A stretch of 64,000 bases of DNA from an uncultured Candidatus Actinomarina sp. Its GTDB lineage: Bacteria; Actinomycetota; Acidimicrobiia; Actinomarinales; Actinomarinaceae. Position numbers and translations under genes: made by a program. The notes under the pieces are model-generated. The model did no database searches. It was not told the DNA's origin and was given only the letters and a program-made list of their open reading frames with translations. The DNA lies in assembly GCA_902555985.1 (NCBI GenBank), contig CACDUI010000001.1:209943-273942 (forward strand), given 5' to 3'. Below, piece after piece: positions 1-64,000 of the stretch. Position 1 is the stretch's first letter. Every line of letters begins with the position of its first letter.

Positions 1-1
1 T

Positions 2-937
2 TTAACTACAGAAAAACTTATTGGCATAGAAGTTCCAAAAAGAGCTGAAACAATAAGAATTCTCATGACTGAATTAAACAGAGTTTCTTCTCATTTAGTC
101 GCTCTTGCCACGGGTGGCATGGATATAGGTGCTTTATCTATGATGATTTTTGGATTTAGAGAAAGAGAACTAATCTTAGATTTTTTTGAAAAAACAACTG
201 GACTGAGAATGAATCACAATTTTATCAGACCAGGAGGAGTAGCGGCTGACTTACCTGATGGATGGCAAAAAGATGTAGAAGAAATTCTTAAAATAATACC
301 TGAAAAATTACAAGATTATGACGATATGCTTTTAGACAATCCTATTTGGAAAGGGAGATTGCAAAACGTTGGTATCCTTACAACAGAAGAGTGCTTTGCT
401 TATGGCATAACGGGACCAAGCCTAAGAGCATCTGGATACACATGGGATCTGAGAAAATCACAACCCTATTCGGGAATTGAAAATTATGACTTCGACATTC
501 CAGTTTTGAAAGAAGGAGATGTTTTTGCAAGGTGGCGAGTAAAAGTATTAGAAATTTTTGAAAGCTTAAAAATCATAGAACAAGCAATGAACAATATGCC
601 TAAGGGTCCTTATAAAGTTCAAGATAAAAAAATTACACCACCACCTCGTAAGAGACTAGATGAGTCTATGGAGGCTTTGATTCACCACTTTAAAATATAT
701 ACAGAAGGATTCAAGGTACCTGAAGGAGATGCATATGTTGCTGTTGAGTCACCTAGGGGAGAATTAGGCTGTTACATAGTTTCTGATGGTTCTTCAAAAC
801 CTTACAGAATGCATGTGAGAGGACCTTCATTTTGTAATTTACAAGCTCTCCCAGTAATAATGACAGATAGCCCAATTGCAGATGCAGTTGCAGCGATAGC
901 ATCTCTAGATCCTGTGATAGGAGATGTAGATAGATGA
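2..937 (+). CDS. nuoD: NADH-quinone oxidoreductase subunit D (first complex I operon), 5' truncated by window edge
   Basis: This is the C-terminal three quarters of the 49-kDa-type subunit, which with NuoB forms the quinone-binding site at cluster N2 in the peripheral arm. The frame is open from base 2, so the ATG at 65 is internal: the reading upstream (EKLIGIEVPKRAETIRI) is standard NuoD sequence. Family hallmarks are the ELNRVSSHL helix, the NHNFIRPGGV stretch, the ITGPSLRASG segment and the C-terminal VIGDVDR ending. It overlaps nuoE by four bases. The N-terminal histidine segment and nuoA-C of this operon lie outside the window. It differs clearly from the second nuoD at 28238, so this is not an assembly duplicate. 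Confidence 0.97.
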   Translation, partial: LTTEKLIGIEVPKRAETIRILMTELNRVSSHLVALATGGMDIGALSMMIFGFRERELILDFFEKTTGLRMNHNFIRPGGVAADLPDGWQKDVEEILKIIPEKLQDYDDMLLDNPIWKGRLQNVGILTTEECFAYGITGPSLRASGYTWDLRKSQPYSGIENYDFDIPVLKEGDVFARWRVKVLEIFESLKIIEQAMNNMPKGPYKVQDKKITPPPRKRLDESMEALIHHFKIYTEGFKVPEGDAYVAVESPRGELGCYIVSDGSSKPYRMHVRGPSFCNLQALPVIMTDSPIADAVAAIASLDPVIGDVDR

Positions 938-1548
938 GCTGGGATGAAAAATTATTAAAACAAGCAAAAAAAATTATTAAGCTATATCCTCAAAAAAGAT
1001 CAGCCTTAGGAACTCTTCTTCATTTAGCACAAAGTAAGGATGGTTATATTTCAGATGATTCTATTAGTGTTATAAGTGATTTAGTGGGCATAACTGAAGT
1101 ACAAGTAAAATCTGTTTCAACCTTTTACTCAATGTATAAACAAGAACCTACTGGAAAATACTTATTGAGTGTATGTAAATCAATTTCATGCGAAATAAAC
1201 AATTCAAGCGAAGTAATAAATAAATTACAAGAGTTTACTGGACTAAATAACAATGAAACAGATGAAGATGGGTTATTTACTTTTGAAGCAGTTGAGTGTA
1301 TTGGTGCTTGCGGTGGAGCACCAGCAATGCAAGTTAATTATGAAACAGTAGAGGGTCTTACAGCAGAAAATGCAATTAATTTGTGTAGTTGGTTAAAAGA
1401 AAAACAACCAGACATTGTTGTAGCTGATGATATGCAGAAAGATTTTGGAGGAGTGAAATCATTTGATTGGGCTATTAAAGATAATTCTGGTGCTACTTCA
1501 AACGCTCCTGGTTTTCAAACTTTAAAAACGACTAAGGCAAAAAAATGA
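934..1548 (+). CDS. nuoE: NADH-quinone oxidoreductase subunit E, [2Fe-2S] thioredoxin-like
   Basis: This is the 24-kDa-type subunit of the NADH-oxidising tip, carrying cluster N1a. It has an N-terminal helical part followed by a thioredoxin-like fold with the four ligands C81 and C86 (CKSISC) and C122 and C126 (CIGAC). It is 204 residues long; the last roughly 40 residues form a polar tail ending in lysines, longer than in compact NuoE proteins and probably not part of the fold. It starts inside the last codon of nuoD (ATGA) and overlaps nuoF by four bases, so translation is likely coupled. The gene has no counterpart in the second nuo operon. Confidence 0.97.
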   Translation: MSWDEKLLKQAKKIIKLYPQKRSALGTLLHLAQSKDGYISDDSISVISDLVGITEVQVKSVSTFYSMYKQEPTGKYLLSVCKSISCEINNSSEVINKLQEFTGLNNNETDEDGLFTFEAVECIGACGGAPAMQVNYETVEGLTAENAINLCSWLKEKQPDIVVADDMQKDFGGVKSFDWAIKDNSGATSNAPGFQTLKTTKAKK

Positions 1549-2834
1549 AAGAAACGATACTTCTAACAAAACACATGCGTGATAACCCTGAAGACAGTCA
1601 TCTAATCGAGAGTTATGAAAAAAATAATGGATATACAACTGCAAAAAATACCTTACTTAACAGCACTCCAGAAAATATATTAGAAGAAATTAAATCTTCA
1701 AACATAAGAGGCAGGGGAGGTGCTGGATTTCCTACAGGTGTTAAGTGGGGATTTTTAGCTGAAGATGAGGATAGATATTTAGTAATTAATGCCGATGAGT
1801 CAGAACCAGGCACTTTTAAAGATAGAATTCTGCTAGAAAGAGACCCACATCAACTCATTGAAGGAATAATTATTACTTGTTTTTCAGCAAATATTAAAGA
1901 AGCTTTTATCTATATAAGAGGTGAGTATGCAAAACCTGCTAGAAGAGTACAGCAAGCAGTGGAACAGGCATATGAAAAAGGGTATCTGGGCAAGAATATA
2001 TTTGGCTCTGAAACTGATCTAGATATTGTTGTTCATTTAGGAGCAGGAGCTTATATCTGTGGTGAAGAGACGGCTTTGCTTAATTCTCTTGAAGGAAGAA
2101 GAGGTGAGCCAAGATTAAAACCACCATACTTCCCAGCCGCTAAAGGTTTGTACATGAAGCCAACACTTGTAAACAATGTAGAAACTATATCTGCAGTGCC
2201 GTGGATTATTGAGAATGGTGGAGAAGAGTACAACAAGCTAGGAGTAGAGGGTTCTACTGGAACCAGAATTTTTAGTCTTTCTGGACATGTGAATAATCCA
2301 GGAAATTATGAAATTGAAATGGGAACTTCTTTTGGTGAGTTTGTTGATACTCTTGGAGGAGGCATAAGGAATAATAAGAAAGTTAAAGCTTATATACCTG
2401 GAGGTGCTTCTGCTCCTTGGTTCAGAGGAGATCAGCTCGATATCAAAATGACAATTGATGATGTAGCAAACAATAACTCAATGCTTGGATCTGGTGCAGT
2501 AGTAATGATGGATGAAGATACAAATCTTGTTAGTGCTGCTAAAAGTATTGTTAGTTTTTTTGCTCATGAATCTTGCGGTCAATGTACACCATGTCGTGAA
2601 GGAACTACATGGCTTGAGATGATATTAGACAGAATCGCAAGCGGACGAGGTAGAACATCAGACATTAACTTACTCTTAGATGTGTGCGACAATATTTCTC
2701 CAGGCTTAACCTGGCCACCAAAGATGACAACAATATGCCCCCTTGGTCCGTCAGCTGTATCACCGATAACTTCATTAATGAACGATTTCAGGGGTGAAGT
2801 TGAAAGCTTGATTCCAACAAAAGTTTTGCTATGA
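1545..2834 (+). CDS. nuoF: NADH-quinone oxidoreductase subunit F, NADH- and FMN-binding
   Basis: This is the 51-kDa-type flavoprotein that takes hydride from NADH onto FMN. GRGGAGFPTG (about residues 56-65) is the NADH loop, and GAGAYICGEETAL (about 167-179) contributes to FMN binding. The N3 [4Fe-4S] cluster ligands are the CGQCTPC cysteines near 344-350 plus the cysteine of TICPLGPSA near 398. At 429 residues the length is normal. It overlaps nuoE and nuoG by four bases each. Because all catalytic motifs are intact, the first operon should encode a true NADH dehydrogenase, unlike the second operon. Confidence 0.98.
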   Translation: MKETILLTKHMRDNPEDSHLIESYEKNNGYTTAKNTLLNSTPENILEEIKSSNIRGRGGAGFPTGVKWGFLAEDEDRYLVINADESEPGTFKDRILLERDPHQLIEGIIITCFSANIKEAFIYIRGEYAKPARRVQQAVEQAYEKGYLGKNIFGSETDLDIVVHLGAGAYICGEETALLNSLEGRRGEPRLKPPYFPAAKGLYMKPTLVNNVETISAVPWIIENGGEEYNKLGVEGSTGTRIFSLSGHVNNPGNYEIEMGTSFGEFVDTLGGGIRNNKKVKAYIPGGASAPWFRGDQLDIKMTIDDVANNNSMLGSGAVVMMDEDTNLVSAAKSIVSFFAHESCGQCTPCREGTTWLEMILDRIASGRGRTSDINLLLDVCDNISPGLTWPPKMTTICPLGPSAVSPITSLMNDFRGEVESLIPTKVLL

Positions 2835-5143
2835 GCGATAAAGTAAATTTAAACGTTAACGGTATAGACATTCAGTCTGATTCAAACAAACTTTTAATAG
2901 AAGCATGTGAAGATTCAGGTATTCACATACCAAGATTCTGTTGGCACAAACGTTTAGACCCAGTAGGCATGTGCAGGATGTGTTTAGTTGAAATTGAAAC
3001 ACCGAGGGGTAAAATGCTTGTTCCTTCATGTACAACTGAAATAACCGATGAAATGGTTGTGGACACTGAATCAGATGTTGTAAAAAAAGCACAAGAGGGA
3101 GTTTTAGAGTTCTTACTAATAAATCATCCACTTGATTGCCCCATTTGTGACAAAGCTGGAGAGTGTCCTTTGCAAGACCAAACAATGGCATATGGACCAG
3201 GTGAAAGCCGATTTGTTGAGGAAAAAAGACATTTTGAAAAACCAATAAATATTTCTGAAATAATTTTACTGGATAGAGAAAGGTGTATTTTATGCGCAAG
3301 ATGTACTAGGTTTTCAGATGAAATATCAGGAGACCCTCTAATTGAGTTTATTCAAAGAGGAAATAAAACAGAAGTAAATACATTTCCAAACGAACCATTT
3401 AAATCATATTTTTCTGGGAACACTGTGCAAATATGCCCAGTAGGTGCCTTAACATCAACATCTTATAGATTTAAAGCAAGGCCATGGGATTTAAAGTCAA
3501 CAAGATCTACATGTAACGGATGTACTATGGGATGTTCTATTGAGCTGAACTCCTCACAAAACAAAATGTTAAGAATCTTAGGCGTCGACAATGATTCTGT
3601 AAATCAAGGATGGTTGTGTGATAAAGGTCGTTACAATTTTGAGTATTTAAACTCTGAAAAAAGACTAAAAACACCACAAAAAAGTGTCGACAATAATTTT
3701 GTGGAGATTGAAATACAAGATGTATATTCTGAACTTACAGAAATAATTCAAGATAGAAAAACTAAAATTAATTTTCTCCTTGGATCTAATTTGACTAACG
3801 AAGATTACGTAGCATTTAGAGAATTTTCAAAATCTATATCTGATTCTGAACAAACTTTTTATTTAAATGATGACTTGTTGTACAAAGGACAATTTGGCCA
3901 AAATAATGAATTGGCTAAGATTGATGATTTAAATTCTTCTGATGCAATAGTGGTATGGGCTGAAGATTTAAAAGAAAAAATGCCAGTACTTTATTTAAGA
4001 GTAAGGCAAGCTGTTAAAAAGGGTGTAAAGTTAATTGTTTTTGGCCACACTAATGAAACTTTAACTGATATAGCAGATGTATTTTACGGCAAGGAAACAG
4101 TTTCTAAAAATTTTGAAATAATTAAAGATGTATCAAAATTAAATGAAATAAAAAATTATGTAGTAGGTAAAAATATTACAGCTATTATCGGGAAGTCTAC
4201 ACCCCAACAATCTGATGAGAGCATCAGAGAATTGTCTGAGTTCTTAAAATCAAATTCAAATACTAAAATTTTGAATACTTATACAAAAGGTAACACTTAT
4301 GGTGCTTTTCAAACTTTAGAGAATATTAAAGGAACAAAAGATTTTGTTGATGATATTTCAAGCGAGAATACAGATTTGTTGTTTGTTGTGGGAGCAGATC
4401 CAGTTGGCAGGTCTTTTTATTCAAATGAAATAAAATCAATACTAGAAAATTTAGATACGGTTGTATCTTTAGATATTTTTAATCATGAAACAGCAGAGTT
4501 GTCTAATTTTGTAATACCAGTTAGCTCAACTTTGGGTGAAAAAGAAGGAACATTTACTAATATTGAGTTTAGAACTTCTCGTATCGACAAGCTTGTACCA
4601 TCTCCAGGCCAATCGATAAGTGATTCAGAATTTATTACAAGCCTTATGAATTTTGCTGGTTTATCAAATGATATAAACAGTTTGGAAGCTCTCAACAACA
4701 AAGCATTTGAAAGTATTGAAAATTCTACACGTCCAGTTTTTGATAACTTAGACAAACCCTCTAATTTAGACGGAATCATTAATATTTCTGATCCAATAAT
4801 TACTACATCAGAAAACAGTTCAACTAAAGCTCTTTTTTATACTGGAGAAAAATTATATGGAGATTCTGTTACAGAAAGACATTCTGAAAGTATTTCACTA
4901 CTTGGATCAAAAAAGTTTATAGAAATAAGTCAAAATATTGTTGATAAATTTAACTTAACCTCTGGAAAGTGTTCTATGGTACAAGATGATATGGAAGTTA
5001 CGCTATCCTACAAAATCAACGATAATCTACCAGATGACCTAATTTATATTCCAATTAATAGAAGAGACCTTAACAAGTTTAATTTTTCGAAGGAAATTAC
5101 ATTTTTACCTAGCCGTGTGGAAGAAGCGTTAAATGTCAACTGA
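2831..5143 (+). CDS. nuoG: NADH-quinone oxidoreductase subunit G, iron-sulfur protein
   Basis: This is the 75-kDa-type subunit that passes electrons along the arm. The N-terminal ferredoxin domain holds a [2Fe-2S] site (FCWHKRLDPVGMCRMC and PSC). A His-Cys site (HPLDCPICDKAGECPLQDQ) follows, then a CILCARC plus ICPVGAL pair for a [4Fe-4S] cluster, then CNGCTMGC with a later cysteine at WLCDKG, in the position of the extra N7-type cluster. The rest, from about residue 240 on, is a molybdopterin-oxidoreductase-like domain that is poorly conserved and probably structural. It is 770 residues long. The end overlaps the nuoH start by 11 bases. Confidence 0.97.
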   Translation: MSDKVNLNVNGIDIQSDSNKLLIEACEDSGIHIPRFCWHKRLDPVGMCRMCLVEIETPRGKMLVPSCTTEITDEMVVDTESDVVKKAQEGVLEFLLINHPLDCPICDKAGECPLQDQTMAYGPGESRFVEEKRHFEKPINISEIILLDRERCILCARCTRFSDEISGDPLIEFIQRGNKTEVNTFPNEPFKSYFSGNTVQICPVGALTSTSYRFKARPWDLKSTRSTCNGCTMGCSIELNSSQNKMLRILGVDNDSVNQGWLCDKGRYNFEYLNSEKRLKTPQKSVDNNFVEIEIQDVYSELTEIIQDRKTKINFLLGSNLTNEDYVAFREFSKSISDSEQTFYLNDDLLYKGQFGQNNELAKIDDLNSSDAIVVWAEDLKEKMPVLYLRVRQAVKKGVKLIVFGHTNETLTDIADVFYGKETVSKNFEIIKDVSKLNEIKNYVVGKNITAIIGKSTPQQSDESIRELSEFLKSNSNTKILNTYTKGNTYGAFQTLENIKGTKDFVDDISSENTDLLFVVGADPVGRSFYSNEIKSILENLDTVVSLDIFNHETAELSNFVIPVSSTLGEKEGTFTNIEFRTSRIDKLVPSPGQSISDSEFITSLMNFAGLSNDINSLEALNNKAFESIENSTRPVFDNLDKPSNLDGIINISDPIITTSENSSTKALFYTGEKLYGDSVTERHSESISLLGSKKFIEISQNIVDKFNLTSGKCSMVQDDMEVTLSYKINDNLPDDLIYIPINRRDLNKFNFSKEITFLPSRVEEALNVN

Positions 5144-6230
5144 ATTAATTATTGCCTTAGTTAAAGCAAGTCTTATTTTGGGTGTTTTATTGACGAACAC
5201 TATATTGTTGATTTGGCTTGAAAGAAAATTAGTTGCTGGAATGCAGTCTAGGGTTGGACCAGACAGAGCAGGCCCTTTTGGAATTTTACAGACCGTAGCA
5301 GACGCAATTAAATTATTACTAAAAGAGCAAATTATGCCTCTTAAGGCAGATAGGGCCATGTATCTTCTTGCACCAATTCTTGCATTAGTCCCATCGTTTT
5401 TAATTTTTATGATTATTCCATTGGGTCCAGATTTAAATATTGAAGTTAGTGGCAAAGATTATATAGTTGACTTTGTTGGTGCAGATTTAAACGTAGGAGT
5501 TCTATACTTTTTGGCACTTTCATCAATAGCTGTATACAGTGTTGTTCTAGCTGGTTGGTCTTCAGGATCCAAATATCCACTTCTTGGAGGAGTAAGGGCT
5601 TCTGCACAAATGATTTCATATGAAGCAGCAATGGGTTTATCACTTGTACCTGTAATTCTTTACTCGGGATCTCTTTCACTAGTAGATATAGTAAGTAGTC
5701 AATCTGGAAATTTATCAACTTCTATTCCAATTCTTAGTTCAATTGTTTCATTTATACCAAAATGGAATATATTTCCACAATTTATTGCATTCGGTATATT
5801 CTTTATAGCTGCAGTAGCTGAAGTAAACAGAGCTCCCTTTGATTTAGTTGAGGCCGAACAAGAATTAGTTGGAGGTTTTCATACTGAATATTCTGGCTTT
5901 CGATTTGCAATGTTTTTTTTAGCTGAGTACATCAATATGTTCAATATGTGTGCAATTACAGCAACCTTCTTTTTAGGTGGGTGGCTTGGACCTACTTTTG
6001 AGAATTTTTTACCACCAGTATTATCTGCAATAATGCCAATTATTTGGCTTGGCGTTAAAACTTTTTCATTACTTTTTATATTTGTATGGATTAGAGCAAC
6101 TTTGCCAAGACTAAGATACGATCAATTAATGGAACTAGGCTGGAAAAGACTTATCCCTGCTTCACTAGTGTGGCTTATTTTATCGGCAATAGTTTTAGGA
6201 TTTAGAGAGTTTGGCTTACCGTGGAGTTAA
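5133..6230 (+). CDS. nuoH: NADH-quinone oxidoreductase subunit H (membrane, first operon)
   Basis: This is the ND1-type subunit linking the peripheral arm to the membrane arm and lining the quinone tunnel. It has about eight to nine hydrophobic helices. The conserved SRVGPDRAGPFGILQ segment follows the first helix, and EVNRAPFDLVEAEQELVGG is the family signature. The later WIRATLPRLRYDQLM segment precedes the last helix. At 365 residues it is longer than the second-operon copy (323) because of larger loops after helices 2 and 5. The start inside the end of nuoG gives coupling. Confidence 0.97.
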   Translation: MSTELIIALVKASLILGVLLTNTILLIWLERKLVAGMQSRVGPDRAGPFGILQTVADAIKLLLKEQIMPLKADRAMYLLAPILALVPSFLIFMIIPLGPDLNIEVSGKDYIVDFVGADLNVGVLYFLALSSIAVYSVVLAGWSSGSKYPLLGGVRASAQMISYEAAMGLSLVPVILYSGSLSLVDIVSSQSGNLSTSIPILSSIVSFIPKWNIFPQFIAFGIFFIAAVAEVNRAPFDLVEAEQELVGGFHTEYSGFRFAMFFLAEYINMFNMCAITATFFLGGWLGPTFENFLPPVLSAIMPIIWLGVKTFSLLFIFVWIRATLPRLRYDQLMELGWKRLIPASLVWLILSAIVLGFREFGLPWS

Positions 6231-6233
6231 TTT

Positions 6234-6848
6234 ATGAGTGAAAGTTTTGGTTTAATAAAAGGATTAAAAGTTACTTTTAAAGAATTATTTCGAAAGTCGG
6301 TAACTGATAAATACCCTAAAGAATTTAGGAAAAAACCTCAAAGATTTCATGGTCGTCATGTGCTTAATAAGTATGAAGATGGTATGGAAAAGTGCATAGG
6401 TTGTGAATTGTGTGCAGGTGTTTGCCCTGCACAATGCATATATGTTAGAGGTGAGGATAACCCTGAGGAAAATCCTGTAAGCCCAGGAGAAAGATACGGT
6501 TTTATTTACGAAATAAATATGCTCAGGTGTATTTATTGTGCATTGTGTGTCGAGGCTTGTCCTACTGAAGCAATTACAATGACATCTCTTTTCGAGATGA
6601 GTGTTACTAATAGGTCAGAAGCAATTTTCGATAAGGAAGTTCTTGTTGTGAAAGATGACGGAACACCAAATGCACATGAAGAGCAAACCAAGTTAACTAA
6701 TGTAGATGAATTAAACACATCAGATGGATGGATGAGAGCAACTTCTCCTAACGGAAATCCTAATTTTCAAAATGTAGTGAATTGGTCTGGCTCATTAGGT
6801 GTCGGAAAGAAACCGCCTGAAGAAGGACAGACTTTGGAGGAAGAGTAA
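6234..6848 (+). CDS. nuoI: NADH-quinone oxidoreductase subunit I, two [4Fe-4S] clusters
   Basis: This is the TYKY-type ferredoxin subunit that carries clusters N6a and N6b and delivers electrons to NuoB. Two ferredoxin motifs are complete: CIGCELCAGVCPAQC and CIYCALCVEACPTEA. The N-terminal amphipathic stretch and the RFHGRHVLNKYEDG segment are typical. The protein is 204 residues, with a polar C-terminal tail of about 40 residues not seen in the 161-residue copy of the second operon. It lies three bases after nuoH. Its last codons contain the GGAGG used by nuoJ. Confidence 0.97.
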   Translation: MSESFGLIKGLKVTFKELFRKSVTDKYPKEFRKKPQRFHGRHVLNKYEDGMEKCIGCELCAGVCPAQCIYVRGEDNPEENPVSPGERYGFIYEINMLRCIYCALCVEACPTEAITMTSLFEMSVTNRSEAIFDKEVLVVKDDGTPNAHEEQTKLTNVDELNTSDGWMRATSPNGNPNFQNVVNWSGSLGVGKKPPEEGQTLEEE

Positions 6849-6849
6849 A

Positions 6850-7377
6850 TTGGTTGAGGCGCTTCTCTTTTTTGCTCCTGCTAGCTTAATCATTATTGGC
6901 GCACTCATAGTTATATTTGCTAGAAATCCTGTACACAATGCTATGGGTTTAGTTATGACTCTAGTTTCATTAGCAATTATATATATAACCTTGAATGCAA
7001 CTTTTGTTGCAATGGTTCAAATGTTGGTATATGCAGGTGCTGTAATGACCTTGTTTCTTTTTGTAATAATGATGATTGGAGTTGACAAAAAAGAACAATC
7101 AACTGATTCAATTAAAGGACAAACATATCTAGTAAGCGGAGTTTTTTTAATACTGATTTCTTTATTAGCCTATGTAGCAGTCAGCTCTGATTTTAAGTGG
7201 GATCTATGGTTTGCACCTACCGAGAACAACATAGAAGGAACACCACAGCTAATTGCGGGTTTTTTATTTACTGAATGGATATTCCCATTTGAAATAATTT
7301 CCATATTATTAATTGTTGCAACTGCAGCAGCTATTGCGTTAGCTTATGATATAAAGAAAAGAAACAGTAATGCTTGA
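6850..7377 (+). CDS. nuoJ: NADH-quinone oxidoreductase subunit J (first operon), TTG start
   Basis: This is the ND6-type subunit with five membrane helices, containing the pi-bulge helix segment ([16 protein letters not shown]). The longest frame opens at a GTG at 6799, but I prefer TTG at 6850. A GGAGG at 6836-6840 sits nine bases upstream, and the protein then begins [12 protein letters not shown], as NuoJ usually does, without an odd basic leader inside nuoI. That gives 175 residues. It overlaps nuoK by eight bases. Confidence 0.93.
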
Positions 7378-7678
7378 AGTAACTACTGATTGGTACCTCA
7401 CACTTGCTGCAATGTTGTTCGCTATAGGCTTTATGGGCATGATGATTAGAAAAAATGCCTTAATTATGTTTATGTGTATTGAGCTTATGCTCAATGCAGT
7501 AAATTTAACATTTATCGCAGCGTCCAAACATTTTGGACAAATAGATGGACAAGTATTTGTATTTTTTGTTTTAGTTGTTGCTGCTGCAGAAGTTGTGGTC
7601 GGCCTTGCAATTATTGTTTCTATTTTTAAAAAGCAGTCATCTGCCTCAGTAGATGTGCTGAATGTGTCACGAGGATAA
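7370..7678 (+). CDS. nuoK: NADH-quinone oxidoreductase subunit K (first operon)
   Basis: This is the ND4L-type subunit: three helices in 102 residues. The proton-path glutamates are present in the second helix ([12 protein letters not shown]) and the third ([11 protein letters not shown]). It starts inside the end of nuoJ, and its 3' end carries the GAGG site likely used by nuoL. It is homologous to but clearly distinct from the nuoK at 31406. Confidence 0.97.
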
Positions 7679-7679
7679 A

Positions 7680-9581
7680 TTGGAATTCATTTTTTTACTT
7701 CCAATTTTTCTGCCACTTCTTACATCAATATTTTTATTTTTAAATAAAAAATTATTTAATGAATTAGTAACTAACTTTTTTACATTGAATGGTGCACTAC
7801 TTTCATTTGCTATTGCATCTTATTCATTTGTTGCTCTAGCTTTAAATAAATTTAAGGCTGTAAATATTGAATTGTTTCAGTGGATTTCAAATCCTGATAT
7901 AAGTATCGGGTTTACACTTGATGGTTTATCTGGAATTATGCTGGTATTGGTTACAGGCCTTTCTTTTATTATCCAGCTCTTCTCAACTTCATATATGGAA
8001 AAAGATGATAACCACAGTAATTATTTTGTTTATTTTAATTTCTTTGTCTTTTCAATGTTGCTTTTAGTAATGTCGTCGAATTTCTTAGTAATGTTTTTTG
8101 GTTGGGAGTTAGTAGGTTTGAGTTCCTATTTATTGATTTCATTTTGGTCAAAAAAACCAGAAGCAGCAAAAGCTGGTAACAAAGCATTTGTTATAAACAG
8201 GGTTGGTGATTTCGGATTCTTAATTGGTCTAATGATTATTTTGGATACGTTTAACACTTTTGATTTTTATGAAATCCTACACAACTCAACTGGAGTTTCG
8301 GAAAGCACTATCACAGCTATTTCCCTCTTTTTACTACTAGGAGCTTTTGGTAAATCTGCTCAGTTTCCATTATTTAGCTGGCTTCCAGATGCCATGGAAG
8401 GACCAACTCCTGCAAGCGCACTTATACATGCGGCAACAATGGTTACAGCAGGCGTATTCATGCTTGTAAGAATTTCTCCACTTTTACAACACTCAAAGTC
8501 AGCTAGTCTTTTGATAATAGTTTTTGGTTTAATTACAGCGCTTCTTGCAGCATTCTCAGCCATAAACCAATACGATATTAAAAAAGTTTTAGCATACTCT
8601 ACCATTTCACAACTCGGTTTTATGTTTATTGCTATTGGCTCTGGAGCATATGTTGCAGCAATTTTTCACTTAGTTACGCACGCATTTTTTAAAGCATTAT
8701 TATTTCTTGGAGCTGGAGCAGTTATCCATTCCATGCATCATGAGCAAGATATAAGAAAAATGGGACAATTAAGAAAAAGAATGCCAACTACTGCTGCAAT
8801 GATGGGTATTGGAACTCTTGCAATTTCGGGTATACCGCCACTTGCAGGATTTTGGTCTAAGGATGAAATACTTGCTTCTGTTTTTGCGAATGGTGGAATT
8901 TATTATATATTCTGGGCGCTTACTTTAGGTGCAGCTTTTTTAACTGCATTTTATATGGGCAGACATTGGTTGTTGATTTTTGAAAAGGACAATGGTTTCG
9001 ACCATTCAGAGGTTATTGAAGCACCAAAAGCGATGACAAGACCACTCTTACTTTTGGGCATATTTTCAGTATTTATTGGTTTCATAAACACGCCATTTTT
9101 CCATGGATTGGAAAAAGTTCTTCATGTAACTCTTGAAAATGTAGAGGTAACTCATTTACCCGAAGGAGTTACATTAGTTGTTTTAGCAGTGCTTTCTATA
9201 GGAGCGGGTTTTACTGGGTTGATTATTGCATTTTTATTATTTGGTATTGAACTCCATAAACGAATTGATTTACAAAAATTTAAACTTGAATATCCTATAA
9301 ATTTAGTAAAAGATCTTTCTTTAAACGTTCTGTATCTTAATAAATTTGGAAATTTGTTTTTTATTTCTGGCATGAAAAATTTGTCACGCAAAGTTGCAGT
9401 TGTAGTGGATGGAATGTTAATTGACGGTTCAGTAAACTTTGTATCAACTGCATTTAACAAAACTTCAAAAATTACATCTACAACTCAAACTGGAATGGTT
9501 AGAAGTTATGTTGTTTATTTTGGGTTGTTTCTGCTACTTTTGATTGCATTATTTATCGCTACTCCACTGGTGCCACGATGA
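7680..9581 (+). CDS. nuoL: NADH-quinone oxidoreductase subunit L (first operon), proton-pumping antiporter-like
   Basis: This is the ND5-type distal pump subunit, with about 16 helices and the long lateral helix at the C-terminus. Proton-path residues are visible: the glutamate of MFFGWELVGLSSYLL, the lysine of GAFGKSAQFPLFSWL, and the histidines of ALIHAATMVTAGV and LVTHAFFKALLFLG. The frame allows ATG at 7662, but TTG at 7680 lies just after the nuoK stop with GAGG at 7671-7674, and the protein then starts with its first hydrophobic segment. Length is then about 633 residues. It overlaps nuoM by four bases. Confidence 0.95.
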   Translation: MEFIFLLPIFLPLLTSIFLFLNKKLFNELVTNFFTLNGALLSFAIASYSFVALALNKFKAVNIELFQWISNPDISIGFTLDGLSGIMLVLVTGLSFIIQLFSTSYMEKDDNHSNYFVYFNFFVFSMLLLVMSSNFLVMFFGWELVGLSSYLLISFWSKKPEAAKAGNKAFVINRVGDFGFLIGLMIILDTFNTFDFYEILHNSTGVSESTITAISLFLLLGAFGKSAQFPLFSWLPDAMEGPTPASALIHAATMVTAGVFMLVRISPLLQHSKSASLLIIVFGLITALLAAFSAINQYDIKKVLAYSTISQLGFMFIAIGSGAYVAAIFHLVTHAFFKALLFLGAGAVIHSMHHEQDIRKMGQLRKRMPTTAAMMGIGTLAISGIPPLAGFWSKDEILASVFANGGIYYIFWALTLGAAFLTAFYMGRHWLLIFEKDNGFDHSEVIEAPKAMTRPLLLLGIFSVFIGFINTPFFHGLEKVLHVTLENVEVTHLPEGVTLVVLAVLSIGAGFTGLIIAFLLFGIELHKRIDLQKFKLEYPINLVKDLSLNVLYLNKFGNLFFISGMKNLSRKVAVVVDGMLIDGSVNFVSTAFNKTSKITSTTQTGMVRSYVVYFGLFLLLLIALFIATPLVPR

Positions 9582-11065
9582 CGTCAATAATGTTCTCCTT
9601 GTTAATTGTGCCCCTTGTCAGCGCATTACTTATATTTATTATTCCTAGTGCAAGAAAAGAAATATTTAGACCGATTGGAATTGCTTTTTCAATAATCACA
9701 TTAACCCAGTGTGTTTATTTACTTTTTGGAGATTATGCAAAGACTGAATTTACAATTTTATCTACTTTTGAATGGATTCAATCTTATGGTTTGAATCTAA
9801 GTTTTGGACTATCTGGAATGTCTACCTTACTTCTTTTGTTAAGTTCATTATTAGTTTTTGTCTCACTGCTTTCAATTGGAAAAGACCATGCCGAAAGCAA
9901 AGGTTTTGTTGGCTCACTGCTTATGCTACATTTTGCAATAAATGGAGTATTTATAAGCGGTGATTTAATTTCTCTCTTCATATTTTTTGAGGCTTTATTA
10001 ATTCCTATGTATTTCTTGATGGGTATTTGGGGTGGAGAGAATAGAAGATACGCAACAATAAAATTTATTCTCTACACTGTCTTTGGTTCAGTATTCATTT
10101 TTATCGGCACAGTTTATACAGCAGTCATCAGTTACGGAGTCAACGGAAGACTTGCTGTAGATTTTGAAACACTCTCTTCATTAAGCTTGCTTGGATCTCA
10201 GTCCAAATCTTTATTTTTATTATTTACTTTCGGTTTTTTAATTAAAGTTCCAATCTTTCCGCTTCATACTTGGTTGCCTGACGCTCACGTAGAAGCGCCA
10301 ACTGCTGGAAGTATAATGTTGGCTGGAATTCTGCTTAAGGTGGGTGCGTACGGAATACTAAGAGTTTCTATCCCATTTTTTACAGAGGGTTTTTTAGCTT
10401 ATAAAAATTTAATAGCAGTTCTATCTGTAATTGGAATAATTTACGGAGCTATAGTTGCTATTGCTCAAATAGACATTAAAAAATTAATCGCCTACTCGTC
10501 TGTCAGCCATATGGGATTTGTCATGTTAGGCATATCCGCAGGAGGTTTTTTAAGTATAGAGGGAGCAATAATACAAATGATAAATCACGGTATTACTGCT
10601 GGAGCCTTATTTATGCTTGTTGGTTTTATTTATGAAAGAAGACATACTCGAAACATCAGTGATTTTGGTGGTGTAAAGATTAAAATGCCAAGGTATGCAG
10701 CAATATTTTTATTTACCTCTTTTGCTTCAATAGGCCTTCCTGGATTAAATGGTTTTGTCGGTGAATTTATGATTCTAATGGGTAGCTATAACAGCTATAA
10801 AGTTTTGACATCATTTGCGGCATTTGGAGTTGTTTTGGCAGCAATTTATATGCTGTGGGCTTATCAGAGAATGTTTACTGGTCCTATAAAATATGAAGAA
10901 AACGAAAGCTTAAGTGATTTGAACTCTCGAGAAACTGCATCAATAGCACCATTAGTTTTATTAATGTTGTTTATTGGAATTTATCCAAATTATATTGAAA
11001 GTTTTGTTATTCAAGAGGCTAGCTTCTTAAGCGATACGATCGCAATTTTTAGGGACTTAAAATGA
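9578..11065 (+). CDS. nuoM: NADH-quinone oxidoreductase subunit M (first operon)
   Basis: This is the ND4-type antiporter-like pump subunit: 495 residues, about 14 helices. The conserved glutamate lies in IFFEALLIPMYFLMG and the channel lysine in FLIKVPIFPLHTWLPDAH. The IAQIDIKKLIAYSSVSHMG segment is the usual broken-helix region with a second key lysine. It starts in the nuoL stop codon (ATGA) and overlaps nuoN likewise. Confidence 0.97.
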   Translation: MTSIMFSLLIVPLVSALLIFIIPSARKEIFRPIGIAFSIITLTQCVYLLFGDYAKTEFTILSTFEWIQSYGLNLSFGLSGMSTLLLLLSSLLVFVSLLSIGKDHAESKGFVGSLLMLHFAINGVFISGDLISLFIFFEALLIPMYFLMGIWGGENRRYATIKFILYTVFGSVFIFIGTVYTAVISYGVNGRLAVDFETLSSLSLLGSQSKSLFLLFTFGFLIKVPIFPLHTWLPDAHVEAPTAGSIMLAGILLKVGAYGILRVSIPFFTEGFLAYKNLIAVLSVIGIIYGAIVAIAQIDIKKLIAYSSVSHMGFVMLGISAGGFLSIEGAIIQMINHGITAGALFMLVGFIYERRHTRNISDFGGVKIKMPRYAAIFLFTSFASIGLPGLNGFVGEFMILMGSYNSYKVLTSFAAFGVVLAAIYMLWAYQRMFTGPIKYEENESLSDLNSRETASIAPLVLLMLFIGIYPNYIESFVIQEASFLSDTIAIFRDLK

Positions 11066-12534
11066 CAACAGTTTCTGAGATTCTTGGTATAAATTATATA
11101 GTTATAGCCCCCACGCTAGCCCTGCTTCTCACTGTTATAGTTTTATTATTTTGTACAATTACCATCTCTACTCCGATGTACGTAAAAAAATATGTTTCAT
11201 TTGCGGGAATCTTATTAACTTTATTTACAATCTTTTTAAAGTTTGGATTATTTTTAACAGACGGTGTTTCTTCTTACTTTTCAGAAAAAATTCTTCTTGA
11301 TGAATTTGCACTTGTTGGAAATGTGATAATCGGAATGGTGTTGCTATTTACATTTAACTCTTTTTGGAAAACTTCTGAGATGATTGAAAATAAAACAACA
11401 GAAGCTTTAATTCTTGTTTTGATGTCTGCATCAGGTTTCTTATTAATGATTGACGCAGAAAACTTTATCATGCTTTTTATAGGATTAGAAATTGGATCTA
11501 TTAGTTTATATGCTTTAGCTGGATTAAATAGGGGAGATCAATTAAGTAATGAAGCTTCCTTAAAGTATTTCTTACTGGGTTCTCTGGCTTCATGTATATT
11601 TGTTTATGGCATAGCACTTATATATGTCTCATTATCAATTATTGGAGTATATGAAATCAGTTTTGCAATTAGTATTATTGGACCTGAAAATGTTCCATTA
11701 ACAACTTTTGTGGGTCTTATATTAATTATTGTTGGTTTGTTATTTAAAGTAGCAGCTGCTCCTTTTCAAGCTTGGGCTCCGGATGTCTATCAAGGATCAC
11801 CAACTGGTTATGTTGGCTATATGGCTACTGTTGCAAAGGCAGCGTCTTTTATAGTTCTTGCGAGACTTGTAGCAGTATCTCTAACATTTATTATTGATCA
11901 ATTCGATTTATTTTTTAGTGCAGTTGTAATAATGTCAGTGTTAGCTGGAGCTTTATTTGCTGCAAATCAAAGTGATTTAAAAAGACTTATTGCTTACAGT
12001 GGCGTCATCCAGTCAGGATTTATACTTTCTGGAATATCTTCAGGTGTTTATGGAATAAGTGCCTCTACCTTTTATTTAATAACATACATTATTCAATTAA
12101 TTGGGATTTTTACAGTCTTTTCAATAATTAGTGGTCAGTTAAGTTCAGATTTCCAAATTTCAAATATCTCTGGACTGTTCAAAGAAAATAAATTTATAAC
12201 AATTACATTTTCAATATTTATGCTCGGCCTTGCGGGACTACCATTAACAAGTGGATTTGTTTCAAAGTTTATCTTAATTACTAATCTCTGGTCGTATGAG
12301 AGATATATATTAGTTACTGTATTGATGCTGAGTACAGTTGCTGGTTTTTACTTTTACTTACGACCTATATGGGTTGCAGCAGTAGAAAAGACAGAAAATG
12401 TAGTTGAGAAGATACAGCTTAAAAACTCAGATAAATTATTACTTGGCATTATGGCGGCACTAACTATTTACTTTGGACTACTTCCAAACAGTCTTGTAAA
12501 CATTACTCGTTGGATGGTCGAAGGATATCTTTAA
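11062..12534 (+). CDS. nuoN: NADH-quinone oxidoreductase subunit N (first operon)
   Basis: This is the ND2-type antiporter-like subunit: 490 residues, about 14 helices. The glutamate of MLFIGLEIGSISLYALAG and the lysines of LLFKVAAAPFQAWAPDVYQG and SDLKRLIAYSGVIQSG are in place. It is the last nuo gene of this operon and ends one base into the start codon of a small membrane peptide at 12534. Confidence 0.97.
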   Translation: MTTVSEILGINYIVIAPTLALLLTVIVLLFCTITISTPMYVKKYVSFAGILLTLFTIFLKFGLFLTDGVSSYFSEKILLDEFALVGNVIIGMVLLFTFNSFWKTSEMIENKTTEALILVLMSASGFLLMIDAENFIMLFIGLEIGSISLYALAGLNRGDQLSNEASLKYFLLGSLASCIFVYGIALIYVSLSIIGVYEISFAISIIGPENVPLTTFVGLILIIVGLLFKVAAAPFQAWAPDVYQGSPTGYVGYMATVAKAASFIVLARLVAVSLTFIIDQFDLFFSAVVIMSVLAGALFAANQSDLKRLIAYSGVIQSGFILSGISSGVYGISASTFYLITYIIQLIGIFTVFSIISGQLSSDFQISNISGLFKENKFITITFSIFMLGLAGLPLTSGFVSKFILITNLWSYERYILVTVLMLSTVAGFYFYLRPIWVAAVEKTENVVEKIQLKNSDKLLLGIMAALTIYFGLLPNSLVNITRWMVEGYL

Positions 12535-12668
12535 TGTTCACTAAAATAATTCCACCGCCTATTCTAAATCACCAAGGTGGTTGGGATGAAATGCTTATGT
12601 TTTTAATTCCAGCTTTACTTTTAACTTGGTTAAGAAATAAACAAAAAAATGAAAATTTAGACGAATAA
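12534..12668 (+). CDS. Small 44-residue single-helix membrane peptide at the end of the first nuo operon
   Basis: The start codon shares its A with the nuoN stop (TAATG), so it is probably translationally coupled. The peptide begins MFTKIIPPPILNHQGGWDE, continues into one hydrophobic helix (MLMFLIPALLLTWL) and ends in a polar tail, RNKQKNENLDE. I do not recognise a family. Arrangement and composition resemble a real small membrane protein, perhaps an accessory to complex I or simply co-transcribed with it. The function is unknown. Confidence 0.6.
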   Translation: MFTKIIPPPILNHQGGWDEMLMFLIPALLLTWLRNKQKNENLDE

Positions 12669-12723
12669 TTTTCTATTTAATAATTATTTAATAAAATAAA
12701 TTAATATTATTTTTCTTAATATA

Positions 12724-12729
12724 TAAAAT
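12724..12729 (+). promoter_or_regulatory. Probable -10 box (TAAAAT) for a leaderless ABC-transporter transcript
   Basis: The box lies six bases before the ATG at 12736 and no Shine-Dalgarno lies between them. The same spacing recurs before several other genes in the window. Confidence 0.5.
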
Positions 12730-12735
12730 TAGCTA

Positions 12736-13449
12736 ATGATTGAAATTCAAAACCTCACCATGACATACAAAAATGGAAAAGGTGTTGGAGATATTAATAT
12801 CACAGTTGATAATGGTGAAGTTAAGGGTTTATTAGGTCCTAATGGAGCTGGAAAATCAACAACAATGAGAAGTCTTATGGGTTTTTTAATCCCCTCGGAA
12901 GGTTCTCTTTCAGTTGAGGGAATAAATACAATTGAAAATCCTGTTGAAGCAAAGAAAATAATAGGATATTTACCTGGAGATCCTCAACTTCCACAAAATT
13001 TAAACTCTAAATCATTATTCAAACTTGGTGCTGACATGAGAGCTCAATCAACTGATTATGCAATGGAATTAGCAGAAAAGTTTGAATTGGAAGTTGATCA
13101 AACTATTAAAGAATTATCTAAAGGTAATAGACAAAAAGTTGCACTGATACTAGCAGTACTTCATAAGCCAAAGGCATTAATTTTAGACGAGCCAACTTCA
13201 GGCCTAGACCCTTTTCATCAAAGAACTTTTTTTGAAATTATTAAAGAATTTGCAGATAATGGTGCTGCAATACTTTTATCATCACATATTATTTCTGAGG
13301 TTGAAAAAGTTGCAGACTCAATGGCAGTTTTACGAGATGGTGCAAAAGTATATGATGAATCTTATGAGACGTTTTCAAGCAAGGCTGCAGAACAGGGTGA
13401 AGATTTAGAAGATGCCTTTTTTAAATTTTATGATAGGAGAGAAGGTTAA
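12736..13449 (+). CDS. ABC-2 type transporter ATPase
   Basis: This is the nucleotide-binding subunit of a two-gene ABC system, 237 residues. The Walker A is GPNGAGKST (about residues 36-44), the signature is LSKGNRQKV (about 128-136) and the Walker B is ALILDEPTSGLDP. The H-loop histidine is in LLSSHIISEVEK. The sequence type is that of exporters and gliding- or bacitracin-type systems rather than importers, and no binding protein is nearby. The stop overlaps the permease ATG. The substrate cannot be told. It is probably transcribed leaderless from the box at 12724. Confidence 0.93.
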   Translation: MIEIQNLTMTYKNGKGVGDINITVDNGEVKGLLGPNGAGKSTTMRSLMGFLIPSEGSLSVEGINTIENPVEAKKIIGYLPGDPQLPQNLNSKSLFKLGADMRAQSTDYAMELAEKFELEVDQTIKELSKGNRQKVALILAVLHKPKALILDEPTSGLDPFHQRTFFEIIKEFADNGAAILLSSHIISEVEKVADSMAVLRDGAKVYDESYETFSSKAAEQGEDLEDAFFKFYDRREG

Positions 13450-14273
13450 TGTTTAATTATTTGAAATATATGGTGACAGTCCCAAGAAAATTTATTTTAA
13501 ACTGGGCAATTTCTGGAGGAGTGTATTTATTGATTCTTCCATTAGCTTTTGCAAACTCAAGCGTAGAGAGTCTACTTATTGATACTCAGCGAGAAGCTTT
13601 TAGGGGTATGTCTGAAAACGAGACAATGATGAACTTACTAGGAATTTCAGATTGGGACAATGTTTTTACTTTAGAAGGAATGGTAACAACTTACTTTTTG
13701 ATTCCTTTTGTACCTATTTTAATTGGGATAGCCACAATTATTCTTTTAAATAAACTTGGCTCAAAAGCTGAGGAAGATGGTACTTTCGAATTTGTTGCGG
13801 CTTTACCAATGACACGATCAACAGTTTATCTTACACAATCACTGTTAGCTGTGTTTTTTGGTTTGTTTGTAACTTTTGCATGGACAAATATTATGTTTAT
13901 TCCAATTGCAACTATGGAACTTAGTCAAACGCTTGATTACGTTCCTCTAATGAAAGCAACACTACAGGCCGCTTTAGCTGGGGTAAGTTTTGGTGTTTTA
14001 GGCTTTGCACTTGGAGCATATACTGGTAAATCATCAATGGCATGGGCTTTTGGTGGAGGTCTCATGGCCATTGAATATTTAGCAAATTCATTAAAAGGTA
14101 CAAATGATTTCTTTTTGTGGATTGATGACAATATCTCTTCCTTTGGTGCGTATGGTAATCCATATCAAGATGGTTTAATTGGAGGGGATGTATTTCTTGT
14201 AATAGGAAAGATAGCATTATTTTTGGCTATTGGCTTTATTGGATTCAGAAATAGATCTTTAAATCTTAGATAA
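13449..14273 (+). CDS. ABC-2 type transporter permease
   Basis: This is the membrane partner of the preceding ATPase: 274 residues with about six hydrophobic helices. The first is near residues 17-36, and a long extracellular loop follows it, containing the FRGMSENETMMNLLG stretch. This loop and the ATIILLNKLGSKAEEDGTFEFVAALPMTRS cytoplasmic segment, shown here only as its start and end, are typical of ABC-2 permeases. It begins in the last base of the ATPase gene. Likely an exporter of unknown substrate. Confidence 0.88.
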   Translation: MFNYLKYMVTVPRKFILNWAISGGVYLLILPLAFANSSVESLLIDTQREAFRGMSENETMMNLLGISDWDNVFTLEGMVTTYFLIPFVPILIGIATIILLNKLGSKAEEDGTFEFVAALPMTRSTVYLTQSLLAVFFGLFVTFAWTNIMFIPIATMELSQTLDYVPLMKATLQAALAGVSFGVLGFALGAYTGKSSMAWAFGGGLMAIEYLANSLKGTNDFFLWIDDNISSFGAYGNPYQDGLIGGDVFLVIGKIALFLAIGFIGFRNRSLNLR

Positions 14274-14301
14274 ATAATTCCCTACAAAAATTTAATTTAC
14301 T

Positions 14302-14307
14302 TAATAT
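14302..14307 (+). promoter_or_regulatory. Probable -10 box (TAATAT) for the leaderless SRPBCC gene
   Basis: It is six bases upstream of the ATG at 14314, with no ribosome site between them. Confidence 0.5.
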
Positions 14308-14313
14308 AAACGT

Positions 14314-14751
14314 ATGCCAAATTTTTCAAGAACAGTCACAGTGAGCTCAGATATTGATTCATCATTTGTGTTTCTATCAGATTTTAGAAATTTAGAAAAA
14401 TGGGCAGAAGGTGATGAAGGTGAACTTATAACCAAAGAACCTTTAAGGCAAGGTTCAGTATTCAAAGTTAAAACACATTTTAATAATAAACCGAGAGAAT
14501 ACGATTATGAAATTGTTGAGTGGGGCCCACCACTAAGGGTTTCTTTACAGGCTTCAACTTCAATTTTTACAATTGTTGATACGATATTTTTATCAGCTAA
14601 TTCAAAAGGAACAGAAGTTACTTATTCTGTAGATATCAAATACAAATTTCCTTTTTTTATTCTTGGAATATTTGTAGGAACTATATTTAATAAAATAATG
14701 GATGAGCAAATAAAAAATCTTGAGGCAGTCCTTGGTCCAGTTCAAGGCTAG
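14314..14751 (+). CDS. SRPBCC (START/polyketide-cyclase-like) family protein
   Basis: This 145-residue protein has the helix-grip pattern of the SRPBCC superfamily. It starts with a strand (FSRTVTVSSDIDSSFVFLSDF), then NLEKWAEGD, where the family usually has a W or P contact, then alternating strands, and ends in a long C-terminal helix (NKIMDEQIKNLEAVL). Such proteins bind hydrophobic ligands or act as small coat- or lipid-interacting proteins, and the ligand here is unknown. A hydrophobic segment (FPFFILGIFVGTIF) precedes the last helix and may rest on the membrane. It overlaps the next gene by about 20 bases. Confidence 0.75.
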   Translation: MPNFSRTVTVSSDIDSSFVFLSDFRNLEKWAEGDEGELITKEPLRQGSVFKVKTHFNNKPREYDYEIVEWGPPLRVSLQASTSIFTIVDTIFLSANSKGTEVTYSVDIKYKFPFFILGIFVGTIFNKIMDEQIKNLEAVLGPVQG

Positions 14752-15265
14752 CTTTCTCGTTTTAATATTATTTTTTTCTGTAAGTTGCCAAGCAGAACAG
14801 GAGAGTAATGTGACCGTTGAGTATGGAGAGTTTCCACAGATAAGTGGAAGAGATTTAAACAAAAGAGACAAAGTTGTGCCAGATGATTTTGTTGATAAGA
14901 ATCTAATAATAATTGTCGCTTTTCAACAATGGCATCAACCATTAGTCGATGAATCAATATCATTATTAGAAAATAATGGACTTGGAGAAACACATAATAT
15001 TATTGAAGTCCCAACTGTTCAAAAAACATCTAAATTAGCTGAAGTTTATTTAGATGGAATAATGAGAGCTGGTATACGAGATGACAGAATTAGAAACAGA
15101 ACAATAACAGCTTATCTTGATAAAAATCAATTTCTAGAAACTTTAGATATACCTTCAGATGAGACAATTCACTGGTTCTTGATAGAAAAAAATTCAAAAG
15201 ATATACTTGCACGTGGTTATGGAATTATTGCCGAAGAAGATTTAGAGTTAATAAATTCTTATTAA
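14732..15265 (+). CDS. Predicted lipoprotein of unknown function
   Basis: The frame extends to a TTG at 14720, but TTG at 14732 has GAGG at 14722-14725 six bases upstream and gives a compact lipoprotein signal: VQFKASF, a hydrophobic core LVLILFF, then SVSC with the lipobox cysteine. The mature part of about 155 residues is soluble and has no motif I recognise. It contains NLIIIVAFQQWHQPLVDES and ends in GIIAEEDLELINSY. Its start lies inside the SRPBCC gene, suggesting a two-gene unit. It probably faces the outside, anchored in the membrane. Confidence 0.75.
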   Translation: MVQFKASFLVLILFFSVSCQAEQESNVTVEYGEFPQISGRDLNKRDKVVPDDFVDKNLIIIVAFQQWHQPLVDESISLLENNGLGETHNIIEVPTVQKTSKLAEVYLDGIMRAGIRDDRIRNRTITAYLDKNQFLETLDIPSDETIHWFLIEKNSKDILARGYGIIAEEDLELINSY

Positions 15266-15642
15266 ATATAAATTGTTGTTAAGTAGACAGCAGTTAATGC
15301 AAGTATAAGCATTACTCCATTGAATACACCTCTAAGAGCAGCGCTAATGTTTGTTGCAAAGCTATGAAAAGCAATCACAACACCAGCTATTGCTAGAACT
15401 GATACTTCGATATACCAGTTAGATGTAGTGCTTTCATTTAAAAAGTAAAGAGTTATTCCTGATAATATAGAAATCACATAAGAGCTCCATGAAATCTTAC
15501 TAAATGAAATTCGTAATACACCGGTTGTATTTTTTGTGGGATCATATTTATTCAATCTTGGAGCAAAAACAGCCCATGTAACCATAGATCCTAACCAGAC
15601 AGATAAACCAACCACATGTATGAACTTTAAAATTACTTCCAT
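15262..15642 (-). CDS. CopD/DUF2269-like four-helix membrane protein
   Basis: A 126-residue integral membrane protein with four predicted helices. Its first helix, LKFIHVVGLSVWLGSMVTWA, matches the H-x-(6)-WLG pattern seen in CopD, DUF2269 and related small haem- or copper-linked membrane proteins, and a second histidine lies in IAFHSFATN. I chose ATG at 15640-15642 over the longer frame to 15711. The longer form would overlap the divergent gene at 15685 and adds a non-family leader. A TAGTCT box lies seven bases upstream. It converges on the lipoprotein gene, overlapping by four bases. Confidence 0.75.
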   Translation of the reverse strand: MEVILKFIHVVGLSVWLGSMVTWAVFAPRLNKYDPTKNTTGVLRISFSKISWSSYVISILSGITLYFLNESTTSNWYIEVSVLAIAGVVIAFHSFATNISAALRGVFNGVMLILALTAVYLTTIYI

Positions 15643-15672
15643 AAAAAAAAGACTACCACCTATTAATTCTTT

Positions 15673-15678
15673 TAAGAT
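15673..15678 (+). promoter_or_regulatory. Probable -10 box (TAAGAT) for the leaderless quinone oxidoreductase gene
   Basis: It is six bases upstream of the ATG at 15685. The divergent gene's own box lies at 15650-15655, so two promoters sit back to back in about 40 bases. Confidence 0.5.
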
Positions 15679-15684
15679 ATTTAT

Positions 15685-16680
15685 ATGAAGGAATATAAAG
15701 CTTGGATTCAAGAATCAGTTTCTCCATTTACAAATCTCAAATTTGCTTCAATGGATTATCCACAATTAGGAGATAAGGAATTAATTATTGAAACTAAAGC
15801 GGCAACTTTAAATTTTGCCGATATTCTTTTATCTAGTGGTATGTATCAATCAAATCCCAAGCATCCCTTTGTGCCTGGTTTTGAAGTTGCTGGATACGTT
15901 AAAGAGTGCTCACCAGAAAGTAATTTCTCAGAAGGAGATAGAGTCGTTGCTGCAACAACAGTTTTTAGATCTGGTAGGCACGGGAGTTTTGGAGAATTAT
16001 GTGTGGCATCTGAAAACTTAGCATATAAATTGCCCGACAATATATCTTTTGAAGTAGGTGCTGCAATTCTTATGTCATATCTAACTTCAGATTTTGCACT
16101 CCACAGGCGGGCTCAATTGAAACCCAATGAACTGGTATTAGTGAATGCTGCTGCTGGCGGGGTGGGTCTGTCTGCCGTTCAACTTGCTAAAATTTTTGGC
16201 GCAAGAGTGATTGCAGCTGTTGGTTCTGAGGAAAAAAAACAATTGGTAAAACAATTTGGTCCTGAACTGGTTATCAATTATCAAACGGAAGATATCAAGA
16301 AAATTATTGAAAATAAATATGGCAAAAGACCTGTAAATGTATTTTATGATCAAGTCGGGGGAGAAGCTTATGAGCAAGGAATTAAGCTATTGGGATCTGA
16401 GGGAAGGGCACTTATAGTTGGTTTTGCAAGTGGTAACATACCTTCTCAAACCCTAAGTTACTTACTAGTAAAGAACATCTCAATAATGGGTGTATTTATG
16501 ATTAGTTTTGAAAATGATGATAGAGATTATTTAAAAAAAAGAATGGAATTAATATTTGATCTTTATATCAATCAGCAAATAGAACCAATTTACAAAACTA
16601 TAAAATTTGATGAAGTTATTACTTATCTAGACCTTATTGGAAGCAGGAACACAGTTGGAAGAATAGTTGCACTTAGATAG
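15685..16680 (+). CDS. NADPH:quinone oxidoreductase-like, zinc-free MDR family
   Basis: A medium-chain dehydrogenase/reductase of 331 residues. The N-terminal GroES-like domain contains NFADILLSSGMYQ and PFVPGFEVAG. The Rossmann domain opens with NAAAGGVGLSAVQLAK (about residues 153-168), the NADPH-binding AAxGGVG motif of the quinone reductase subfamily. The cysteines of the structural and catalytic zinc sites of alcohol dehydrogenases are absent, as expected for this branch. It probably reduces quinones or alpha,beta-unsaturated carbonyls in the cytoplasm. The exact substrate cannot be stated. Confidence 0.9.
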   Translation: MKEYKAWIQESVSPFTNLKFASMDYPQLGDKELIIETKAATLNFADILLSSGMYQSNPKHPFVPGFEVAGYVKECSPESNFSEGDRVVAATTVFRSGRHGSFGELCVASENLAYKLPDNISFEVGAAILMSYLTSDFALHRRAQLKPNELVLVNAAAGGVGLSAVQLAKIFGARVIAAVGSEEKKQLVKQFGPELVINYQTEDIKKIIENKYGKRPVNVFYDQVGGEAYEQGIKLLGSEGRALIVGFASGNIPSQTLSYLLVKNISIMGVFMISFENDDRDYLKKRMELIFDLYINQQIEPIYKTIKFDEVITYLDLIGSRNTVGRIVALR

Positions 16681-16699
16681 CAACATAAAATTTAATAAC

Positions 16700-16705
16700 T
16701 AATAT
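16700..16705 (+). promoter_or_regulatory. Probable -10 box (TAATAT) for leaderless tdk
   Basis: It is seven bases upstream of the ATG at 16713, with no Shine-Dalgarno. Confidence 0.45.
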
Positions 16706-16712
16706 ATAAACA

Positions 16713-17315
16713 ATGGCAAAATTATATTTTTATTATGCAGCAATGAATGCTGGGAAGAGCACAACCCTTCTACAGTCAGCTCACAATTATGAAGAAAGAA
16801 ATATGAGAACCCTTTTATTTACTCCAAAACTTGATGACAGATTTGGAGAGGGAATGATTGCTTCAAGAATTGGCTTAGATAGAGAATGTGAAATATTTAC
16901 AGCAGATGACGATTTATATGTATGGACAGCACATGAGCATCAAAGAGAGCATCTATCTTGTGTGCTTGTTGATGAATCACAATTTTTGAGTCCCAAACAA
17001 GTTCTTCAATTATCACTTGTAGTTGATAAGTTAAAGATACCTGTTCTTTGTTATGGCTTAAGAACGGATTTCAGAGGAGAGCCGTTTCCAGGAAGTGCTT
17101 ATTTATTAGCTTGGGCCGATGAAATGACTGAAATAAAGACTATTTGTAAGTCAGGAAAAAAAGCAACAATGAATGCACGGTTAGATGAAAACGGAAACAG
17201 AGTTACTGAAGGAGAGCAAATATCTATTGGCTTAAATTACGAAGCACAAGCAAGGGATGTTTTTGAACTAGATAAAGTTTCTCCAATTGGATATCAGATA
17301 CCAGAAGCAAATTAA
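16713..17315 (+). CDS. tdk: Thymidine kinase
   Basis: A type II thymidine kinase of 200 residues for nucleoside salvage. The P-loop is AAMNAGKST (about residues 9-17), the catalytic region is LVDESQFL with the glutamate at about 88, and the lasso-proximal segment is [15 protein letters not shown]. It aligns closely with the gammaproteobacterial type. The structural zinc site seen in that family is mostly gone. Only C145 remains of the usual Cys-rich motif (CKSG instead of CxCG), and the C-terminal cysteine/histidine pair is missing ([15 protein letters not shown]). The enzyme core is intact, so it is probably active without the metal. Confidence 0.95.
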
Positions 17316-17317
17316 AT

Positions 17318-17800
17318 TTAAGAACCGTTTTCTAGTGGTGGTTCAGGTCTAGTAGCAAGCCATGTACATAGTGCTATACCAAAAGAACCAAAAATTAAAT
17401 CACCAACTAGTGAAAATACAAAATAAATTGTTAATACGAAAGTAGGAATGATCATAGATATTGCAAGCTTCTTAGCTCTTCTAGATAATCCTCTATAAGT
17501 TTGCCAATTTAAAATTATTGGACCAAAAATCCTGTGACTTTCTAGCCACAGTGTAAACCTTTCAGAGCATTTTGAAAATGCCCATGCAGCTATAAGTATA
17601 AAAACTGTTGTTGGCAAACCAGGAACAACTATTCCAACATAACCTAATGAAAGTGAGAGGATGCCAATCGTGAAAAAAACTGGTTTATGTATTTTTAAAA
17701 ATAATTTTGGAAAAAACCTATATAAGATAATAAATAAAAATATTCCTCCACCAATGTATGAAAACAATTCATAAGGTATTCTTGATAATAAGTTTTCCAT
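17318..17800 (-). CDS. DUF454 (YbaN-like) inner-membrane protein
   Basis: A 160-residue membrane protein with about four helices. The family signature runs through VGIVVPGLPTTVFILIAAWA and continues with FSKCSERF, then RIFGPIILNW. An N-terminal helix (YIGGGIFLFIILYRFF) is extra compared with shorter DUF454 proteins. The function of the family is not established. It is convergent with tdk, with two bases between the stop codons, so the two transcripts must run into each other. A TAAAAT box at 17807-17812 is six bases before its start. Confidence 0.88.
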   Translation of the reverse strand: MENLLSRIPYELFSYIGGGIFLFIILYRFFPKLFLKIHKPVFFTIGILSLSLGYVGIVVPGLPTTVFILIAAWAFSKCSERFTLWLESHRIFGPIILNWQTYRGLSRRAKKLAISMIIPTFVLTIYFVFSLVGDLIFGSFGIALCTWLATRPEPPLENGS

Positions 17801-17806
17801 AATTAT

Positions 17807-17812
17807 ATTTTA
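17807..17812 (-). promoter_or_regulatory. Probable -10 box (TAAAAT) for the leaderless DUF454 gene
   Basis: On the minus strand the box is six bases before the ATG whose A is at 17800. No ribosome site is visible. Confidence 0.45.
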
Positions 17813-17840
17813 ATATTTTCGTGTATAACCATAAATTGAA

Positions 17841-18524
17841 TTAACTTACAAATACTCTTTTGGCTATATATTGATCTAGTCCAAAAAAGTTGTCTTTTGT
17901 AATACTTACAGTTAGTGAGTATTTATTGGTATTTGAAATAAAAATCTTATTTCCTGGCAAAATATTATTTTTTTTAAGAAAAGATATAACCTCACCATCT
18001 CTTTTTAGTTCTTCAGAAATTTTTATAATTGAATATTTTTTGTTTGTATCAACATCACATAACCTATCCATCGGACCTTCAAAATAGTTTGAATAGGGAA
18101 TAGGGTTTCCAAATATTCCAGTTTTTGGATTACCTAAGACTTTTAGCATGGCATCTTCAGTAACAGAACTTAAAACATTTTCCCATTTTTTAGTTTCTTC
18201 GTAGACCTGTTCCCAAGGTAAATTTAGAACTTCAGAAAGAAATCGTTCAATAATTCGATGCCTTCTTGCAATCATTTTTGCAAGGTATTCTCCTTTCTTT
18301 GTAAGCTTTAATTCATCACTGAACTCAATGAGACCACTATTTTGCATTCTTCCAATAACTTGTGACACATTAGCTCTACTGAAACCAAGCCATTCAGCAA
18401 CACGGGTTTGCTTTACCTCTATTCCAACTTCTGATAAATGGAATATCGCTTCAGCATGTGAATAAAATGAATTTGGTAACTTCTCGATTTCACTTTGTGC
18501 AAATATATTTGGATTATTATTCAT
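17841..18524 (-). CDS. DtxR/MntR-family transcriptional regulator with altered metal ligands
   Basis: A 227-residue regulator. It has a winged helix-turn-helix (about 30-75, VAEWLGFSRANVSQVIGRM), the dimerisation domain with RRHRIIERFL and FGNPIP, and a C-terminal SH3/FeoA-like domain (about 165-227). Aligned by eye to DtxR, His79 and Glu83 are kept (H89, E93) and Glu105 is kept (E115). Met10 becomes S22, Cys102 becomes K112 and His106 becomes N116. MntR's Asp8, Glu99 and His103 fall at the same three positions, so the primary site is lost by either model. H98 is Y108, which MntR also has. A palindrome covers its promoter (18534-18551), suggesting autoregulation, and the same palindrome precedes the iron transporter. 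Confidence 0.9.
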   Translation of the reverse strand: MNNNPNIFAQSEIEKLPNSFYSHAEAIFHLSEVGIEVKQTRVAEWLGFSRANVSQVIGRMQNSGLIEFSDELKLTKKGEYLAKMIARRHRIIERFLSEVLNLPWEQVYEETKKWENVLSSVTEDAMLKVLGNPKTGIFGNPIPYSNYFEGPMDRLCDVDTNKKYSIIKISEELKRDGEVISFLKKNNILPGNKIFISNTNKYSLTVSITKDNFFGLDQYIAKRVFVS

Positions 18525-18533
18525 TTGTATATA

Positions 18534-18551
18534 TGTTAACAGTAATTAACA
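18534..18551. promoter_or_regulatory. Candidate operator, perfect palindrome TGTTAA-N6-TTAACA, upstream of the DtxR-family gene
   Basis: Two six-base arms are perfect inverted repeats around CAGTAA. The site begins nine bases upstream of the regulator's start codon and overlaps its probable -10 region (TAACAT at 18533-18538 on the minus strand). Binding there would block transcription. The identical arms and spacing occur at 19894-19911. The arm TTAACA recalls DtxR-type half sites but is not the classical DtxR/IdeR sequence. Confidence 0.6.
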
Positions 18552-18567
18552 CATAATGGAGTGAAGT

Positions 18568-18663
18568 TTAAAAGGCGGGACAACCAACTGCAAACGTCAA
18601 TCCAAAGAAAAGAAACCATATTATTGGTTCATATTTCCGGACAAGCTTTGGATCTTTTTGCAT
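18568..18663 (-). CDS. Small 31-residue membrane peptide upstream of the DtxR-family gene
   Basis: The frame reads MQKDPKLVRKYEPIIWF, then a hydrophobic helix FLFFGLTFAVGC, then PAF. A basic N-terminus followed by one helix is a typical small membrane protein layout. On the minus strand a TAGAAT box lies seven bases before the ATG (18671-18676), matching the leaderless pattern used elsewhere here. It ends 16 bases before the operator of the regulator gene, so it could be read together with it. No family is recognised. Confidence 0.4.
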   Translation of the reverse strand: MQKDPKLVRKYEPIIWFLFFGLTFAVGCPAF

Positions 18664-18701
18664 TATTTATATTCTAGTATTTAATGTATAATAGTAATAA
18701 T

Positions 18702-18821
18702 ATGATGTGCCCTTATGCTTATTTATTAGCCGGATTTATGTGGTTTGTACGTAATGGGGGTAAGTTCGTAATCAAATCTTTTAATTTTAAAAAGCTTTCA
18801 AAATCAGGCAGTCTTAACTAA
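18702..18821 (+). CDS. Possible 39-residue small protein (weak)
   Basis: An ATG frame reads MMCPYAYLLAGFMWFVRNG and ends in a lysine-rich tail. TATAAT lies at 18687-18692, nine bases upstream. The last 18 bases overlap the 3' end of hemH on the other strand. Nothing else supports it, and the composition could be chance in AT-rich DNA. The rest of 18664-18803 holds no other gene that I can see. Confidence 0.2.
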   Translation: MMCPYAYLLAGFMWFVRNGGKFVIKSFNFKKLSKSGSLN

Positions 18822-19820
18822 ATTTTCTAAAAGTGTAACAGTTTCTTCTGAATCATTAAGACATGGTATGTAGGTCATATTCCTACCCCCCGCATCAAAA
18901 AATGTTTTCCTTCCTCGTATATCTATCTCTTCTAAAGTTTCAAGACAGTCTGAGATAAAAGACGGGCACAATATAGCAATATTTTCTTTACCCTCTTCTG
19001 GCAGTTCAGCGAGCCTTCTGTCTGTAAAAGGCGTAAGCCACCCAGGGCCTAGCCTGGACTGATAAGCAACTTCCCATTGATCTTCACTTAATCCCAATTT
19101 TTTTGCTGTTAAGTCTGAAGCTATTCTTGTATGAGACCTGTAGCAGTCCTTAGAACCTTCACTTTCTATTTCACAACAGTTACCAGTTGAAAAACAATGC
19201 TCACCTGTTTCGTCTGTTTTTTTTGCCTGTCTTTTTGGGATTCCATGATAACTAAATATAATTTTGTCAAAGGATGATTTTTCAATGTATGGTTTTATTG
19301 AATTACTTAGAGTATTTATATAAATTTCATTATCAAAAAAAGGTTTTGTAAAAATTAACTCAAAATTTTCTGAAATTTTGTTAGCAACGATCCTAGTTTC
19401 CATTTCAGTAGTGATTGTTGTTGCCATGGCATTGTGTGGATAAAGGGATATAACAATAATTTTATTTATACCTTTGCTATTGAAATTGACTAAAGCCTTT
19501 TCAATACTTGGGTCTTCGTATCTCATTGCATAATCGACATCCCAGCCAGTTTTTTTTGATAATTTTTTGGCAATACTTTTAGTTGATAAAATTAGTGGAG
19601 AACCTTCTGGGGTCCAAATTAGTTCATATGCTTCCAAAGTATTTTTAGGCCTGAAGGGGAGTATGAAAAGTCGAAGTATTAATTGCTGCAAAATTTTAGG
19701 TATATCTAAAACATAGTCATCAGATAAAAATACTCTAAGGTACTCTTTAACTGATTTTTTTGTTAACTCCTTGGGACTACCAAGATTTATTAAAAGAACC
19801 CCTGTTGTATTTTCAGACAT
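18804..19820 (-). CDS. hemH: Ferrochelatase with a cysteine-rich insertion
   Basis: Inserts Fe2+ into a porphyrin in haem synthesis; whether the substrate is protoporphyrin or coproporphyrin cannot be told here. It has 338 residues from the ATG at 19820; a TTG at 19838 is possible but less likely. The catalytic histidine is in FSYHGIP (H192) and the glutamate in DCLETLEEI (about 294). After the histidine loop comes an insertion with C209, C215, C216 and C226 (GNCC, KDCYRSH). Similar cysteine insertions occur in ferrochelatases of Bacteroidetes and Bdellovibrio, and some bacterial ferrochelatases carry a [2Fe-2S] cluster. TATTAT lies six bases before the start. It is divergent from the iron-binding-protein gene. 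Confidence 0.95.
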   Translation of the reverse strand: MSENTTGVLLINLGSPKELTKKSVKEYLRVFLSDDYVLDIPKILQQLILRLFILPFRPKNTLEAYELIWTPEGSPLILSTKSIAKKLSKKTGWDVDYAMRYEDPSIEKALVNFNSKGINKIIVISLYPHNAMATTITTEMETRIVANKISENFELIFTKPFFDNEIYINTLSNSIKPYIEKSSFDKIIFSYHGIPKRQAKKTDETGEHCFSTGNCCEIESEGSKDCYRSHTRIASDLTAKKLGLSEDQWEVAYQSRLGPGWLTPFTDRRLAELPEEGKENIAILCPSFISDCLETLEEIDIRGRKTFFDAGGRNMTYIPCLNDSEETVTLLENLVKTA

Positions 19821-19826
19821 AAATAA

Positions 19827-19832
19827 ATAATA
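19827..19832 (-). promoter_or_regulatory. Probable -10 box (TATTAT) for leaderless hemH
   Basis: On the minus strand it is exactly six bases (TTATTT) before the ATG at 19820. No Shine-Dalgarno is present, which argues for a transcript starting at the ATG. Confidence 0.55.
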
Positions 19833-19888
19833 CGACAAATCAAAAAAAAGGATAAATTAGAAAATACATAAATAAATTACCATTAACT

Positions 19889-19894
19889 TATAAT
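19889..19894 (+). promoter_or_regulatory. Probable -10 box (TATAAT) of the iron-transporter operon
   Basis: A perfect TATAAT sits 40 bases before the ATG at 19935, giving a leadered transcript with the AAGG ribosome site. Its last T is the first base of the palindrome at 19894, so a bound regulator would cover the start of transcription. No good -35 box is seen. Confidence 0.55.
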
Positions 19895-19911
19895 GTTAAG
19901 TACTATTAACA
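19894..19911. promoter_or_regulatory. Candidate operator, palindrome TGTTAA-N6-TTAACA, hemH/iron-importer intergenic region
   Basis: It has the same arms and spacing as the site in front of the DtxR-family gene, with a different centre (GTACTA). A wider inverted repeat, ATTAACTT (19882-19889) with AAGTTAAT (19912-19919), frames it. The site overlaps the transporter -10 box. It lies about 65 bases upstream of the hemH box, so effects on hemH are less certain. Confidence 0.6.
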
Positions 19912-19934
19912 AAGTTAATCAAAAAAAGGTTGAA

Positions 19935-21053
19935 ATGAATAAAAAAATAACAGTAATTTTAATTGCTTTTATGTTGGTTTTAACAGCTTGTTCACCTACA
20001 GCAGGAGAACAAGGACCAGCAGGAGAAGCAGGACCAGCAGGTGAAGCAGGACCAGCAGGTACAGTATCACAAGAAGCTATAGACGCAGCTGTTGAAGCTG
20101 CATTAGCCGCGAGAGAAGCTGAAGTCGGCGGAACTCTTGTCATTTATAGTGGTAGAAAAGAAAGTCTTGTAGCAGATATTATTTCAGAATTTGCCGCAAC
20201 TTCAGGAGTTGAAGTCGAAGTAAGGTATGCCAAGAGTGCTGCACTTGCAGGAACACTAGAACTAGAAGGTGCAATTAGCCCAGCTGATGTATTCTTCTCT
20301 CAAGATCCAGTTAGTCTTGGAGTCGTTGCAAAAGCCGGTCTTTTTGACAGACTTCCTGCTGACGTCTTAGACAATGTTCCATCTTGGGCAGTAGACAGTA
20401 ATGGCTACTGGGTAGGCACATCTGGAAGATCACGATCTCTTGTAGTAGATACACGAGATGTTATGGATTCTGAACTACCAAGTGACATATACGGTTTAGC
20501 TGATGAAAAATTCCGTAATAGGTTAGGACTTGCGCCAACAAACTCATCATTCATAGCAATGCTTGCTTGTATGATTGAGTCAGATGGTGAAGAAAAAGTC
20601 TTAGATTGGCTAACAACAATTAATGGTCTTGGATATGGTGAATATCCAAAAAACTCACCTCAAGTAGCAGCAGCTGCAGCAGGTGAGCTTGATATTGGAA
20701 TGATCAATCATTACTACACACTAAGAGTATTAGCAGAAGATGCTGATGCTCCTATTAAGAATGTTTATTTAGACGGTGGATGTGGTGCAATGGTTATGCC
20801 AGCAGGAGTTGGAATTTTGTCCTCAAGCCAAAATAAACCAGCAGCTATGGCTTTCATTGACTTCTTACATTCTAAGAGCGCTCAAGAAACATTTACAAAT
20901 ACAGTATACGAGTTCCCTCTTGTTGAAGGTATTCAGCCAAATGCATTACTACCAGAAATAAATAGTTTGAATTCACCTTCGAACTTAAACTGGTCAGCTT
21001 TAGCATTATGGCAAGAAAAAGCTGTAGAGTTGATTGCTCAAGCAGGATTTTAG
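19935..21053 (+). CDS. Ferric-iron ABC transporter substrate-binding lipoprotein (FutA/FbpA type) with a collagen-like linker
   Basis: I chose ATG at 19935, with AAGG just upstream, over the frame start at 19893, giving 372 residues. The signal peptide MNKKITVILIAFMLVLTAC ends at a lipobox cysteine. Seven Gly-X-Y triplets follow (GEQ GPA GEA GPA GEA GPA GTV), then an alanine-rich helix (EAIDAAVEAALAAREAE), then the binding domain starting at TLVIYSGRKESLV. The paired tyrosines of INHYYTLRV match the iron-binding tyrosines of FbpA/FutA proteins. It should capture Fe3+ outside the cell for the permease and ATPase downstream. It was chosen as the first gene, separated from the permease by a strong terminator, so it is probably made in excess. 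Confidence 0.92.
   Translation: MNKKITVILIAFMLVLTACSPTAGEQGPAGEAGPAGEAGPAGTVSQEAIDAAVEAALAAREAEVGGTLVIYSGRKESLVADIISEFAATSGVEVEVRYAKSAALAGTLELEGAISPADVFFSQDPVSLGVVAKAGLFDRLPADVLDNVPSWAVDSNGYWVGTSGRSRSLVVDTRDVMDSELPSDIYGLADEKFRNRLGLAPTNSSFIAMLACMIESDGEEKVLDWLTTINGLGYGEYPKNSPQVAAAAAGELDIGMINHYYTLRVLAEDADAPIKNVYLDGGCGAMVMPAGVGILSSSQNKPAAMAFIDFLHSKSAQETFTNTVYEFPLVEGIQPNALLPEINSLNSPSNLNWSALALWQEKAVELIAQAGF
20013..20066 (+). repeat. In-frame 18-bp tandem repeat coding for Gly-X-Y triplets
   Basis: Units of GGACCAGCAGGAGAAGCA, repeated about 2.7 times with one or two changes, code for GPAGEA. The period keeps frame, so copy number could change without breaking the lipoprotein. Confidence 0.85.
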
Positions 21054-21079
21054 TCCGTCCGTCAGTATCAACATAAGCC

Positions 21080-21118
21080 AAAAAATTCTGGTCAGAGAGA
21101 TCTGACCAGAATTTTTTT
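21080..21118 (+). terminator. Strong intrinsic terminator between the iron-binding protein and permease genes
   Basis: A perfect 17-bp stem (AAAAAATTCTGGTCAGA and its complement) closes a GAGA loop and ends in seven T residues. The A-rich left base makes it usable on both strands. It lies 27 bases after the binding-protein stop and 38 bases before the permease start, so some transcripts should end here while others read through. Confidence 0.92.
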
Positions 21119-21155
21119 CTTTTATTATTCAAATAATTTATTTAATCTTAATAAA

Positions 21156-22712
21156 GTGAATACACCGAAACCTCTTTTAATAGGCAACACTTTTATCTTA
21201 TTGATATTTTTGATGCCAATATTCTATATGTTTTGGAGATTTGCTAATTTTTCGAAAAATCTATCTAGCTTTCTTTCTTCATGGGATGTAGGTACTTTAT
21301 TATTCAATACACTTTTATTATTTTTTGCTGTTATTTTTACGAGTTTATTTCTTGGTTTGTTTATATCTATTCTTACTGTGAGATATGAATTTCCTGGTTC
21401 AAAATTATTATTTTCTCTTACAATTTTACCTTTAGTAATTCCCTCATATATTGGTGCTTTAACATATGTTTCTGCATTTTCCCCTAAAGGCTTGTTTGTT
21501 AGTTTATTTTCTAGATATGGGGTTAATGAAATTACAGGGATTGAAGGATTTATAGGCAGCTGGATAGTTTTGACTCTTTTCACTTATCCTTATGTTCAGT
21601 TGATTTGTAGCAGTGCACTTAGAAATTTAGATTCAACAGTTGAAGATGCTGCAAGATCTTTAGGGGTTAAAAAAATTAAAATGTATACAAAAGTAGTCAT
21701 ACCAAGGTTAAGAAAACCGATAATCTACTCTTCATTATTAGTTGGGCTTTATGTTATATCTGATTTTGGAGCAGTATCACTAATGAAATATGGAACAATG
21801 ACAAAAGCTATTTATTCTTATTACGTTATAAACATAAATGGTGATCCAGTAATTTTCTACTCAACAATTTTAATTTTATTAGCTTTAGTAATTAGCTTTG
21901 CTCAGCGGGGAACGGAATTAAGTAGATCTGCTAAAGTTTCTGGCACTCCGAGGGAAATAACAAAAATTAAACTTTCTAAAAAAAATAAAATTCTTGTTTT
22001 AACATTTTTTGGTATTGTCATTTTTTTTAGTTTACTTCTTCCGATGGGTGTCTTGTCTTATTGGTTGATAAGAGGACTGGCTAATGGAAATTCAGTAAGC
22101 GGTACATTTTCCGGAGTTGCGGGGTCTTTAACTGCTGCTACAGTCACTTCTATTTTTGCAATGATCATAGCTACCCCTATAGTTGTTATGATTTCACAAT
22201 ATAGGTCAAAATTTGGTGATATATTTGAAAAAGTTACTCTAACTTTATATGGCCTTCCACATATAGCAGTTGGTATATCCATGCTATTTATAACAATTAA
22301 AATTTTCCCAGCAATTTATCAAACTTTCACAACTCTTATAATCTCATACCTAATTGTATTTTTACCACAAGCTGTTGGAGGAGGACAGGCTTCAATGGAA
22401 CAAGTTAAGTTATCGTATATTGAAGCAAGTTCAGGTCTTGGTTTGTCAAAAATCGATACTTTTTTTAAAGTCACGTTCCCATTGATTTATAGAGGTTTAT
22501 TTGCTGGTGCTGCCCTTGTTTTCTTATCAACAATGAAAGAGTTGCCCCAAACTCTTTTACTCAGGCCAACTGGATTTAGCACTATGGCAGTAGATATATG
22601 GTCCTATGCTTCAGAAGCTTTATTTACTCAGGCAGCATTTTCTGCATTTATTTTGTTAGCAATTAGCGCACTTCCTACATATATACTTAGTACAAGGAAT
22701 CTAAACAACTAA
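21156..22712 (+). CDS. Ferric-iron ABC transporter permease, two fused permease domains (FbpB type)
   Basis: A 518-residue permease starting at GTG 21156, with about twelve membrane helices. Each half has an ABC permease EAA-type loop: EDAARSLGVKKIKMYTKVV in the first and EASSGLGLSKIDTFFKVTF in the second. This fused architecture is standard for FbpB and FutB proteins. It takes iron from the binding protein and engages the ATPase encoded next, whose start codon overlaps its stop. A terminator lies between it and the binding-protein gene, so its level is probably lower. Confidence 0.93.
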   Translation: MNTPKPLLIGNTFILLIFLMPIFYMFWRFANFSKNLSSFLSSWDVGTLLFNTLLLFFAVIFTSLFLGLFISILTVRYEFPGSKLLFSLTILPLVIPSYIGALTYVSAFSPKGLFVSLFSRYGVNEITGIEGFIGSWIVLTLFTYPYVQLICSSALRNLDSTVEDAARSLGVKKIKMYTKVVIPRLRKPIIYSSLLVGLYVISDFGAVSLMKYGTMTKAIYSYYVININGDPVIFYSTILILLALVISFAQRGTELSRSAKVSGTPREITKIKLSKKNKILVLTFFGIVIFFSLLLPMGVLSYWLIRGLANGNSVSGTFSGVAGSLTAATVTSIFAMIIATPIVVMISQYRSKFGDIFEKVTLTLYGLPHIAVGISMLFITIKIFPAIYQTFTTLIISYLIVFLPQAVGGGQASMEQVKLSYIEASSGLGLSKIDTFFKVTFPLIYRGLFAGAALVFLSTMKELPQTLLLRPTGFSTMAVDIWSYASEALFTQAAFSAFILLAISALPTYILSTRNLNN

Positions 22713-23734
22713 TGGCATTTGAAAACTTAATCATAAGAGCAAGATCAGTAACTAAGTCTTACGGTTCTGAATTAGTATTGTCAGATTTTAATTTAGATGT
22801 TTGGAATGGTTCTATTGTTGGAGTTTTAGGAACTTCAGGATCAGGTAAAACAACTGCATTGAGATTGCTTGCAGGATTTGACAAACCTGATTCCGGAATT
22901 ATTGAGATGCGAAACAATATTATTGCAAGTGATGACACTTTCTTACCTCCCGAGGAAAGAAACGTTGGAATGGTTTTTCAAGACTACGCTTTATTTCCAC
23001 ATTTGAATGTTGAAAAAAATATATCATTCGGACTTTCACAAGATGAAATTAAAAATGGAAGATTAGAAGAAGTTCTTTCTATGTGTAATTTAAATACTTA
23101 CAGGAATAAATTTCCACAGGAATTATCTGGAGGACAACAACAAAGAGTTTCCCTTGCTAGAGCCTTAGCTCCTAAACCCGAAGTAATTCTTTTAGATGAG
23201 CCTTTTACAAGCTTAGATGCACAGATGGCTAGAGATCTTAGAGAGGAAGTAGTTTCACTATTAAGACAAACTGAAACTACTGCAATAATTGTTACTCACG
23301 ATCAAGAAGAAGCCTTATCGGTTTGTGATGTAGTGAGTGTTCTAGAAAATGGAAGTGTAATACAAAGTGCTACTCCTCAGGAAATTTATCTAAACCCAGT
23401 TAGTCAAAATGTTGCAAATTCTGTTGGAGACCCAAATATACTTAAAGGCTTCTCAGTAGATGGCAGAGTAGAGACATCTTTGGGTACTTTTGTTTCTGCT
23501 TACAATGGAGCACTGGATGTTTCTATCCGACCAGAATGCATTGAACTTTCTATAGACTCTGAAGGTAGTTATGTTGTTCAAGAGTGTACTTTTTATGGCC
23601 ATGACCAAGTTATCTCATTTCAAAATAGTAAAGGTGAAGTTTTCAGAGCTAGATCACTTCCAAATACTATTTACGAAGCGGGCGATAAAGTAAATATTAA
23701 AATATCAGAAGTTACAACTTTTCCTTCAAATTGA
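22712..23734 (+). CDS. Ferric-iron ABC transporter ATPase (FbpC type)
   Basis: A 340-residue importer ATPase. The Walker A is GTSGSGKTT (about residues 37-45), the signature is LSGGQQQRVSLARAL, the Walker B is VILLDEPFTSLDAQMARDLR and the H-loop is in IVTHDQEEAL. A C-terminal TOBE-like regulatory domain follows residue 240, including VSIRPECIEL and a segment RARSLPNTIYEAGDKV. It overlaps the permease by one base and converges on the small gene at 23726, overlapping by nine bases. Confidence 0.93.
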   Translation: MAFENLIIRARSVTKSYGSELVLSDFNLDVWNGSIVGVLGTSGSGKTTALRLLAGFDKPDSGIIEMRNNIIASDDTFLPPEERNVGMVFQDYALFPHLNVEKNISFGLSQDEIKNGRLEEVLSMCNLNTYRNKFPQELSGGQQQRVSLARALAPKPEVILLDEPFTSLDAQMARDLREEVVSLLRQTETTAIIVTHDQEEALSVCDVVSVLENGSVIQSATPQEIYLNPVSQNVANSVGDPNILKGFSVDGRVETSLGTFVSAYNGALDVSIRPECIELSIDSEGSYVVQECTFYGHDQVISFQNSKGEVFRARSLPNTIYEAGDKVNIKISEVTTFPSN

Positions 23735-23920
23735 GGATTTAATATAAGCAACTCTTCCCGCAAGAGACTGCAATTCAATCTCAATCTCAGATAATTTTCC
23801 ACTTGCCCTTGAAAGTTCATTTTCAGATATATATTCTCGTGAATTCGCCAATGACTTTACTAATGTATCTAAGTCAAACATAAGTGATTCTATTTCTGAA
23901 AAAATTAATTGTTTATCCAC
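23726..23920 (-). CDS. 64-residue coiled-coil-like protein, divergent from heliorhodopsin
   Basis: A GTG start at 23920 gives a 64-residue, mostly helical, charged protein. Stretches such as IFSEIESLMFDLDTLVKSL and GKLSEIEIELQSLAGRV show heptad-like spacing of leucine and isoleucine, so a coiled coil or helical hairpin is likely. TAGAAT lies exactly six bases before the GTG (23927-23932), the leaderless pattern. The 3' end overlaps the transporter ATPase gene by nine bases. It shares a 59-base divergent promoter region with the heliorhodopsin gene. No family is recognised. Confidence 0.6.
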   Translation of the reverse strand: MDKQLIFSEIESLMFDLDTLVKSLANSREYISENELSRASGKLSEIEIELQSLAGRVAYIKSSI

Positions 23921-23926
23921 GATTTA

Positions 23927-23932
23927 ATTCTA
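23927..23932 (-). promoter_or_regulatory. Probable -10 box (TAGAAT) for the 64-residue gene
   Basis: It is six bases before the GTG at 23918-23920 on the minus strand. It supports this small gene being real. Confidence 0.45.
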
Positions 23933-23979
23933 ATTTGAAAACTAGAATTAGCTTAATATTTTATTTGGGGGAGATCATA

Positions 23980-24783
23980 TTGGAAACTAAAATTCAAAAA
24001 CTTAAACGTTTCAACATAATAATGGGAACAGTTCATTTAATTCAAGGTGGATTATTGTTTTGGTTAGGTACTGTTGTTAATTCAGACTTTGTAGTACCAC
24101 TTACCTTAACTCAGCTTGTTGGAGTAGGCTCTCCTGAGGATCCCTCAAGCTTTGCATTAATTCCTGAGCTTGAAATTTGGACTGAGGTTACAAACTTTGG
24201 CCCAGCTGTTGCAACATTTTTGCTAGCATCTGCAGTTGCTCATTATTTGATTTCGGGACCGTTTTATAGCAAATACAAAGAAGATCTATCAAAGGGGATA
24301 AATAAAGTTAGATGGATTGAATACTCTATAAGCGCATCAGTAATGATTGTATTAATTGCTCTCCTTGTAGGTATTTATGATGTTTGGGCCTTAGCTGGAA
24401 TATTTTTTATGAATGCAGCAATGTGTTGGTTTGGCTGGATGATGGAAGTTCACAATCAATACACAGATAAAGTAGATTGGACGAGCTATATCATGGGTTG
24501 CTTAGTTGGCGTAGCGCCTTGGATATTTATTTTTGTAAATTTAATTGGTGATGGAGTTGCAACAGACGCAAATCCACAAGGAGTTCCACAATTTGTAGTT
24601 TGGATATTTGTAAGTATATTTTTATTCTTTAATACTTTTTCAATAAATATGATTTTGCAATACAAACAGGTTGGCAAGTGGAAAGATTATTTATACGGTG
24701 AAAGGGCTTATATATGGCTTAGCCTTTTAGCTAAAACTTGTCTTGCATGGCAAGTGTTCTTTGGGACATATCAACCAAATTAA
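23980..24783 (+). CDS. Heliorhodopsin
   Basis: A seven-helix retinal protein of the heliorhodopsin family, which sits with its N-terminus inside the cell, opposite to other microbial rhodopsins. TTG at 23980 is preferred because GGGGGAG at 23967-23973 sits six bases upstream; the longer frame adds a non-family leader. The 267-residue protein shows the family segments KLKRFNIIMGTVHLIQGG, RWIEYSISASVMIV (helix C, with the counterion glutamate), LQYKQVGKWKDYLYGERAY and SLLAKTCLAWQVF, whose lysine should bind retinal. Light drives a slow photocycle without known ion pumping, and the physiological role is open. No retinal-synthesis gene is in this window. It is divergent from a 64-residue coiled-coil gene. 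Confidence 0.95.
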   Translation: METKIQKLKRFNIIMGTVHLIQGGLLFWLGTVVNSDFVVPLTLTQLVGVGSPEDPSSFALIPELEIWTEVTNFGPAVATFLLASAVAHYLISGPFYSKYKEDLSKGINKVRWIEYSISASVMIVLIALLVGIYDVWALAGIFFMNAAMCWFGWMMEVHNQYTDKVDWTSYIMGCLVGVAPWIFIFVNLIGDGVATDANPQGVPQFVVWIFVSIFLFFNTFSINMILQYKQVGKWKDYLYGERAYIWLSLLAKTCLAWQVFFGTYQPN

Positions 24784-24790
24784 TAAAAGA

Positions 24791-24862
24791 TTATTTAAGT
24801 TTTCTACCGAAAAAAATAATTAAAACAAGAACTAAAAGCAGACCTATATAAGAAAGTGCCAT
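24791..24862 (-). CDS. 23-residue membrane peptide coupled to the DUF4349 gene
   Basis: The ATG at 24862 shares its A with the DUF4349 stop codon (TAATG on the minus strand), so translation is probably coupled. The peptide is one hydrophobic helix, MALSYIGLLLVLVLIIFFGR, followed by KLK. The end FGRKLK resembles the FGxKKL hinge of TatA-type proteins, but the amphipathic domain of TatA is missing, so I do not call it TatA. The function is unknown. Confidence 0.5.
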   Translation of the reverse strand: MALSYIGLLLVLVLIIFFGRKLK

Positions 24863-25656
24863 TAGTTTTTATTTCTAACTTTTTTTACAACAAAGTAAAT
24901 CAACATTAGTGGTCCGATGACAAATGATAATGAAATACTGATTCCAATTATGGTTTCTATCCAGGACAAAGCTCTTTGTACATAGTAATTCCAAGAAAAT
25001 AGTGAAACTCCAGAACCTTCACGAATTTCTAAAGTTAAGGTTGAATAACTAGTAGATTTTTCATAATACTCTTTTTGACCTTGAAGCATTTCAATATCTT
25101 GATTGATGTATCTTAATTGTGCCTGTACTTGCAATTTATCAGATGTCGAAGTAGCCTCCTTCTTTATTTCTTCTAAGGCAATTTTTTCATTATTCAAAGC
25201 TTTTAATCTAGAGTCAATATCTAATACATACTCTGTAACATCATTTGCATTTGAACTGATATTTGAAAATTCAGATACAGTTTCTATTTGATTAAGAAAG
25301 CTTTCAAAATCTTCTGCGGGCACATTCATTGTAAGGCTATAACTTTTCAATCCTTGATAGTTGGTAGATAAGTATGTGTTAGATATGTTACCTTCGTATT
25401 CTTTTACAAGATTTTCTACTTCTGAAATAGTTGAGTTAAATTTTGAAGAACTTACATCAACGCTTGCATATGCGGTTTTGATTACATAATCACCTTGCGA
25501 CACAGACTTGTTAGCAATTGACTCAGAACGGCCTATTGACATATCTTCAACAGCTGATCCAACAAAAGGCTCTGGAGTTCCAATGAATTGAGCTTCTGAC
25601 ACACTTGAGCAACTAATAAAAATTAAAGACAATATGAAAAGTTTTAATACGCTCAT
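24862..25656 (-). CDS. DUF4349 lipoprotein with a C-terminal membrane helix
   Basis: A 264-residue protein. The N-terminus MSVLKLFILSLIFISC is a lipoprotein signal ending in the modified cysteine. The DUF4349 body follows, with a strand-rich start (YVIKTAYASVDVSSSKF), a KEYEGNISNTYLS segment, a long coiled-coil stretch near residues 145-195 (EYVLDIDSRLKALNNEK, LRYINQDIEMLQGQ), then a C-terminal helix (LSFVIGPLMLIYFVVKKVR). The family is surface-located and of unknown function. TATACT lies seven bases before the start. It is transcribed away from the phosphatase-like gene's direction only in order: both are on the minus strand, 19 bases apart. Confidence 0.88.
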   Translation of the reverse strand: MSVLKLFILSLIFISCSSVSEAQFIGTPEPFVGSAVEDMSIGRSESIANKSVSQGDYVIKTAYASVDVSSSKFNSTISEVENLVKEYEGNISNTYLSTNYQGLKSYSLTMNVPAEDFESFLNQIETVSEFSNISSNANDVTEYVLDIDSRLKALNNEKIALEEIKKEATSTSDKLQVQAQLRYINQDIEMLQGQKEYYEKSTSYSTLTLEIREGSGVSLFSWNYYVQRALSWIETIIGISISLSFVIGPLMLIYFVVKKVRNKN

Positions 25657-25663
25657 TTTGATT

Positions 25664-25669
25664 AGTATA
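25664..25669 (-). promoter_or_regulatory. Probable -10 box (TATACT) for the leaderless DUF4349 gene
   Basis: It is seven bases before the ATG at 25656. It lies in the short gap after the upstream phosphatase-like gene. Confidence 0.45.
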
Positions 25670-25675
25670 TGTTAT

Positions 25676-26764
25676 CTAAAAATTTGATATTTCAATAATT
25701 GGAATTTTTATTTCTTCAGTAGATAAGCCACCATGATATCCGGCAAGCTCTGTTTTTAAATGATGTGGATATATTATATTTTTATCTTCAACTAAAAAGC
25801 AAAAATCTGGATATAAAGATTCAATAAAATCATTTTCTGGTATTGGAAGCAGGTGATTTAGTTCTGATCGATCAATTAATTGTCCAGGAACTTTTGAAAA
25901 GATTTCAATAATTTCTTTTTTGGAACCATTAATATACACAGATCTTTGGTCTCCGTAAATGTTGACGTTTTCATTATAAGTTATGTGGAATCTGTTTTCT
26001 TTAGGTACATTTGTTAAGCCATGGTCAGCTGATATAACTGTATAAGATTTCTTATTACTAAGTTCTGTAATTTTTTTAACTAGTTCTTCAAATATCTTTA
26101 TCTCCTTTATCCATTCTTCAGAATTTACTCCAAACACATGTGCAATTACATCAATATTTGGATAATAAATGAAGTTAAACTTATTTTCCAGAAACAGTGA
26201 ATCTGATAAAGCATTTATTAGGTCCTCTTGGCTTATATATGGGACCGTAGATTTTTCTTCATAAAGAAAATTTGATAAAGGGGTATTAATTAAATTTTTA
26301 GGCTGGAAATTTGATGCATATATATTATTTTCTTTAAAGACACTCCATATGGATGACTGATTATTGAAATATTCAGATAATAGTAAATTTTTGTTTTCTG
26401 AGTTCCAGTTAAGTGCATTGATTAAGCCATATTTTAATTTGTCATACATATAGTAACTAAAGACTCCATGATCGATTGGGTTTGCCTGCATTGCTATAGT
26501 GGTCAAAGCAACATTTGTTGATGATGGAAAAGTTGTATTAACAACGTTATTAATATGCTTATTTAAAAAAGAATCTGTAGATTGTAAATTTGAATATCCT
26601 AAACCGTCGGCGAGTATAAAATTTACTGTTTCTGCATCTTTAATTTTTTTCGAAATTAATTCGAATCTAGTTTTTATTTTTAAATTCTCACCTACAACGG
26701 CATTGAAAATTTCTTTAGACAAATCTAGTATGTTCGGTTCTTCTAAAAAATATTTGTTTATCAC
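25676..26764 (-). CDS. Alkaline-phosphatase-superfamily phosphodiesterase/nucleotide pyrophosphatase
   Basis: A 362-residue enzyme of the type I phosphodiesterase/nucleotide pyrophosphatase group. The metal-binding aspartate is in FILADGLGYSNLQ (about residues 50-62), and the nucleophile threonine or serine in TTFPSSTNVALTTIAM. Further metal ligands lie in NIDVIAHVFG, VISADHGLTNV and the C-terminal GYHGGLS. No signal peptide is seen, so it is probably cytoplasmic. Start is GTG at 26764. Expected to hydrolyse phosphodiester or pyrophosphate bonds; the substrate is unknown. It is divergent from the second nuo operon. Confidence 0.88.
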   Translation of the reverse strand: MINKYFLEEPNILDLSKEIFNAVVGENLKIKTRFELISKKIKDAETVNFILADGLGYSNLQSTDSFLNKHINNVVNTTFPSSTNVALTTIAMQANPIDHGVFSYYMYDKLKYGLINALNWNSENKNLLLSEYFNNQSSIWSVFKENNIYASNFQPKNLINTPLSNFLYEEKSTVPYISQEDLINALSDSLFLENKFNFIYYPNIDVIAHVFGVNSEEWIKEIKIFEELVKKITELSNKKSYTVISADHGLTNVPKENRFHITYNENVNIYGDQRSVYINGSKKEIIEIFSKVPGQLIDRSELNHLLPIPENDFIESLYPDFCFLVEDKNIIYPHHLKTELAGYHGGLSTEEIKIPIIEISNF

Positions 26765-26831
26765 TTATGAAAATCTTACAAAAAAATTACAATGAAGTTT
26801 GAGAAAAAAGTAAACTTTTTAGAGGCTGGAC

Positions 26832-26837
26832 TAGAGT
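26832..26837 (+). promoter_or_regulatory. Probable -10 box (TAGAGT) of the second nuo operon
   Basis: It is seven bases before the ATG of nuoA at 26845. A TATAAAG follows immediately but is too close to the start. Moderate support only. Confidence 0.35.
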
Positions 26838-26844
26838 ATAAAGT

Positions 26845-27213
26845 ATGATTTCTTATTTTCAAGATTATGTGACCATAGGTGCCGTCCTAGGATTTGGCCT
26901 ATTTCTTGTTGTCCTATTACTTGGAGTAGCGTCAGTTCTGAGGCCTAACAAGCCTTATGCAGAAAAGCTTCAAACTTACGAATGTGGTGTGGACCCGGTA
27001 GGGACGGGATGGAGTCAAACATATGTTAGGTATTACATTTTTGGTTTACTTTTTGTTATTTTTGATGTTGAAGCAGTATTTATTTTTCCATGGGCAATTA
27101 ATTTGGAGAAACTAGGTTATTTTGGATTAATCGAAATGTTTTTTTTCATATTCATTTTGCTAATTGGTCTCATATACGCAATAAGAAAGGATGTTCTGAA
27201 ATGGGAGTCGTAG
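26845..27213 (+). CDS. nuoA: NADH-quinone oxidoreductase subunit A (second operon)
   Basis: This is the ND3-type subunit: 122 residues, three helices. The long loop after helix 1 carries the conserved YECGVDPVG segment with its cysteine, which contacts the quinone cavity. Helix 2 holds the acidic [12 protein letters not shown] motif. It is the first gene of the second complex I operon and overlaps nuoB by 13 bases. Confidence 0.97.
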
Positions 27214-27698
27214 ATAAATTTGGTCTTCCAAAACCAATATCATCAGTATTTAACTGGGCTAGATCATATTCTCTGTGGTACTTTCAATTCGGATTAGCAT
27301 GCTGTGCTATTGAAGTTATGGCTGTAAGTGGACCGAGGCATGATTTTATGAGACTAGGAGTAATTCCACTTCCTGCATCTCCACGACAGGCTGATTTTAT
27401 GATTGTAGCTGGAACAGTAACTGACAAAATGGCTCCTTCAGTTAAAAGACTTTATGATCAAATGCCAGAACCTAAATACGTTATTTCTATGGGGTCATGC
27501 TCAAATAGTGGAGGTCCATATTGGGATTCATATTCAGTAACAAAAGGTGTAGATCAATTAATTCCTGTTGATGTCTATGTTCCTGGTTGTCCTCCAAGAC
27601 CTGAAGCACTACAGGAAGGGATAATACTTCTCCAAAAGAAGATTCGTGGAGAAGACATGAAAGAAAAATGGTTAGAAGTTCAAACAGAGCCAATTTAA
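27201..27698 (+). CDS. nuoB: NADH-quinone oxidoreductase subunit B, cluster N2 (second operon)
   Basis: This is the PSST-type subunit that holds the terminal cluster N2. The tandem cysteines are in [12 protein letters not shown], with the other ligands in MGSCSNSGG and [11 protein letters not shown], so all four are present. It is 165 residues long. It starts within nuoA and is followed after one base by nuoC. Confidence 0.97.
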
Positions 27699-27699
27699 T

Positions 27700-28245
27700 A
27701 TGGAAGAATTTTTTAACAAAATAAAAGAAAGTTTTACGGATGCAACATTAGAGTTTGAAACAATAACTATTAAAGTTGACTCAACTGAGTGGATTGAGAC
27801 ACACCAAAATCTTAGAGATCAATTTAATTTGAAATTTTTCTCTTGGCTATCTGCAATAGATTGGGACAATGAAGTTTCTGTTGGAGAAGCACCTAAGGAG
27901 AGCGTTTCACCTAGTTTCGAAATAATTACATGCCTCTCAGATTTAGCTAATACAAATTTAATTATTGTATCAACAAGCATTGTTAAATCAGACCCAAAGA
28001 TAAAATCTCTTGTGGAAATATACGCTGGAGCAAACTGGCATGAAAGAGAAGCCTTCGAAATGTTTGGAATAAATTTTGAAAATCATCCAAACCTTGAAAA
28101 ATTATATCTTCCTGACGGATACGAAGGAAATCCTATGCTTAAATCTTTTGAATTAATTAGCAGAGAAGTCAAGCCTTGGCCTGGTGAGGTTGATGTAGAG
28201 GGAATGCCAGAAGAATCAGAAAGTGATAAATCAGAAGATGGTTAA
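27700..28245 (+). CDS. nuoC: NADH-quinone oxidoreductase subunit C (second operon)
   Basis: This is the 30-kDa-type subunit: 181 residues. The signature WHEREAFEMFGINFENHPNL and the LYLPDGYEGNPMLKSF stretch are typical. A serine/glutamate-rich tail ends the protein. It is separate from nuoD rather than fused, and its end overlaps the nuoD start region. Confidence 0.95.
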   Translation: MEEFFNKIKESFTDATLEFETITIKVDSTEWIETHQNLRDQFNLKFFSWLSAIDWDNEVSVGEAPKESVSPSFEIITCLSDLANTNLIIVSTSIVKSDPKIKSLVEIYAGANWHEREAFEMFGINFENHPNLEKLYLPDGYEGNPMLKSFELISREVKPWPGEVDVEGMPEESESDKSEDG

Positions 28246-29434
28246 TGCATTAGATCCACAGAATATTAATAGTTTTTCAGAGGCATCTGTATCAGTAGAA
28301 ATTGAAACTGAAGATATGACACTTAATATAGGTCCTCAACATCCATCAACCCATGGTGTGCTAAGGCTTGTTGCAAAAGTAGACGGGGAAAAAGTTCATG
28401 ATGTAAAACCCGTACTTGGGTACATGCATCGGGGCTATGAGAAACTGGCAGAAGTCAGGACTTATCCTCAGATTACAACACTTGTAAACCGAATAGATTG
28501 GGTTGCGGGATTCTCTAACGAAATTCCATTTATTACTGGGGCTGAAAGATTGATGGAAATCGAAGTTCCTGAAAGAGCAAAACATATCAGACTAATTCTT
28601 ACTGAGATGGCTAGAATTTCTTCACATTTTGTATTTAATGGTGCTTATGCTCTTGAAGTTGGTGCCTTAACTCCAATTTTTTATGCAATGGAAGATAGAG
28701 AAAGAGTTTTAGATTTAATTGAGTCAGTCACTGGCGGTCGCTTTCATCCAAACTTTAATCGTATCGGTGGAGTAAAACCAGCAGCTGGAGCAGGACCTAC
28801 TACAAAAAAAGATATCCAAGATTTACCTGCTGGATTTTATAGAGATACAAAAGTAGCAATGCAAAAAGTTATAGAGGCGGCTGATCAGTTTCAAAATTTA
28901 ATTGGTGGAAATGAAGTCTTTAAAAAAAGAACAAAAAATGTCGGTGTTTTAACTGCTGAGACCGCAGAAGCCTTTGGAGTATCCGGCCCAATACTTAGAG
29001 CTTCTGGAGTGAAGTCTGATTTAAGAACACAAACAGATTATCTGCCATATGATCAATTTGAATATGATATTCCTGTTGGTGAGAATGGAGATTGTTATGA
29101 TCGATGGGATGTCAGAGTTAAGGAAATGGTTGAATCGGCAAAAATAGTATTACAAGCAATTGATTCAATGCCTTCTGGCCCACTGCAAGCAAAGGTACCT
29201 AAAGTTATAAAAGTCCCTAAAGGACGTACATATGTGAGAGCAGAGAATCCAAAAGGAGAAATGGGATATTACATAGTATCAGACGGTGGGCTGGGCCCAT
29301 ATAGGCTCAAAGTTCGAACAGCTTCATTTAGTAACATTTCTATTTTACCTAATATGCTTGAAGGAGCTTTACTGCCAGACTTAATTGCCATTATGGGTAG
29401 CTTAGATTTTGTACTAGGAGATGTAGATAGATGA
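28238..29434 (+). CDS. nuoD: NADH-quinone oxidoreductase subunit D (second operon)
   Basis: This is the 49-kDa-type subunit. NIGPQHPSTHGVLRLV is the quinone-site loop with its histidines, followed by GYMHRGYEKLAEVRTY. The frame extends to a GTG at 28223; I give ATG 28238 (398 residues) since upstream codons lie in the nuoC tail, though neither has a clear ribosome site. The arginine of HGVLRL probably corresponds to the residue that NDUFAF7 methylates in mitochondrial complex I, which matters because an NDUFAF7 homologue follows this operon. It overlaps nuoH by four bases. Confidence 0.96.
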   Translation: MVNALDPQNINSFSEASVSVEIETEDMTLNIGPQHPSTHGVLRLVAKVDGEKVHDVKPVLGYMHRGYEKLAEVRTYPQITTLVNRIDWVAGFSNEIPFITGAERLMEIEVPERAKHIRLILTEMARISSHFVFNGAYALEVGALTPIFYAMEDRERVLDLIESVTGGRFHPNFNRIGGVKPAAGAGPTTKKDIQDLPAGFYRDTKVAMQKVIEAADQFQNLIGGNEVFKKRTKNVGVLTAETAEAFGVSGPILRASGVKSDLRTQTDYLPYDQFEYDIPVGENGDCYDRWDVRVKEMVESAKIVLQAIDSMPSGPLQAKVPKVIKVPKGRTYVRAENPKGEMGYYIVSDGGLGPYRLKVRTASFSNISILPNMLEGALLPDLIAIMGSLDFVLGDVDR

Positions 29435-30402
29435 CAGAAGTTTTAATCAAGGTCGGATTTCTTGCTGCGGTTGCATTAAATGGTGCAATTATTTTCACAA
29501 TTATGGATGTAAAAGGTGCGTCATGGATGCAGCGAAGACCGGGTCCTTTACATGTAGGACTTAGAGGTTTCATATTTCCTTTGGCTGAAATACTTAAATT
29601 TGTTCAAAAAGAAGACATAATCCCAACTGAAGTTGATAGACCAGTCTTTAAATGGGCACCTGCTTATGTTATGGTTTCATGTGTTGCACTCTTTGCTGTA
29701 GTTCCAATGAGCCCTACATTAGTTGTTGCAGATTTAGAATTGGGCGTTTTCTTTGCTCTTGCTATAAGTTCTTTAGGAACTATAGGTGTATTAACTGCAG
29801 GATGGTCATCGGCAAACAAATACTCCTTAATGGGAGGTTTAAGAGCTGCAGGACAGCTGATAGCGTATGAACTTCCACTTATACTTGCCGTTGTTGGAGT
29901 TGTTATTCAAGCCGAAACTATGTCATTGGTTGGAATTGTAGAAAAACAAATTGAATGGGGGGTACCTTTTGTAGTTGGTGGTCAAATAATTGGTTTCTTA
30001 ATTTTTATGGTTGCAGCAACAGCTGAAATGATGAGAGTACCGTTTGATATGCCAATTGGTGAGTCAGAATTAACAATGGGTTTTATGACAGAATACTCTG
30101 GTATCAGATTTCTTATTTTTTACATTTCTGAATATATGAATATGTTTATTTTATGTGCAATAGCTTCTACATTATTTCTTGGAGGTTACCATGTGCCACT
30201 TTTGCCAACTGAATGGGTAAATTTTTATGGACCTGTTGTTCTTTTAACAAAAACCGCTATTTTAGGTTTTATATTGGTTGCCATTAGATGGTCACAGCCA
30301 AGATTTAGAGAAGATCAATTGCAAAACCTTGCATGGAAGATACTTATACCTGCATCTTTGGTTAATATTCTTGTAACTGCAGTTATGAAAGTTGGATTCT
30401 AA
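29431..30402 (+). CDS. nuoH: NADH-quinone oxidoreductase subunit H (second operon)
   Basis: This is the ND1-type membrane subunit: 323 residues, about eight helices. QRRPGPLHVGLRGFIFPLAE follows the first helix. The signature is EMMRVPFDMPIGESELTMG, with alterations relative to the NRAPFDLVEAE of the first-operon copy. The methionine for asparagine and IGES for EAEQ point to a different branch of the family. The end touches the nuoI start. Confidence 0.95.
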   Translation: MTEVLIKVGFLAAVALNGAIIFTIMDVKGASWMQRRPGPLHVGLRGFIFPLAEILKFVQKEDIIPTEVDRPVFKWAPAYVMVSCVALFAVVPMSPTLVVADLELGVFFALAISSLGTIGVLTAGWSSANKYSLMGGLRAAGQLIAYELPLILAVVGVVIQAETMSLVGIVEKQIEWGVPFVVGGQIIGFLIFMVAATAEMMRVPFDMPIGESELTMGFMTEYSGIRFLIFYISEYMNMFILCAIASTLFLGGYHVPLLPTEWVNFYGPVVLLTKTAILGFILVAIRWSQPRFREDQLQNLAWKILIPASLVNILVTAVMKVGF

Positions 30403-30887
30403 TGAAAACGTTTAAACCTAAAGTGCCAGGATTTCTAATTGGAATCAAGATAGTTATTGTTAATATGCTAAAAACTCTTTCTCCATTCCACTCAAAACCA
30501 AATGTGAATTACCCATTTGAAAAAGAAAAAGTTGCACCAAGAGCACGAGGAGTTATTGCCTTAGATCAAGAAGCATGCACCAGTTGTATGCTTTGTGCAC
30601 GTCAATGCCCCGATTGGTGTATTTACATAGAAGGTCATAAAGAATTACAACCTCCATCAAAACCTGGGGGTAGACAAAGAAGTCGAGCTGTTTTAGATAG
30701 GTTTGACATTGATTATGCCTTATGTATGTATTGTGGAATTTGCGTAGAAGTCTGTCCATTCGATGCTTTATTTTGGTCACCTGAATATGAGTACTCTGAA
30801 TTTAATATGGGCGACATGTTACATGACAAAGAACGCTTAGATGGTTGGTTGAAAACTGTTCCAGAGGCTGAAGGTTTAGAAAGCTAA
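30402..30887 (+). CDS. nuoI: NADH-quinone oxidoreductase subunit I (second operon)
   Basis: A two-cluster ferredoxin subunit of 161 residues. The motifs are CTSCMLCARQCPDWC and CMYCGICVEVCPFDA, both complete. The PDWC ending (tryptophan) and the CPFDALFW continuation resemble 11-subunit complexes more than NADH-type NuoI, but that is an impression from memory. It lacks the C-terminal tail of the first-operon copy. Confidence 0.95.
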   Translation: MKTFKPKVPGFLIGIKIVIVNMLKTLSPFHSKPNVNYPFEKEKVAPRARGVIALDQEACTSCMLCARQCPDWCIYIEGHKELQPPSKPGGRQRSRAVLDRFDIDYALCMYCGICVEVCPFDALFWSPEYEYSEFNMGDMLHDKERLDGWLKTVPEAEGLES

Positions 30888-30890
30888 AAA

Positions 30891-31409
30891 ATGGAAATTT
30901 TTGAAATTGTAACCTATTTCATACTTCTTGGGTTAATTTCAACAGCAATTAGGGTTGTTACAACTTCTAATGTTATTCATGCTGCAATTTCACTTGTATT
31001 CACACTCGCATTAACTGCAATTTTGTTTTTAATATTGTCATCAGAGTTTGTAGCTCTCGTTTTGGTCTTAGTTTATATAGGGGCTGTCATAGTTCTCTTT
31101 CTATTCGGAATTATGATTACTCGTGCACCACTTGGAAAAAATGCCGAACTTGATAATGATAAGAACAAAAAATTAGGTGCAGCTATAGCCGGATCAATTT
31201 TTCTTTTATTTTCATATATTTTAATAAATGGTTTTGATGGGGAGGTAACTATAGCTTCTGGTTCATCGACAGAGCTTTTAGGTGAGATATTACTAACTAG
31301 ATTTATTTTCCCTTTTGAACTAGTATCTTTTGTTCTGCTTGCTGCTTTGATTGGTGGCATAACATTAGCAAGAAAAGATGAAGCATTAATCGACAAGGAT
31401 CAAGTATGA
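30891..31409 (+). CDS. nuoJ: NADH-quinone oxidoreductase subunit J (second operon)
   Basis: This is the ND6-type subunit: 172 residues, five helices, with LVYIGAVIVLFLFGIMI as the bulged helix 3. The start ATG lies three bases after the nuoI stop. It overlaps nuoK by four bases. Confidence 0.95.
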   Translation: MEIFEIVTYFILLGLISTAIRVVTTSNVIHAAISLVFTLALTAILFLILSSEFVALVLVLVYIGAVIVLFLFGIMITRAPLGKNAELDNDKNKKLGAAIAGSIFLLFSYILINGFDGEVTIASGSSTELLGEILLTRFIFPFELVSFVLLAALIGGITLARKDEALIDKDQV

Positions 31410-31711
31410 TCGTCCAACCCGTTTTAGTTGTTGCTGCAGCCTTGTTTTCACTCGGGATTTACGGAATTCTTGTTAGAAGAAATGCAGTTATGGTCTTACT
31501 TTCGATTGAGCTTATCTTGAATGCAGTAAATATAAATTTTATCATGTTCGATGCAATGCTCGCTGACACAATGATGCAAGGGCAAATTTTTACTATATTT
31601 ATAATCACAATTGCTGCTGCAGAAGTTGGAATTGGGTTAGCTATTGTTCTTATGCTTTTTAGAAATAGGCAAACTGCTAATATAAATGAGTTTGATTTGA
31701 TGAAATGGTAA
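31406..31711 (+). CDS. nuoK: NADH-quinone oxidoreductase subunit K (second operon)
   Basis: This is the ND4L-type subunit: 101 residues, three helices. The glutamates in LLSIELILNAVNI and TIAAAEVGIGLAI are present. The end overlaps nuoL by seven bases. Confidence 0.96.
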   Translation: MIVQPVLVVAAALFSLGIYGILVRRNAVMVLLSIELILNAVNINFIMFDAMLADTMMQGQIFTIFIITIAAAEVGIGLAIVLMLFRNRQTANINEFDLMKW

Positions 31712-33720
31712 ATATTAGTTTAATTTTATTTGCTGAATCAGAAGCTGTTTATACAGATGGAGGCGTCCTCGCAGAATTTTCTTGGCTTCTTGTTGTTCTT
31801 CCTTTTTTTGCAGCACTTTTAATTACATTCTTTGGTAAATATCTTCCAATGAAAGGTGCCGAAGTAGCTTTATTGACAATTGGATCTATTTTTATTTATA
31901 GTGTTTTGCTAATGTATCTTCATATCACGCAAGGCATTGCTAACGAATTTTTTGTAAACGTAGGAAGCATTGGTCAATTTGATATTGAATTTGGCTGGGT
32001 GGTTGATGGCCTCTCTATAATGATGTATTTTGTAGTAGGAACAGTTGCTCTACTTGTATTCATATATGCTACAAATTATATGCAAGGCGAGATAAGGTAT
32101 ACATTCTTTTTTACTTCGTTGACATTGTTTGCAGGAAGTATGTTAGTTTTAGTTTCTTCCCCAACACTTATACAGATATTAATTGGTTGGGAACTAGTAG
32201 GAGTTTGTTCGTACCTGTTGATAGGTCACTATTGGGAAAAGAAAGATAATTCATCAGCTGCAATGAAGGCATTTATAACTAATAAAATTGCTGATGTAGG
32301 TTTAATGATCGGTATTATTATTTTGGCTTTAAATACAGGAACTCTTCGAATTTCTGAAATATTATATCAAGCTACCCATGATTATGACGGAATTACAAAT
32401 GTAGCATTCACTGCAGGAATTTTATTGTTTATTGGAGCAATGGGCAAAAGCGCACAATTTCCTTTGCATGTCTGGTTGCCAGATGCAATGGCAGGGCCAA
32501 CACCCGTGTCTGCTTTAATGCATGCTGCAACGATGGTTACAGCTGGTGTATATCTATTAGCTCGAATGTTTCCCTTTTATCAGAGCATAGCTAGTGAAGC
32601 ACTTGATATTGTTATGTTATTTGGCGTGATAACTCTTCTGACAGCTGGGCTTATAGCAGTTGTCCAGGATGATCTTAAAAAAGTTCTTGCATACTCCACA
32701 GTCAGTCAGCTCGGTTATATGGTGGCTGCAATTGGATCAGGAGCATATACTGCCGCCCTTTTTCACCTTTGGACGCATGCCTTCTTTAAAGCTCTTTTAT
32801 TTCTGGGTGCGGGTTCGGTAATCCATGCCGTTCACAGCAATAGTATGTTAGAAATGGGCGGTTTAAGAAAAGTCATGCCAAAAACTTTTTCAACATTCAT
32901 AATTGGAACAGTCGCTCTCGCAGGATTACCGCCATTTGCTGGTTTCTTTTCTAAAGATGAAATTTTAGCTTCATTTAATCATGAGGGTGAAACTACATTT
33001 TTCTTCATAGCCGTACTTGGTGCTTTCATTACTGCTTTTTATATGACAAGAGCAGTATCTCTTACATTTCTGGGTGAATATAGAGGGCATGGACATCCTC
33101 ATGAGTCAGACAGTATGATGACAACACCATTAATAGTTCTAGCAGTATTTGCAGCAGGCTCAGGATGGGTAAATATACCAGGGGTATATACAGGATTTAC
33201 TGACTGGGTAACTACACGTAAAACTCCTATCATTGAATATCATCCTGAAAGTTTTGATTTATTTGCACTAGGTTTAGGACTGACAGCAGGATTGATTGGA
33301 ATAGCGCTTGGGTATTATTTGTATCAGTTGCAAGGTAGTGCAGAAACAGGTGACAGTAAGATTAAGGTCGAACCAATTTGGACTGTTTTGGAAAATAAAT
33401 ATTACATAGATGACTTTTACTTTAAATTTATTATTGATCCAATCAAAATTAATTTGGCGAAAGCGGTAGATATTTTCAATACAAATGTTATTGATAGGTT
33501 CATAAATGGCTTTGGTCAAATTGCTTCATTTCTGGGAGCAATAATTTATAACAACATTGATCAAAATGGAATTGATAAATTTTTAAATATTTCTTCCTCT
33601 GGAACAGATAGTTTTGGAGGAAAAGTTAAACTATTACAGACCGGCAGGACACAGCAATATTTAATGTTGTTTTTAGGTGGCGTTGTGACAATTAGTTTAT
33701 TAATTTTATTTATTATATAG
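31705..33720 (+). CDS. nuoL: NADH-quinone oxidoreductase subunit L (second operon)
   Basis: This is the ND5-type pump subunit: 671 residues, with the C-terminal lateral helix. Key residues are in LIGWELVGVCSYLLIG, GAMGKSAQFPLHVWLPDAM, ALMHAATMVTAGVYLLAR and LWTHAFFKALLFLG. It begins with a short N-terminal extension (MVNISLILFAESEAVY). The stop is eight bases before the nuoM GTG, with GGAGG between. Confidence 0.97.
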   Translation: MVNISLILFAESEAVYTDGGVLAEFSWLLVVLPFFAALLITFFGKYLPMKGAEVALLTIGSIFIYSVLLMYLHITQGIANEFFVNVGSIGQFDIEFGWVVDGLSIMMYFVVGTVALLVFIYATNYMQGEIRYTFFFTSLTLFAGSMLVLVSSPTLIQILIGWELVGVCSYLLIGHYWEKKDNSSAAMKAFITNKIADVGLMIGIIILALNTGTLRISEILYQATHDYDGITNVAFTAGILLFIGAMGKSAQFPLHVWLPDAMAGPTPVSALMHAATMVTAGVYLLARMFPFYQSIASEALDIVMLFGVITLLTAGLIAVVQDDLKKVLAYSTVSQLGYMVAAIGSGAYTAALFHLWTHAFFKALLFLGAGSVIHAVHSNSMLEMGGLRKVMPKTFSTFIIGTVALAGLPPFAGFFSKDEILASFNHEGETTFFFIAVLGAFITAFYMTRAVSLTFLGEYRGHGHPHESDSMMTTPLIVLAVFAAGSGWVNIPGVYTGFTDWVTTRKTPIIEYHPESFDLFALGLGLTAGLIGIALGYYLYQLQGSAETGDSKIKVEPIWTVLENKYYIDDFYFKFIIDPIKINLAKAVDIFNTNVIDRFINGFGQIASFLGAIIYNNIDQNGIDKFLNISSSGTDSFGGKVKLLQTGRTQQYLMLFLGGVVTISLLILFII

Positions 33721-33728
33721 GAGGAAAA

Positions 33729-35297
33729 GTGGAATTATTAACAAACGGTATAGGACTGACAGCAGTGGTCTTCCTGCCAATAATAAGTGCTTTAGTTTTA
33801 ACTGCTATACCTAAAAGCCAAGAGCTTTTGATAAAAGGGTTTGCTTTAGTCTCTTCAATTGTAACTTTTGTTTTAAGTGTCTTACTTCTTCCTCAGTTTG
33901 ATTTTTCTAATGCAGATAAGTTACAACTAGGTAATAAAATAACTTGGATTAAAAGCATAAATGCCAACTACGAAATTGGAATTGATGGTATTTCCCTCCC
34001 ACTATTAATTTTGTCAACGTTCATCACTGTTCTTGCGATAGTTTATTCAATTGAACATTTACCTGAACCAAAAAGCCCCAAGGGTTTTCTTGCATTAATT
34101 CTAGTTCTAGAAACAGGAATGAATGGAACCTTCGTTGCTTTAGATTTAATTTTGTTCTTTGTATTTTTTGAAATAGTTCTTCTCCCGATGTACTTCATGA
34201 TTGGTATTTGGGGAGATAAAACTGTTAGGTCAGTGGCTGGATTTAAAAATCAAATTGAAACAAGGCTTTATGCAAGTATAAAGTTCTTTGTTTTCACCCT
34301 TTTTGGATCTGCTTTTATGTTGTTAGGATTTCTTGGTTTATATTACAGGGGAAACAAAACATTCAGTATTCCTGAACTAATTGAATTAGGCACGAGTGGA
34401 GCCTTTACTGGGACATTTGCAACATTAGTCTTTGCTGTCTTATTTTTAGGTTTCGCGGTTAAAGTTCCTATGTGGCCACTTCACACTTGGCTTCCTGATG
34501 CGCATACTGCGGCACCAACAGTTGGCTCTGTTTTATTAGCAGCAATTCTCTTAAAACTAGGATCTTATGGTTTTATAAGGATTGCAATACCAATTCTTCC
34601 TGAGCAGGCAAAAGCTTGGGCTCCTGCAATTGCGATACTTTCAGCTATTGGTATTATTTATGGTTCGCTTGCCTGCCTTGCTCAAACTGACCTTAAACGG
34701 TTAATAGCATTTTCTTCAGTTGGTCATATGGGCTTTGTAATGTTGGGGATTGCCTCTCTAACCCCCATAGGAATAAATGCGGCAATCATTGGTATGGTTG
34801 CACATGGTGTAATTACTGGTTTGTTATTTTTCTTATCAGGTTCAATGGCACACACATATCACACACGAGATATGGGCAGACTAGGTGGAAATATGAAGTT
34901 ACTACCTAAAACAGGCGCATTACTAGGTTTTACTGCAATGGCTTCATTAGGCCTACCCGGGCTAGCTGGATTTTGGGGTGAATTCATGGCTTTACTTGGA
35001 GCTTTTAATCCTTTAGAGGGGCTGAATGTAACTATTTTTCGTAGTTCAATGGTAGCTGGTGCAATTGGAACTGTTTTAACTGCTGGATACTTACTGTGGA
35101 TGTTACAAAGAGTTAATCTCGGCGAGCCTTCAGAGGAATGGAATGAAATGGAACTTCATGATGCTGACGGTTATGAACTAGCTGCATGGATTCCTTTAGT
35201 AATATTGACAATTCTAATTGGAGTATTTCCAAAACTAATTTTTGGAGCTACCAACGATGCTGTTGTAAGCCTTCTTACTAAAGCATTTGGAGGTTAA
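33729..35297 (+). CDS. nuoM: NADH-quinone oxidoreductase subunit M (second operon)
   Basis: This is the ND4-type subunit: 522 residues from a GTG start preceded by GGAGG at 33720-33724. The glutamate is in FFEIVLLPMYFMIG and the lysine in FAVKVPMWPLHTWLPDAH. A longer loop (GDKTVRSVAGFKNQIETR) follows the conserved glutamate helix compared with the first-operon copy. Its last codons contain the GGAGG that serves nuoN. Confidence 0.97.
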   Translation: MELLTNGIGLTAVVFLPIISALVLTAIPKSQELLIKGFALVSSIVTFVLSVLLLPQFDFSNADKLQLGNKITWIKSINANYEIGIDGISLPLLILSTFITVLAIVYSIEHLPEPKSPKGFLALILVLETGMNGTFVALDLILFFVFFEIVLLPMYFMIGIWGDKTVRSVAGFKNQIETRLYASIKFFVFTLFGSAFMLLGFLGLYYRGNKTFSIPELIELGTSGAFTGTFATLVFAVLFLGFAVKVPMWPLHTWLPDAHTAAPTVGSVLLAAILLKLGSYGFIRIAIPILPEQAKAWAPAIAILSAIGIIYGSLACLAQTDLKRLIAFSSVGHMGFVMLGIASLTPIGINAAIIGMVAHGVITGLLFFLSGSMAHTYHTRDMGRLGGNMKLLPKTGALLGFTAMASLGLPGLAGFWGEFMALLGAFNPLEGLNVTIFRSSMVAGAIGTVLTAGYLLWMLQRVNLGEPSEEWNEMELHDADGYELAAWIPLVILTILIGVFPKLIFGATNDAVVSLLTKAFGG

Positions 35298-35299
35298 AA

Positions 35300-36778
35300 A
35301 TTACTATAAACTACTTTGCAATATCAACTGAATTAATTGTTATATTTACTATCGTTGGAACTTTAATATTAGATTTAATTCTCCCTAGGAAATCAAAATA
35401 TTATGTGGCAGCCTTTGCCCTTTTTGGTACTTTAGCTTCTTTAGCCCCTTTGGTAATTCAATGGGCAAACTACACAAGCCCTTTATATGCATTTGAAAAT
35501 AGCTATGTTGTTGATAAATTTTCTATAATTCTTAAAGGTTTATTCATACTTATAACTTACTTAACTTTTCTACTATCCATAAATTTTATTGAAAGCGACA
35601 AATATTATCAAGGAGAGTATTACTACCTACTTTTAAGTTCATTGTTAGGTGCTTTAGTTGTAAGTTCTTCAAGAGATCTACTTACAATATTTATAGGAAT
35701 CGAGCTGGCCTCAACACCTATGTTTTTATTGTCTGGATGGAAAAAGGGTGATAGAAAATCTAATGAAGGTGCAATTAAATTTTTCCTCTTAGGAGTCCTT
35801 TCAGCTTCGCTCATATTATATGGCTTCTCCCTAATTTACGGCCTTACTGGTCAATTAGTATTTTCTGAGATTTCAACATACTTACTATTGAACGCATTAG
35901 GAGATTCACCAGTGCTATTATTAAGCTCAATTTTAGTTATCTCAGGAATAGGTTTTAAAATTTCTGTAGTTCCATTTCATTCATGGGCACCAGATACTTA
36001 CGAGGGAGCTCCATTACCGATAACAGCTTATTTGTCAGTTAGCTCAAAGGCCACAGGCTTTGTTGCTTTAATCGTCTTATTAACAAAAGTTTTTGCAACA
36101 TCTGGTCAAAGTTGGGGTGTAATTTTAGCAATTATCTCAGGTGCAACTATGACTTTAGGCAACTTAGTAGCCCTCCAGCAATCCAACCCGGTTAGGCTAC
36201 TTGCTTATTCTTCAATATCGCAAGCAGGTTTTATCATTGCACCCCTTGCAGTGGCAGGAATAACTGGAAATTACCAAGATGGTATATTTGCGAGTGTCAC
36301 TTACTTAATCATTTATGCATTCATGAATCTTGGAGCATTCTTGTCTATACATCTATTTAGCAATTTTGCTGGTTCAGATAATTTTTATGATTGGGGAGGA
36401 ATTGCAAAACACTCTCCGCTAGCTGGAGTATTGACAACAGTCTTTTTCTTTTCATTAGCTGGAATTCCACCTCTTGGAGGTTGGTTTGCAAAGTTTGTAG
36501 TTTTTAGAAGCCTTTTAAGCACTGGAGAAATAGTAGGCATTTCTCTTGCAATCATTGGAGCAATAAACGCTGTTATTGCTCTTGTTTACTATGCAAGAAT
36601 ATCAAAGGTCATATGGATGGACGAATTAAAAAATCCTGAGCAAGAGCAGACCTTTGAATTTCAGAATCCTCTTAAAGTAGTTGGCGCCTTTACTGTTCTT
36701 ATAACATTTATTGCAGGAGTATTTCCAGGTATATTCAGCTATCTTGGTGAAGTCTCCTCTATATTTTTTGGTAATTAA
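35300..36778 (+). CDS. nuoN: NADH-quinone oxidoreductase subunit N (second operon), apparent ATT start codon
   Basis: This is the ND2-type subunit. The first ATG/GTG/TTG in frame is a GTG at 35405, but this would remove the first helix. Upstream the frame stays open and reads ITINYFAISTELIVIFTIVG, a normal NuoN N-terminus. A GGAGG at 35289-35293 lies six bases before an ATT at 35300, so ATT is the best start, giving 492 residues. Conserved parts include IFIGIELASTPMFLLSG, FKISVVPFHSWAPDTYEG and SNPVRLLAYSSISQAG. Alternatively the true start codon was changed by a sequence error. It is the last nuo gene before the NDUFAF7-like gene. Confidence 0.9.
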   Translation: MTINYFAISTELIVIFTIVGTLILDLILPRKSKYYVAAFALFGTLASLAPLVIQWANYTSPLYAFENSYVVDKFSIILKGLFILITYLTFLLSINFIESDKYYQGEYYYLLLSSLLGALVVSSSRDLLTIFIGIELASTPMFLLSGWKKGDRKSNEGAIKFFLLGVLSASLILYGFSLIYGLTGQLVFSEISTYLLLNALGDSPVLLLSSILVISGIGFKISVVPFHSWAPDTYEGAPLPITAYLSVSSKATGFVALIVLLTKVFATSGQSWGVILAIISGATMTLGNLVALQQSNPVRLLAYSSISQAGFIIAPLAVAGITGNYQDGIFASVTYLIIYAFMNLGAFLSIHLFSNFAGSDNFYDWGGIAKHSPLAGVLTTVFFFSLAGIPPLGGWFAKFVVFRSLLSTGEIVGISLAIIGAINAVIALVYYARISKVIWMDELKNPEQEQTFEFQNPLKVVGAFTVLITFIAGVFPGIFSYLGEVSSIFFGN

Positions 36779-36781
36779 AAC

Positions 36782-37798
36782 TTGGAATTGACTGAATTCA
36801 ATAAATATCTTCAAAAAAAATATAAAACTAACAAAATATTTTTTGATGAATATATGGAGGAGGCTCTTTATTCAAAATATGGTTTTTTCAATAATGAGAA
36901 AGTTAGATCAAAAAGAAGTGGAGATTTTTTAACTTCTCCTGAAGTTTCTAAATATTTTGGAAAAATTTTATATCAGTGGATACAAGAAAACAATTTAGAT
37001 TTAAATATTGTTGAATTTGGGTCTGGAACGGGATCGCTTATTGAACAAATTAATACTGAAAATAAATTTGCTGTGGAATTGTCTTCGACTGCAAGAGTGG
37101 AGTTGAGTAAAAAAAATATTCAAAATGTTGCAAGCTTAGAAGAGCTTACTTTTAAAGAAAGTGACTTAGTTCTTGGGAATGAAGTTTTAGACAATATCCC
37201 TTGTTCAGTTGCAGTATTTAAAGATAATAAATGGCATGAAAAAGTAGTTAACTTAGAGGACGAAAGTTTTTCGTATGATCTTGTAAAGGCAAGAAAAGAA
37301 ATTATTGACTGGATTGAGATAAATCAAATAAAGGGCGATGAAAATATAGACATAGAAGTTCAAATAAATATTGATAAATTTTTAGAAAATATAATTCATA
37401 ATTTAAACCCGAAGACAATTCTCTTCTTTGACTATGGTTTTGAACAAAAGGATAGAGTTGAAAGGAAGTACAGATCTCTACTTAGGACTTATAAAGACCA
37501 CCATCTTTCTGTAGATCCAATTTTGGAACCTGGAAATGTAGATATCACTTATGATATAAATTTTTCATCAGTGAAAAGGAAACTAAAAACCTTGGGCTAT
37601 GAATCAAGTATATTATTGCAAAGAGATTTTTTAATTAATAACGGATTTAATGAGTATTTTGATACTTTGCAAAACAAGCTTTTATTATCAGAAGGAATAG
37701 AAAATTTAAAAATTAATAGTTATTTATCCGGGCTTAAAGCACTCATTGATTCAAATGGACTTGGAGGCTTTTATTGTTTGGAAGCAAAAAAAATATAA
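36782..37798 (+). CDS. NDUFAF7/MidA-family SAM-dependent methyltransferase
   Basis: A 338-residue member of the COG1565 family, starting at TTG 36782, three bases after nuoN. The N-terminal helices read FDEYMEEALYSKYGFFN, then RSGDFLTSPEVSKYFGKIL, both family signatures. The SAM site is NIVEFGSGTGSLIEQI (about residues 72-87), and the acidic loop LVLGNEVLDNIPC fits the motif DEVxDxxP of the family. In mitochondria NDUFAF7 dimethylates an arginine of the NuoD-type subunit to allow complex I assembly. Its place after the second nuo operon fits the same job here. The specific target is an inference. Confidence 0.88.
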   Translation: MELTEFNKYLQKKYKTNKIFFDEYMEEALYSKYGFFNNEKVRSKRSGDFLTSPEVSKYFGKILYQWIQENNLDLNIVEFGSGTGSLIEQINTENKFAVELSSTARVELSKKNIQNVASLEELTFKESDLVLGNEVLDNIPCSVAVFKDNKWHEKVVNLEDESFSYDLVKARKEIIDWIEINQIKGDENIDIEVQINIDKFLENIIHNLNPKTILFFDYGFEQKDRVERKYRSLLRTYKDHHLSVDPILEPGNVDITYDINFSSVKRKLKTLGYESSILLQRDFLINNGFNEYFDTLQNKLLLSEGIENLKINSYLSGLKALIDSNGLGGFYCLEAKKI

Positions 37799-37810
37799 TT
37801 ATTACAAATT

Positions 37811-37816
37811 TATAAT
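37811..37816 (+). promoter_or_regulatory. Probable -10 box (TATAAT) for leaderless htpX
   Basis: A perfect TATAAT is six bases (TAAATT) before the ATG at 37823, with no Shine-Dalgarno. Confidence 0.6.
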
Positions 37817-37822
37817 TAAATT

Positions 37823-38659
37823 ATGAACTTTGTAAAAACTACATTACTACTTACATTAATGACTCTGGTTGTTTTATTTTCAGCAACTGCTTTGGGTTTT
37901 GATATAATCTCTGCACTCTTTTTTGCTGCTGTGTTTAATTTTTTTATTTACTTTTTTTCTGGGAATTTAGCTATTAAATCAACAAAAGCGCAACCAATAC
38001 AAGATGGGGAATATGAAGAAGTTACTCAAATAATTTCCAACCTCATACAAAAAGAAAAAATGCCAATGCCAGAATTATATGTAATTAATAGTGATCAACC
38101 GAATGCATTTGCAACTGGCAGAAATCCAAAAAATGCAAAAGTTGCAGTAACAACGGGTATCTTAAATCTTTTAAATAGAGACGAATTAGAAGGAGTTCTT
38201 GCACATGAATTGTCACATATAAAAAATAGAGATATTTTAGTTTCAAGCATTGCGGCAATGTTGGCTGCAGCCATATCTTTTATGTCAAGAATGGTTTTTT
38301 GGGGTGGTGGTAACAGAAACAGAAATACGCACCCCGCAGTTATAGTCATTGCAATGATTGCAGCACCAGTAGCTTCAATAATCATCAGAATGGCAATTTC
38401 TAGAACAAGGGAATTTGGTGCTGATAAAACTGGAGCCGAGATTTCTGGCAATCCTTTAGCTTTAGCATCTGCATTAGAAAAAATTGAAAGATATGCAAAT
38501 GTTCCAATGGATGTCAATCCAGCTGTTAGTCAATTATTTATTTCAGACCCACTTAAAGCATTTTCTGGGAACAGTTTTAGTAAATTATTTTCAACCCATC
38601 CGCCAACCAAGGAAAGAGTAAGAAGACTAAGGCAGCGTCAAAGTGGAATTAGATATTAA
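37823..38659 (+). CDS. htpX: HtpX-family membrane zinc metalloprotease
   Basis: An M48B protease of 278 residues for quality control of membrane proteins. Two N-terminal helices (about 7-23 and 29-47), the active-site VLAHELSHIKNRD (about 129-141) and two more helices are followed by the third zinc ligand region TREFGADKTGAEI. The HExxH motif is intact, so zinc is still used here. NQPNAFATGRNPKNAKVAVT is a family signature. The end overlaps the rhodanese gene by 17 bases. Confidence 0.93.
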   Translation: MNFVKTTLLLTLMTLVVLFSATALGFDIISALFFAAVFNFFIYFFSGNLAIKSTKAQPIQDGEYEEVTQIISNLIQKEKMPMPELYVINSDQPNAFATGRNPKNAKVAVTTGILNLLNRDELEGVLAHELSHIKNRDILVSSIAAMLAAAISFMSRMVFWGGGNRNRNTHPAVIVIAMIAAPVASIIIRMAISRTREFGADKTGAEISGNPLALASALEKIERYANVPMDVNPAVSQLFISDPLKAFSGNSFSKLFSTHPPTKERVRRLRQRQSGIRY

Positions 38660-38993
38660 TAATACACCCTCTTTAGAACCAGAAAATCTTGAAGATTTAC
38701 TTCAAGAAGGTTATCAACTAGTTGATGTTAGAGAGCAGGACGAATGGGATGCTGGTCATCACAAAAGTGCTAGGCATTTACCAATGGGAGAGATTATAGA
38801 AAATATTGATAATTTCAAAAATAACGAGAAATATATTTTTGTATGCCGTTCTGGAGCCAGGTCTGGAAGAGTAACCAATTTTATGATTTCTAAGAATATT
38901 GAATCATACAATTTATCAGGAGGCATGAAGCAGGTTAAAAACTTTACTGATGAAATTTATAATTTAGACGGCAATTCTGGGGAAATCATCTAA
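38643..38993 (+). CDS. Single-domain rhodanese
   Basis: A 116-residue sulfurtransferase-like protein from GTG 38643. The core reads QLVDVREQDEWDAGH and HLPMGEI, and the active-site loop is VCRSGARSGRV with the catalytic cysteine at about residue 76. Such proteins move sulfur as a cysteine persulfide in the cytoplasm. The substrate is unknown. It starts inside htpX, so the pair is probably one unit. Confidence 0.92.
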   Translation: MELDINNTPSLEPENLEDLLQEGYQLVDVREQDEWDAGHHKSARHLPMGEIIENIDNFKNNEKYIFVCRSGARSGRVTNFMISKNIESYNLSGGMKQVKNFTDEIYNLDGNSGEII

Positions 38994-38996
38994 CAT
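38991..38996 (+). promoter_or_regulatory. Probable -10 box (TAACAT) for the leaderless PfkB kinase gene
   Basis: It is six bases before the GTG at 39003 and overlaps the rhodanese stop codon. Confidence 0.5.
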
Positions 38997-39002
38997 TTAT
39001 TT

Positions 39003-39959
39003 GTGATAATTTGTATTGGCAATGCACTGGTTGATTCCTTAACTCAAATAGAAGAATCTAAAATTAAGGAATTAAACTTAAATAAAGCAAGAATGACTCT
39101 TGTAGATAAAGATCGTTCAAATTTTCTACTCCAAAATATGAAAAATCCAATATACGAGGCAGGCGGATCAGCAGCAAATACAGCATACTGGATTTCTCAG
39201 CTTGGAGGAAATGTGGGGTTTATAGGAAAAATTTCAAATGATGATTTAGGTAAAAAGTTTCAAACAAGTCTTAAAGATTCTGGTTTAAATGATTTTACTG
39301 TTTATGAGTCTGAAGATAATCAAACTGGATTATGTGCAATTTTTATTACTCCCGATGGTGAAAGAACAATGAATACTTATCTTGGTGCTGGTGAATACCT
39401 GTCAGTTAAAGATTTAAATGAAAATTCAATCTCAGATGCGAAAATACTGTATATGGAGGGGTATTTGTGGGATAAGACTTCAAGTAAAGAAGCTTTCCTT
39501 CACGCAGCAAAATTAAATAAAGAATCGGGTGGTCTTAATGCTATAAGTTTATCTGATGTCTTTTGTGTAGAAATGCATAGAGAGAGCTTTATAGACTTCA
39601 TTAAAAGTGATATCGATTTTGTATTTTGTAATGAGGATGAGTTAAATGCACTCTTCGAAAAAAACACAACAACCGAATCAATTCAACATTTTCAAGAATC
39701 ATTTCCTAACATTAAGCAATTAATCTGCACTCTAGGGTCAGAAGGTGTATTAATTTTAGATGAAGGTAAGCAACACAATTTCAACGCAACAGAAGCCAAC
39801 GTCGTAGACAAAACTGGTGCAGGTGATTTCTTTGCTGGTGGATATCTTTTTGGGCTCCAAAAAGGATTGACCTTAACTGAATCTGCAGAAATTGCTAATA
39901 AAAGTGCAGCTCATGTTATCAGTGAGATTGGCGTAAGACCTAAAAATAAATTTAATTAG
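39003..39959 (+). CDS. PfkB-family carbohydrate/nucleoside kinase, adenosine-kinase-like
   Basis: A ribokinase-fold kinase of 318 residues starting at GTG 39003. The N-terminal IICIGNALVDSLTQI, the substrate loop YEAGGSAANTAYWIS with its GG hinge, and the catalytic VDKTGAGDFFAGGYLFG (base aspartate at about 273) are all present. The arrangement with NxxDxxxQ at the N-terminus and AGGSAANTA resembles the adenosine-kinase-like branch, so the substrate may be adenosine or a sugar. The exact substrate is not certain. It converges on the next gene with four bases shared. Confidence 0.9.
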   Translation: MIICIGNALVDSLTQIEESKIKELNLNKARMTLVDKDRSNFLLQNMKNPIYEAGGSAANTAYWISQLGGNVGFIGKISNDDLGKKFQTSLKDSGLNDFTVYESEDNQTGLCAIFITPDGERTMNTYLGAGEYLSVKDLNENSISDAKILYMEGYLWDKTSSKEAFLHAAKLNKESGGLNAISLSDVFCVEMHRESFIDFIKSDIDFVFCNEDELNALFEKNTTTESIQHFQESFPNIKQLICTLGSEGVLILDEGKQHNFNATEANVVDKTGAGDFFAGGYLFGLQKGLTLTESAEIANKSAAHVISEIGVRPKNKFN

Positions 39960-40711
39960 TTAGTCCAACCTAAAACTTGAACTAATTCCAACTTATCCCC
40001 ATCTTGCAAATTAGTATTTATCTCTATTTTTAAGGGATTAAATGATTTGTTTTTAGAAAATATAATTAAATTATTTTCTGAGTCTCCAGCAATTATATTG
40101 TTTCCATCTGGTGACCAATGAAAGGACTCAAAATAGTAGTTTGATGGAGCTCGTGATGAAAAAACTTCAATATTTTTGATTCTATCAGCGTAATATACTC
40201 CAATAACTCGAGAGTTATAATCAGAAGTTTCCCAAGGATTAATCAACTTTTCTCCGTAAACATTCATTCTGTTGTCTTCTGCAAAAAAACTCTTATTTGC
40301 ATCCTCAGAAATTTCTCCAGATTCTATATCAACAATTAAATTTTTTCTTTCGTCACCTGCTTGATAGTCCCAATATGAAACAAGTATTTTATTTTCATCA
40401 TAAATCTGTGCATCATAAAAATTAATATCATAAGAAAAGTCGTAAAGATCACTACTACATATTATTTTTTCTTCTTCTAACAAGTCAGACAATAAATCAA
40501 TATAAAAGATACACGAATCCACAATGTCCGGAGCGGGAGGTATTATATTTTCAGATTGTCTCTCAACATAGTAAATTAGTTTTCCCTCAAAATTATTTTC
40601 TGATGCTAAATCTTCATAGTTTGGAAGAGGAACAATTCCAAATACTGCGACGATAATTGTTGTTGTTATAAGAATTGCGATAGAGACAAACAATAATCGT
40701 CTGTTAGTCAT
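39956..40711 (-). CDS. Membrane-anchored protein of unknown function, beta-propeller-like fragment
   Basis: A 251-residue protein with one N-terminal helix (LLFVSIAILITTTIIVAVFGI) and a large outside domain. The repeats FYDAQIYDENKILVSYWDYQ and FHWSPDGNNIIAGDSENN look like TolB/WD-type blade strands, but only two or three blades fit, so the family is unsure. The start overlaps the upstream DUF2157 gene by eight bases on the same strand, so the two are probably co-expressed. Confidence 0.7.
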   Translation of the reverse strand: MTNRRLLFVSIAILITTTIIVAVFGIVPLPNYEDLASENNFEGKLIYYVERQSENIIPPAPDIVDSCIFYIDLLSDLLEEEKIICSSDLYDFSYDINFYDAQIYDENKILVSYWDYQAGDERKNLIVDIESGEISEDANKSFFAEDNRMNVYGEKLINPWETSDYNSRVIGVYYADRIKNIEVFSSRAPSNYYFESFHWSPDGNNIIAGDSENNLIIFSKNKSFNPLKIEINTNLQDGDKLELVQVLGWTN

Positions 40712-41687
40712 TATTTTTTATATTTTCTCTAATAGAGTTTAAATAAAGACCAACTGCTACCAGTACTCCACCTACCAAGAAAAGAATTAAAGGTGGCCAA
40801 ATATTGTCTGGAAGTAACTCTGTTATGAGCCTTGGAAGATTGATTACTAAACCCAAACCACCTATGTAAAAAATGACTTGTTCAGAGAGCTGAATACTAG
40901 CCCACACAAAAAGAACTGAACCTAAAATCAAAAATATTATCTCAAGTAAATCATTATCACTAAACAAGTTGTCTATCAAAACGACTGATCCAATGGAGAT
41001 TGTTGAAGTAGAGAGAAAGTAACCCAACCAACTAGGTCCAAGAATCTCATTTAAAGTATAAAGTCCCCAAACAAATCCTATTGAAATTAAAAATAAACCT
41101 CCAGCCCATGGCTCAATATTTGGAAAAATAATATTACCTACAGAACCTAGAAAAAATATTGACGAATAAAAAAGAGCTACATGTTGAAAGATTTGTCGAG
41201 TCCTAGAGTATAGATACAAAGAATAAGTAGCCACAAAAAACGACACAATCAAAATCTGAATATCCTCTGAAATGTTCTGACTTGTTGATCGATTGATTAT
41301 ATTTACTGTAAAAACCACTACAGAACCAAAAGAAATTGTTGATATTAAATAAAGAACAGAAGATACACGTTCTGATGATTTAAAAATAAATATGCTTTTG
41401 TCTTCAAAATTTTCACTGTAATTTGCTGCATAGATAAGGAAAACAGTTGTAATTATTAATAGGAGTAATTGTGCCCAATAGGTCAAATTATCCCATATTA
41501 AAGGAAGTGTTCCTACCAAGCCTGAAAGTAAAAATAAACTACCAATTAATGTTATGGCCTTGGCTACTTTAGATTTTTGAGATGGATTTAGATTCTTTTC
41601 ATAGTCTAAAATATTTTTGTAATCCGATTCAGAAATTAGATTATTTTCTAACCACTTATCCAGCAAGTTAAGAATTTTTTTGTCCAT
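40704..41687 (-). CDS. DUF2157-family polytopic membrane protein
   Basis: A 327-residue protein. The N-terminal soluble part ILNLLDKWLENNLISESDY is the DUF2157 start, followed by about ten hydrophobic helices from residue 40 to the C-terminus (for example ITLIGSLFLLSGLVGTLPLI). The family's role is unknown. It is the first of two minus-strand genes and is divergent from the tRNA-Tyr gene. TAGGAT lies six bases before its start. Confidence 0.85.
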   Translation of the reverse strand: MDKKILNLLDKWLENNLISESDYKNILDYEKNLNPSQKSKVAKAITLIGSLFLLSGLVGTLPLIWDNLTYWAQLLLLIITTVFLIYAANYSENFEDKSIFIFKSSERVSSVLYLISTISFGSVVVFTVNIINRSTSQNISEDIQILIVSFFVATYSLYLYSRTRQIFQHVALFYSSIFFLGSVGNIIFPNIEPWAGGLFLISIGFVWGLYTLNEILGPSWLGYFLSTSTISIGSVVLIDNLFSDNDLLEIIFLILGSVLFVWASIQLSEQVIFYIGGLGLVINLPRLITELLPDNIWPPLILFLVGGVLVAVGLYLNSIRENIKNND

Positions 41688-41693
41688 AAAATT

Positions 41694-41699
41694 ATCCTA
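41694..41699 (-). promoter_or_regulatory. Probable -10 box (TAGGAT) for the leaderless DUF2157 gene
   Basis: It is six bases (AATTTT) before the ATG at 41687 on the minus strand. Confidence 0.5.
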
Positions 41700-41766
41700 A
41701 TCAATTAAAATTTCATCTCACTAAGTTTTATTTATAATCTAAACTTTATAGAGACTTTATTGTTAT

Positions 41767-41848
41767 GCCGAGATGCCCGAGCGGCCAAAGGGAGCAGACT
41801 GTAAATCTGCCGGCTACGCCTTCGTAGGTTCGAATCCTACTCTCGGCA
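41767..41848 (+). tRNA. tRNA-Tyr (GTA)
   Basis: The acceptor stem GCCGAGA pairs with TCTCGGC. The anticodon loop CTGTAAA gives GTA, and a long variable arm (CGGCTACGCCTTCG) is present as expected for tyrosine. The T arm is GTAGG-TTCGAAT-CCTAC. No CCA is encoded. Confidence 0.95.
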
Positions 41849-41853
41849 CTAAA

Positions 41854-41926
41854 GCCCTCTTAGCTCAGTTGGTAGAGCACTTCCATGGTAAGGAAGAGGT
41901 CTCCGGTTCAATCCCGGAAGAGGGCT
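41854..41926 (+). tRNA. tRNA-Thr (GGT)
   Basis: The acceptor GCCCTCT pairs with AGAGGGC. The anticodon stem CTTCC/GGAAG closes the loop ATGGTAA, giving GGT. It lies five bases after tRNA-Tyr, so the two are probably one transcript. No CCA is encoded. Confidence 0.95.
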
Positions 41927-41948
41927 CAGAGGCTAAACTTAGTCTTAA

Positions 41949-42022
41949 GGCGGCGTAGCTCAGTTGGTAAGAGCGCACGACTCATAATCGTGAGGTCGGC
42001 AGTTCAAGTCTGCCCGCCGCTA
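41949..42022 (+). tRNA. tRNA-Met (CAT), elongator type
   Basis: The anticodon stem CACGA/TCGTG encloses CTCATAA, so the anticodon is CAT. The stem lacks the three G:C pairs of the initiator, so this is elongator Met, or possibly Ile with a modified C. The acceptor GGCGGCG pairs with CGCCGCT, so the first pair is a G:U wobble. No CCA is encoded. It directly precedes the L33 gene. Confidence 0.92.
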
Positions 42023-42046
42023 CAAAGTTAAGAAAGGATAAAGACA

Positions 42047-42208
42047 ATGGCATCTGACAAAAGGCCACCTATTACGTTGGTTTGCACAGAAACTGGTGAT
42101 CACAACTATGTGACTACTAAAAATAAGACAAATACACCGGATAGGCTTGAGTTGATGAAATACAGCCCAAGGTTAAGGAAACATACATTACACAGAGAAA
42201 AAAGGTAG
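42047..42208 (+). CDS. rpmG: 50S ribosomal protein L33, zinc ligands lost
   Basis: A 53-residue protein of the large subunit, preceded by AAAGGA at about 42034-42039. Core sequence [19 protein letters not shown] continues into [11 protein letters not shown], the C-terminal signature of the zinc-type L33. In that type four cysteines bind zinc (CxxC and a later cysteine pair). Here [11 protein letters not shown] keeps only the first, and the KYCP cysteine is serine, so the site cannot form. It lies between the tRNA cluster and the sigma-factor gene. Confidence 0.95.
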
Positions 42209-42245
42209 ATTTATCAATTTTTCCAAATTATCCTGATTATAGATA

Positions 42246-42830
42246 ATGAATATTAGTTCTAATTTAGAAAATTATAGCGATGATATTTCAAACGCAGAAT
42301 TAGTCAAAAAGTCACAATTTGGTGACAAATCTGCATTTGAGCAATTAGTTGTAAGACATCAAGAACTAGTATTTTCCTTAGCTTATAAACTTACAGGCAA
42401 TAGAGAGATGGCCAATGACGTAGCACAAGAGTCTTTTATTAGAGCTTGGAAAGCTATTGAAAAATTTCGTGGAGATTCTACTTTTAGCACATGGATTTAC
42501 CGTATTACTGTAAATACAGCATGGACCCTTCGAAAGAAAGCAAAAAAACATAATACATTAAATATCGAAGATACTTATGAACCGGTCATTATTGATGAAA
42601 AGAAAGATCCAGAATTAGTTGCTATCAATTCTGACCTTTCTTCTGTTTTAGTTGGTGCTCTTGACAAAATCCCAATTGATCAAAGAATAATTGTCGAGCT
42701 AAAAAATATTGAGGGAAGATCACATAAAGAAATTGCAGAAATACTGGGTATTAGTGTTACCGCAGCAAAAGTAAGGCTTCACAGAGCACATCAAAAATTA
42801 AGGCAAATTTTAGAGGAAGTTGAAAGATGA
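42246..42830 (+). CDS. ECF-type RNA polymerase sigma factor
   Basis: A 194-residue sigma-70 family protein with regions 2 and 4 only. Region 2 includes NDVAQESFIRAWKAIEKFRG and the STWIYRITVN promoter-melting part. Region 4 has the helix-turn-helix HKEIAEILGISVTAAKVRLH. It overlaps the next gene by four bases, which encodes a ZAS-type anti-sigma candidate, so the pair forms a stress-response switch of the SigE/RsrA kind. It interrupts the usual rpmG-secE order. Confidence 0.95.
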   Translation: MNISSNLENYSDDISNAELVKKSQFGDKSAFEQLVVRHQELVFSLAYKLTGNREMANDVAQESFIRAWKAIEKFRGDSTFSTWIYRITVNTAWTLRKKAKKHNTLNIEDTYEPVIIDEKKDPELVAINSDLSSVLVGALDKIPIDQRIIVELKNIEGRSHKEIAEILGISVTAAKVRLHRAHQKLRQILEEVER

Positions 42831-43201
42831 AAAGTATTATTTCAAATCTTAAAAACGACATTCTCTGTAAAAGAACCAGAAACAAAATGTTGTCTTCATA
42901 CTTGAGCAGTGAATATTTTGGTTTTGATAGCAATCCACACGCATCAGCTTGTATTAAATGCCAAGTTTCTGGAAAAAGATACAAAGCTTTTAAAAAAGAT
43001 TTAGATAATGAGCTAAGTAAGGAAATAAAAGTTCCTACAGATTTTGCTTCTAAGGTAATGTCATCATTAGATAAAAAAGTAAAAACCACTACAAGTAAGA
43101 GCACAAAAATAATATTATTGACATTGCTCGGAATATTATCAATTGTATTTTTAATATTTGGAAAAAGACGCTCGTCTAACAATTTAGAGAGAGAGAAATA
43201 A
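42827..43201 (+). CDS. Candidate anti-sigma factor with ZAS-like motif and one membrane helix
   Basis: A 124-residue protein coupled to the sigma gene (ATGA). The segment NPHASACIKC contains H-x3-C-x2-C, the zinc-binding signature of ZAS anti-sigma factors. A C-terminal helix (IILLTLLGILSIVFLIFG) would place the N-terminal sigma-binding part inside the cell. No large outside domain exists, so it probably senses in the cytoplasm or through partners. Similarity outside the motif is low, so the call rests on the motif and position. Confidence 0.8.
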   Translation: MKSIISNLKNDILCKRTRNKMLSSYLSSEYFGFDSNPHASACIKCQVSGKRYKAFKKDLDNELSKEIKVPTDFASKVMSSLDKKVKTTTSKSTKIILLTLLGILSIVFLIFGKRRSSNNLEREK

Positions 43202-43204
43202 CTT

Positions 43205-43278
43205 AGGGGTGTAGCTCTAATTGGCAGAGCGACGGTCTCCAAAACCGTAGGTTGTGAGTTCGAGTCTCACCGCCCCTG
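43205..43278 (+). tRNA. tRNA-Trp (CCA)
   Basis: The anticodon stem ACGGT/ACCGT encloses CTCCAAA, so the anticodon is CCA. The acceptor AGGGGTG pairs with CGCCCCT with one U:G pair. It lies between the anti-sigma and secE genes, with the secE ribosome site GAGG three bases after it. Co-location of tRNA-Trp with secE is common in bacteria. Confidence 0.95.
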
Positions 43279-43289
43279 CTGAGGTAATT

Positions 43290-43592
43290 ATGAATGAAAT
43301 GAATAGAGAAATGAGAAGAATGTCAGAGCGTGAAGAACGCTTGGCAAAAAAAGCAGATAGAAATGTTGGAAAATATCAATCTGGTGAAAAAGTCTCAAGA
43401 ATAAGAAAAATTTCTAATTATCTAGGTGAAGTAAGAACAGAGTTAAAAAGAGTTAATTGGCCCAGCTACTCAACTCTTTATTCTTTTACGATTGTGACTT
43501 TTATAACAATTGCCTTTTTTACTTTTTTTATTTTTGGAATGGACTTTAGTTTTAAAAATACATTGATTAATCTATTATCTTTCGGAGAATAA
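43290..43592 (+). CDS. secE: Preprotein translocase subunit SecE
   Basis: A 100-residue protein that clamps SecY in the translocon. I chose ATG 43290, five bases after GAGG at 43281; the frame start at 43254 lies in the tRNA. A charged, arginine-rich tail precedes the core YLGEVRTELKRVNWPSYSTL (KRVNWPS is the amphipathic helix signature) and one helix FTIVTFITIAFFTFFIFG. nusG starts right after the stop codon. Confidence 0.95.
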   Translation: MNEMNREMRRMSEREERLAKKADRNVGKYQSGEKVSRIRKISNYLGEVRTELKRVNWPSYSTLYSFTIVTFITIAFFTFFIFGMDFSFKNTLINLLSFGE

Positions 43593-44222
43593 ATGTTAGA
43601 AGATACTGCTACAACTGAAGAGACATTACCAAATGAAGAAGCTGAAATTGAAGACTCAGCCATTTCTACCCATCCTTATGACCTTCCAGGCGAGTGGTTT
43701 GTTTTAAATGCTCAATCAGGTCATGAAAAAAAAGTAAAAACAAATATTTTAACTCGAATAAAAAACCTTCACTTGGAAGACAAAGTCTATGATGTAGTAA
43801 TTCCAACTGATGAAGTTGTAGAAATTAGAAATGGTAAAAAAGTTAATCTTGAAAAGAAAACATTTCCAGGATATGTATTAGTGAGAATGGATCTAGACGA
43901 TACAACATGGTACGAAATTAGAAACACACCTTCAATAATCGGATTTGTTGGATCAGGCAAGAGACCTATTTCTTTATCAAGAAGAGAAATTGAGAGAATT
44001 TTGGGATCTAATGAAATAGAGGAAGTTAAAAAAGAATCACCTAAATTTAAACCAGATTTTGAAGTTGGTGAAACCGTTAGGGTTACTACGGGACCTTTTG
44101 CAGACTTCAATGGAATTATTGAAGAAATTAATTTAGATCAATCAAAAGTTACAGTTTTAGTTAATATATTTGGACGAGAAACACCAGTTGAGTTGGGTTT
44201 CACAGATATAGTTAAAAATTAA
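43593..44222 (+). CDS. nusG: Transcription termination/antitermination protein NusG
   Basis: A 209-residue factor linking RNA polymerase to Rho or the ribosome. An acidic N-terminal tail of about 30 residues (TEETLPNEEAEIEDSA) precedes GEWFVLNAQSGHEKKVKTNI, as in actinobacterial NusG. The NGN domain has KKTFPGYVLVRMDL, and the KOW domain ends with VTTGPFADFNGIIEEI. Confidence 0.97.
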   Translation: MLEDTATTEETLPNEEAEIEDSAISTHPYDLPGEWFVLNAQSGHEKKVKTNILTRIKNLHLEDKVYDVVIPTDEVVEIRNGKKVNLEKKTFPGYVLVRMDLDDTTWYEIRNTPSIIGFVGSGKRPISLSRREIERILGSNEIEEVKKESPKFKPDFEVGETVRVTTGPFADFNGIIEEINLDQSKVTVLVNIFGRETPVELGFTDIVKN

Positions 44223-44231
44223 GGAATAGAT

Positions 44232-44657
44232 ATGGCAAAACCAGTAAAAGCAATGTTGAAACTTCAAATCCCAGGAGGTGGAGCTACTCCAGCACCTCCG
44301 GTTGGATCAGCATTAGGTCAGTATGGTGTAAATATCATGGACTTCGTTCAAGCATTTAACAATGACACTGCAAGTAGGCAGGGAGAAACAGTTCCTGTTG
44401 AGATTGTAATATATGAAGATAACTCATTTACATTTGTAACAAAAACAGCCCCAGCTTCTTATTTAATTAAAAAAGCAATTGGCATTACTTCTGGTTCCGC
44501 AGAGCCACATAAAGAAAAAGTCGCTTCAATAACTCGAGACCAATTGAAAAATATTGCTGAAGCCAAAATGGAAGATTTAAATGCCAATGATATTGATGCT
44601 GCAATCTCTATTATTGCAGGAACAGCTAGGTCTATGGGAGTCACAGTAGACAACTAG
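44232..44657 (+). CDS. rplK: 50S ribosomal protein L11
   Basis: A 141-residue protein of the GTPase-associated centre. It has the N-terminal [19 protein letters not shown] motif, with the proline-rich switch, and a C-terminal 23S-binding domain ending in [16 protein letters not shown] lies upstream (44221-44225). Confidence 0.97.
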
Positions 44658-44676
44658 TTTATTTTTGGGAGACTAA

Positions 44677-44706
44677 ATGTCGTTTGCACCAAAGGAGGAA
44701 AAATGA
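44677..44706 (+). CDS. Possible 9-codon leader ORF overlapping the rplA start
   Basis: ATG-TCG-TTT-GCA-CCA-AAG-GAG-GAA-AAA-TGA (peptide MSFAPKEEK) has its own ribosome site GGGAG at 44667-44671, five bases upstream. Its TGA overlaps the L1 start codon (ATGA), and its codons contain the AAGGAGG for L1. This could couple or pace L1 synthesis, but may be chance. Confidence 0.3.
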   Translation: MSFAPKEEK

Positions 44707-45386
44707 AAATAGGCAAAAAATACAAAATAGCAAAAGAAGCAATTCCTGCTGAAAAGCAATCTATATCTGACGCAATAAGTTTATGTAAAAATAATGCATC
44801 AGCTAATTTTGATGAATCAGTAGATGTTGCTTTTTCACTAGGTATAGACACTAAGGACCCTGAGCAAAACATTAGAACAACTGTTTCTCTACCAAATGGT
44901 ACAGGGAGAGATGTAAAAATTGCTGTTTTTGCAGGGGGAGAAGCTTTAACAGAAGCTGAGGCAGCTGGTGCTGAAATTGTTGGAGGTAAAGAGCTCGCTA
45001 CAAAAGTTGCATCTGAACAGAAACTTGATGTTGATATAGTAATTTCAACACCTGAAATGATGGCTGAAGTTGGTCAATTAGGTAAAATATTAGGTCCCCA
45101 AGGCCTAATGCCAAATCCAAAAACAGGAACTGTTACCCCAAATGTTGCAAAGGCTGTTGAAGATTTCAAGAAAGGAAAAGTTGAAATTAAGAATGATAAG
45201 CTTGGCAATGTACACTTGTCTATTGGTAAAGTATCGTTTGATGAAGCAAAGCTAGCTGATAATTTTGACGAAGTCATTGCTGTATTAACAAAGGCAAAAC
45301 CATCTTCATCAAAAGGCGAATTTATAAAAAATATACATATGTCCTCTACCATGGGACCTTCAATTATTGTTGATATAAACAATTAA
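44703..45386 (+). CDS. rplA: 50S ribosomal protein L1
   Basis: A 227-residue protein of the L1 stalk and an autogenous repressor in many bacteria. [20 protein letters not shown] is the family signature, and the C-terminal [11 protein letters not shown] is normal. A strong AAAGGAGG precedes the ATG at 44703. Confidence 0.97.
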
Positions 45387-45439
45387 ATAATTTGCATTTA
45401 TTTTTGTATATGGTTTATATTTAAATCTGACAATTAAAA

Positions 45440-45497
45440 CCAAAGACCGTTAGTTGTTAATGTAAATCTAACGTAGGTAAAACTTTTAGGTCCTTGG
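45440..45497 (+). ncRNA. L10 leader (ribosomal protein autoregulatory leader)
   Basis: An outer helix CCAAAGACC (45440-45448) pairs with GGTCCTTGG (45489-45497), one mismatch. It encloses a perfect CGTTAG/CTAACG hairpin and a GTAGGTAAAA stretch. Position between rplA and rplJ and the overall shape fit the L10 leader (RF00557), where L10 with L7/L12 binds to lower expression of its own mRNA. The ribosome site AAGGA follows at 45503-45507. Confidence 0.75.
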
Positions 45498-45515
45498 TAT
45501 ATAAGGATTTTTTTT

Positions 45516-46109
45516 ATGGTTAGAGAAGATAAAGTAAAGGTTGTAAAAGACCTAGAAGAATTGTTCAAATCTGCAAATGCTTTAGTGCTTGCAGAATACA
45601 GAGGATTGACTGTTACCCAGCAAACCAAACTTAGAAGAGAATTACAAAATGCAGGTGCTTCTTTCAATGTTGTAAAAATGTCTTTAGCAAAAAGAGCTGC
45701 AGAAAATATAGGATTAGACTCTCTTAATGATTATTTCTCTGGACCTACAGGTATAGCTGTAATTGAATCAGATCCTGTTGAAGCTGCTAAGGTTTTAAAA
45801 GAATTTTCTAAAGAAAATGAAGCTTTCGTTGTAAAAGGTGGCTTAATGGAGTCAGAGCCACTTACACTTGATCAATTAAATGTTTTAGCTGAAATTGAGC
45901 CTAGAGATGTACTTTTGGCAAAAATTGCTGGTGGATTTAATGCTCCACTAGTAAAAGTTGCTGTAGGTGCAAAGGCTGTAATAAATAAAGCTGCTTATGC
46001 TTTAAGTGCTTTAGTTGATAAAAAAGCTAATGGTGAAGAAGTTTCTGAAGTAACTAATTCAAATGATGAAGAAGTTGCTTCTGATGAAGTTAATAAAGAG
46101 GAGGAATAA
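45516..46109 (+). CDS. rplJ: 50S ribosomal protein L10
   Basis: A 197-residue protein at the base of the L7/L12 stalk. The N-terminal SANALVLAEYRGLTVTQQT region and VKMSLAKRAAE bind 23S RNA, and the C-terminal helix that holds L7/L12 dimers is followed by an acidic tail (SNDEEVASDEVNKEEE). It is preceded by the L10 leader. Four bases separate it from rplL. Confidence 0.97.
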   Translation: MVREDKVKVVKDLEELFKSANALVLAEYRGLTVTQQTKLRRELQNAGASFNVVKMSLAKRAAENIGLDSLNDYFSGPTGIAVIESDPVEAAKVLKEFSKENEAFVVKGGLMESEPLTLDQLNVLAEIEPRDVLLAKIAGGFNAPLVKVAVGAKAVINKAAYALSALVDKKANGEEVSEVTNSNDEEVASDEVNKEEE

Positions 46110-46112
46110 CTA

Positions 46113-46496
46113 ATGGCAAAAATGACAAGTGACGAGTTACTTGCCGTCTTTGAAGAAATGACTGTTTTGGAACTTAAAGAGTTTTTAGACGCATTTGAAG
46201 AAAAATTTGATGTTACTGCTGCAGCACCTGTAGCTGTTGCGGCTGCACCAGCTGGGGGCGGAGATGATGCTGGAGCTGCTGAAAAAGATTCTTTTGATGT
46301 AGTTCTTGCTGAAGCTGGATCACAAAAAATCCAAGTCATCAAAGAAGTAAGAGGCTTAACAAGTCTGGGGCTTAAAGAAGCTAAAGAACTTGTTGACGGT
46401 GCTCCATCAGACATTTTAACTGGCGCTTCTAAAGAAGATGCTGATAAAGCTAAAGAAGCTTTAGAAGGTGCTGGCGCAACTGTAGAACTCAAATAA
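46113..46496 (+). CDS. rplL: 50S ribosomal protein L7/L12
   Basis: A 127-residue stalk protein recruiting translation factors. The N-terminal dimer domain, an alanine-rich hinge ([15 protein letters not shown]) and the C-terminal domain [18 protein letters not shown] with [11 protein letters not shown] are all clear. A small CTACC-TTTCG-GGTAG hairpin follows at 46541-46555 before rpoB and may lower read-through. Confidence 0.97.
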
Positions 46497-46582
46497 TTTA
46501 TTAATTATTTGTTTGCTTAAATAATAAGTACTAATATACTCTACCTTTCGGGTAGCTGTTATTTAATTTTTGAGGAGGCTTG

Positions 46583-49500
46583 TTGTCCGCTGTTCAGAAT
46601 TCTAGACTTTCATTTGCAAAAATTCCTAAAGTTCTAGATATTCCAGATTTATTAATTATACAAAAAGATTCATTCAAATGGTTTATTGAAGAGGGTCTCA
46701 AAGAAATACTTGATGAAATTTCCCCGATAGAAGATTTTTCTGGAAGATTTTCACTAGAGTTTTTGAATCATTATTTTGAAGAGCCTCTAAAAACTCTTGA
46801 AGATTGTAAAATTACCGACTCAACTTATTCGCAACCCCTATATGTAACTGCACAGTTTTTAGATAGAGAAACTGGCCAAATAAAACAACAAACAGTTTTT
46901 CTTGGTGACTTTCCAATAATGTCTGATACAGGAACTTTCATAATAAATGGAACGGAAAGAGTGATTGTTAGCCAACTGGTTAGATCACCAGGAGTTTATT
47001 TTTCACAAGAAATTGATAAAACTTCAGATAAAGAAGTATTTATTGGAAAAATGATTCCGGGGAGAGGTGCTTGGTTAGAATTTGATACAGATAAAAGAGA
47101 TACCCTTGGTGTGAGAGTTGACAGAAAAAGAAGGCAACATATCACTGGATTTTTGATGGCTCTTGATGTTATTGAAAATAAAGAAGATGCAATTGATTTA
47201 CTTGGTGATTATCCATCTGTAAGAAACACTATTGAGCGAGATCCAGACACTTCTAGAGAGGCAGCTTTAATAGATTTATATCGAAAATTAAGACCAGGAG
47301 AGCCAGCAACTGTTGAGTCTGCAAGAAATTTGGTAAAACAAATGTTCTACACTCCAAAGAGATACGATTTAACCAAAGTTGGTAGATACAAAGTAGAACA
47401 AAAACTTGGCAGACAATACGGAGAGAAAGACGCAGAATCGTATACCACTGAAGATGATGGCATGTTAAGAATAGAAGACATGATTGATTCAATAAAATAT
47501 GTTATTGCTTTACATGCTGGTGAAGGTAGCTTTATCAATAATAAGGGTAAAGAAATCCCAGTTCGACTAGATGACATAGATCACTTTGGAAACAGAAGAA
47601 TCAGAACTGTTGGTGAATTAGTTCAAAATCAAGTACGAGTTGGATTAAGTAGGTTAGAGAGGGTTGTTAGGGAGAGGATGACTACTCAAGAACCAGAAGC
47701 TATTACACCTCAATCATTAATTAATATTCGACCAATACAAGCATCTCTCAAGGAATTTTTTGGAACAAGTCAATTAAGTCAGTTTATGGATCAGCCAAAC
47801 CCTATTGCTGGATTAACACACAGAAGAAGGTTATCTGCATTGGGCCCCGGCGGTCTTTCTCGGGAAAGAGCCGGTTTTGAAGTTAGAGATGTTCATCCAT
47901 CCCACTATGGCAGAATGTGTCCAATTGAAACACCAGAAGGTCCAAACATTGGACTTATTGGTACTCTCGCTACTTACGGTAGAGTAAATAAATTTGGATT
48001 TATCGAAACTCCTTATTGGAAAGTTGAAAATGGTGTAGTTAAAACAAACAAAGCAGTTTATTTAACTGCTGCTGAAGAAGATAACTACACAATTGCTCAA
48101 GCAAATGCGCCTCTTAAAGATGATGGAACTTTTCAAAACAAAAGAGTTCTATCTAGACAAAATGGTGGTGAAGTAGCTTTCGTTTCAGATAAAGAAATTG
48201 ACTTTATGGATGTTAGCCCAAAGCAAATATGCTCTGTAACAACTGCCTTGATTCCTTTTCTAGAACATGATGATGCTAATAGAGCATTAATGGGATCTAA
48301 TATGCAAAGACAAGCTGTCCCGTTGGTGAAAACAGAAGCTCCTTATGTTGGAACAGGAATGGAAGAAAATGTTGCTCGTGATTCGGGAGAAGCACTTATT
48401 TCAAATATATCTGGAATTGTTGAAGAAGTCTCGGGTGATGAAATTACAGTTAAAGAAGAAGGAACAAATAAAAAACATAGATTTGAAGTATTAAAATTTA
48501 AAAGATCAAACCAGGCAACAAGCTGGAATCAAAAACCTCTTGTTAAGGTTGGCACAAAGGTAAAACCCGGAGATGTTTTAGCAGATGGTCCGAGCACTCA
48601 AGGTGGAGAATTAGCATTAGGTAAAAATTTACTTGTTGGATATATGCCGTGGGACGGATATAACTTTGAAGATTCAATTGTAATTTCTGAAAGATTGGTA
48701 AAAGAAGACGTATTGACTTCAGTACACATTGCCGAGCATGAAATAGAAGCTCGTGATACAAAACTTGGAGAAGAGGAAATAACAAGAGATATTCCTAATG
48801 TAGCTGAAGAAGTGCTCATGGATTTAGATGAAATGGGAATAGTTAGGATTGGAGCAGAAGTATCACCAGGCGATTACCTTGTTGGGAAAGTTACTCCAAA
48901 AGGTGAAACAGAGTTAACCCCAGAAGAAAGACTTTTAAGAGCAATTTTCGGAGAAAAAGCTAGAGAAGTTAGAGATACTTCATTAAGAGTCCCTCACGGT
49001 GAAAGAGGAAAAGTTATTGATGTTCAAATTTTAAAACGTGATGACGGCGCAGATTTGCCACCTGGTGTTAACCAAAAAGTAAGAGTTTATGTAGCAATAC
49101 AAAGAAAAATACAAGTTGGTGACAAGTTGTCTGGACGTCATGGTAACAAAGGAGTAATCTCAAAAATCCTTGCTGTAGAAGACATGCCTTATATGGAAGA
49201 CGGAACCCCACTAGACATCATGCTTTCACCCTTAGGTGTTCCAAGTAGAATGAATCTCGGTCAAATTTTGGAAACTCATCTTGGTTGGGCTGCAGATCAA
49301 GGATGGAATGAGTATAAGGGTAAAACTAAGGCTTCAGGCGGTGCTAAACCAGGAACACTTATCTCTACTCCGGTTTTTGACGGTGCTGATGAAGATGAGA
49401 TCCATGAGATTTTGAGAAATGTTAATACTAATAGAGATGGAAATATGATGGTTGATGAAAATGGAAAAGCAACCTTATATGATGGTCGAACAGGGGAATC

Positions 49501-49972
49501 ATTTGATTCAAAAATTACTGTCGGATACACATATATATTAAAATTAATCCATTTAGTTGATGAAAAGATACACGCAAGATCCACTGGTCCATACTCAATG
49601 ATTACCCAACAGCCTTTAGGTGGAAAAGCACAGTTTGGTGGACAAAGGTTTGGAGAAATGGAAGTTTGGGCACTAGAAGCATATGGAGCAAGTTATGCAC
49701 TGCAAGAGTTACTAACCATTAAGTCAGATGACACAGTTGGAAGAGTTAAAGTATATGAGTCAATAGTTAAAGGAGATAATATTCCTGAACCTGGTATACC
49801 CGAGTCATTTAAAGTTCTTTTAAAAGAAATGCAAAGCTTATGTCTAAATGTTGAAATATTATCAGCAGGTGAAGAAATCTCAATGAAAGATATTAGTGAT
49901 GAATATGTTAAAACAGCAGAAACTTTAGGAATTGACATGACAAGACCAGAACAAGATGAAGCAGAGGTATAA
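46583..49972 (+). CDS. rpoB: DNA-directed RNA polymerase subunit beta
   Basis: A beta subunit of about 1,129 residues. Two TTG codons stand in a row; TTG 46583 is four bases after GAGGAGG (46572-46578) and is preferred over TTG 46580. The rifampicin pocket reads [20 protein letters not shown] then [11 protein letters not shown], with D516, H526 and S531 equivalents (E. coli numbering) unchanged, so no resistance mutation is seen. The [20 protein letters not shown] and [13 protein letters not shown] segments near the C-terminus are conserved. rpoC follows after three bases. Confidence 0.98.
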
Positions 49973-49975
49973 ATA

Positions 49976-52900
49976 ATGGATAAAATCTTTGATGAATTAA
50001 GCATAAGTCTGGCAACTTCGGACCAAATGAGAAGCTGGTCTTTTGGTGAAGTAAAAAAACCTGAAACAATAAACTACAGAACTCTTAAACCGGAAAAAGA
50101 TGGACTTTTTGATGAAAGAATTTTTGGTCCTACTAAAGACTGGGAGTGCTCTTGTGGTAGATATAAAAGAATTAGATATAGAGGTATTGTATGTGAACGT
50201 TGTGGGGTAGAAGTAACTAGACGTGAAGTAAGAAGAGAACGCATGGGACACATAGAGCTTGCTGCACCAGTAACTCACATTTGGTATTTCAAAGGAGTTC
50301 CAAGCAGGCTAGGTTATTTTCTTGACATGTCTCCAAAAGAACTTGAAAAAGTTATTTATTTTGCAGCGTACTTAGTAGTTTCTATTGATACAAAAAAAAG
50401 AACTAAAGATTTAGCCGAAATTGAAGAAGCCGTTGTAGCTGAAGTAGAGATTGTAAATGAAGATTTTGAAGAATGGGAACAAAAAAGAATTAAACAAATG
50501 GATACTGAAATTAAAGCTATGGAAAATGCAAAAATTCCTGAGCCAGAAATCCAAATTAGAAAAAAAGAAGTTGAAAAAGAGATAAAACAAAAAAAAGTTA
50601 AGTCTGACGCTGAAATTAAAGTTATTGAAGAGGCATTTTCTACACTAAAAACACTTAAACCAAAAACACTTATTGAAAATGACACATTATGGCGTGAAAT
50701 GATTGATAAATACGATGAGTACTTTACCGGCGGAATGGGAGCAGAAGCTGTTAGGGAATTAGTTCAACTTGTTGATCTAAAAGCTGAAATGGAAAAACTA
50801 GATACAGATTTAGATTCTAAGTCAGCACAAAGACGCCAGAGAGCAATTCAGAGAATGAAAGTAATAAAGCCATTTGCTGATGGTAAAAACCCACCTGAAG
50901 CTATGATTTTAGAAGTTGTTCCAGTGATTCCTCCAGAACTTCGTCCAATGGTTCAATTAGATGGTGGTAGATTTGCAACATCAGATTTAAACGATCTATA
51001 TAGAAGATTGATAAACAGGAACAACAGATTAAAAAAACTTATTGAATTAGGTGCTCCCGACATAATTATTAGTAATGAAAAGAGAATGTTACAAGAATCT
51101 GTAGACGCACTATTTGACAATGGTAGAAGAGGTCGTGCTGTAGCCGGAGCTGGAGGTAGAGGTCTTAAGTCACTTTCTGATATGTTGAAGGGTAAACAAG
51201 GAAGGTTTAGACAAAACCTTCTTGGTAAAAGAGTTGATTACTCTGCAAGATCAGTAATTGTTGTTGGCCCGCATTTAGAACTTCAACAATGCGGACTTCC
51301 AAAAATGATGGCTTTAGAATTGTTCAAACCTTTTGTTATGAAACGTTTAGTAGAGCTTGGTCTTGCCCAAAATATAAAATCAGCAAAAAGAATGGTTGAA
51401 AGATCAAGAGCGCAAGTTTGGGATGTATTAGCTGAAGTTATTGAGGAACATCCTGTCTTATTAAATAGAGCACCAACATTACACAGACTAGGTATTCAAG
51501 CATTTGAACCAATACTCGTGGAAGGTAAAGCAATACAAGTACACCCATTAGTATGTGAGGCTTTTAATGCCGACTTTGACGGAGACCAAATGGCTGTCCA
51601 TGTACCTTTATCTGCAGAAGCCCAAGCTGAGGCAAGAGTCTTGATGCTTTCAACAAATAACGTTTTGTCTCCTGCATCAGGAAATCCGATTGTATCTCCT
51701 AGTCAAGATATGGTCATCGGTCTTTATTACATAACTGAATGTCATGAAGAGTTAGATACTGCAAAATTTAATTTTGTTGATTTCAATGAAGCTCAAGTCG
51801 CATATGAGAGTGGACACATTGGTTTGCAAACACCAATAAATGTTAGAGTTGGAGATTTAGCAGGAAGTTCTGAAATGCATTCTGAACTAAAAGGTAGATT
51901 TTCTGAACTTCTAACTAAAGATCCACTTGATGGAAATCAACTTACCCAGACTACACTAGGAAGATTACATTTTAATTCAATTATGCCTTCAGATTTTCCT
52001 TATATTCAGGCTTCAATAAGAAAACCAGAAATGAAAAAAATAATCTCAGAAGTTATTGAGCGATATAACAAAGCAGAACTTAGAGTCTTTTTAGATTCCA
52101 TGAAGTCTGTTGGTTTTACATTTGGTGCAAAAGCAGGCTTGACAGTGGCAATGAATGATGTAAAAACTCCACCTAATAAAAAACAAATACTCGAAAAATA
52201 TGAAGCTGAAGCTGAAAAAGTAGAAAAACTTTTTAAAGATGACATTATTACTGAAACTGAACGTAAACAAAAGGTTATTGAAATATGGAATGAAGCTACA
52301 GATCAAGTTCAATATGCAATGAGTGCTGAGCTTGAGTCTGAAGAGTTTAATCCTGTTGATATGATGGTCAAATCTGGTGCTAGAGGAAATATGATGCAAG
52401 TTAGACAATTAGCTGGCATGAGAGGTTTAGTTGCAAACCCTAAAGGTGATATTATCGAAAGTCCAATTAAAAGTAACTTTAGAGAAGGTATGTCAGTTCT
52501 TGAATATTTTATCTCTACACACGGAGCTAGAAAAGGTCTTGCTGACACAGCTCTAAGAACTGCTGACTCAGGCTATCTTACAAGAAGATTAGTAGATGTT
52601 GCTGCAGGTATTGTAGTTAAAGACATAGGTGATGAGAATATTGATTGGCGTGGAACTAATAAGAAAATCATTATAGATGGAAAGCTAAGTAGATATTTAC
52701 ACTCTACTTTGTACGGGCGTGTTTTATCAGAAGACATTAAAAAAGATAAAAAAGTAGTTGAATTAGATAATGGAATTAAGTTGTCTAAGGGTACCTATAT
52801 TGATGCTGAAGTTTTGGATGGTATTGCAAAGTCGGGAGTAGAAGATGTTAATGTACTAACTCCTTTCAATTCACTAAATCCTGAATCAATGGACCCTCTT

Positions 52901-53890
52901 TGTTATGGCTTCAGTTTGGCAACTGGTAAGCCAGTAGAGGTTGGAGAAGCTGTCGGAATTATATCAGCTCAATCAATTGGTGAACCTGGTACTCAGTTGA
53001 CAATGAGAACTTTTCATACTGGTGGTGTTGTAGGTTTAGATATTACATCTGGACTTCCTAGAATTGTAGAACTATTTGAAGCTAGAACTCCAAAAGGTAA
53101 ATCAGTTCTCTCACCTATTCAGGGAAAAGTAAAATCTATAGAAATAACACCTGAAGGTAACAGAAATGTACTTATTGCAAATGAAAAAGATGAATTTGAA
53201 CTTTTAGTATTAAGAAGACAAACGCTTCTTGTTAATCAAGGAGATAAATTAGAAGCAGGTCAATCCTTAACAACAGGTCCAAAAGATCCTAAAGAAGTTT
53301 TACAAATAAACGGTGTAAGAGCATGTCAAGAATACTTGGTTGATGAAGTCCAAAAGACTTACAGAGATCAAGGAGTTGAAGTTCATGACAAACATGTTGA
53401 AATGATAGTTCGTCAAATGTTAAGAAGGGTAAGAATTGTAAAATCAAACAATTCTGACTTTTTACCAAATGAACTTGCTGATTCAACATTATTTAGAAAG
53501 ACTAATCAAGAATTAGTCAAAGAAGGAAAAGTACCAGCTGAAGGAAGACCTGAGCTTATGGGTATCACAAAAGCTAGCCTTGCAACAGACTCATGGTTAT
53601 CAGCGGCATCTTTTCAAGAAACTACAAGAGTACTGACTGAGGCTGCAATGAAGAGAAGCAATGATTCTCTTTCAGGCCTAAAAGAGAATGTTATTATTGG
53701 AACATTGATTCCTGCCGGAACTGGTTCTAATGCTTATCAAAGTATGAAACCTTCTCTTCCTGATGCTCCTGAAGTTTCTGAACTAGGATTTATGGCATCA
53801 ACCTCTGAAGAATCAGAAGATGAAGCATTACCAAATCCTGCACAGTGGCTAGCTATGTTAGGTGATGAAAATGAAGTGGAGGATGAATAA
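49976..53890 (+). CDS. rpoC: DNA-directed RNA polymerase subunit beta' with a degenerate second zinc site
   Basis: A beta' subunit of 1,304 residues. The first zinc site is intact (CSCGRYKRIRYRGIVCERC). The catalytic NADFDGDQMAVH is present. An EK-rich insert (about residues 135-230) matches the actinobacterial coiled insertion, followed by NGRRGRAVAGAGGRGLKSLS. The second zinc site, made of one cysteine after VVDVA...VV and three in a later SCxxxxGxCxxCYG stretch, is lost. The first position reads VVKDIGDENIDWRG with no cysteine, and the second reads VLTPFNS then MDPLCYGFSLA with only the last. rpsL follows after 93 bases. Confidence 0.98.
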   Translation: MDKIFDELSISLATSDQMRSWSFGEVKKPETINYRTLKPEKDGLFDERIFGPTKDWECSCGRYKRIRYRGIVCERCGVEVTRREVRRERMGHIELAAPVTHIWYFKGVPSRLGYFLDMSPKELEKVIYFAAYLVVSIDTKKRTKDLAEIEEAVVAEVEIVNEDFEEWEQKRIKQMDTEIKAMENAKIPEPEIQIRKKEVEKEIKQKKVKSDAEIKVIEEAFSTLKTLKPKTLIENDTLWREMIDKYDEYFTGGMGAEAVRELVQLVDLKAEMEKLDTDLDSKSAQRRQRAIQRMKVIKPFADGKNPPEAMILEVVPVIPPELRPMVQLDGGRFATSDLNDLYRRLINRNNRLKKLIELGAPDIIISNEKRMLQESVDALFDNGRRGRAVAGAGGRGLKSLSDMLKGKQGRFRQNLLGKRVDYSARSVIVVGPHLELQQCGLPKMMALELFKPFVMKRLVELGLAQNIKSAKRMVERSRAQVWDVLAEVIEEHPVLLNRAPTLHRLGIQAFEPILVEGKAIQVHPLVCEAFNADFDGDQMAVHVPLSAEAQAEARVLMLSTNNVLSPASGNPIVSPSQDMVIGLYYITECHEELDTAKFNFVDFNEAQVAYESGHIGLQTPINVRVGDLAGSSEMHSELKGRFSELLTKDPLDGNQLTQTTLGRLHFNSIMPSDFPYIQASIRKPEMKKIISEVIERYNKAELRVFLDSMKSVGFTFGAKAGLTVAMNDVKTPPNKKQILEKYEAEAEKVEKLFKDDIITETERKQKVIEIWNEATDQVQYAMSAELESEEFNPVDMMVKSGARGNMMQVRQLAGMRGLVANPKGDIIESPIKSNFREGMSVLEYFISTHGARKGLADTALRTADSGYLTRRLVDVAAGIVVKDIGDENIDWRGTNKKIIIDGKLSRYLHSTLYGRVLSEDIKKDKKVVELDNGIKLSKGTYIDAEVLDGIAKSGVEDVNVLTPFNSLNPESMDPLCYGFSLATGKPVEVGEAVGIISAQSIGEPGTQLTMRTFHTGGVVGLDITSGLPRIVELFEARTPKGKSVLSPIQGKVKSIEITPEGNRNVLIANEKDEFELLVLRRQTLLVNQGDKLEAGQSLTTGPKDPKEVLQINGVRACQEYLVDEVQKTYRDQGVEVHDKHVEMIVRQMLRRVRIVKSNNSDFLPNELADSTLFRKTNQELVKEGKVPAEGRPELMGITKASLATDSWLSAASFQETTRVLTEAAMKRSNDSLSGLKENVIIGTLIPAGTGSNAYQSMKPSLPDAPEVSELGFMASTSEESEDEALPNPAQWLAMLGDENEVEDE

Positions 53891-53983
53891 AAAACTTATA
53901 AAAATAAGGTTGTTGTAAGTTTAAATTCGTCATATACTTCTTTTTCGGTAAGCCAAATTAGTAAAAATTAGATTGGAATAACT

Positions 53984-54352
53984 ATGCCTACAACGCAACA
54001 GTTGGTTAGAAAAGGTAGAAAGTCTAAGGTGTCAAAAGAAAAGACACCGGGACTTAAAGGGTCTCCTCAAAGAAGGGGAGTTTGCACTCGTGTGTACACC
54101 GTCACGCCTAAAAAACCTAACTCAGCTTTACGTAAAGTTTGTAGAGTGAGGCTTTCAACAGGTACTGAAGTTACTGCTTACATACCCGGTGAAGGTCATA
54201 ATCTTCAAGAGCACTCAATAGTTTTAGTTAGGGGTGGAAGAGTTAAAGACTTACCTGGAGTTAGGTATAAAGTTATTAGAGGTGCCCTTGACACAGCTGG
54301 TGTTACAGACAGAAAACAAGCAAGATCAAGATATGGAAGTAAAAAGGGTTAA
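53984..54352 (+). CDS. rpsL: 30S ribosomal protein S12
   Basis: A 122-residue decoding-centre protein. [17 protein letters not shown] and [11 protein letters not shown] then [16 protein letters not shown] are standard; the lysines changed in streptomycin resistance are wild type. It is the first gene of the str operon and ends five bases before rpsG. Confidence 0.98.
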
Positions 54353-54357
54353 AGTAA

Positions 54358-54825
54358 ATGAGAAGAGGACCATCATTAAAGAGAAAGCCAGAACCTGACC
54401 CTATTTATAACAGCTTATTGGTCTCTCAACTTATAAATCAAGTTTTACTTGATGGAAAAAAAGACCTAGCAAGCAATATTGTATACTCTGCTTTACAGCT
54501 TGTTGAAAAACAAACAAGTGCAGATCCTCTTAATACTTTGAAAGATGCTTTTGAAAATGTTAGGCCTCAAATAGAAACAAAATCAAGAAGAGTTGGTGGA
54601 ACTAATTACCAAGTCCCAATGGAAGTTCCACAAAGACGAAGTACTACTTTAGCTATTCGTTGGATGGTAGATTCCTCTAGAAAAAGAGGAGAAAAGACTA
54701 TGTCCGAAAGACTCGGCAGAGAAATCTTAGATGCAAGTAATAAAACAGGAGCTTCTGTAAAGAAAAGGGAAGATGTTCACAAAATGGCTGAATCAAATAG
54801 AGCATTTGCTCATTACAGGTGGTAA
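54358..54825 (+). CDS. rpsG: 30S ribosomal protein S7
   Basis: A 155-residue protein organising the head of the small subunit. [15 protein letters not shown] and [16 protein letters not shown] are family segments, and it ends in [10 protein letters not shown]. It is followed after three bases by fusA. Confidence 0.98.
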
Positions 54826-54828
54826 TTA

Positions 54829-56916
54829 ATGACTAGAGAATTTGATTTAAATAATTTAAGAAACATTGGAATAATGGCACATATCGATGCTGGTAAAACG
54901 ACTCTTACAGAGCGAGTTTTATATTACACGGGTAAAACTTACAAAATTGGTGAAGTTCATGACGGTGCAGCTGTTATGGACTGGATGGAACAAGAGCAAG
55001 AAAGAGGAATAACTATTACCTCAGCAGCAACAACTTGTAGTTGGGACAATCACACAATTAACATTATTGATACACCCGGTCACGTAGATTTTACAGTAGA
55101 AGTAGAAAGGTCATTAAGAGTTCTTGATGGAGCAGTTGCAGTTTTCGATGGTGTAGCAGGAGTCGAGCCACAGTCTGAAACTGTATGGAGACAGGCTGAT
55201 AAATATAATGTTCCTAGAATATGTTTTGTTAACAAGCTAGACAGAACCGGGGCTGATTTTGATTTTGATGTTCAATCAATTATTGATAGGTTAGAGGCAA
55301 AGCCTGCAGTATTACATATACCCATAGGTTCTGAAGCTGATTTTGTTGGAGTCATTGATTTAGTTGAAATGAAATCGCATACTTGGTCCAAAGATGATGG
55401 TTCTGAATGGGATATTAATGAAGTACCTGAAGACATGCTTGAAGAGGCACAATTAAAAAGACAAGAGCTTTTAGATGTAGTTGCTGAAGCCGATGATGAC
55501 GTTTTAGAAAAATATTTTGCCGATGAAGAGTTAACTGCTGAAGATATTAAAAAAGCAATAAGAAAAGGAACTCTTGAGGGTATGTTTGTGCCAGTTCTTG
55601 CAGGTAGTGCATTTAAAAACAAAGGAGTGCAACTTTTGTTAGATGCTGTAGTTGATTATTTACCATCACCTTTAGATATTGAAGATGTAACAGGATTTAA
55701 GCCTGGAGATGAAGAAAATGAATTATCAAGATCACACAGTGATGAAGATCCATTTTCTGCACTTGCATTTAAGGTGGTTAGTGATCCTCATGTAGGTAAG
55801 CTTACATATTTTAGAGTTTATTCGGGAACACTTAACAAAGGTGACAAAGTCACCAACACTACGACTGGTAAAGAAGAAAGATTAGGAAGAATTTTAAGAA
55901 TGCATTCCAATTCACGAGAAGATATTGATTTTATTTGTGCTGGTGATATCGTTGCAGGAGTTGGACTGAAAAATGCTAAAACAGGTGATACTTTATCAGA
56001 TTCTTCTGAGCTAATTCAGTTAGAATCGATGACATTTCCAGAGCCTGTTATATCTGTTGCTATTGAGCCAAAATCTAAAGCAGATGAAGAAAAATTATCA
56101 GAAGGCCTCCAAAAATTAGCTGAAGAAGATCCTACTTTCCGTGTCCAATCAGATGAAGAGACAGGTCAGACAATAATATCCGGTATGGGTGAATTACATC
56201 TAGATATCTTAGTTGATAGACTTAAAAGAGAATTTAAAGTTGAAGCAAATATCGGTAAGCCTCAGGTTGCATATAGAGAAGCTTTAAAGAAAAAAACTGA
56301 TATTGAGGCAAAATATATCAGACAGAGTGGTGGTCGTGGACAGTACGGTCACGTAATTATGGAGTTAGAGCCAATTAATGATGGTTATGAATTTGTTGAC
56401 TTAATTAAGAGCGGTAGAATTCCAAAAGAATATATACCGTCAGTTAATGCTGGAGTAGAATCAGCAATGGAAACAGGAGTGTTAGCTGGATATCCGCTCG
56501 TAAATATAAGAGCAACACTTAAAGATGGAACATATCATGATGTTGACTCGTCAGAAATGGCTTTTAAAATTGCTGGATCTATGGCACTGAAAGATGGTGC
56601 AAAAAAAGCTGGAGTTAAATTACTTGAACCGGTTATGACAGTAGAGGTAGTAACACCTGAAGATTTCATGGGAGATGTTGTCGGAGATCTTTCCTCAAGA
56701 AGAGGAAAGATAGCTGAAATGGAGCAAAGAGGATCAGCAAAGGTCGTCAATGCAAAAGTACCGTTATCAGAAATGTTTGGATACGCAACTGATTTGCGTT
56801 CTCGAACACAAGGCCGTGCAACATTTACGATGCAGTTTGATAGTTATGAAGACGTACCAGACAGCATAACTAAAGAAATAACTGCGAGTATTCGTGGAGT
56901 AGAGGTAGAAGTTTAA
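54829..56916 (+). CDS. fusA: Elongation factor G
   Basis: A 695-residue translocase GTPase. The P-loop is AHIDAGKTT (about residues 16-24), switch I is [12 protein letters not shown], and G3 is [13 protein letters not shown] and SAFKNKGVQ follow as the nucleotide specificity motifs. Domain IV has the GRGQYGHV loop. It is a single canonical copy; a short palindrome follows the stop codon. Confidence 0.98.
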
Positions 56917-56931
56917 ACCTAAATAGGTTTA
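56914..56931. repeat. 18-bp palindrome TAAACCTA-AA-TAGGTTTA after fusA
   Basis: Perfect 8-base arms around AA begin in the fusA stop codon. As RNA it could form a seven-base stem but has no T-run, so it is a poor terminator; it could be a weak 3' protector or a protein site. The tuf ribosome site AAAAGGAG follows. Confidence 0.35.
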
Positions 56932-56953
56932 GATTTAAAAAAAAGGAGAAAAT

Positions 56954-58138
56954 ATGTCAAAGGAAAAATTTGACCGTAGCAAGCCTCATGTGAACGTTGG
57001 TACAATGGGACACATTGACCACGGTAAAACCACATTGACGGCCGCTATAACAAAAGTTTTAGCTGATGCTGGTGCAGGTGATGTTACAGCTTTTGAAGAT
57101 ATTGACAAAGCCCCTGAAGAGAGGGAAAGAGGAATCACAATCCAGATTGCTCACGTTGAGTATGAAACTGAAAATAGGCATTATGCTCACGTAGACATGC
57201 CTGGTCATGCTGATTATGTGAAGAATATGATCACAGGCGCAGCGCAAGTTGATGGAGCGATTTTGGTTGTTTCTGCAGCAGATGGTCCAATGCCACAAAC
57301 TAGAGAGCACGTTCTACTAGCAAGGCAAGTTGGTGTACCAGCTATTGCAGTATTCCTTAATAAAGTCGATCAAGTAGATGATGATGAGCTTTTAGATCTT
57401 GTAGAAATGGAAGTTAGAGAATTATTAAACGAATACGACTTTCCAGGAGATGATGTTCCTGTTGTTAAAGGTTCAGCGCTTGCTGCTCTTGAAGGGAAAG
57501 AAGAAGGAATCAATGCCGTAAAAGAATTAATGGACCAAGTCGATTCTTATATTGAAGAACCAACAAGAATTGTTGACAAACCATTCTTAATGCCTGTTGA
57601 AGATGTATTTTCTATCACGGGTAGAGGTACTGTTGTAACAGGAAGAATCGAACAAGGTATTGTTAATGTAAACGAGGAAGTTGAGATCGTTGGAATCAGA
57701 GAAACAACCAAATCAGTATGTACTGGTGTGGAGATGTTTAGAAAGCTTCTTGATGAAGGTAGAGCTGGTGATAATGTCGGACTCCTATTACGTGGAATTG
57801 ACAAAGAAGATGTTGAAAGAGGTCAGGTTATTGCAAAGCCTGGATCAATTACACCTCATACTAAGTTTGAGGCAGAAGTTTATGTTCTTACAAAAGAAGA
57901 GGGTGGTCGACACAACCCATTCTTTAAAGGATATAGGCCACAATTTTATTTCAGAACAACTGATGTCACAGGAGAAGTGACTTTAGGTGATGGTACTGAA
58001 ATGGTTATGCCTGGTGACAACGTATCTATCTCTGTAGAACTAATATCCCCAATTGCAATGGAAGAGGGAGTGAAGTTCGCAATTAGAGAAGGTGGTAGAA
58101 CTGTTGGAGCCGGACAGGTGACAAAAGTTATAGAGTAA
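56954..58138 (+). CDS. tuf: Elongation factor Tu
   Basis: A 394-residue GTPase carrying aminoacyl-tRNA. The P-loop is GHIDHGKTT, switch I is [10 protein letters not shown], the G3 is DMPGHADYV and NKVD is the specificity motif. Two beta-barrel domains with [14 protein letters not shown] follow. Only this tuf copy is seen in the window, and a strong terminator ends the str operon after it. Confidence 0.98.
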
Positions 58139-58146
58139 TAAAAATT

Positions 58147-58182
58147 AACCGGGAGTAGAATTCAAACTCCCGGTTTTTTTTT
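58147..58182 (+). terminator. Intrinsic terminator between tuf and rpsJ
   Basis: The stem AACCGGGAGT pairs with ACTCCCGGTT around a nine-base loop and is followed by a T-run. The S10 ribosome site GAGG begins at 58183, immediately after, so rpsJ transcription must start inside or read through this structure. That suggests partial read-through, with S10 expression partly dependent on the str operon. Confidence 0.9.
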
Positions 58183-58191
58183 GAGGAAAAA

Positions 58192-58503
58192 ATGGCAAAA
58201 GGACAACAAATTAGAATAAAGCTTAAAGCTTACGACAACTATGTTGTTGATGAATCTGCTCGTAAAATTGCAGAAACGGTTCTTAAAACACAAGCTAAAG
58301 TGAAGGGCCCCATTCCTTTGCCAACACAAATTCATAGATATTGTGTAATTAGATCCCCGCACGTTGATAAAAAATCACGTGAACATTTTGAAATGAGAAT
58401 TCACAAACGCTTAATTGACATTGTTGAACCTACTCCTAAAACTGTTGATTCTCTTATGAGACTTGATTTACCTGCAGGTGTGGAAGTAGAGATTAAGCTA
58501 TGA
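58192..58503 (+). CDS. rpsJ: 30S ribosomal protein S10
   Basis: A 103-residue protein, also the NusE antitermination factor. [19 protein letters not shown] and [19 protein letters not shown] are signatures. It heads the S10 operon and overlaps rplC by four bases. Confidence 0.97.
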
Positions 58504-59132
58504 ACACTTTAATCGCTAGAAAAGTAGGAATGACCCAAATTTATGATGAAAACTCTAAAGCATTGGGTGTTACAGTGCTTGATGTTTCTGACTGCAGAGT
58601 AGTACAGGTAAAAAATAATGATATTGATGGATACAGTGCTGCACAATTAACTATTGGTTCTAAAAAAAATTCGACAAAACCCCTCAAAAATCATTTTAAA
58701 AAATATAATTCTGAGCCAGGTGAAATAGTTTTTGAAGTTGAAATAGATGACAGTTTTGAAATAAGCCCTGGTTCTATTGTAAAAGTTTCTGACATATTTG
58801 AAGTAGGCCAGAAAGTTGACATTTCTGGCTTATCTAAAGGTAAAGGTTTTGCTGGTGTTATGAAGCGACACAATTTTTCGGGTCAAAAAGCAAGCCATGG
58901 TGTTCATAAAGTGCATAGAGCAGGTGGTTCTATTGGTAATGCCTCATATCCTGGTCATGTGTTTAAAGGTCAAAAAATGGCTGGAAGAATGGGCAATGAT
59001 AAGACCACGATACAGTCAGTAACAATCGTTGGCCTTAACGAAGAAAAAAACTATTTATTAGTTAATGGGTCTGTCCCAGGTAATAAAGGAAATATAGTTA
59101 AAGTACAAAAAGCCGTGAAAGTTAAACGATGA
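58500..59132 (+). CDS. rplC: 50S ribosomal protein L3
   Basis: A 210-residue protein near the peptidyl transferase centre. [12 protein letters not shown] at the start and [20 protein letters not shown] are conserved; the loop carrying the glutamine that PrmB methylates is present. Overlaps both neighbours. Confidence 0.97.
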
Positions 59133-59752
59133 CTGTAAAAATAGATACTTTGAATACTAAAGATAATAAAGTTACTAAAAAACAATATAGTTTTGATCCT
59201 ATCGAGGAAATTAATATAGGACTACTGCATCAAGTAGTAAAAGGTAGCAGAACAAACTACAGAAACAACACTGCAACTGTAAAAACAAGAGCACAAGTAT
59301 CTGGTACAGGTGCAAAACCTTGGGCACAAAAAGGTACAGGTCGGGCAAGACAAGGTTCTTTGAGGTCTCCTCAATTTGTTGGCGGTGGAGTAGCACATGG
59401 ACCTGGTACAAGAGTGTATAAAGATAGAACACCTAAAAAAATGAAAACTAAAGCATTATCTATGGCAATTTCACAAAGAATTTCAGAAGATTCTGTATTT
59501 GTTATTGATGGAACTGGCTTTGAAGCACCTTCAACTAAACTAGCAGTTTCTTCAATTGAAGAATTTGGTATAAAAAAAAGTTTTACTTTTGTTTATTCAG
59601 ATGGAGATGAAAATTTGTACAAGTCATTTAGAAATATTAAAGAATCAAGATTAGTATCTGTTAAGAAACTCGCAGCAATAGATGTAATTTCAACTGACGA
59701 TACAATTTTTTCTACTAACGCAATGTCACAGTTTTTAGGAGAAGATTTATGA
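59129..59752 (+). CDS. rplD: 50S ribosomal protein L4
   Basis: A 207-residue protein with the exit-tunnel loop KPWAQKGTGRARQGSLRSPQ then GGGVAHGP, intact. N-terminal variable region is short. Overlaps rplW by four bases. Confidence 0.97.
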   Translation: MTVKIDTLNTKDNKVTKKQYSFDPIEEINIGLLHQVVKGSRTNYRNNTATVKTRAQVSGTGAKPWAQKGTGRARQGSLRSPQFVGGGVAHGPGTRVYKDRTPKKMKTKALSMAISQRISEDSVFVIDGTGFEAPSTKLAVSSIEEFGIKKSFTFVYSDGDENLYKSFRNIKESRLVSVKKLAAIDVISTDDTIFSTNAMSQFLGEDL

Positions 59753-60036
59753 AGTATTTAGAAGATATACTCATTGCTCCAGTAATTTCTGAAAAATCTT
59801 ACGATAGAATAGCCGATTCAAATTCATATACTTTTTTTGTACACCCTAAGACTGATAAGCCACAGATTAAAAAAGCAGTAGAGCAAATGTTTGATGTAAA
59901 TGTTTTGAGGGTAAATACAATGTATAGAAAAGGTAAGAAGAAACGTTTTGGGTACGTTTTTGGTCAACAAAGCACAAGAAAGATTGCAATTGTCACGCTT
60001 TCTGAAGGTGAAACAATAGAGGCTTTCGGGGTTTAA
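59749..60036 (+). CDS. rplW: 50S ribosomal protein L23
   Basis: A 95-residue protein at the tunnel exit that docks the signal-recognition particle and trigger factor. [19 protein letters not shown] and [15 protein letters not shown] are typical. Two bases before rplB. Confidence 0.96.
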
Positions 60037-60038
60037 GT

Positions 60039-60872
60039 ATGGGATCAAAGAAAATTAGACCAGTAACCCCCGGCATGAGAGGACAAGTTGCAACTGACTT
60101 TAAAGATATTACTAAAAAGAAACCTGAAAAATCACTTCTTCAATCTAAAAAGTCTTCAGGCGGAAGAAACAACAAAGGACGTATTACATCGCGTCATAGA
60201 GGCGGCGGTCACAAGCAGAAATATAGAGTTATAGATTTCAAGAGAGTTAAAGACGGCATTCAGGCTAGAGTTGCCGGAATTGAATATGATCCAAATAGAA
60301 ATGCCAGAATTGCGCTGCTTCACTATATTGATGGTGAAAAGGCATATATTATTGCACCAGATGGAATTGAAGTTGATTCTATTGTTGAATCGGGCTCTAA
60401 AGCAGATATTAAAGATGGAAATTGTCTCCCATTGAGAAATATACCAGCTGGAACTTTTGTTCATGCAGTTGAGTTAAGACCAGGTGGAGGTGCAAAAATG
60501 GCACGTTCTGCTGGTTCATCCGTTCAGTTAATGAGCAAAGAAGGAGGATCCGCATTATTAAGACTTCCCTCTGGTGAAATGAGAAATGTATCAATGGATT
60601 GTAGAGCAACTGTTGGAACTGTCGGTAATGCAGAAGCAGAATTAACAAAATTAGGAAAAGCGGGAAGAAGTAGATGGAAAGGTGTTAGACCTCAAACTAG
60701 AGGTGTTGCGATGAACCCTGTTGATCACCCCCTCGGTGGTGGAGAAGGAAAGTCATCTGGTGGTAGAGTTCCTGTTAGCCCCTGGGGAAAGCCTGAGAAA
60801 AAGACAAGAAAGAAAAAGAAATATAGTAACAAATCTATTGTGAGAAGAAGATCTCAAAAAGGTAGAAATTAA
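60039..60872 (+). CDS. rplB: 50S ribosomal protein L2
   Basis: A 277-residue core protein needed for subunit joining and peptidyl transfer. [20 protein letters not shown] and the C-terminal [19 protein letters not shown] are family signatures, with the essential histidine in DHPLGGG. A lysine-rich tail ends it. Confidence 0.98.
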
Positions 60873-60873
60873 A

Positions 60874-61137
60874 ATGTCAAGAAGTTTAAGAAAAGGACCT
60901 TTCGTTGATGAGCATCTACTAAAGAAGGTAGAAGAAGCTCAAAATGCTGGTAATAAAAGTGTAATTAAAACATGGAGTCGTCGTTCAACCGTTGTTCCAG
61001 AAATGGTTGGTTTGACTATTGCTGTTCATAATGGAAGGCAACATCTACCTATATTTATAACAGAAGCTATGGTGGGACATAAACTTGGAGAATTTTCTCC
61101 TACAAGAACATTTAAAGGACATCCGGGACAAAGCTAA
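60874..61137 (+). CDS. rpsS: 30S ribosomal protein S19
   Basis: An 87-residue protein of the head of the small subunit. [16 protein letters not shown] and [13 protein letters not shown] are conserved. Its stop overlaps the rplV start (TAATG). Confidence 0.97.
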
Positions 61138-61484
61138 TGGAAAAAACAACTGTAAAAGCTCAAGGTAAATATCTGAGGCAATCACCTTATAAAATGAGAT
61201 TAGTTTTAAATTTGATTAGAGGTTTAGATGTTCAAGATGCATTAAACGTTTTAACATTTACAAAAAGAAAAGCGGCAACTGAAATAAAGCAACTTCTTGA
61301 AAGCGCAATTGCAAATGCTGAAGCAAACTATAATCTAAATTCATCAGATTTATATATTTCTAAAGCTATTGCTGATGAAGGTCCTACATTAAAGAGATTT
61401 AGACCAAGGGCTAGAGGTAGAGCAGGGAGAATTAATAAAAGGACAACACATTTGTTGATTGAATTAGAAAGCTTGAGTGAATAA
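61137..61484 (+). CDS. rplV: 50S ribosomal protein L22
   Basis: A 115-residue protein with the hairpin that lines the exit tunnel ([17 protein letters not shown]). Its stop overlaps the rpsC start. Confidence 0.97.
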
Positions 61485-62401
61485 TGGGTCAAAAAACACA
61501 TCCATATGCTTTTAGAATAGGTATCGTCAATGACTGGAAATCACGCTGGTTTAATAGCAAAGATTATAAAGAATTAGTAAATCAAGATTACCAAATAAGG
61601 AACTTTTTAATTAAGGAACTTCCAAAAGCAGCTGTTTCTAGAGTTGATATCGAAAGAAGAGACAAAGGTGGAACATTAACTGTTGACATCCATACTGCAA
61701 GACCCGGTGTTGTAATTGGGAGAAAAGGTGTTGAAGCAGATAGATTAAGAAAAGGTATTGAAAAGCTATCTAAACAACCAGTCAAATTAAATATTATAGA
61801 AATTAGAGAAGCTGAGTTAGATGCTCAACTTTTAGCCAGAGGAATTGCAGATCAATTAGAAAATAGGGTAGCTTTTAGAAGAGCTATGAAGCGCGCTGTA
61901 TCAGCAGCATTAAAAGCAGGAGCAGAAGGAGTTAGGGTTGAATGTTCCGGCAGATTAGGTGGTGCTGAAATGGGAAGAAGAGAGTGGTATAGAGAAGGAA
62001 GGGTTCCTCTACATACACTGCGCGCAGATATTGATTTTGGAAGAGCAGCTGCTCACACTACTGTAGGAGCTATTGGAGTAAAAGTTTGGGTTTACAAGGG
62101 TGACGTAGTAGGTTCAAATAAATTAAGACAAGAAAAAATTTCTGCTGAAGCGAATCTTGCAAGCGGAGGCCCAGCAGCTGGAAGAGTGAAATCAGTCAAA
62201 TCAAGAGCGGAAGCTGCAGTTGGTGAGAAAAAAGATTCTAAAATTTTAGAAGCCGGTGGTGGTAAAAAAGCAAATGAAGAGCAAGTATCAAAGATTGTAG
62301 AAGCCGGTGGTGGTAAAAAGATCACAAAAGAAGTTGCACAAGCAAAATTCGAAGAAGAAAAGTCTATTTTAGAAGATAAATCCATTTTAGAAGAAGAGTA
62401 A
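61484..62401 (+). CDS. rpsC: 30S ribosomal protein S3 with a long repetitive C-terminal tail
   Basis: The KH domain ([20 protein letters not shown]) and the mRNA-entry helicase part are normal up to about residue 210. The tail to residue 305 is unusual: [10 protein letters not shown] and [10 protein letters not shown] repeat 17 residues apart, followed by charged [18 protein letters not shown] with a second small repeat. Tails occur in actinobacterial S3, but this repeat is distinctive. The tail is probably disordered and outside the ribosome core. Confidence 0.96.
62247..62320 (+). repeat. 51-bp-spaced direct repeat inside rpsC
   Basis: A 22-base unit at 62247-62268 recurs at 62298-62319, beginning TAGAAGCCGGTGGTGGT in both. 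It codes for the EAGGGKK repeat, and 51 bases keeps the frame. Confidence 0.85.
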
Positions 62402-62404
62402 ATA

Positions 62405-62818
62405 ATGTTAATGCCAAAAAAAACAAAATATAGAAAATCCCATAGAGGAAGAAGAAAAGGTAATTCAAAAGGTGGGAATGTTGTTGCTTTTGGTGATTTT
62501 GGCATCCAAGCATTAGAGACTTCTTATGTTACGGCTAGACAAATCGAAGCAGCAAGAATTACTATCACACGTACTATGAAGCGTGGTGGTAAAGTGTGGA
62601 TTAATATTTTTCCTCACAAACCTATTACTAAGAAGCCTGCAGAGGTAAGGATGGGATCTGGTAAAGGAAATGTAGAATATTACGTTGCGGTTGTTAAACC
62701 AGGGAGAATTCTTTTTGAGATTTCAGGTGTACCTGAAGATGTTGCAAGAGAAGCAATGCGAAAAGCTGGTCACAAACTTCCTATGAGAACAAAATTTGTT
62801 AAGAGAGACAATTTATGA
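62405..62818 (+). CDS. rplP: 50S ribosomal protein L16
   Basis: A 137-residue protein near the A-site. It begins [19 protein letters not shown] and contains [19 protein letters not shown], both signatures. The start three bases after S3 is the usual MLMPK form. It overlaps rpmC by four bases. Confidence 0.97.
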
Positions 62819-63027
62819 GTGTTAATGATTTAAGAGAGCTTTCTGTTCAAGAACTTCAGAATAAAATTGTGGATTTAAAAAAAGAGCTTATGGAATCTCG
62901 ATTTGCACTTGCTACTAGCCAAATTGAAGATACTTCTATATTTAAAAAGATAAAAAAAGAAATTGCACAGGCTAATACTGTTTTGACCGAAAAATTAAAT
63001 AAATTAAATAAAGAGGTAGTTGAATAA
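62815..63027 (+). CDS. rpmC: 50S ribosomal protein L29
   Basis: A 70-residue helical-hairpin protein. [20 protein letters not shown] at the start is typical. Its stop overlaps the rpsQ start. Confidence 0.95.
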
Positions 63028-63290
63028 TGTCAAATGTAGAAAGAACTTCAAGAAAAGTTAGAACAGGCGTCGTAGTTTCTGATATTCGTGAGAAAACCGT
63101 AACTGTAGCTATAGAATTACAATTTCCACATCCTAAATACAAAAAAATTGTTAAAAAAACAAGAAAGCTTCATGCTCATGATGAAAGTTTTGATGCAAAA
63201 GTTGGTGATACCGTAAAAATTATGGAAACTAAACCATTTTCTAAAACTAAGAAATGGCGAGTTACTGAAGTTGTAGAGAGGGCGAGATGA
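63027..63290 (+). CDS. rpsQ: 30S ribosomal protein S17
   Basis: An 87-residue primary 16S-binding protein. [20 protein letters not shown] and the [17 protein letters not shown] ending are signatures. Overlaps rplN by four bases. Confidence 0.97.
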
Positions 63291-63655
63291 TTCAAAAAGA
63301 ATCAAGACTCAAAGTTGCAGATAATTCTGGCGCAAAAGAAGTTCTTTGTATAAAAGTAAAAGGAAGTTCAAGAATTAGATATGCTGGCCTTGGTGATACT
63401 TTTGTCGCAACCGTAAAAGATGCAATACCTGGTGGTCAGATTAAAAAAGGCGATATTGTCCAGGCGGTCGTTGTAAGAACTAAAAAAGAAACAAGAAGAA
63501 GAGATGGGACCTACATTCGTTTTGATGAAAATGCATGTGTAATTATAAATGAACAGGAACAACCAAGAGGAACAAGAATTTTTGGGCCTGTTGGTCGAGA
63601 ATTAAGAGAAAAAAAGTTTATGAGAATTGTTTCATTAGCACCAGAGGTTTTGTAA
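63287..63655 (+). CDS. rplN: 50S ribosomal protein L14
   Basis: A 122-residue protein at the subunit interface. [18 protein letters not shown] and the C-terminal [17 protein letters not shown] are standard. Its stop overlaps the rplX start. Confidence 0.98.
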
Positions 63656-63957
63656 TGAAAATTAAAAAAGGCGATACTGTAAAAATTATATCTGGAAAAG
63701 ATGCAGGAAAAGAAGGTAAAGTGCTACAAGCATTTCCAAAAAAAGGAACTGTATTAGTTGAAGGTGTAAATATAAATAAAAAACATCAAAAGCCCCAAGG
63801 TCAAACGATGCAGGGGGGCGTTATTGACAAAAGTATGCCAATAAATGTATCTAATGTTGCTTTAATAGTAAAAAAGAAGGCTGGAAGAGTTGGTTATAAA
63901 TTTGATAAAAACGGAAAAAAATATAGAGTTTTAGCACAGACAGGTGATGAAGTATGA
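63655..63957 (+). CDS. rplX: 50S ribosomal protein L24
   Basis: A 100-residue assembly initiator with the KOW motif KGDTVKIISGKDAGKEGKVL. Overlaps the rplE start (ATGA). Confidence 0.97.
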   Translation: MKIKKGDTVKIISGKDAGKEGKVLQAFPKKGTVLVEGVNINKKHQKPQGQTMQGGVIDKSMPINVSNVALIVKKKAGRVGYKFDKNGKKYRVLAQTGDEV

Positions 63958-64000
63958 TCCCTAGAATTAAAGAGCAGTTTAATAATGAATTAAAGAAAAA
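63954..64000 (+). CDS. rplE: 50S ribosomal protein L5, N-terminus only (cut by window edge)
   Basis: The ATG at 63954 overlaps the rplX stop and the first residues MIPRIKEQFNNELKK fit the L5 N-terminus. Order L14-L24-L5 is universal in bacteria. The rest is outside the window. Confidence 0.88.
   Translation, partial: MIPRIKEQFNNELKK

Follow-up and report, generated by a model that had tools for sequence, protein, structure and literature searches.

Gene content of the iron locus

The window (the whole 64,000-nucleotide stretch of DNA that was analyzed) contained a cluster of putative iron uptake genes. The gene at positions 17841 to 18524 (minus strand) was predicted to encode a DtxR/IdeR-like regulator of 227 amino acids, based on Pfam, PDB, and AlphaFold comparisons. 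A putative ferrochelatase gene, hemH (18804 to about 19820, minus strand; Pfam Ferrochelatase, 5.9e-86), was divergent from fbpA (19935 to 21053, plus strand), which was annotated as encoding a ferric-iron substrate-binding lipoprotein and had an iron-utilization periplasmic protein as its best PDB match (E = 3.5e-63). Genes annotated as encoding an ABC permease (fbpB, 21156 to 22712, plus strand; Pfam BPD_transp_1), which also followed fbpA in the relatives examined, and an ABC ATPase (fbpC, 22712 to 23734, plus strand; Pfam ABC_tran) completed an operon (19935 to 23734, plus strand) with the ferric-binding protein, permease, and ATPase of an FbpABC-type importer. Downstream of the FbpA lipoprotein signal, positions 19990 to 20070 (plus strand) encoded a collagen-like linker (GEQGPAGEAGPAGEAGPAG) of variable length and sequence among relatives.

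A cluster of an Fe3+ ABC transporter, ferrochelatase, and iron-dependent repressor, lying between nuo operons and beside heliorhodopsin, has been described for "Candidatus Actinomarinales" (PMC7771536); the passages of that report considered here make no mention of an operator, autoregulation, or loss of metal sites. A probable heliorhodopsin gene adjoined the iron cluster in the window as well (23971 to 24783, plus strand), in keeping with the neighborhood set out in those passages. Between the regulator gene and hemH were two small ORFs, one of approximately 39 amino acids (MMCPYAYLLAGFMWFVRNGG...; 18702 to 18821, plus strand) and one of 31 amino acids (MQKDPKLVRKYEPIIWFLFFGLTFAVGCPAF; 18568 to 18663, minus strand). 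Relatives carried both sequences in the corresponding position, and the divergent genome G001 retained the former.

Occurrence of the palindrome

An exact TGTTAA-N6-TTAACA palindrome was found at 18534 to 18551 (TGTTAACAGTAATTAACA), before the regulator gene, and at 19894 to 19911 (TGTTAAGTACTATTAACA), before fbpA (candidate operators 1 and 2). The preliminary description of this DNA had reported the same two identical copies and no third one in the window, and both statements held, with zero further matches in the 64 kb even when one mismatch was allowed. Exact copies in the whole assembly (1.03 Mb) were the same two only, compared to base-composition expectations of 0.026 copies in 64 kb and 0.43 copies in 1.034 Mb. 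The proposed check of genome-wide enrichment near iron genes thus revealed no wider regulon, the exact sites in this genome being these two alone. Four more palindromes with one mismatch were present, three in coding sequence and the fourth approximately 140 bp upstream of an unrelated ABC substrate-binding gene, and a broader regulon in this genome was rejected on these grounds. When up to two mismatches were allowed, the palindrome was not enriched (122 matches versus 231 for a reversed control pattern); the signal is therefore confined to the exact or near-exact form, and the case is one of conservation rather than of counts in a single genome. Genus-wide, 67 exact palindromes were found, versus 14 for the reversed control, and 59 of the 67 belonged to the regulator/fbpA locus.

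Conservation across the genus

Sites were compared across 42 genomes of the genus "Candidatus Actinomarina," most of them incomplete and related rather than independent; comparable loci appear under the names uncultured Candidatus Actinomarina and OCS155 cluster. The regulator gene was found in 33 of these genomes, fbpA in 36, and hemH in 22, with hemH missing even from some that were >90% complete. The palindrome preceded every one of the 33 regulator orthologues, exactly in 27 and with one mismatch in 6, and was exact in all 29 aligned regions upstream of fbpA; G005, G014, and G061 also had exact sites before fbpA, as judged by coordinates. The 12 core positions carried 1.93 of 2 bits of information at the regulator gene, versus 0.41 in the 50 bp upstream (33 genomes), and 2.0 bits at fbpA, versus 0.96 in the 50 bp upstream (29 genomes), and the DNA flanking both palindromes varied among relatives. 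Conservation in relatives with the same regulator, another check proposed at the outset, was thus observed at both genes.

A candidate third site was found in three genomes (G060, G019, and G013; loci L107, L108, and L109) between putA, a proline-catabolism fusion gene, and a cluster encoding ABM-like and small membrane proteins, where the palindrome was exact and lay 17 to 24 nt before the first gene of the cluster. This site was not found in G012, G001, or G005, and the G008 contig ended there; it is a possible lineage-specific target. Exact matches elsewhere in G032, G033, G059, and G002 had dissimilar inner bases and were treated as chance. Two of these (L110:3688 in G033 and L112:3636 in G032), which precede a gutM-like gene by about 105 bp and also have different inner bases, probably reflect chance together with shared descent between two related genomes.

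Putative promoters overlapped by the palindromes

At the regulator gene, the proximal arm of the palindrome contained a putative −10 element, TAACAT (18533 to 18538, minus strand), 8 nt before the ATG in the window and within an extended −10 context, TGTTAACAT. This string was invariant upstream of the regulator gene in all 33 orthologues, with the start codon 5 to 12 nt (mostly 7 to 9 nt) after it, and Shine-Dalgarno-like strings preceded only 2 of the 33 genes. Together, these features point to an extended −10 promoter whose transcript would be leaderless. At fbpA, the right arm of the palindrome included the putative −10 element TAACAA (19907 to 19912, plus strand), of which TAACA was invariant in 29 genomes and located 18 nt from TTAACT (19883 to 19888, plus strand), a probable −35 element or extra half-site. 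TTAACT was conserved in the same 29 genomes (TTAA invariant and C in 97%) and was kept where hemH was missing. The preliminary description had placed each palindrome over a probable −10 region, and both do cover inferred −10 strings, but TATAAT at 19889 to 19894, touching the left arm, was rejected as the fbpA −10 element. Since TTAACT and TAACA are both conserved and TATAAT is not, the former pair is the likelier fbpA promoter.

Assignment of the second site to fbpA

Eleven genomes with the regulator gene and fbpA, some of them >90% complete, had no detectable hemH and kept the site. In two others (G021 and G024), hemH was flipped, so that the main site followed hemH and preceded fbpA, and a separate site with one mismatch was found 3 and 5 nt before hemH. 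On both grounds, the second site is assigned to fbpA rather than to hemH. A role for candidate operator 2 as the hemH promoter was rejected, as the hemH start is 73 to 106 nt distant and genomes lacking the gene retain the site. The earlier proposal that ferrochelatase might belong to the regulon found partial support: in the window's arrangement the site tracks fbpA, but the near-match in the two flipped-hemH genomes speaks for a link to hemH. There, at least in the G021/G024 sublineage, hemH has been brought under a separate site; its control in the window's arrangement is uncertain.

Family, fold, and metal sites of the regulator

The regulator matched the Pfam metal-binding and dimerization domain Fe_dep_repr_C (8.9e-21; 74.1 bits versus a cutoff of 27), with Fe_dep_repress (25.9 versus 26) and FeoA (20 versus 23) falling under their cutoffs. 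IdeR chains in the PDB matched it at E values of about 1e-29, and full-length IdeR structures (7b1y, 7b1v, and 1fx7) were the best fold matches to its AlphaFold model (pLDDT, 87.8), in which a winged-helix N-terminal domain and an SH3/FeoA C-terminal domain were predicted. Its score against the DtxR equivalog model NF053665 (NCBIfam) was 120.6 bits, below the curated cutoff of 290, and the protein is not classed as a DtxR/IdeR orthologue in the strict sense. In the tree, the Actinomarina regulators clustered together (100% support), and the branch carrying them was long, at 2.36 changes per site.

In IdeR, Fe2+ is held by primary ligands Met10, Cys102, Glu105, and His106 and by ancillary ligands His79, Glu83, His98, Glu172, and Gln175 (PMC10317159 and general knowledge). 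By alignment of orthologues only, Glu105 was the sole primary ligand kept in the aligned Actinomarina proteins, the others being replaced (M10S/T/K, C102K/S/T/A, and H106N/D). At the ancillary site, Glu83 and Glu172 were retained, as was His79 in most (Arg in some), whereas His98 was Tyr and Gln175 was Lys throughout. Because most canonical ligands are replaced, canonical sensing of ferrous iron by this regulator appears doubtful, and metal-dependent repression is not assured.

Comparison with known operators and outgroup homologues

The regulator shares with actinobacterial IdeR/DtxR its protein family, domain order, fold, and iron uptake target, as well as recognition helix residues Ser37 and Gln43 and a box with symmetric TTA/TAA elements. 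The sites themselves differ. The IdeR consensus operator, TTAGGTTAGSCTAACCTAA, is a 19-bp site for two dimers, whereas TGTTAA-N6-TTAACA, which does not match that consensus, is a single site of 16 to 18 bp. CCTAA is the element recognized by each subunit of IdeR, which no longer binds once both cytosines are replaced by T (PMC8464063); both cytosines of each element are gone from the Actinomarina site. The IdeR helix residues Gly38-Pro39-Thr40 correspond to Arg-Ala-Asn, in addition to the replaced metal ligands. Manganese-dependent MntR belongs to the same family, but its acidic ligand set is absent from the Actinomarina regulator, and the importer targeted here is ferric rather than for manganese.

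Outgroup homologues of the same class were 38 to 43% identical to the Actinomarina regulator. Like it, they adjoined iron uptake genes, encoding FbpA-like (L246 and L252) or FTR1-like (L239 and L245) proteins, and several had one palindrome between divergent genes. GTTAGG-N4-CCTAAC was found with at most one mismatch at 6 of 22 outgroup loci (4 exact and 2 with one mismatch); shuffles yielded no exact box and 0.03 at the same tolerance. The Actinomarina core, GTTAA-N6-TTAAC, spans the same 16 bp with the same symmetry and has lost the inner G/C pairs. The outgroup box contains GG/CC; the two Actinomarina boxes are AT-rich, and each lies at a promoter of its own. In the recognition helix, Asn40 and Gln43 occurred in all aligned Actinomarina orthologues, versus mostly Ser40 and Glu43 in the outgroups, a pattern that joint change of site and protein would produce. 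Unlike the Actinomarina regulator, the outgroup homologues keep Glu10, His98, usually Glu102, and Glu175; their remaining metal residues were His79, Glu83, Glu105, Thr/His/Ser/Leu106, and Glu172. All aligned outgroup homologues (L238 to L254) also had Cys126 and His128 (in TCPHGNPIPG), which are absent from IdeR and Actinomarina and possibly form an extra metal site. In all likelihood, the Actinomarina site is a DtxR-type operator in derived form.

Candidate binding proteins and alternative readings

The window's genome contained one DtxR-family gene and two Fur-family genes. Fur proteins commonly control iron uptake, and the palindrome might be bound by a different regulator, for instance either Fur-family protein, with the DtxR-like gene being one of its targets. 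Several observations make this improbable. The Fur-family genes adjoin a cobalt/nickel-type ECF transporter and a znuA-like gene, and for this reason neither is an obvious iron Fur; the length and symmetry of the site match those of the box beside outgroup DtxR homologues. Furthermore, G001 carries both Fur paralogues and lacks the regulator and the site, its ferric importer operon lying beside a DUF454 gene with no regulator between them. G001 is divergent (its fbpA is 47% identical), and the absence may therefore be an old rather than a recent loss; in either case, regulator and site go together in their presence.

It is more improbable still that the strings are promoter elements alone (TTAACA/TAACAT −10 elements with their partners) with incidental symmetry. 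The arms do coincide with −10-like strings, at fixed distances from the start codon at the regulator gene, but TGTTAA, the distal arm, is conserved at both genes to the same degree as the proximal arm despite lying upstream of the −10 element, and exact copies are nearly all at the regulator/fbpA locus. Chance repetition of an AT-rich motif can be set aside almost entirely, since, although the 0.43 exact copies expected genome-wide make a single copy unremarkable and the relaxed motif lacked enrichment, it is already refuted by the retention of the motif at both positions, amid variable flanks, in about 30 species.

Proposed regulation and its implications

The palindrome is best read as the operator of the adjacent DtxR-like regulator, which would control its own gene and fbpA; we assign this reading a probability of roughly 0.87. 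The small local regulon of regulator and ferric importer suggested in the preliminary description finds strong support in conservation across the 42 genomes, the joint absence in G001, and the related outgroup operator. We infer that a regulator dimer would occupy TGTTAA-N6-TTAACA and thereby cover the −10 regions of both the regulator gene and fbpA. As the palindrome covers the putative −10 element at both genes, the bound dimer should block RNA polymerase, so that the regulator is predicted to repress both its own gene (negative autoregulation) and the ferric importer. The operator most likely arose by conversion of GTTAGG-N4-CCTAAC to GTTAA-N6-TTAAC within an AT-rich, streamlined genome.

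Tentatively, and at somewhat less than even odds, the regulator may be a DtxR-family protein that gave up ferrous-iron sensing while keeping its operator, autoregulation, and importer target. Such a protein would respond to another signal, candidates being ferric iron through Tyr98, heme, or iron-sulfur species, or would adopt an active conformation without metal, stabilized perhaps by a Lys175-Glu salt bridge. A full-text literature search found no known metal-independent DtxR relatives, which is weak evidence.

Iron is often the limiting factor for growth in the sea, where Actinomarina is an abundant lineage with a streamlined genome and few regulators. Its only DtxR-family regulator, the sole candidate iron regulator, now has a concrete and testable operator. 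The comparison with outgroups offers a stepwise view of a DtxR-type box and a recognition helix drifting together in an AT-rich genome. The strangest part of the finding is the loss of metal ligands, which raises the question of how an iron regulator works once its known metal sites are gone.
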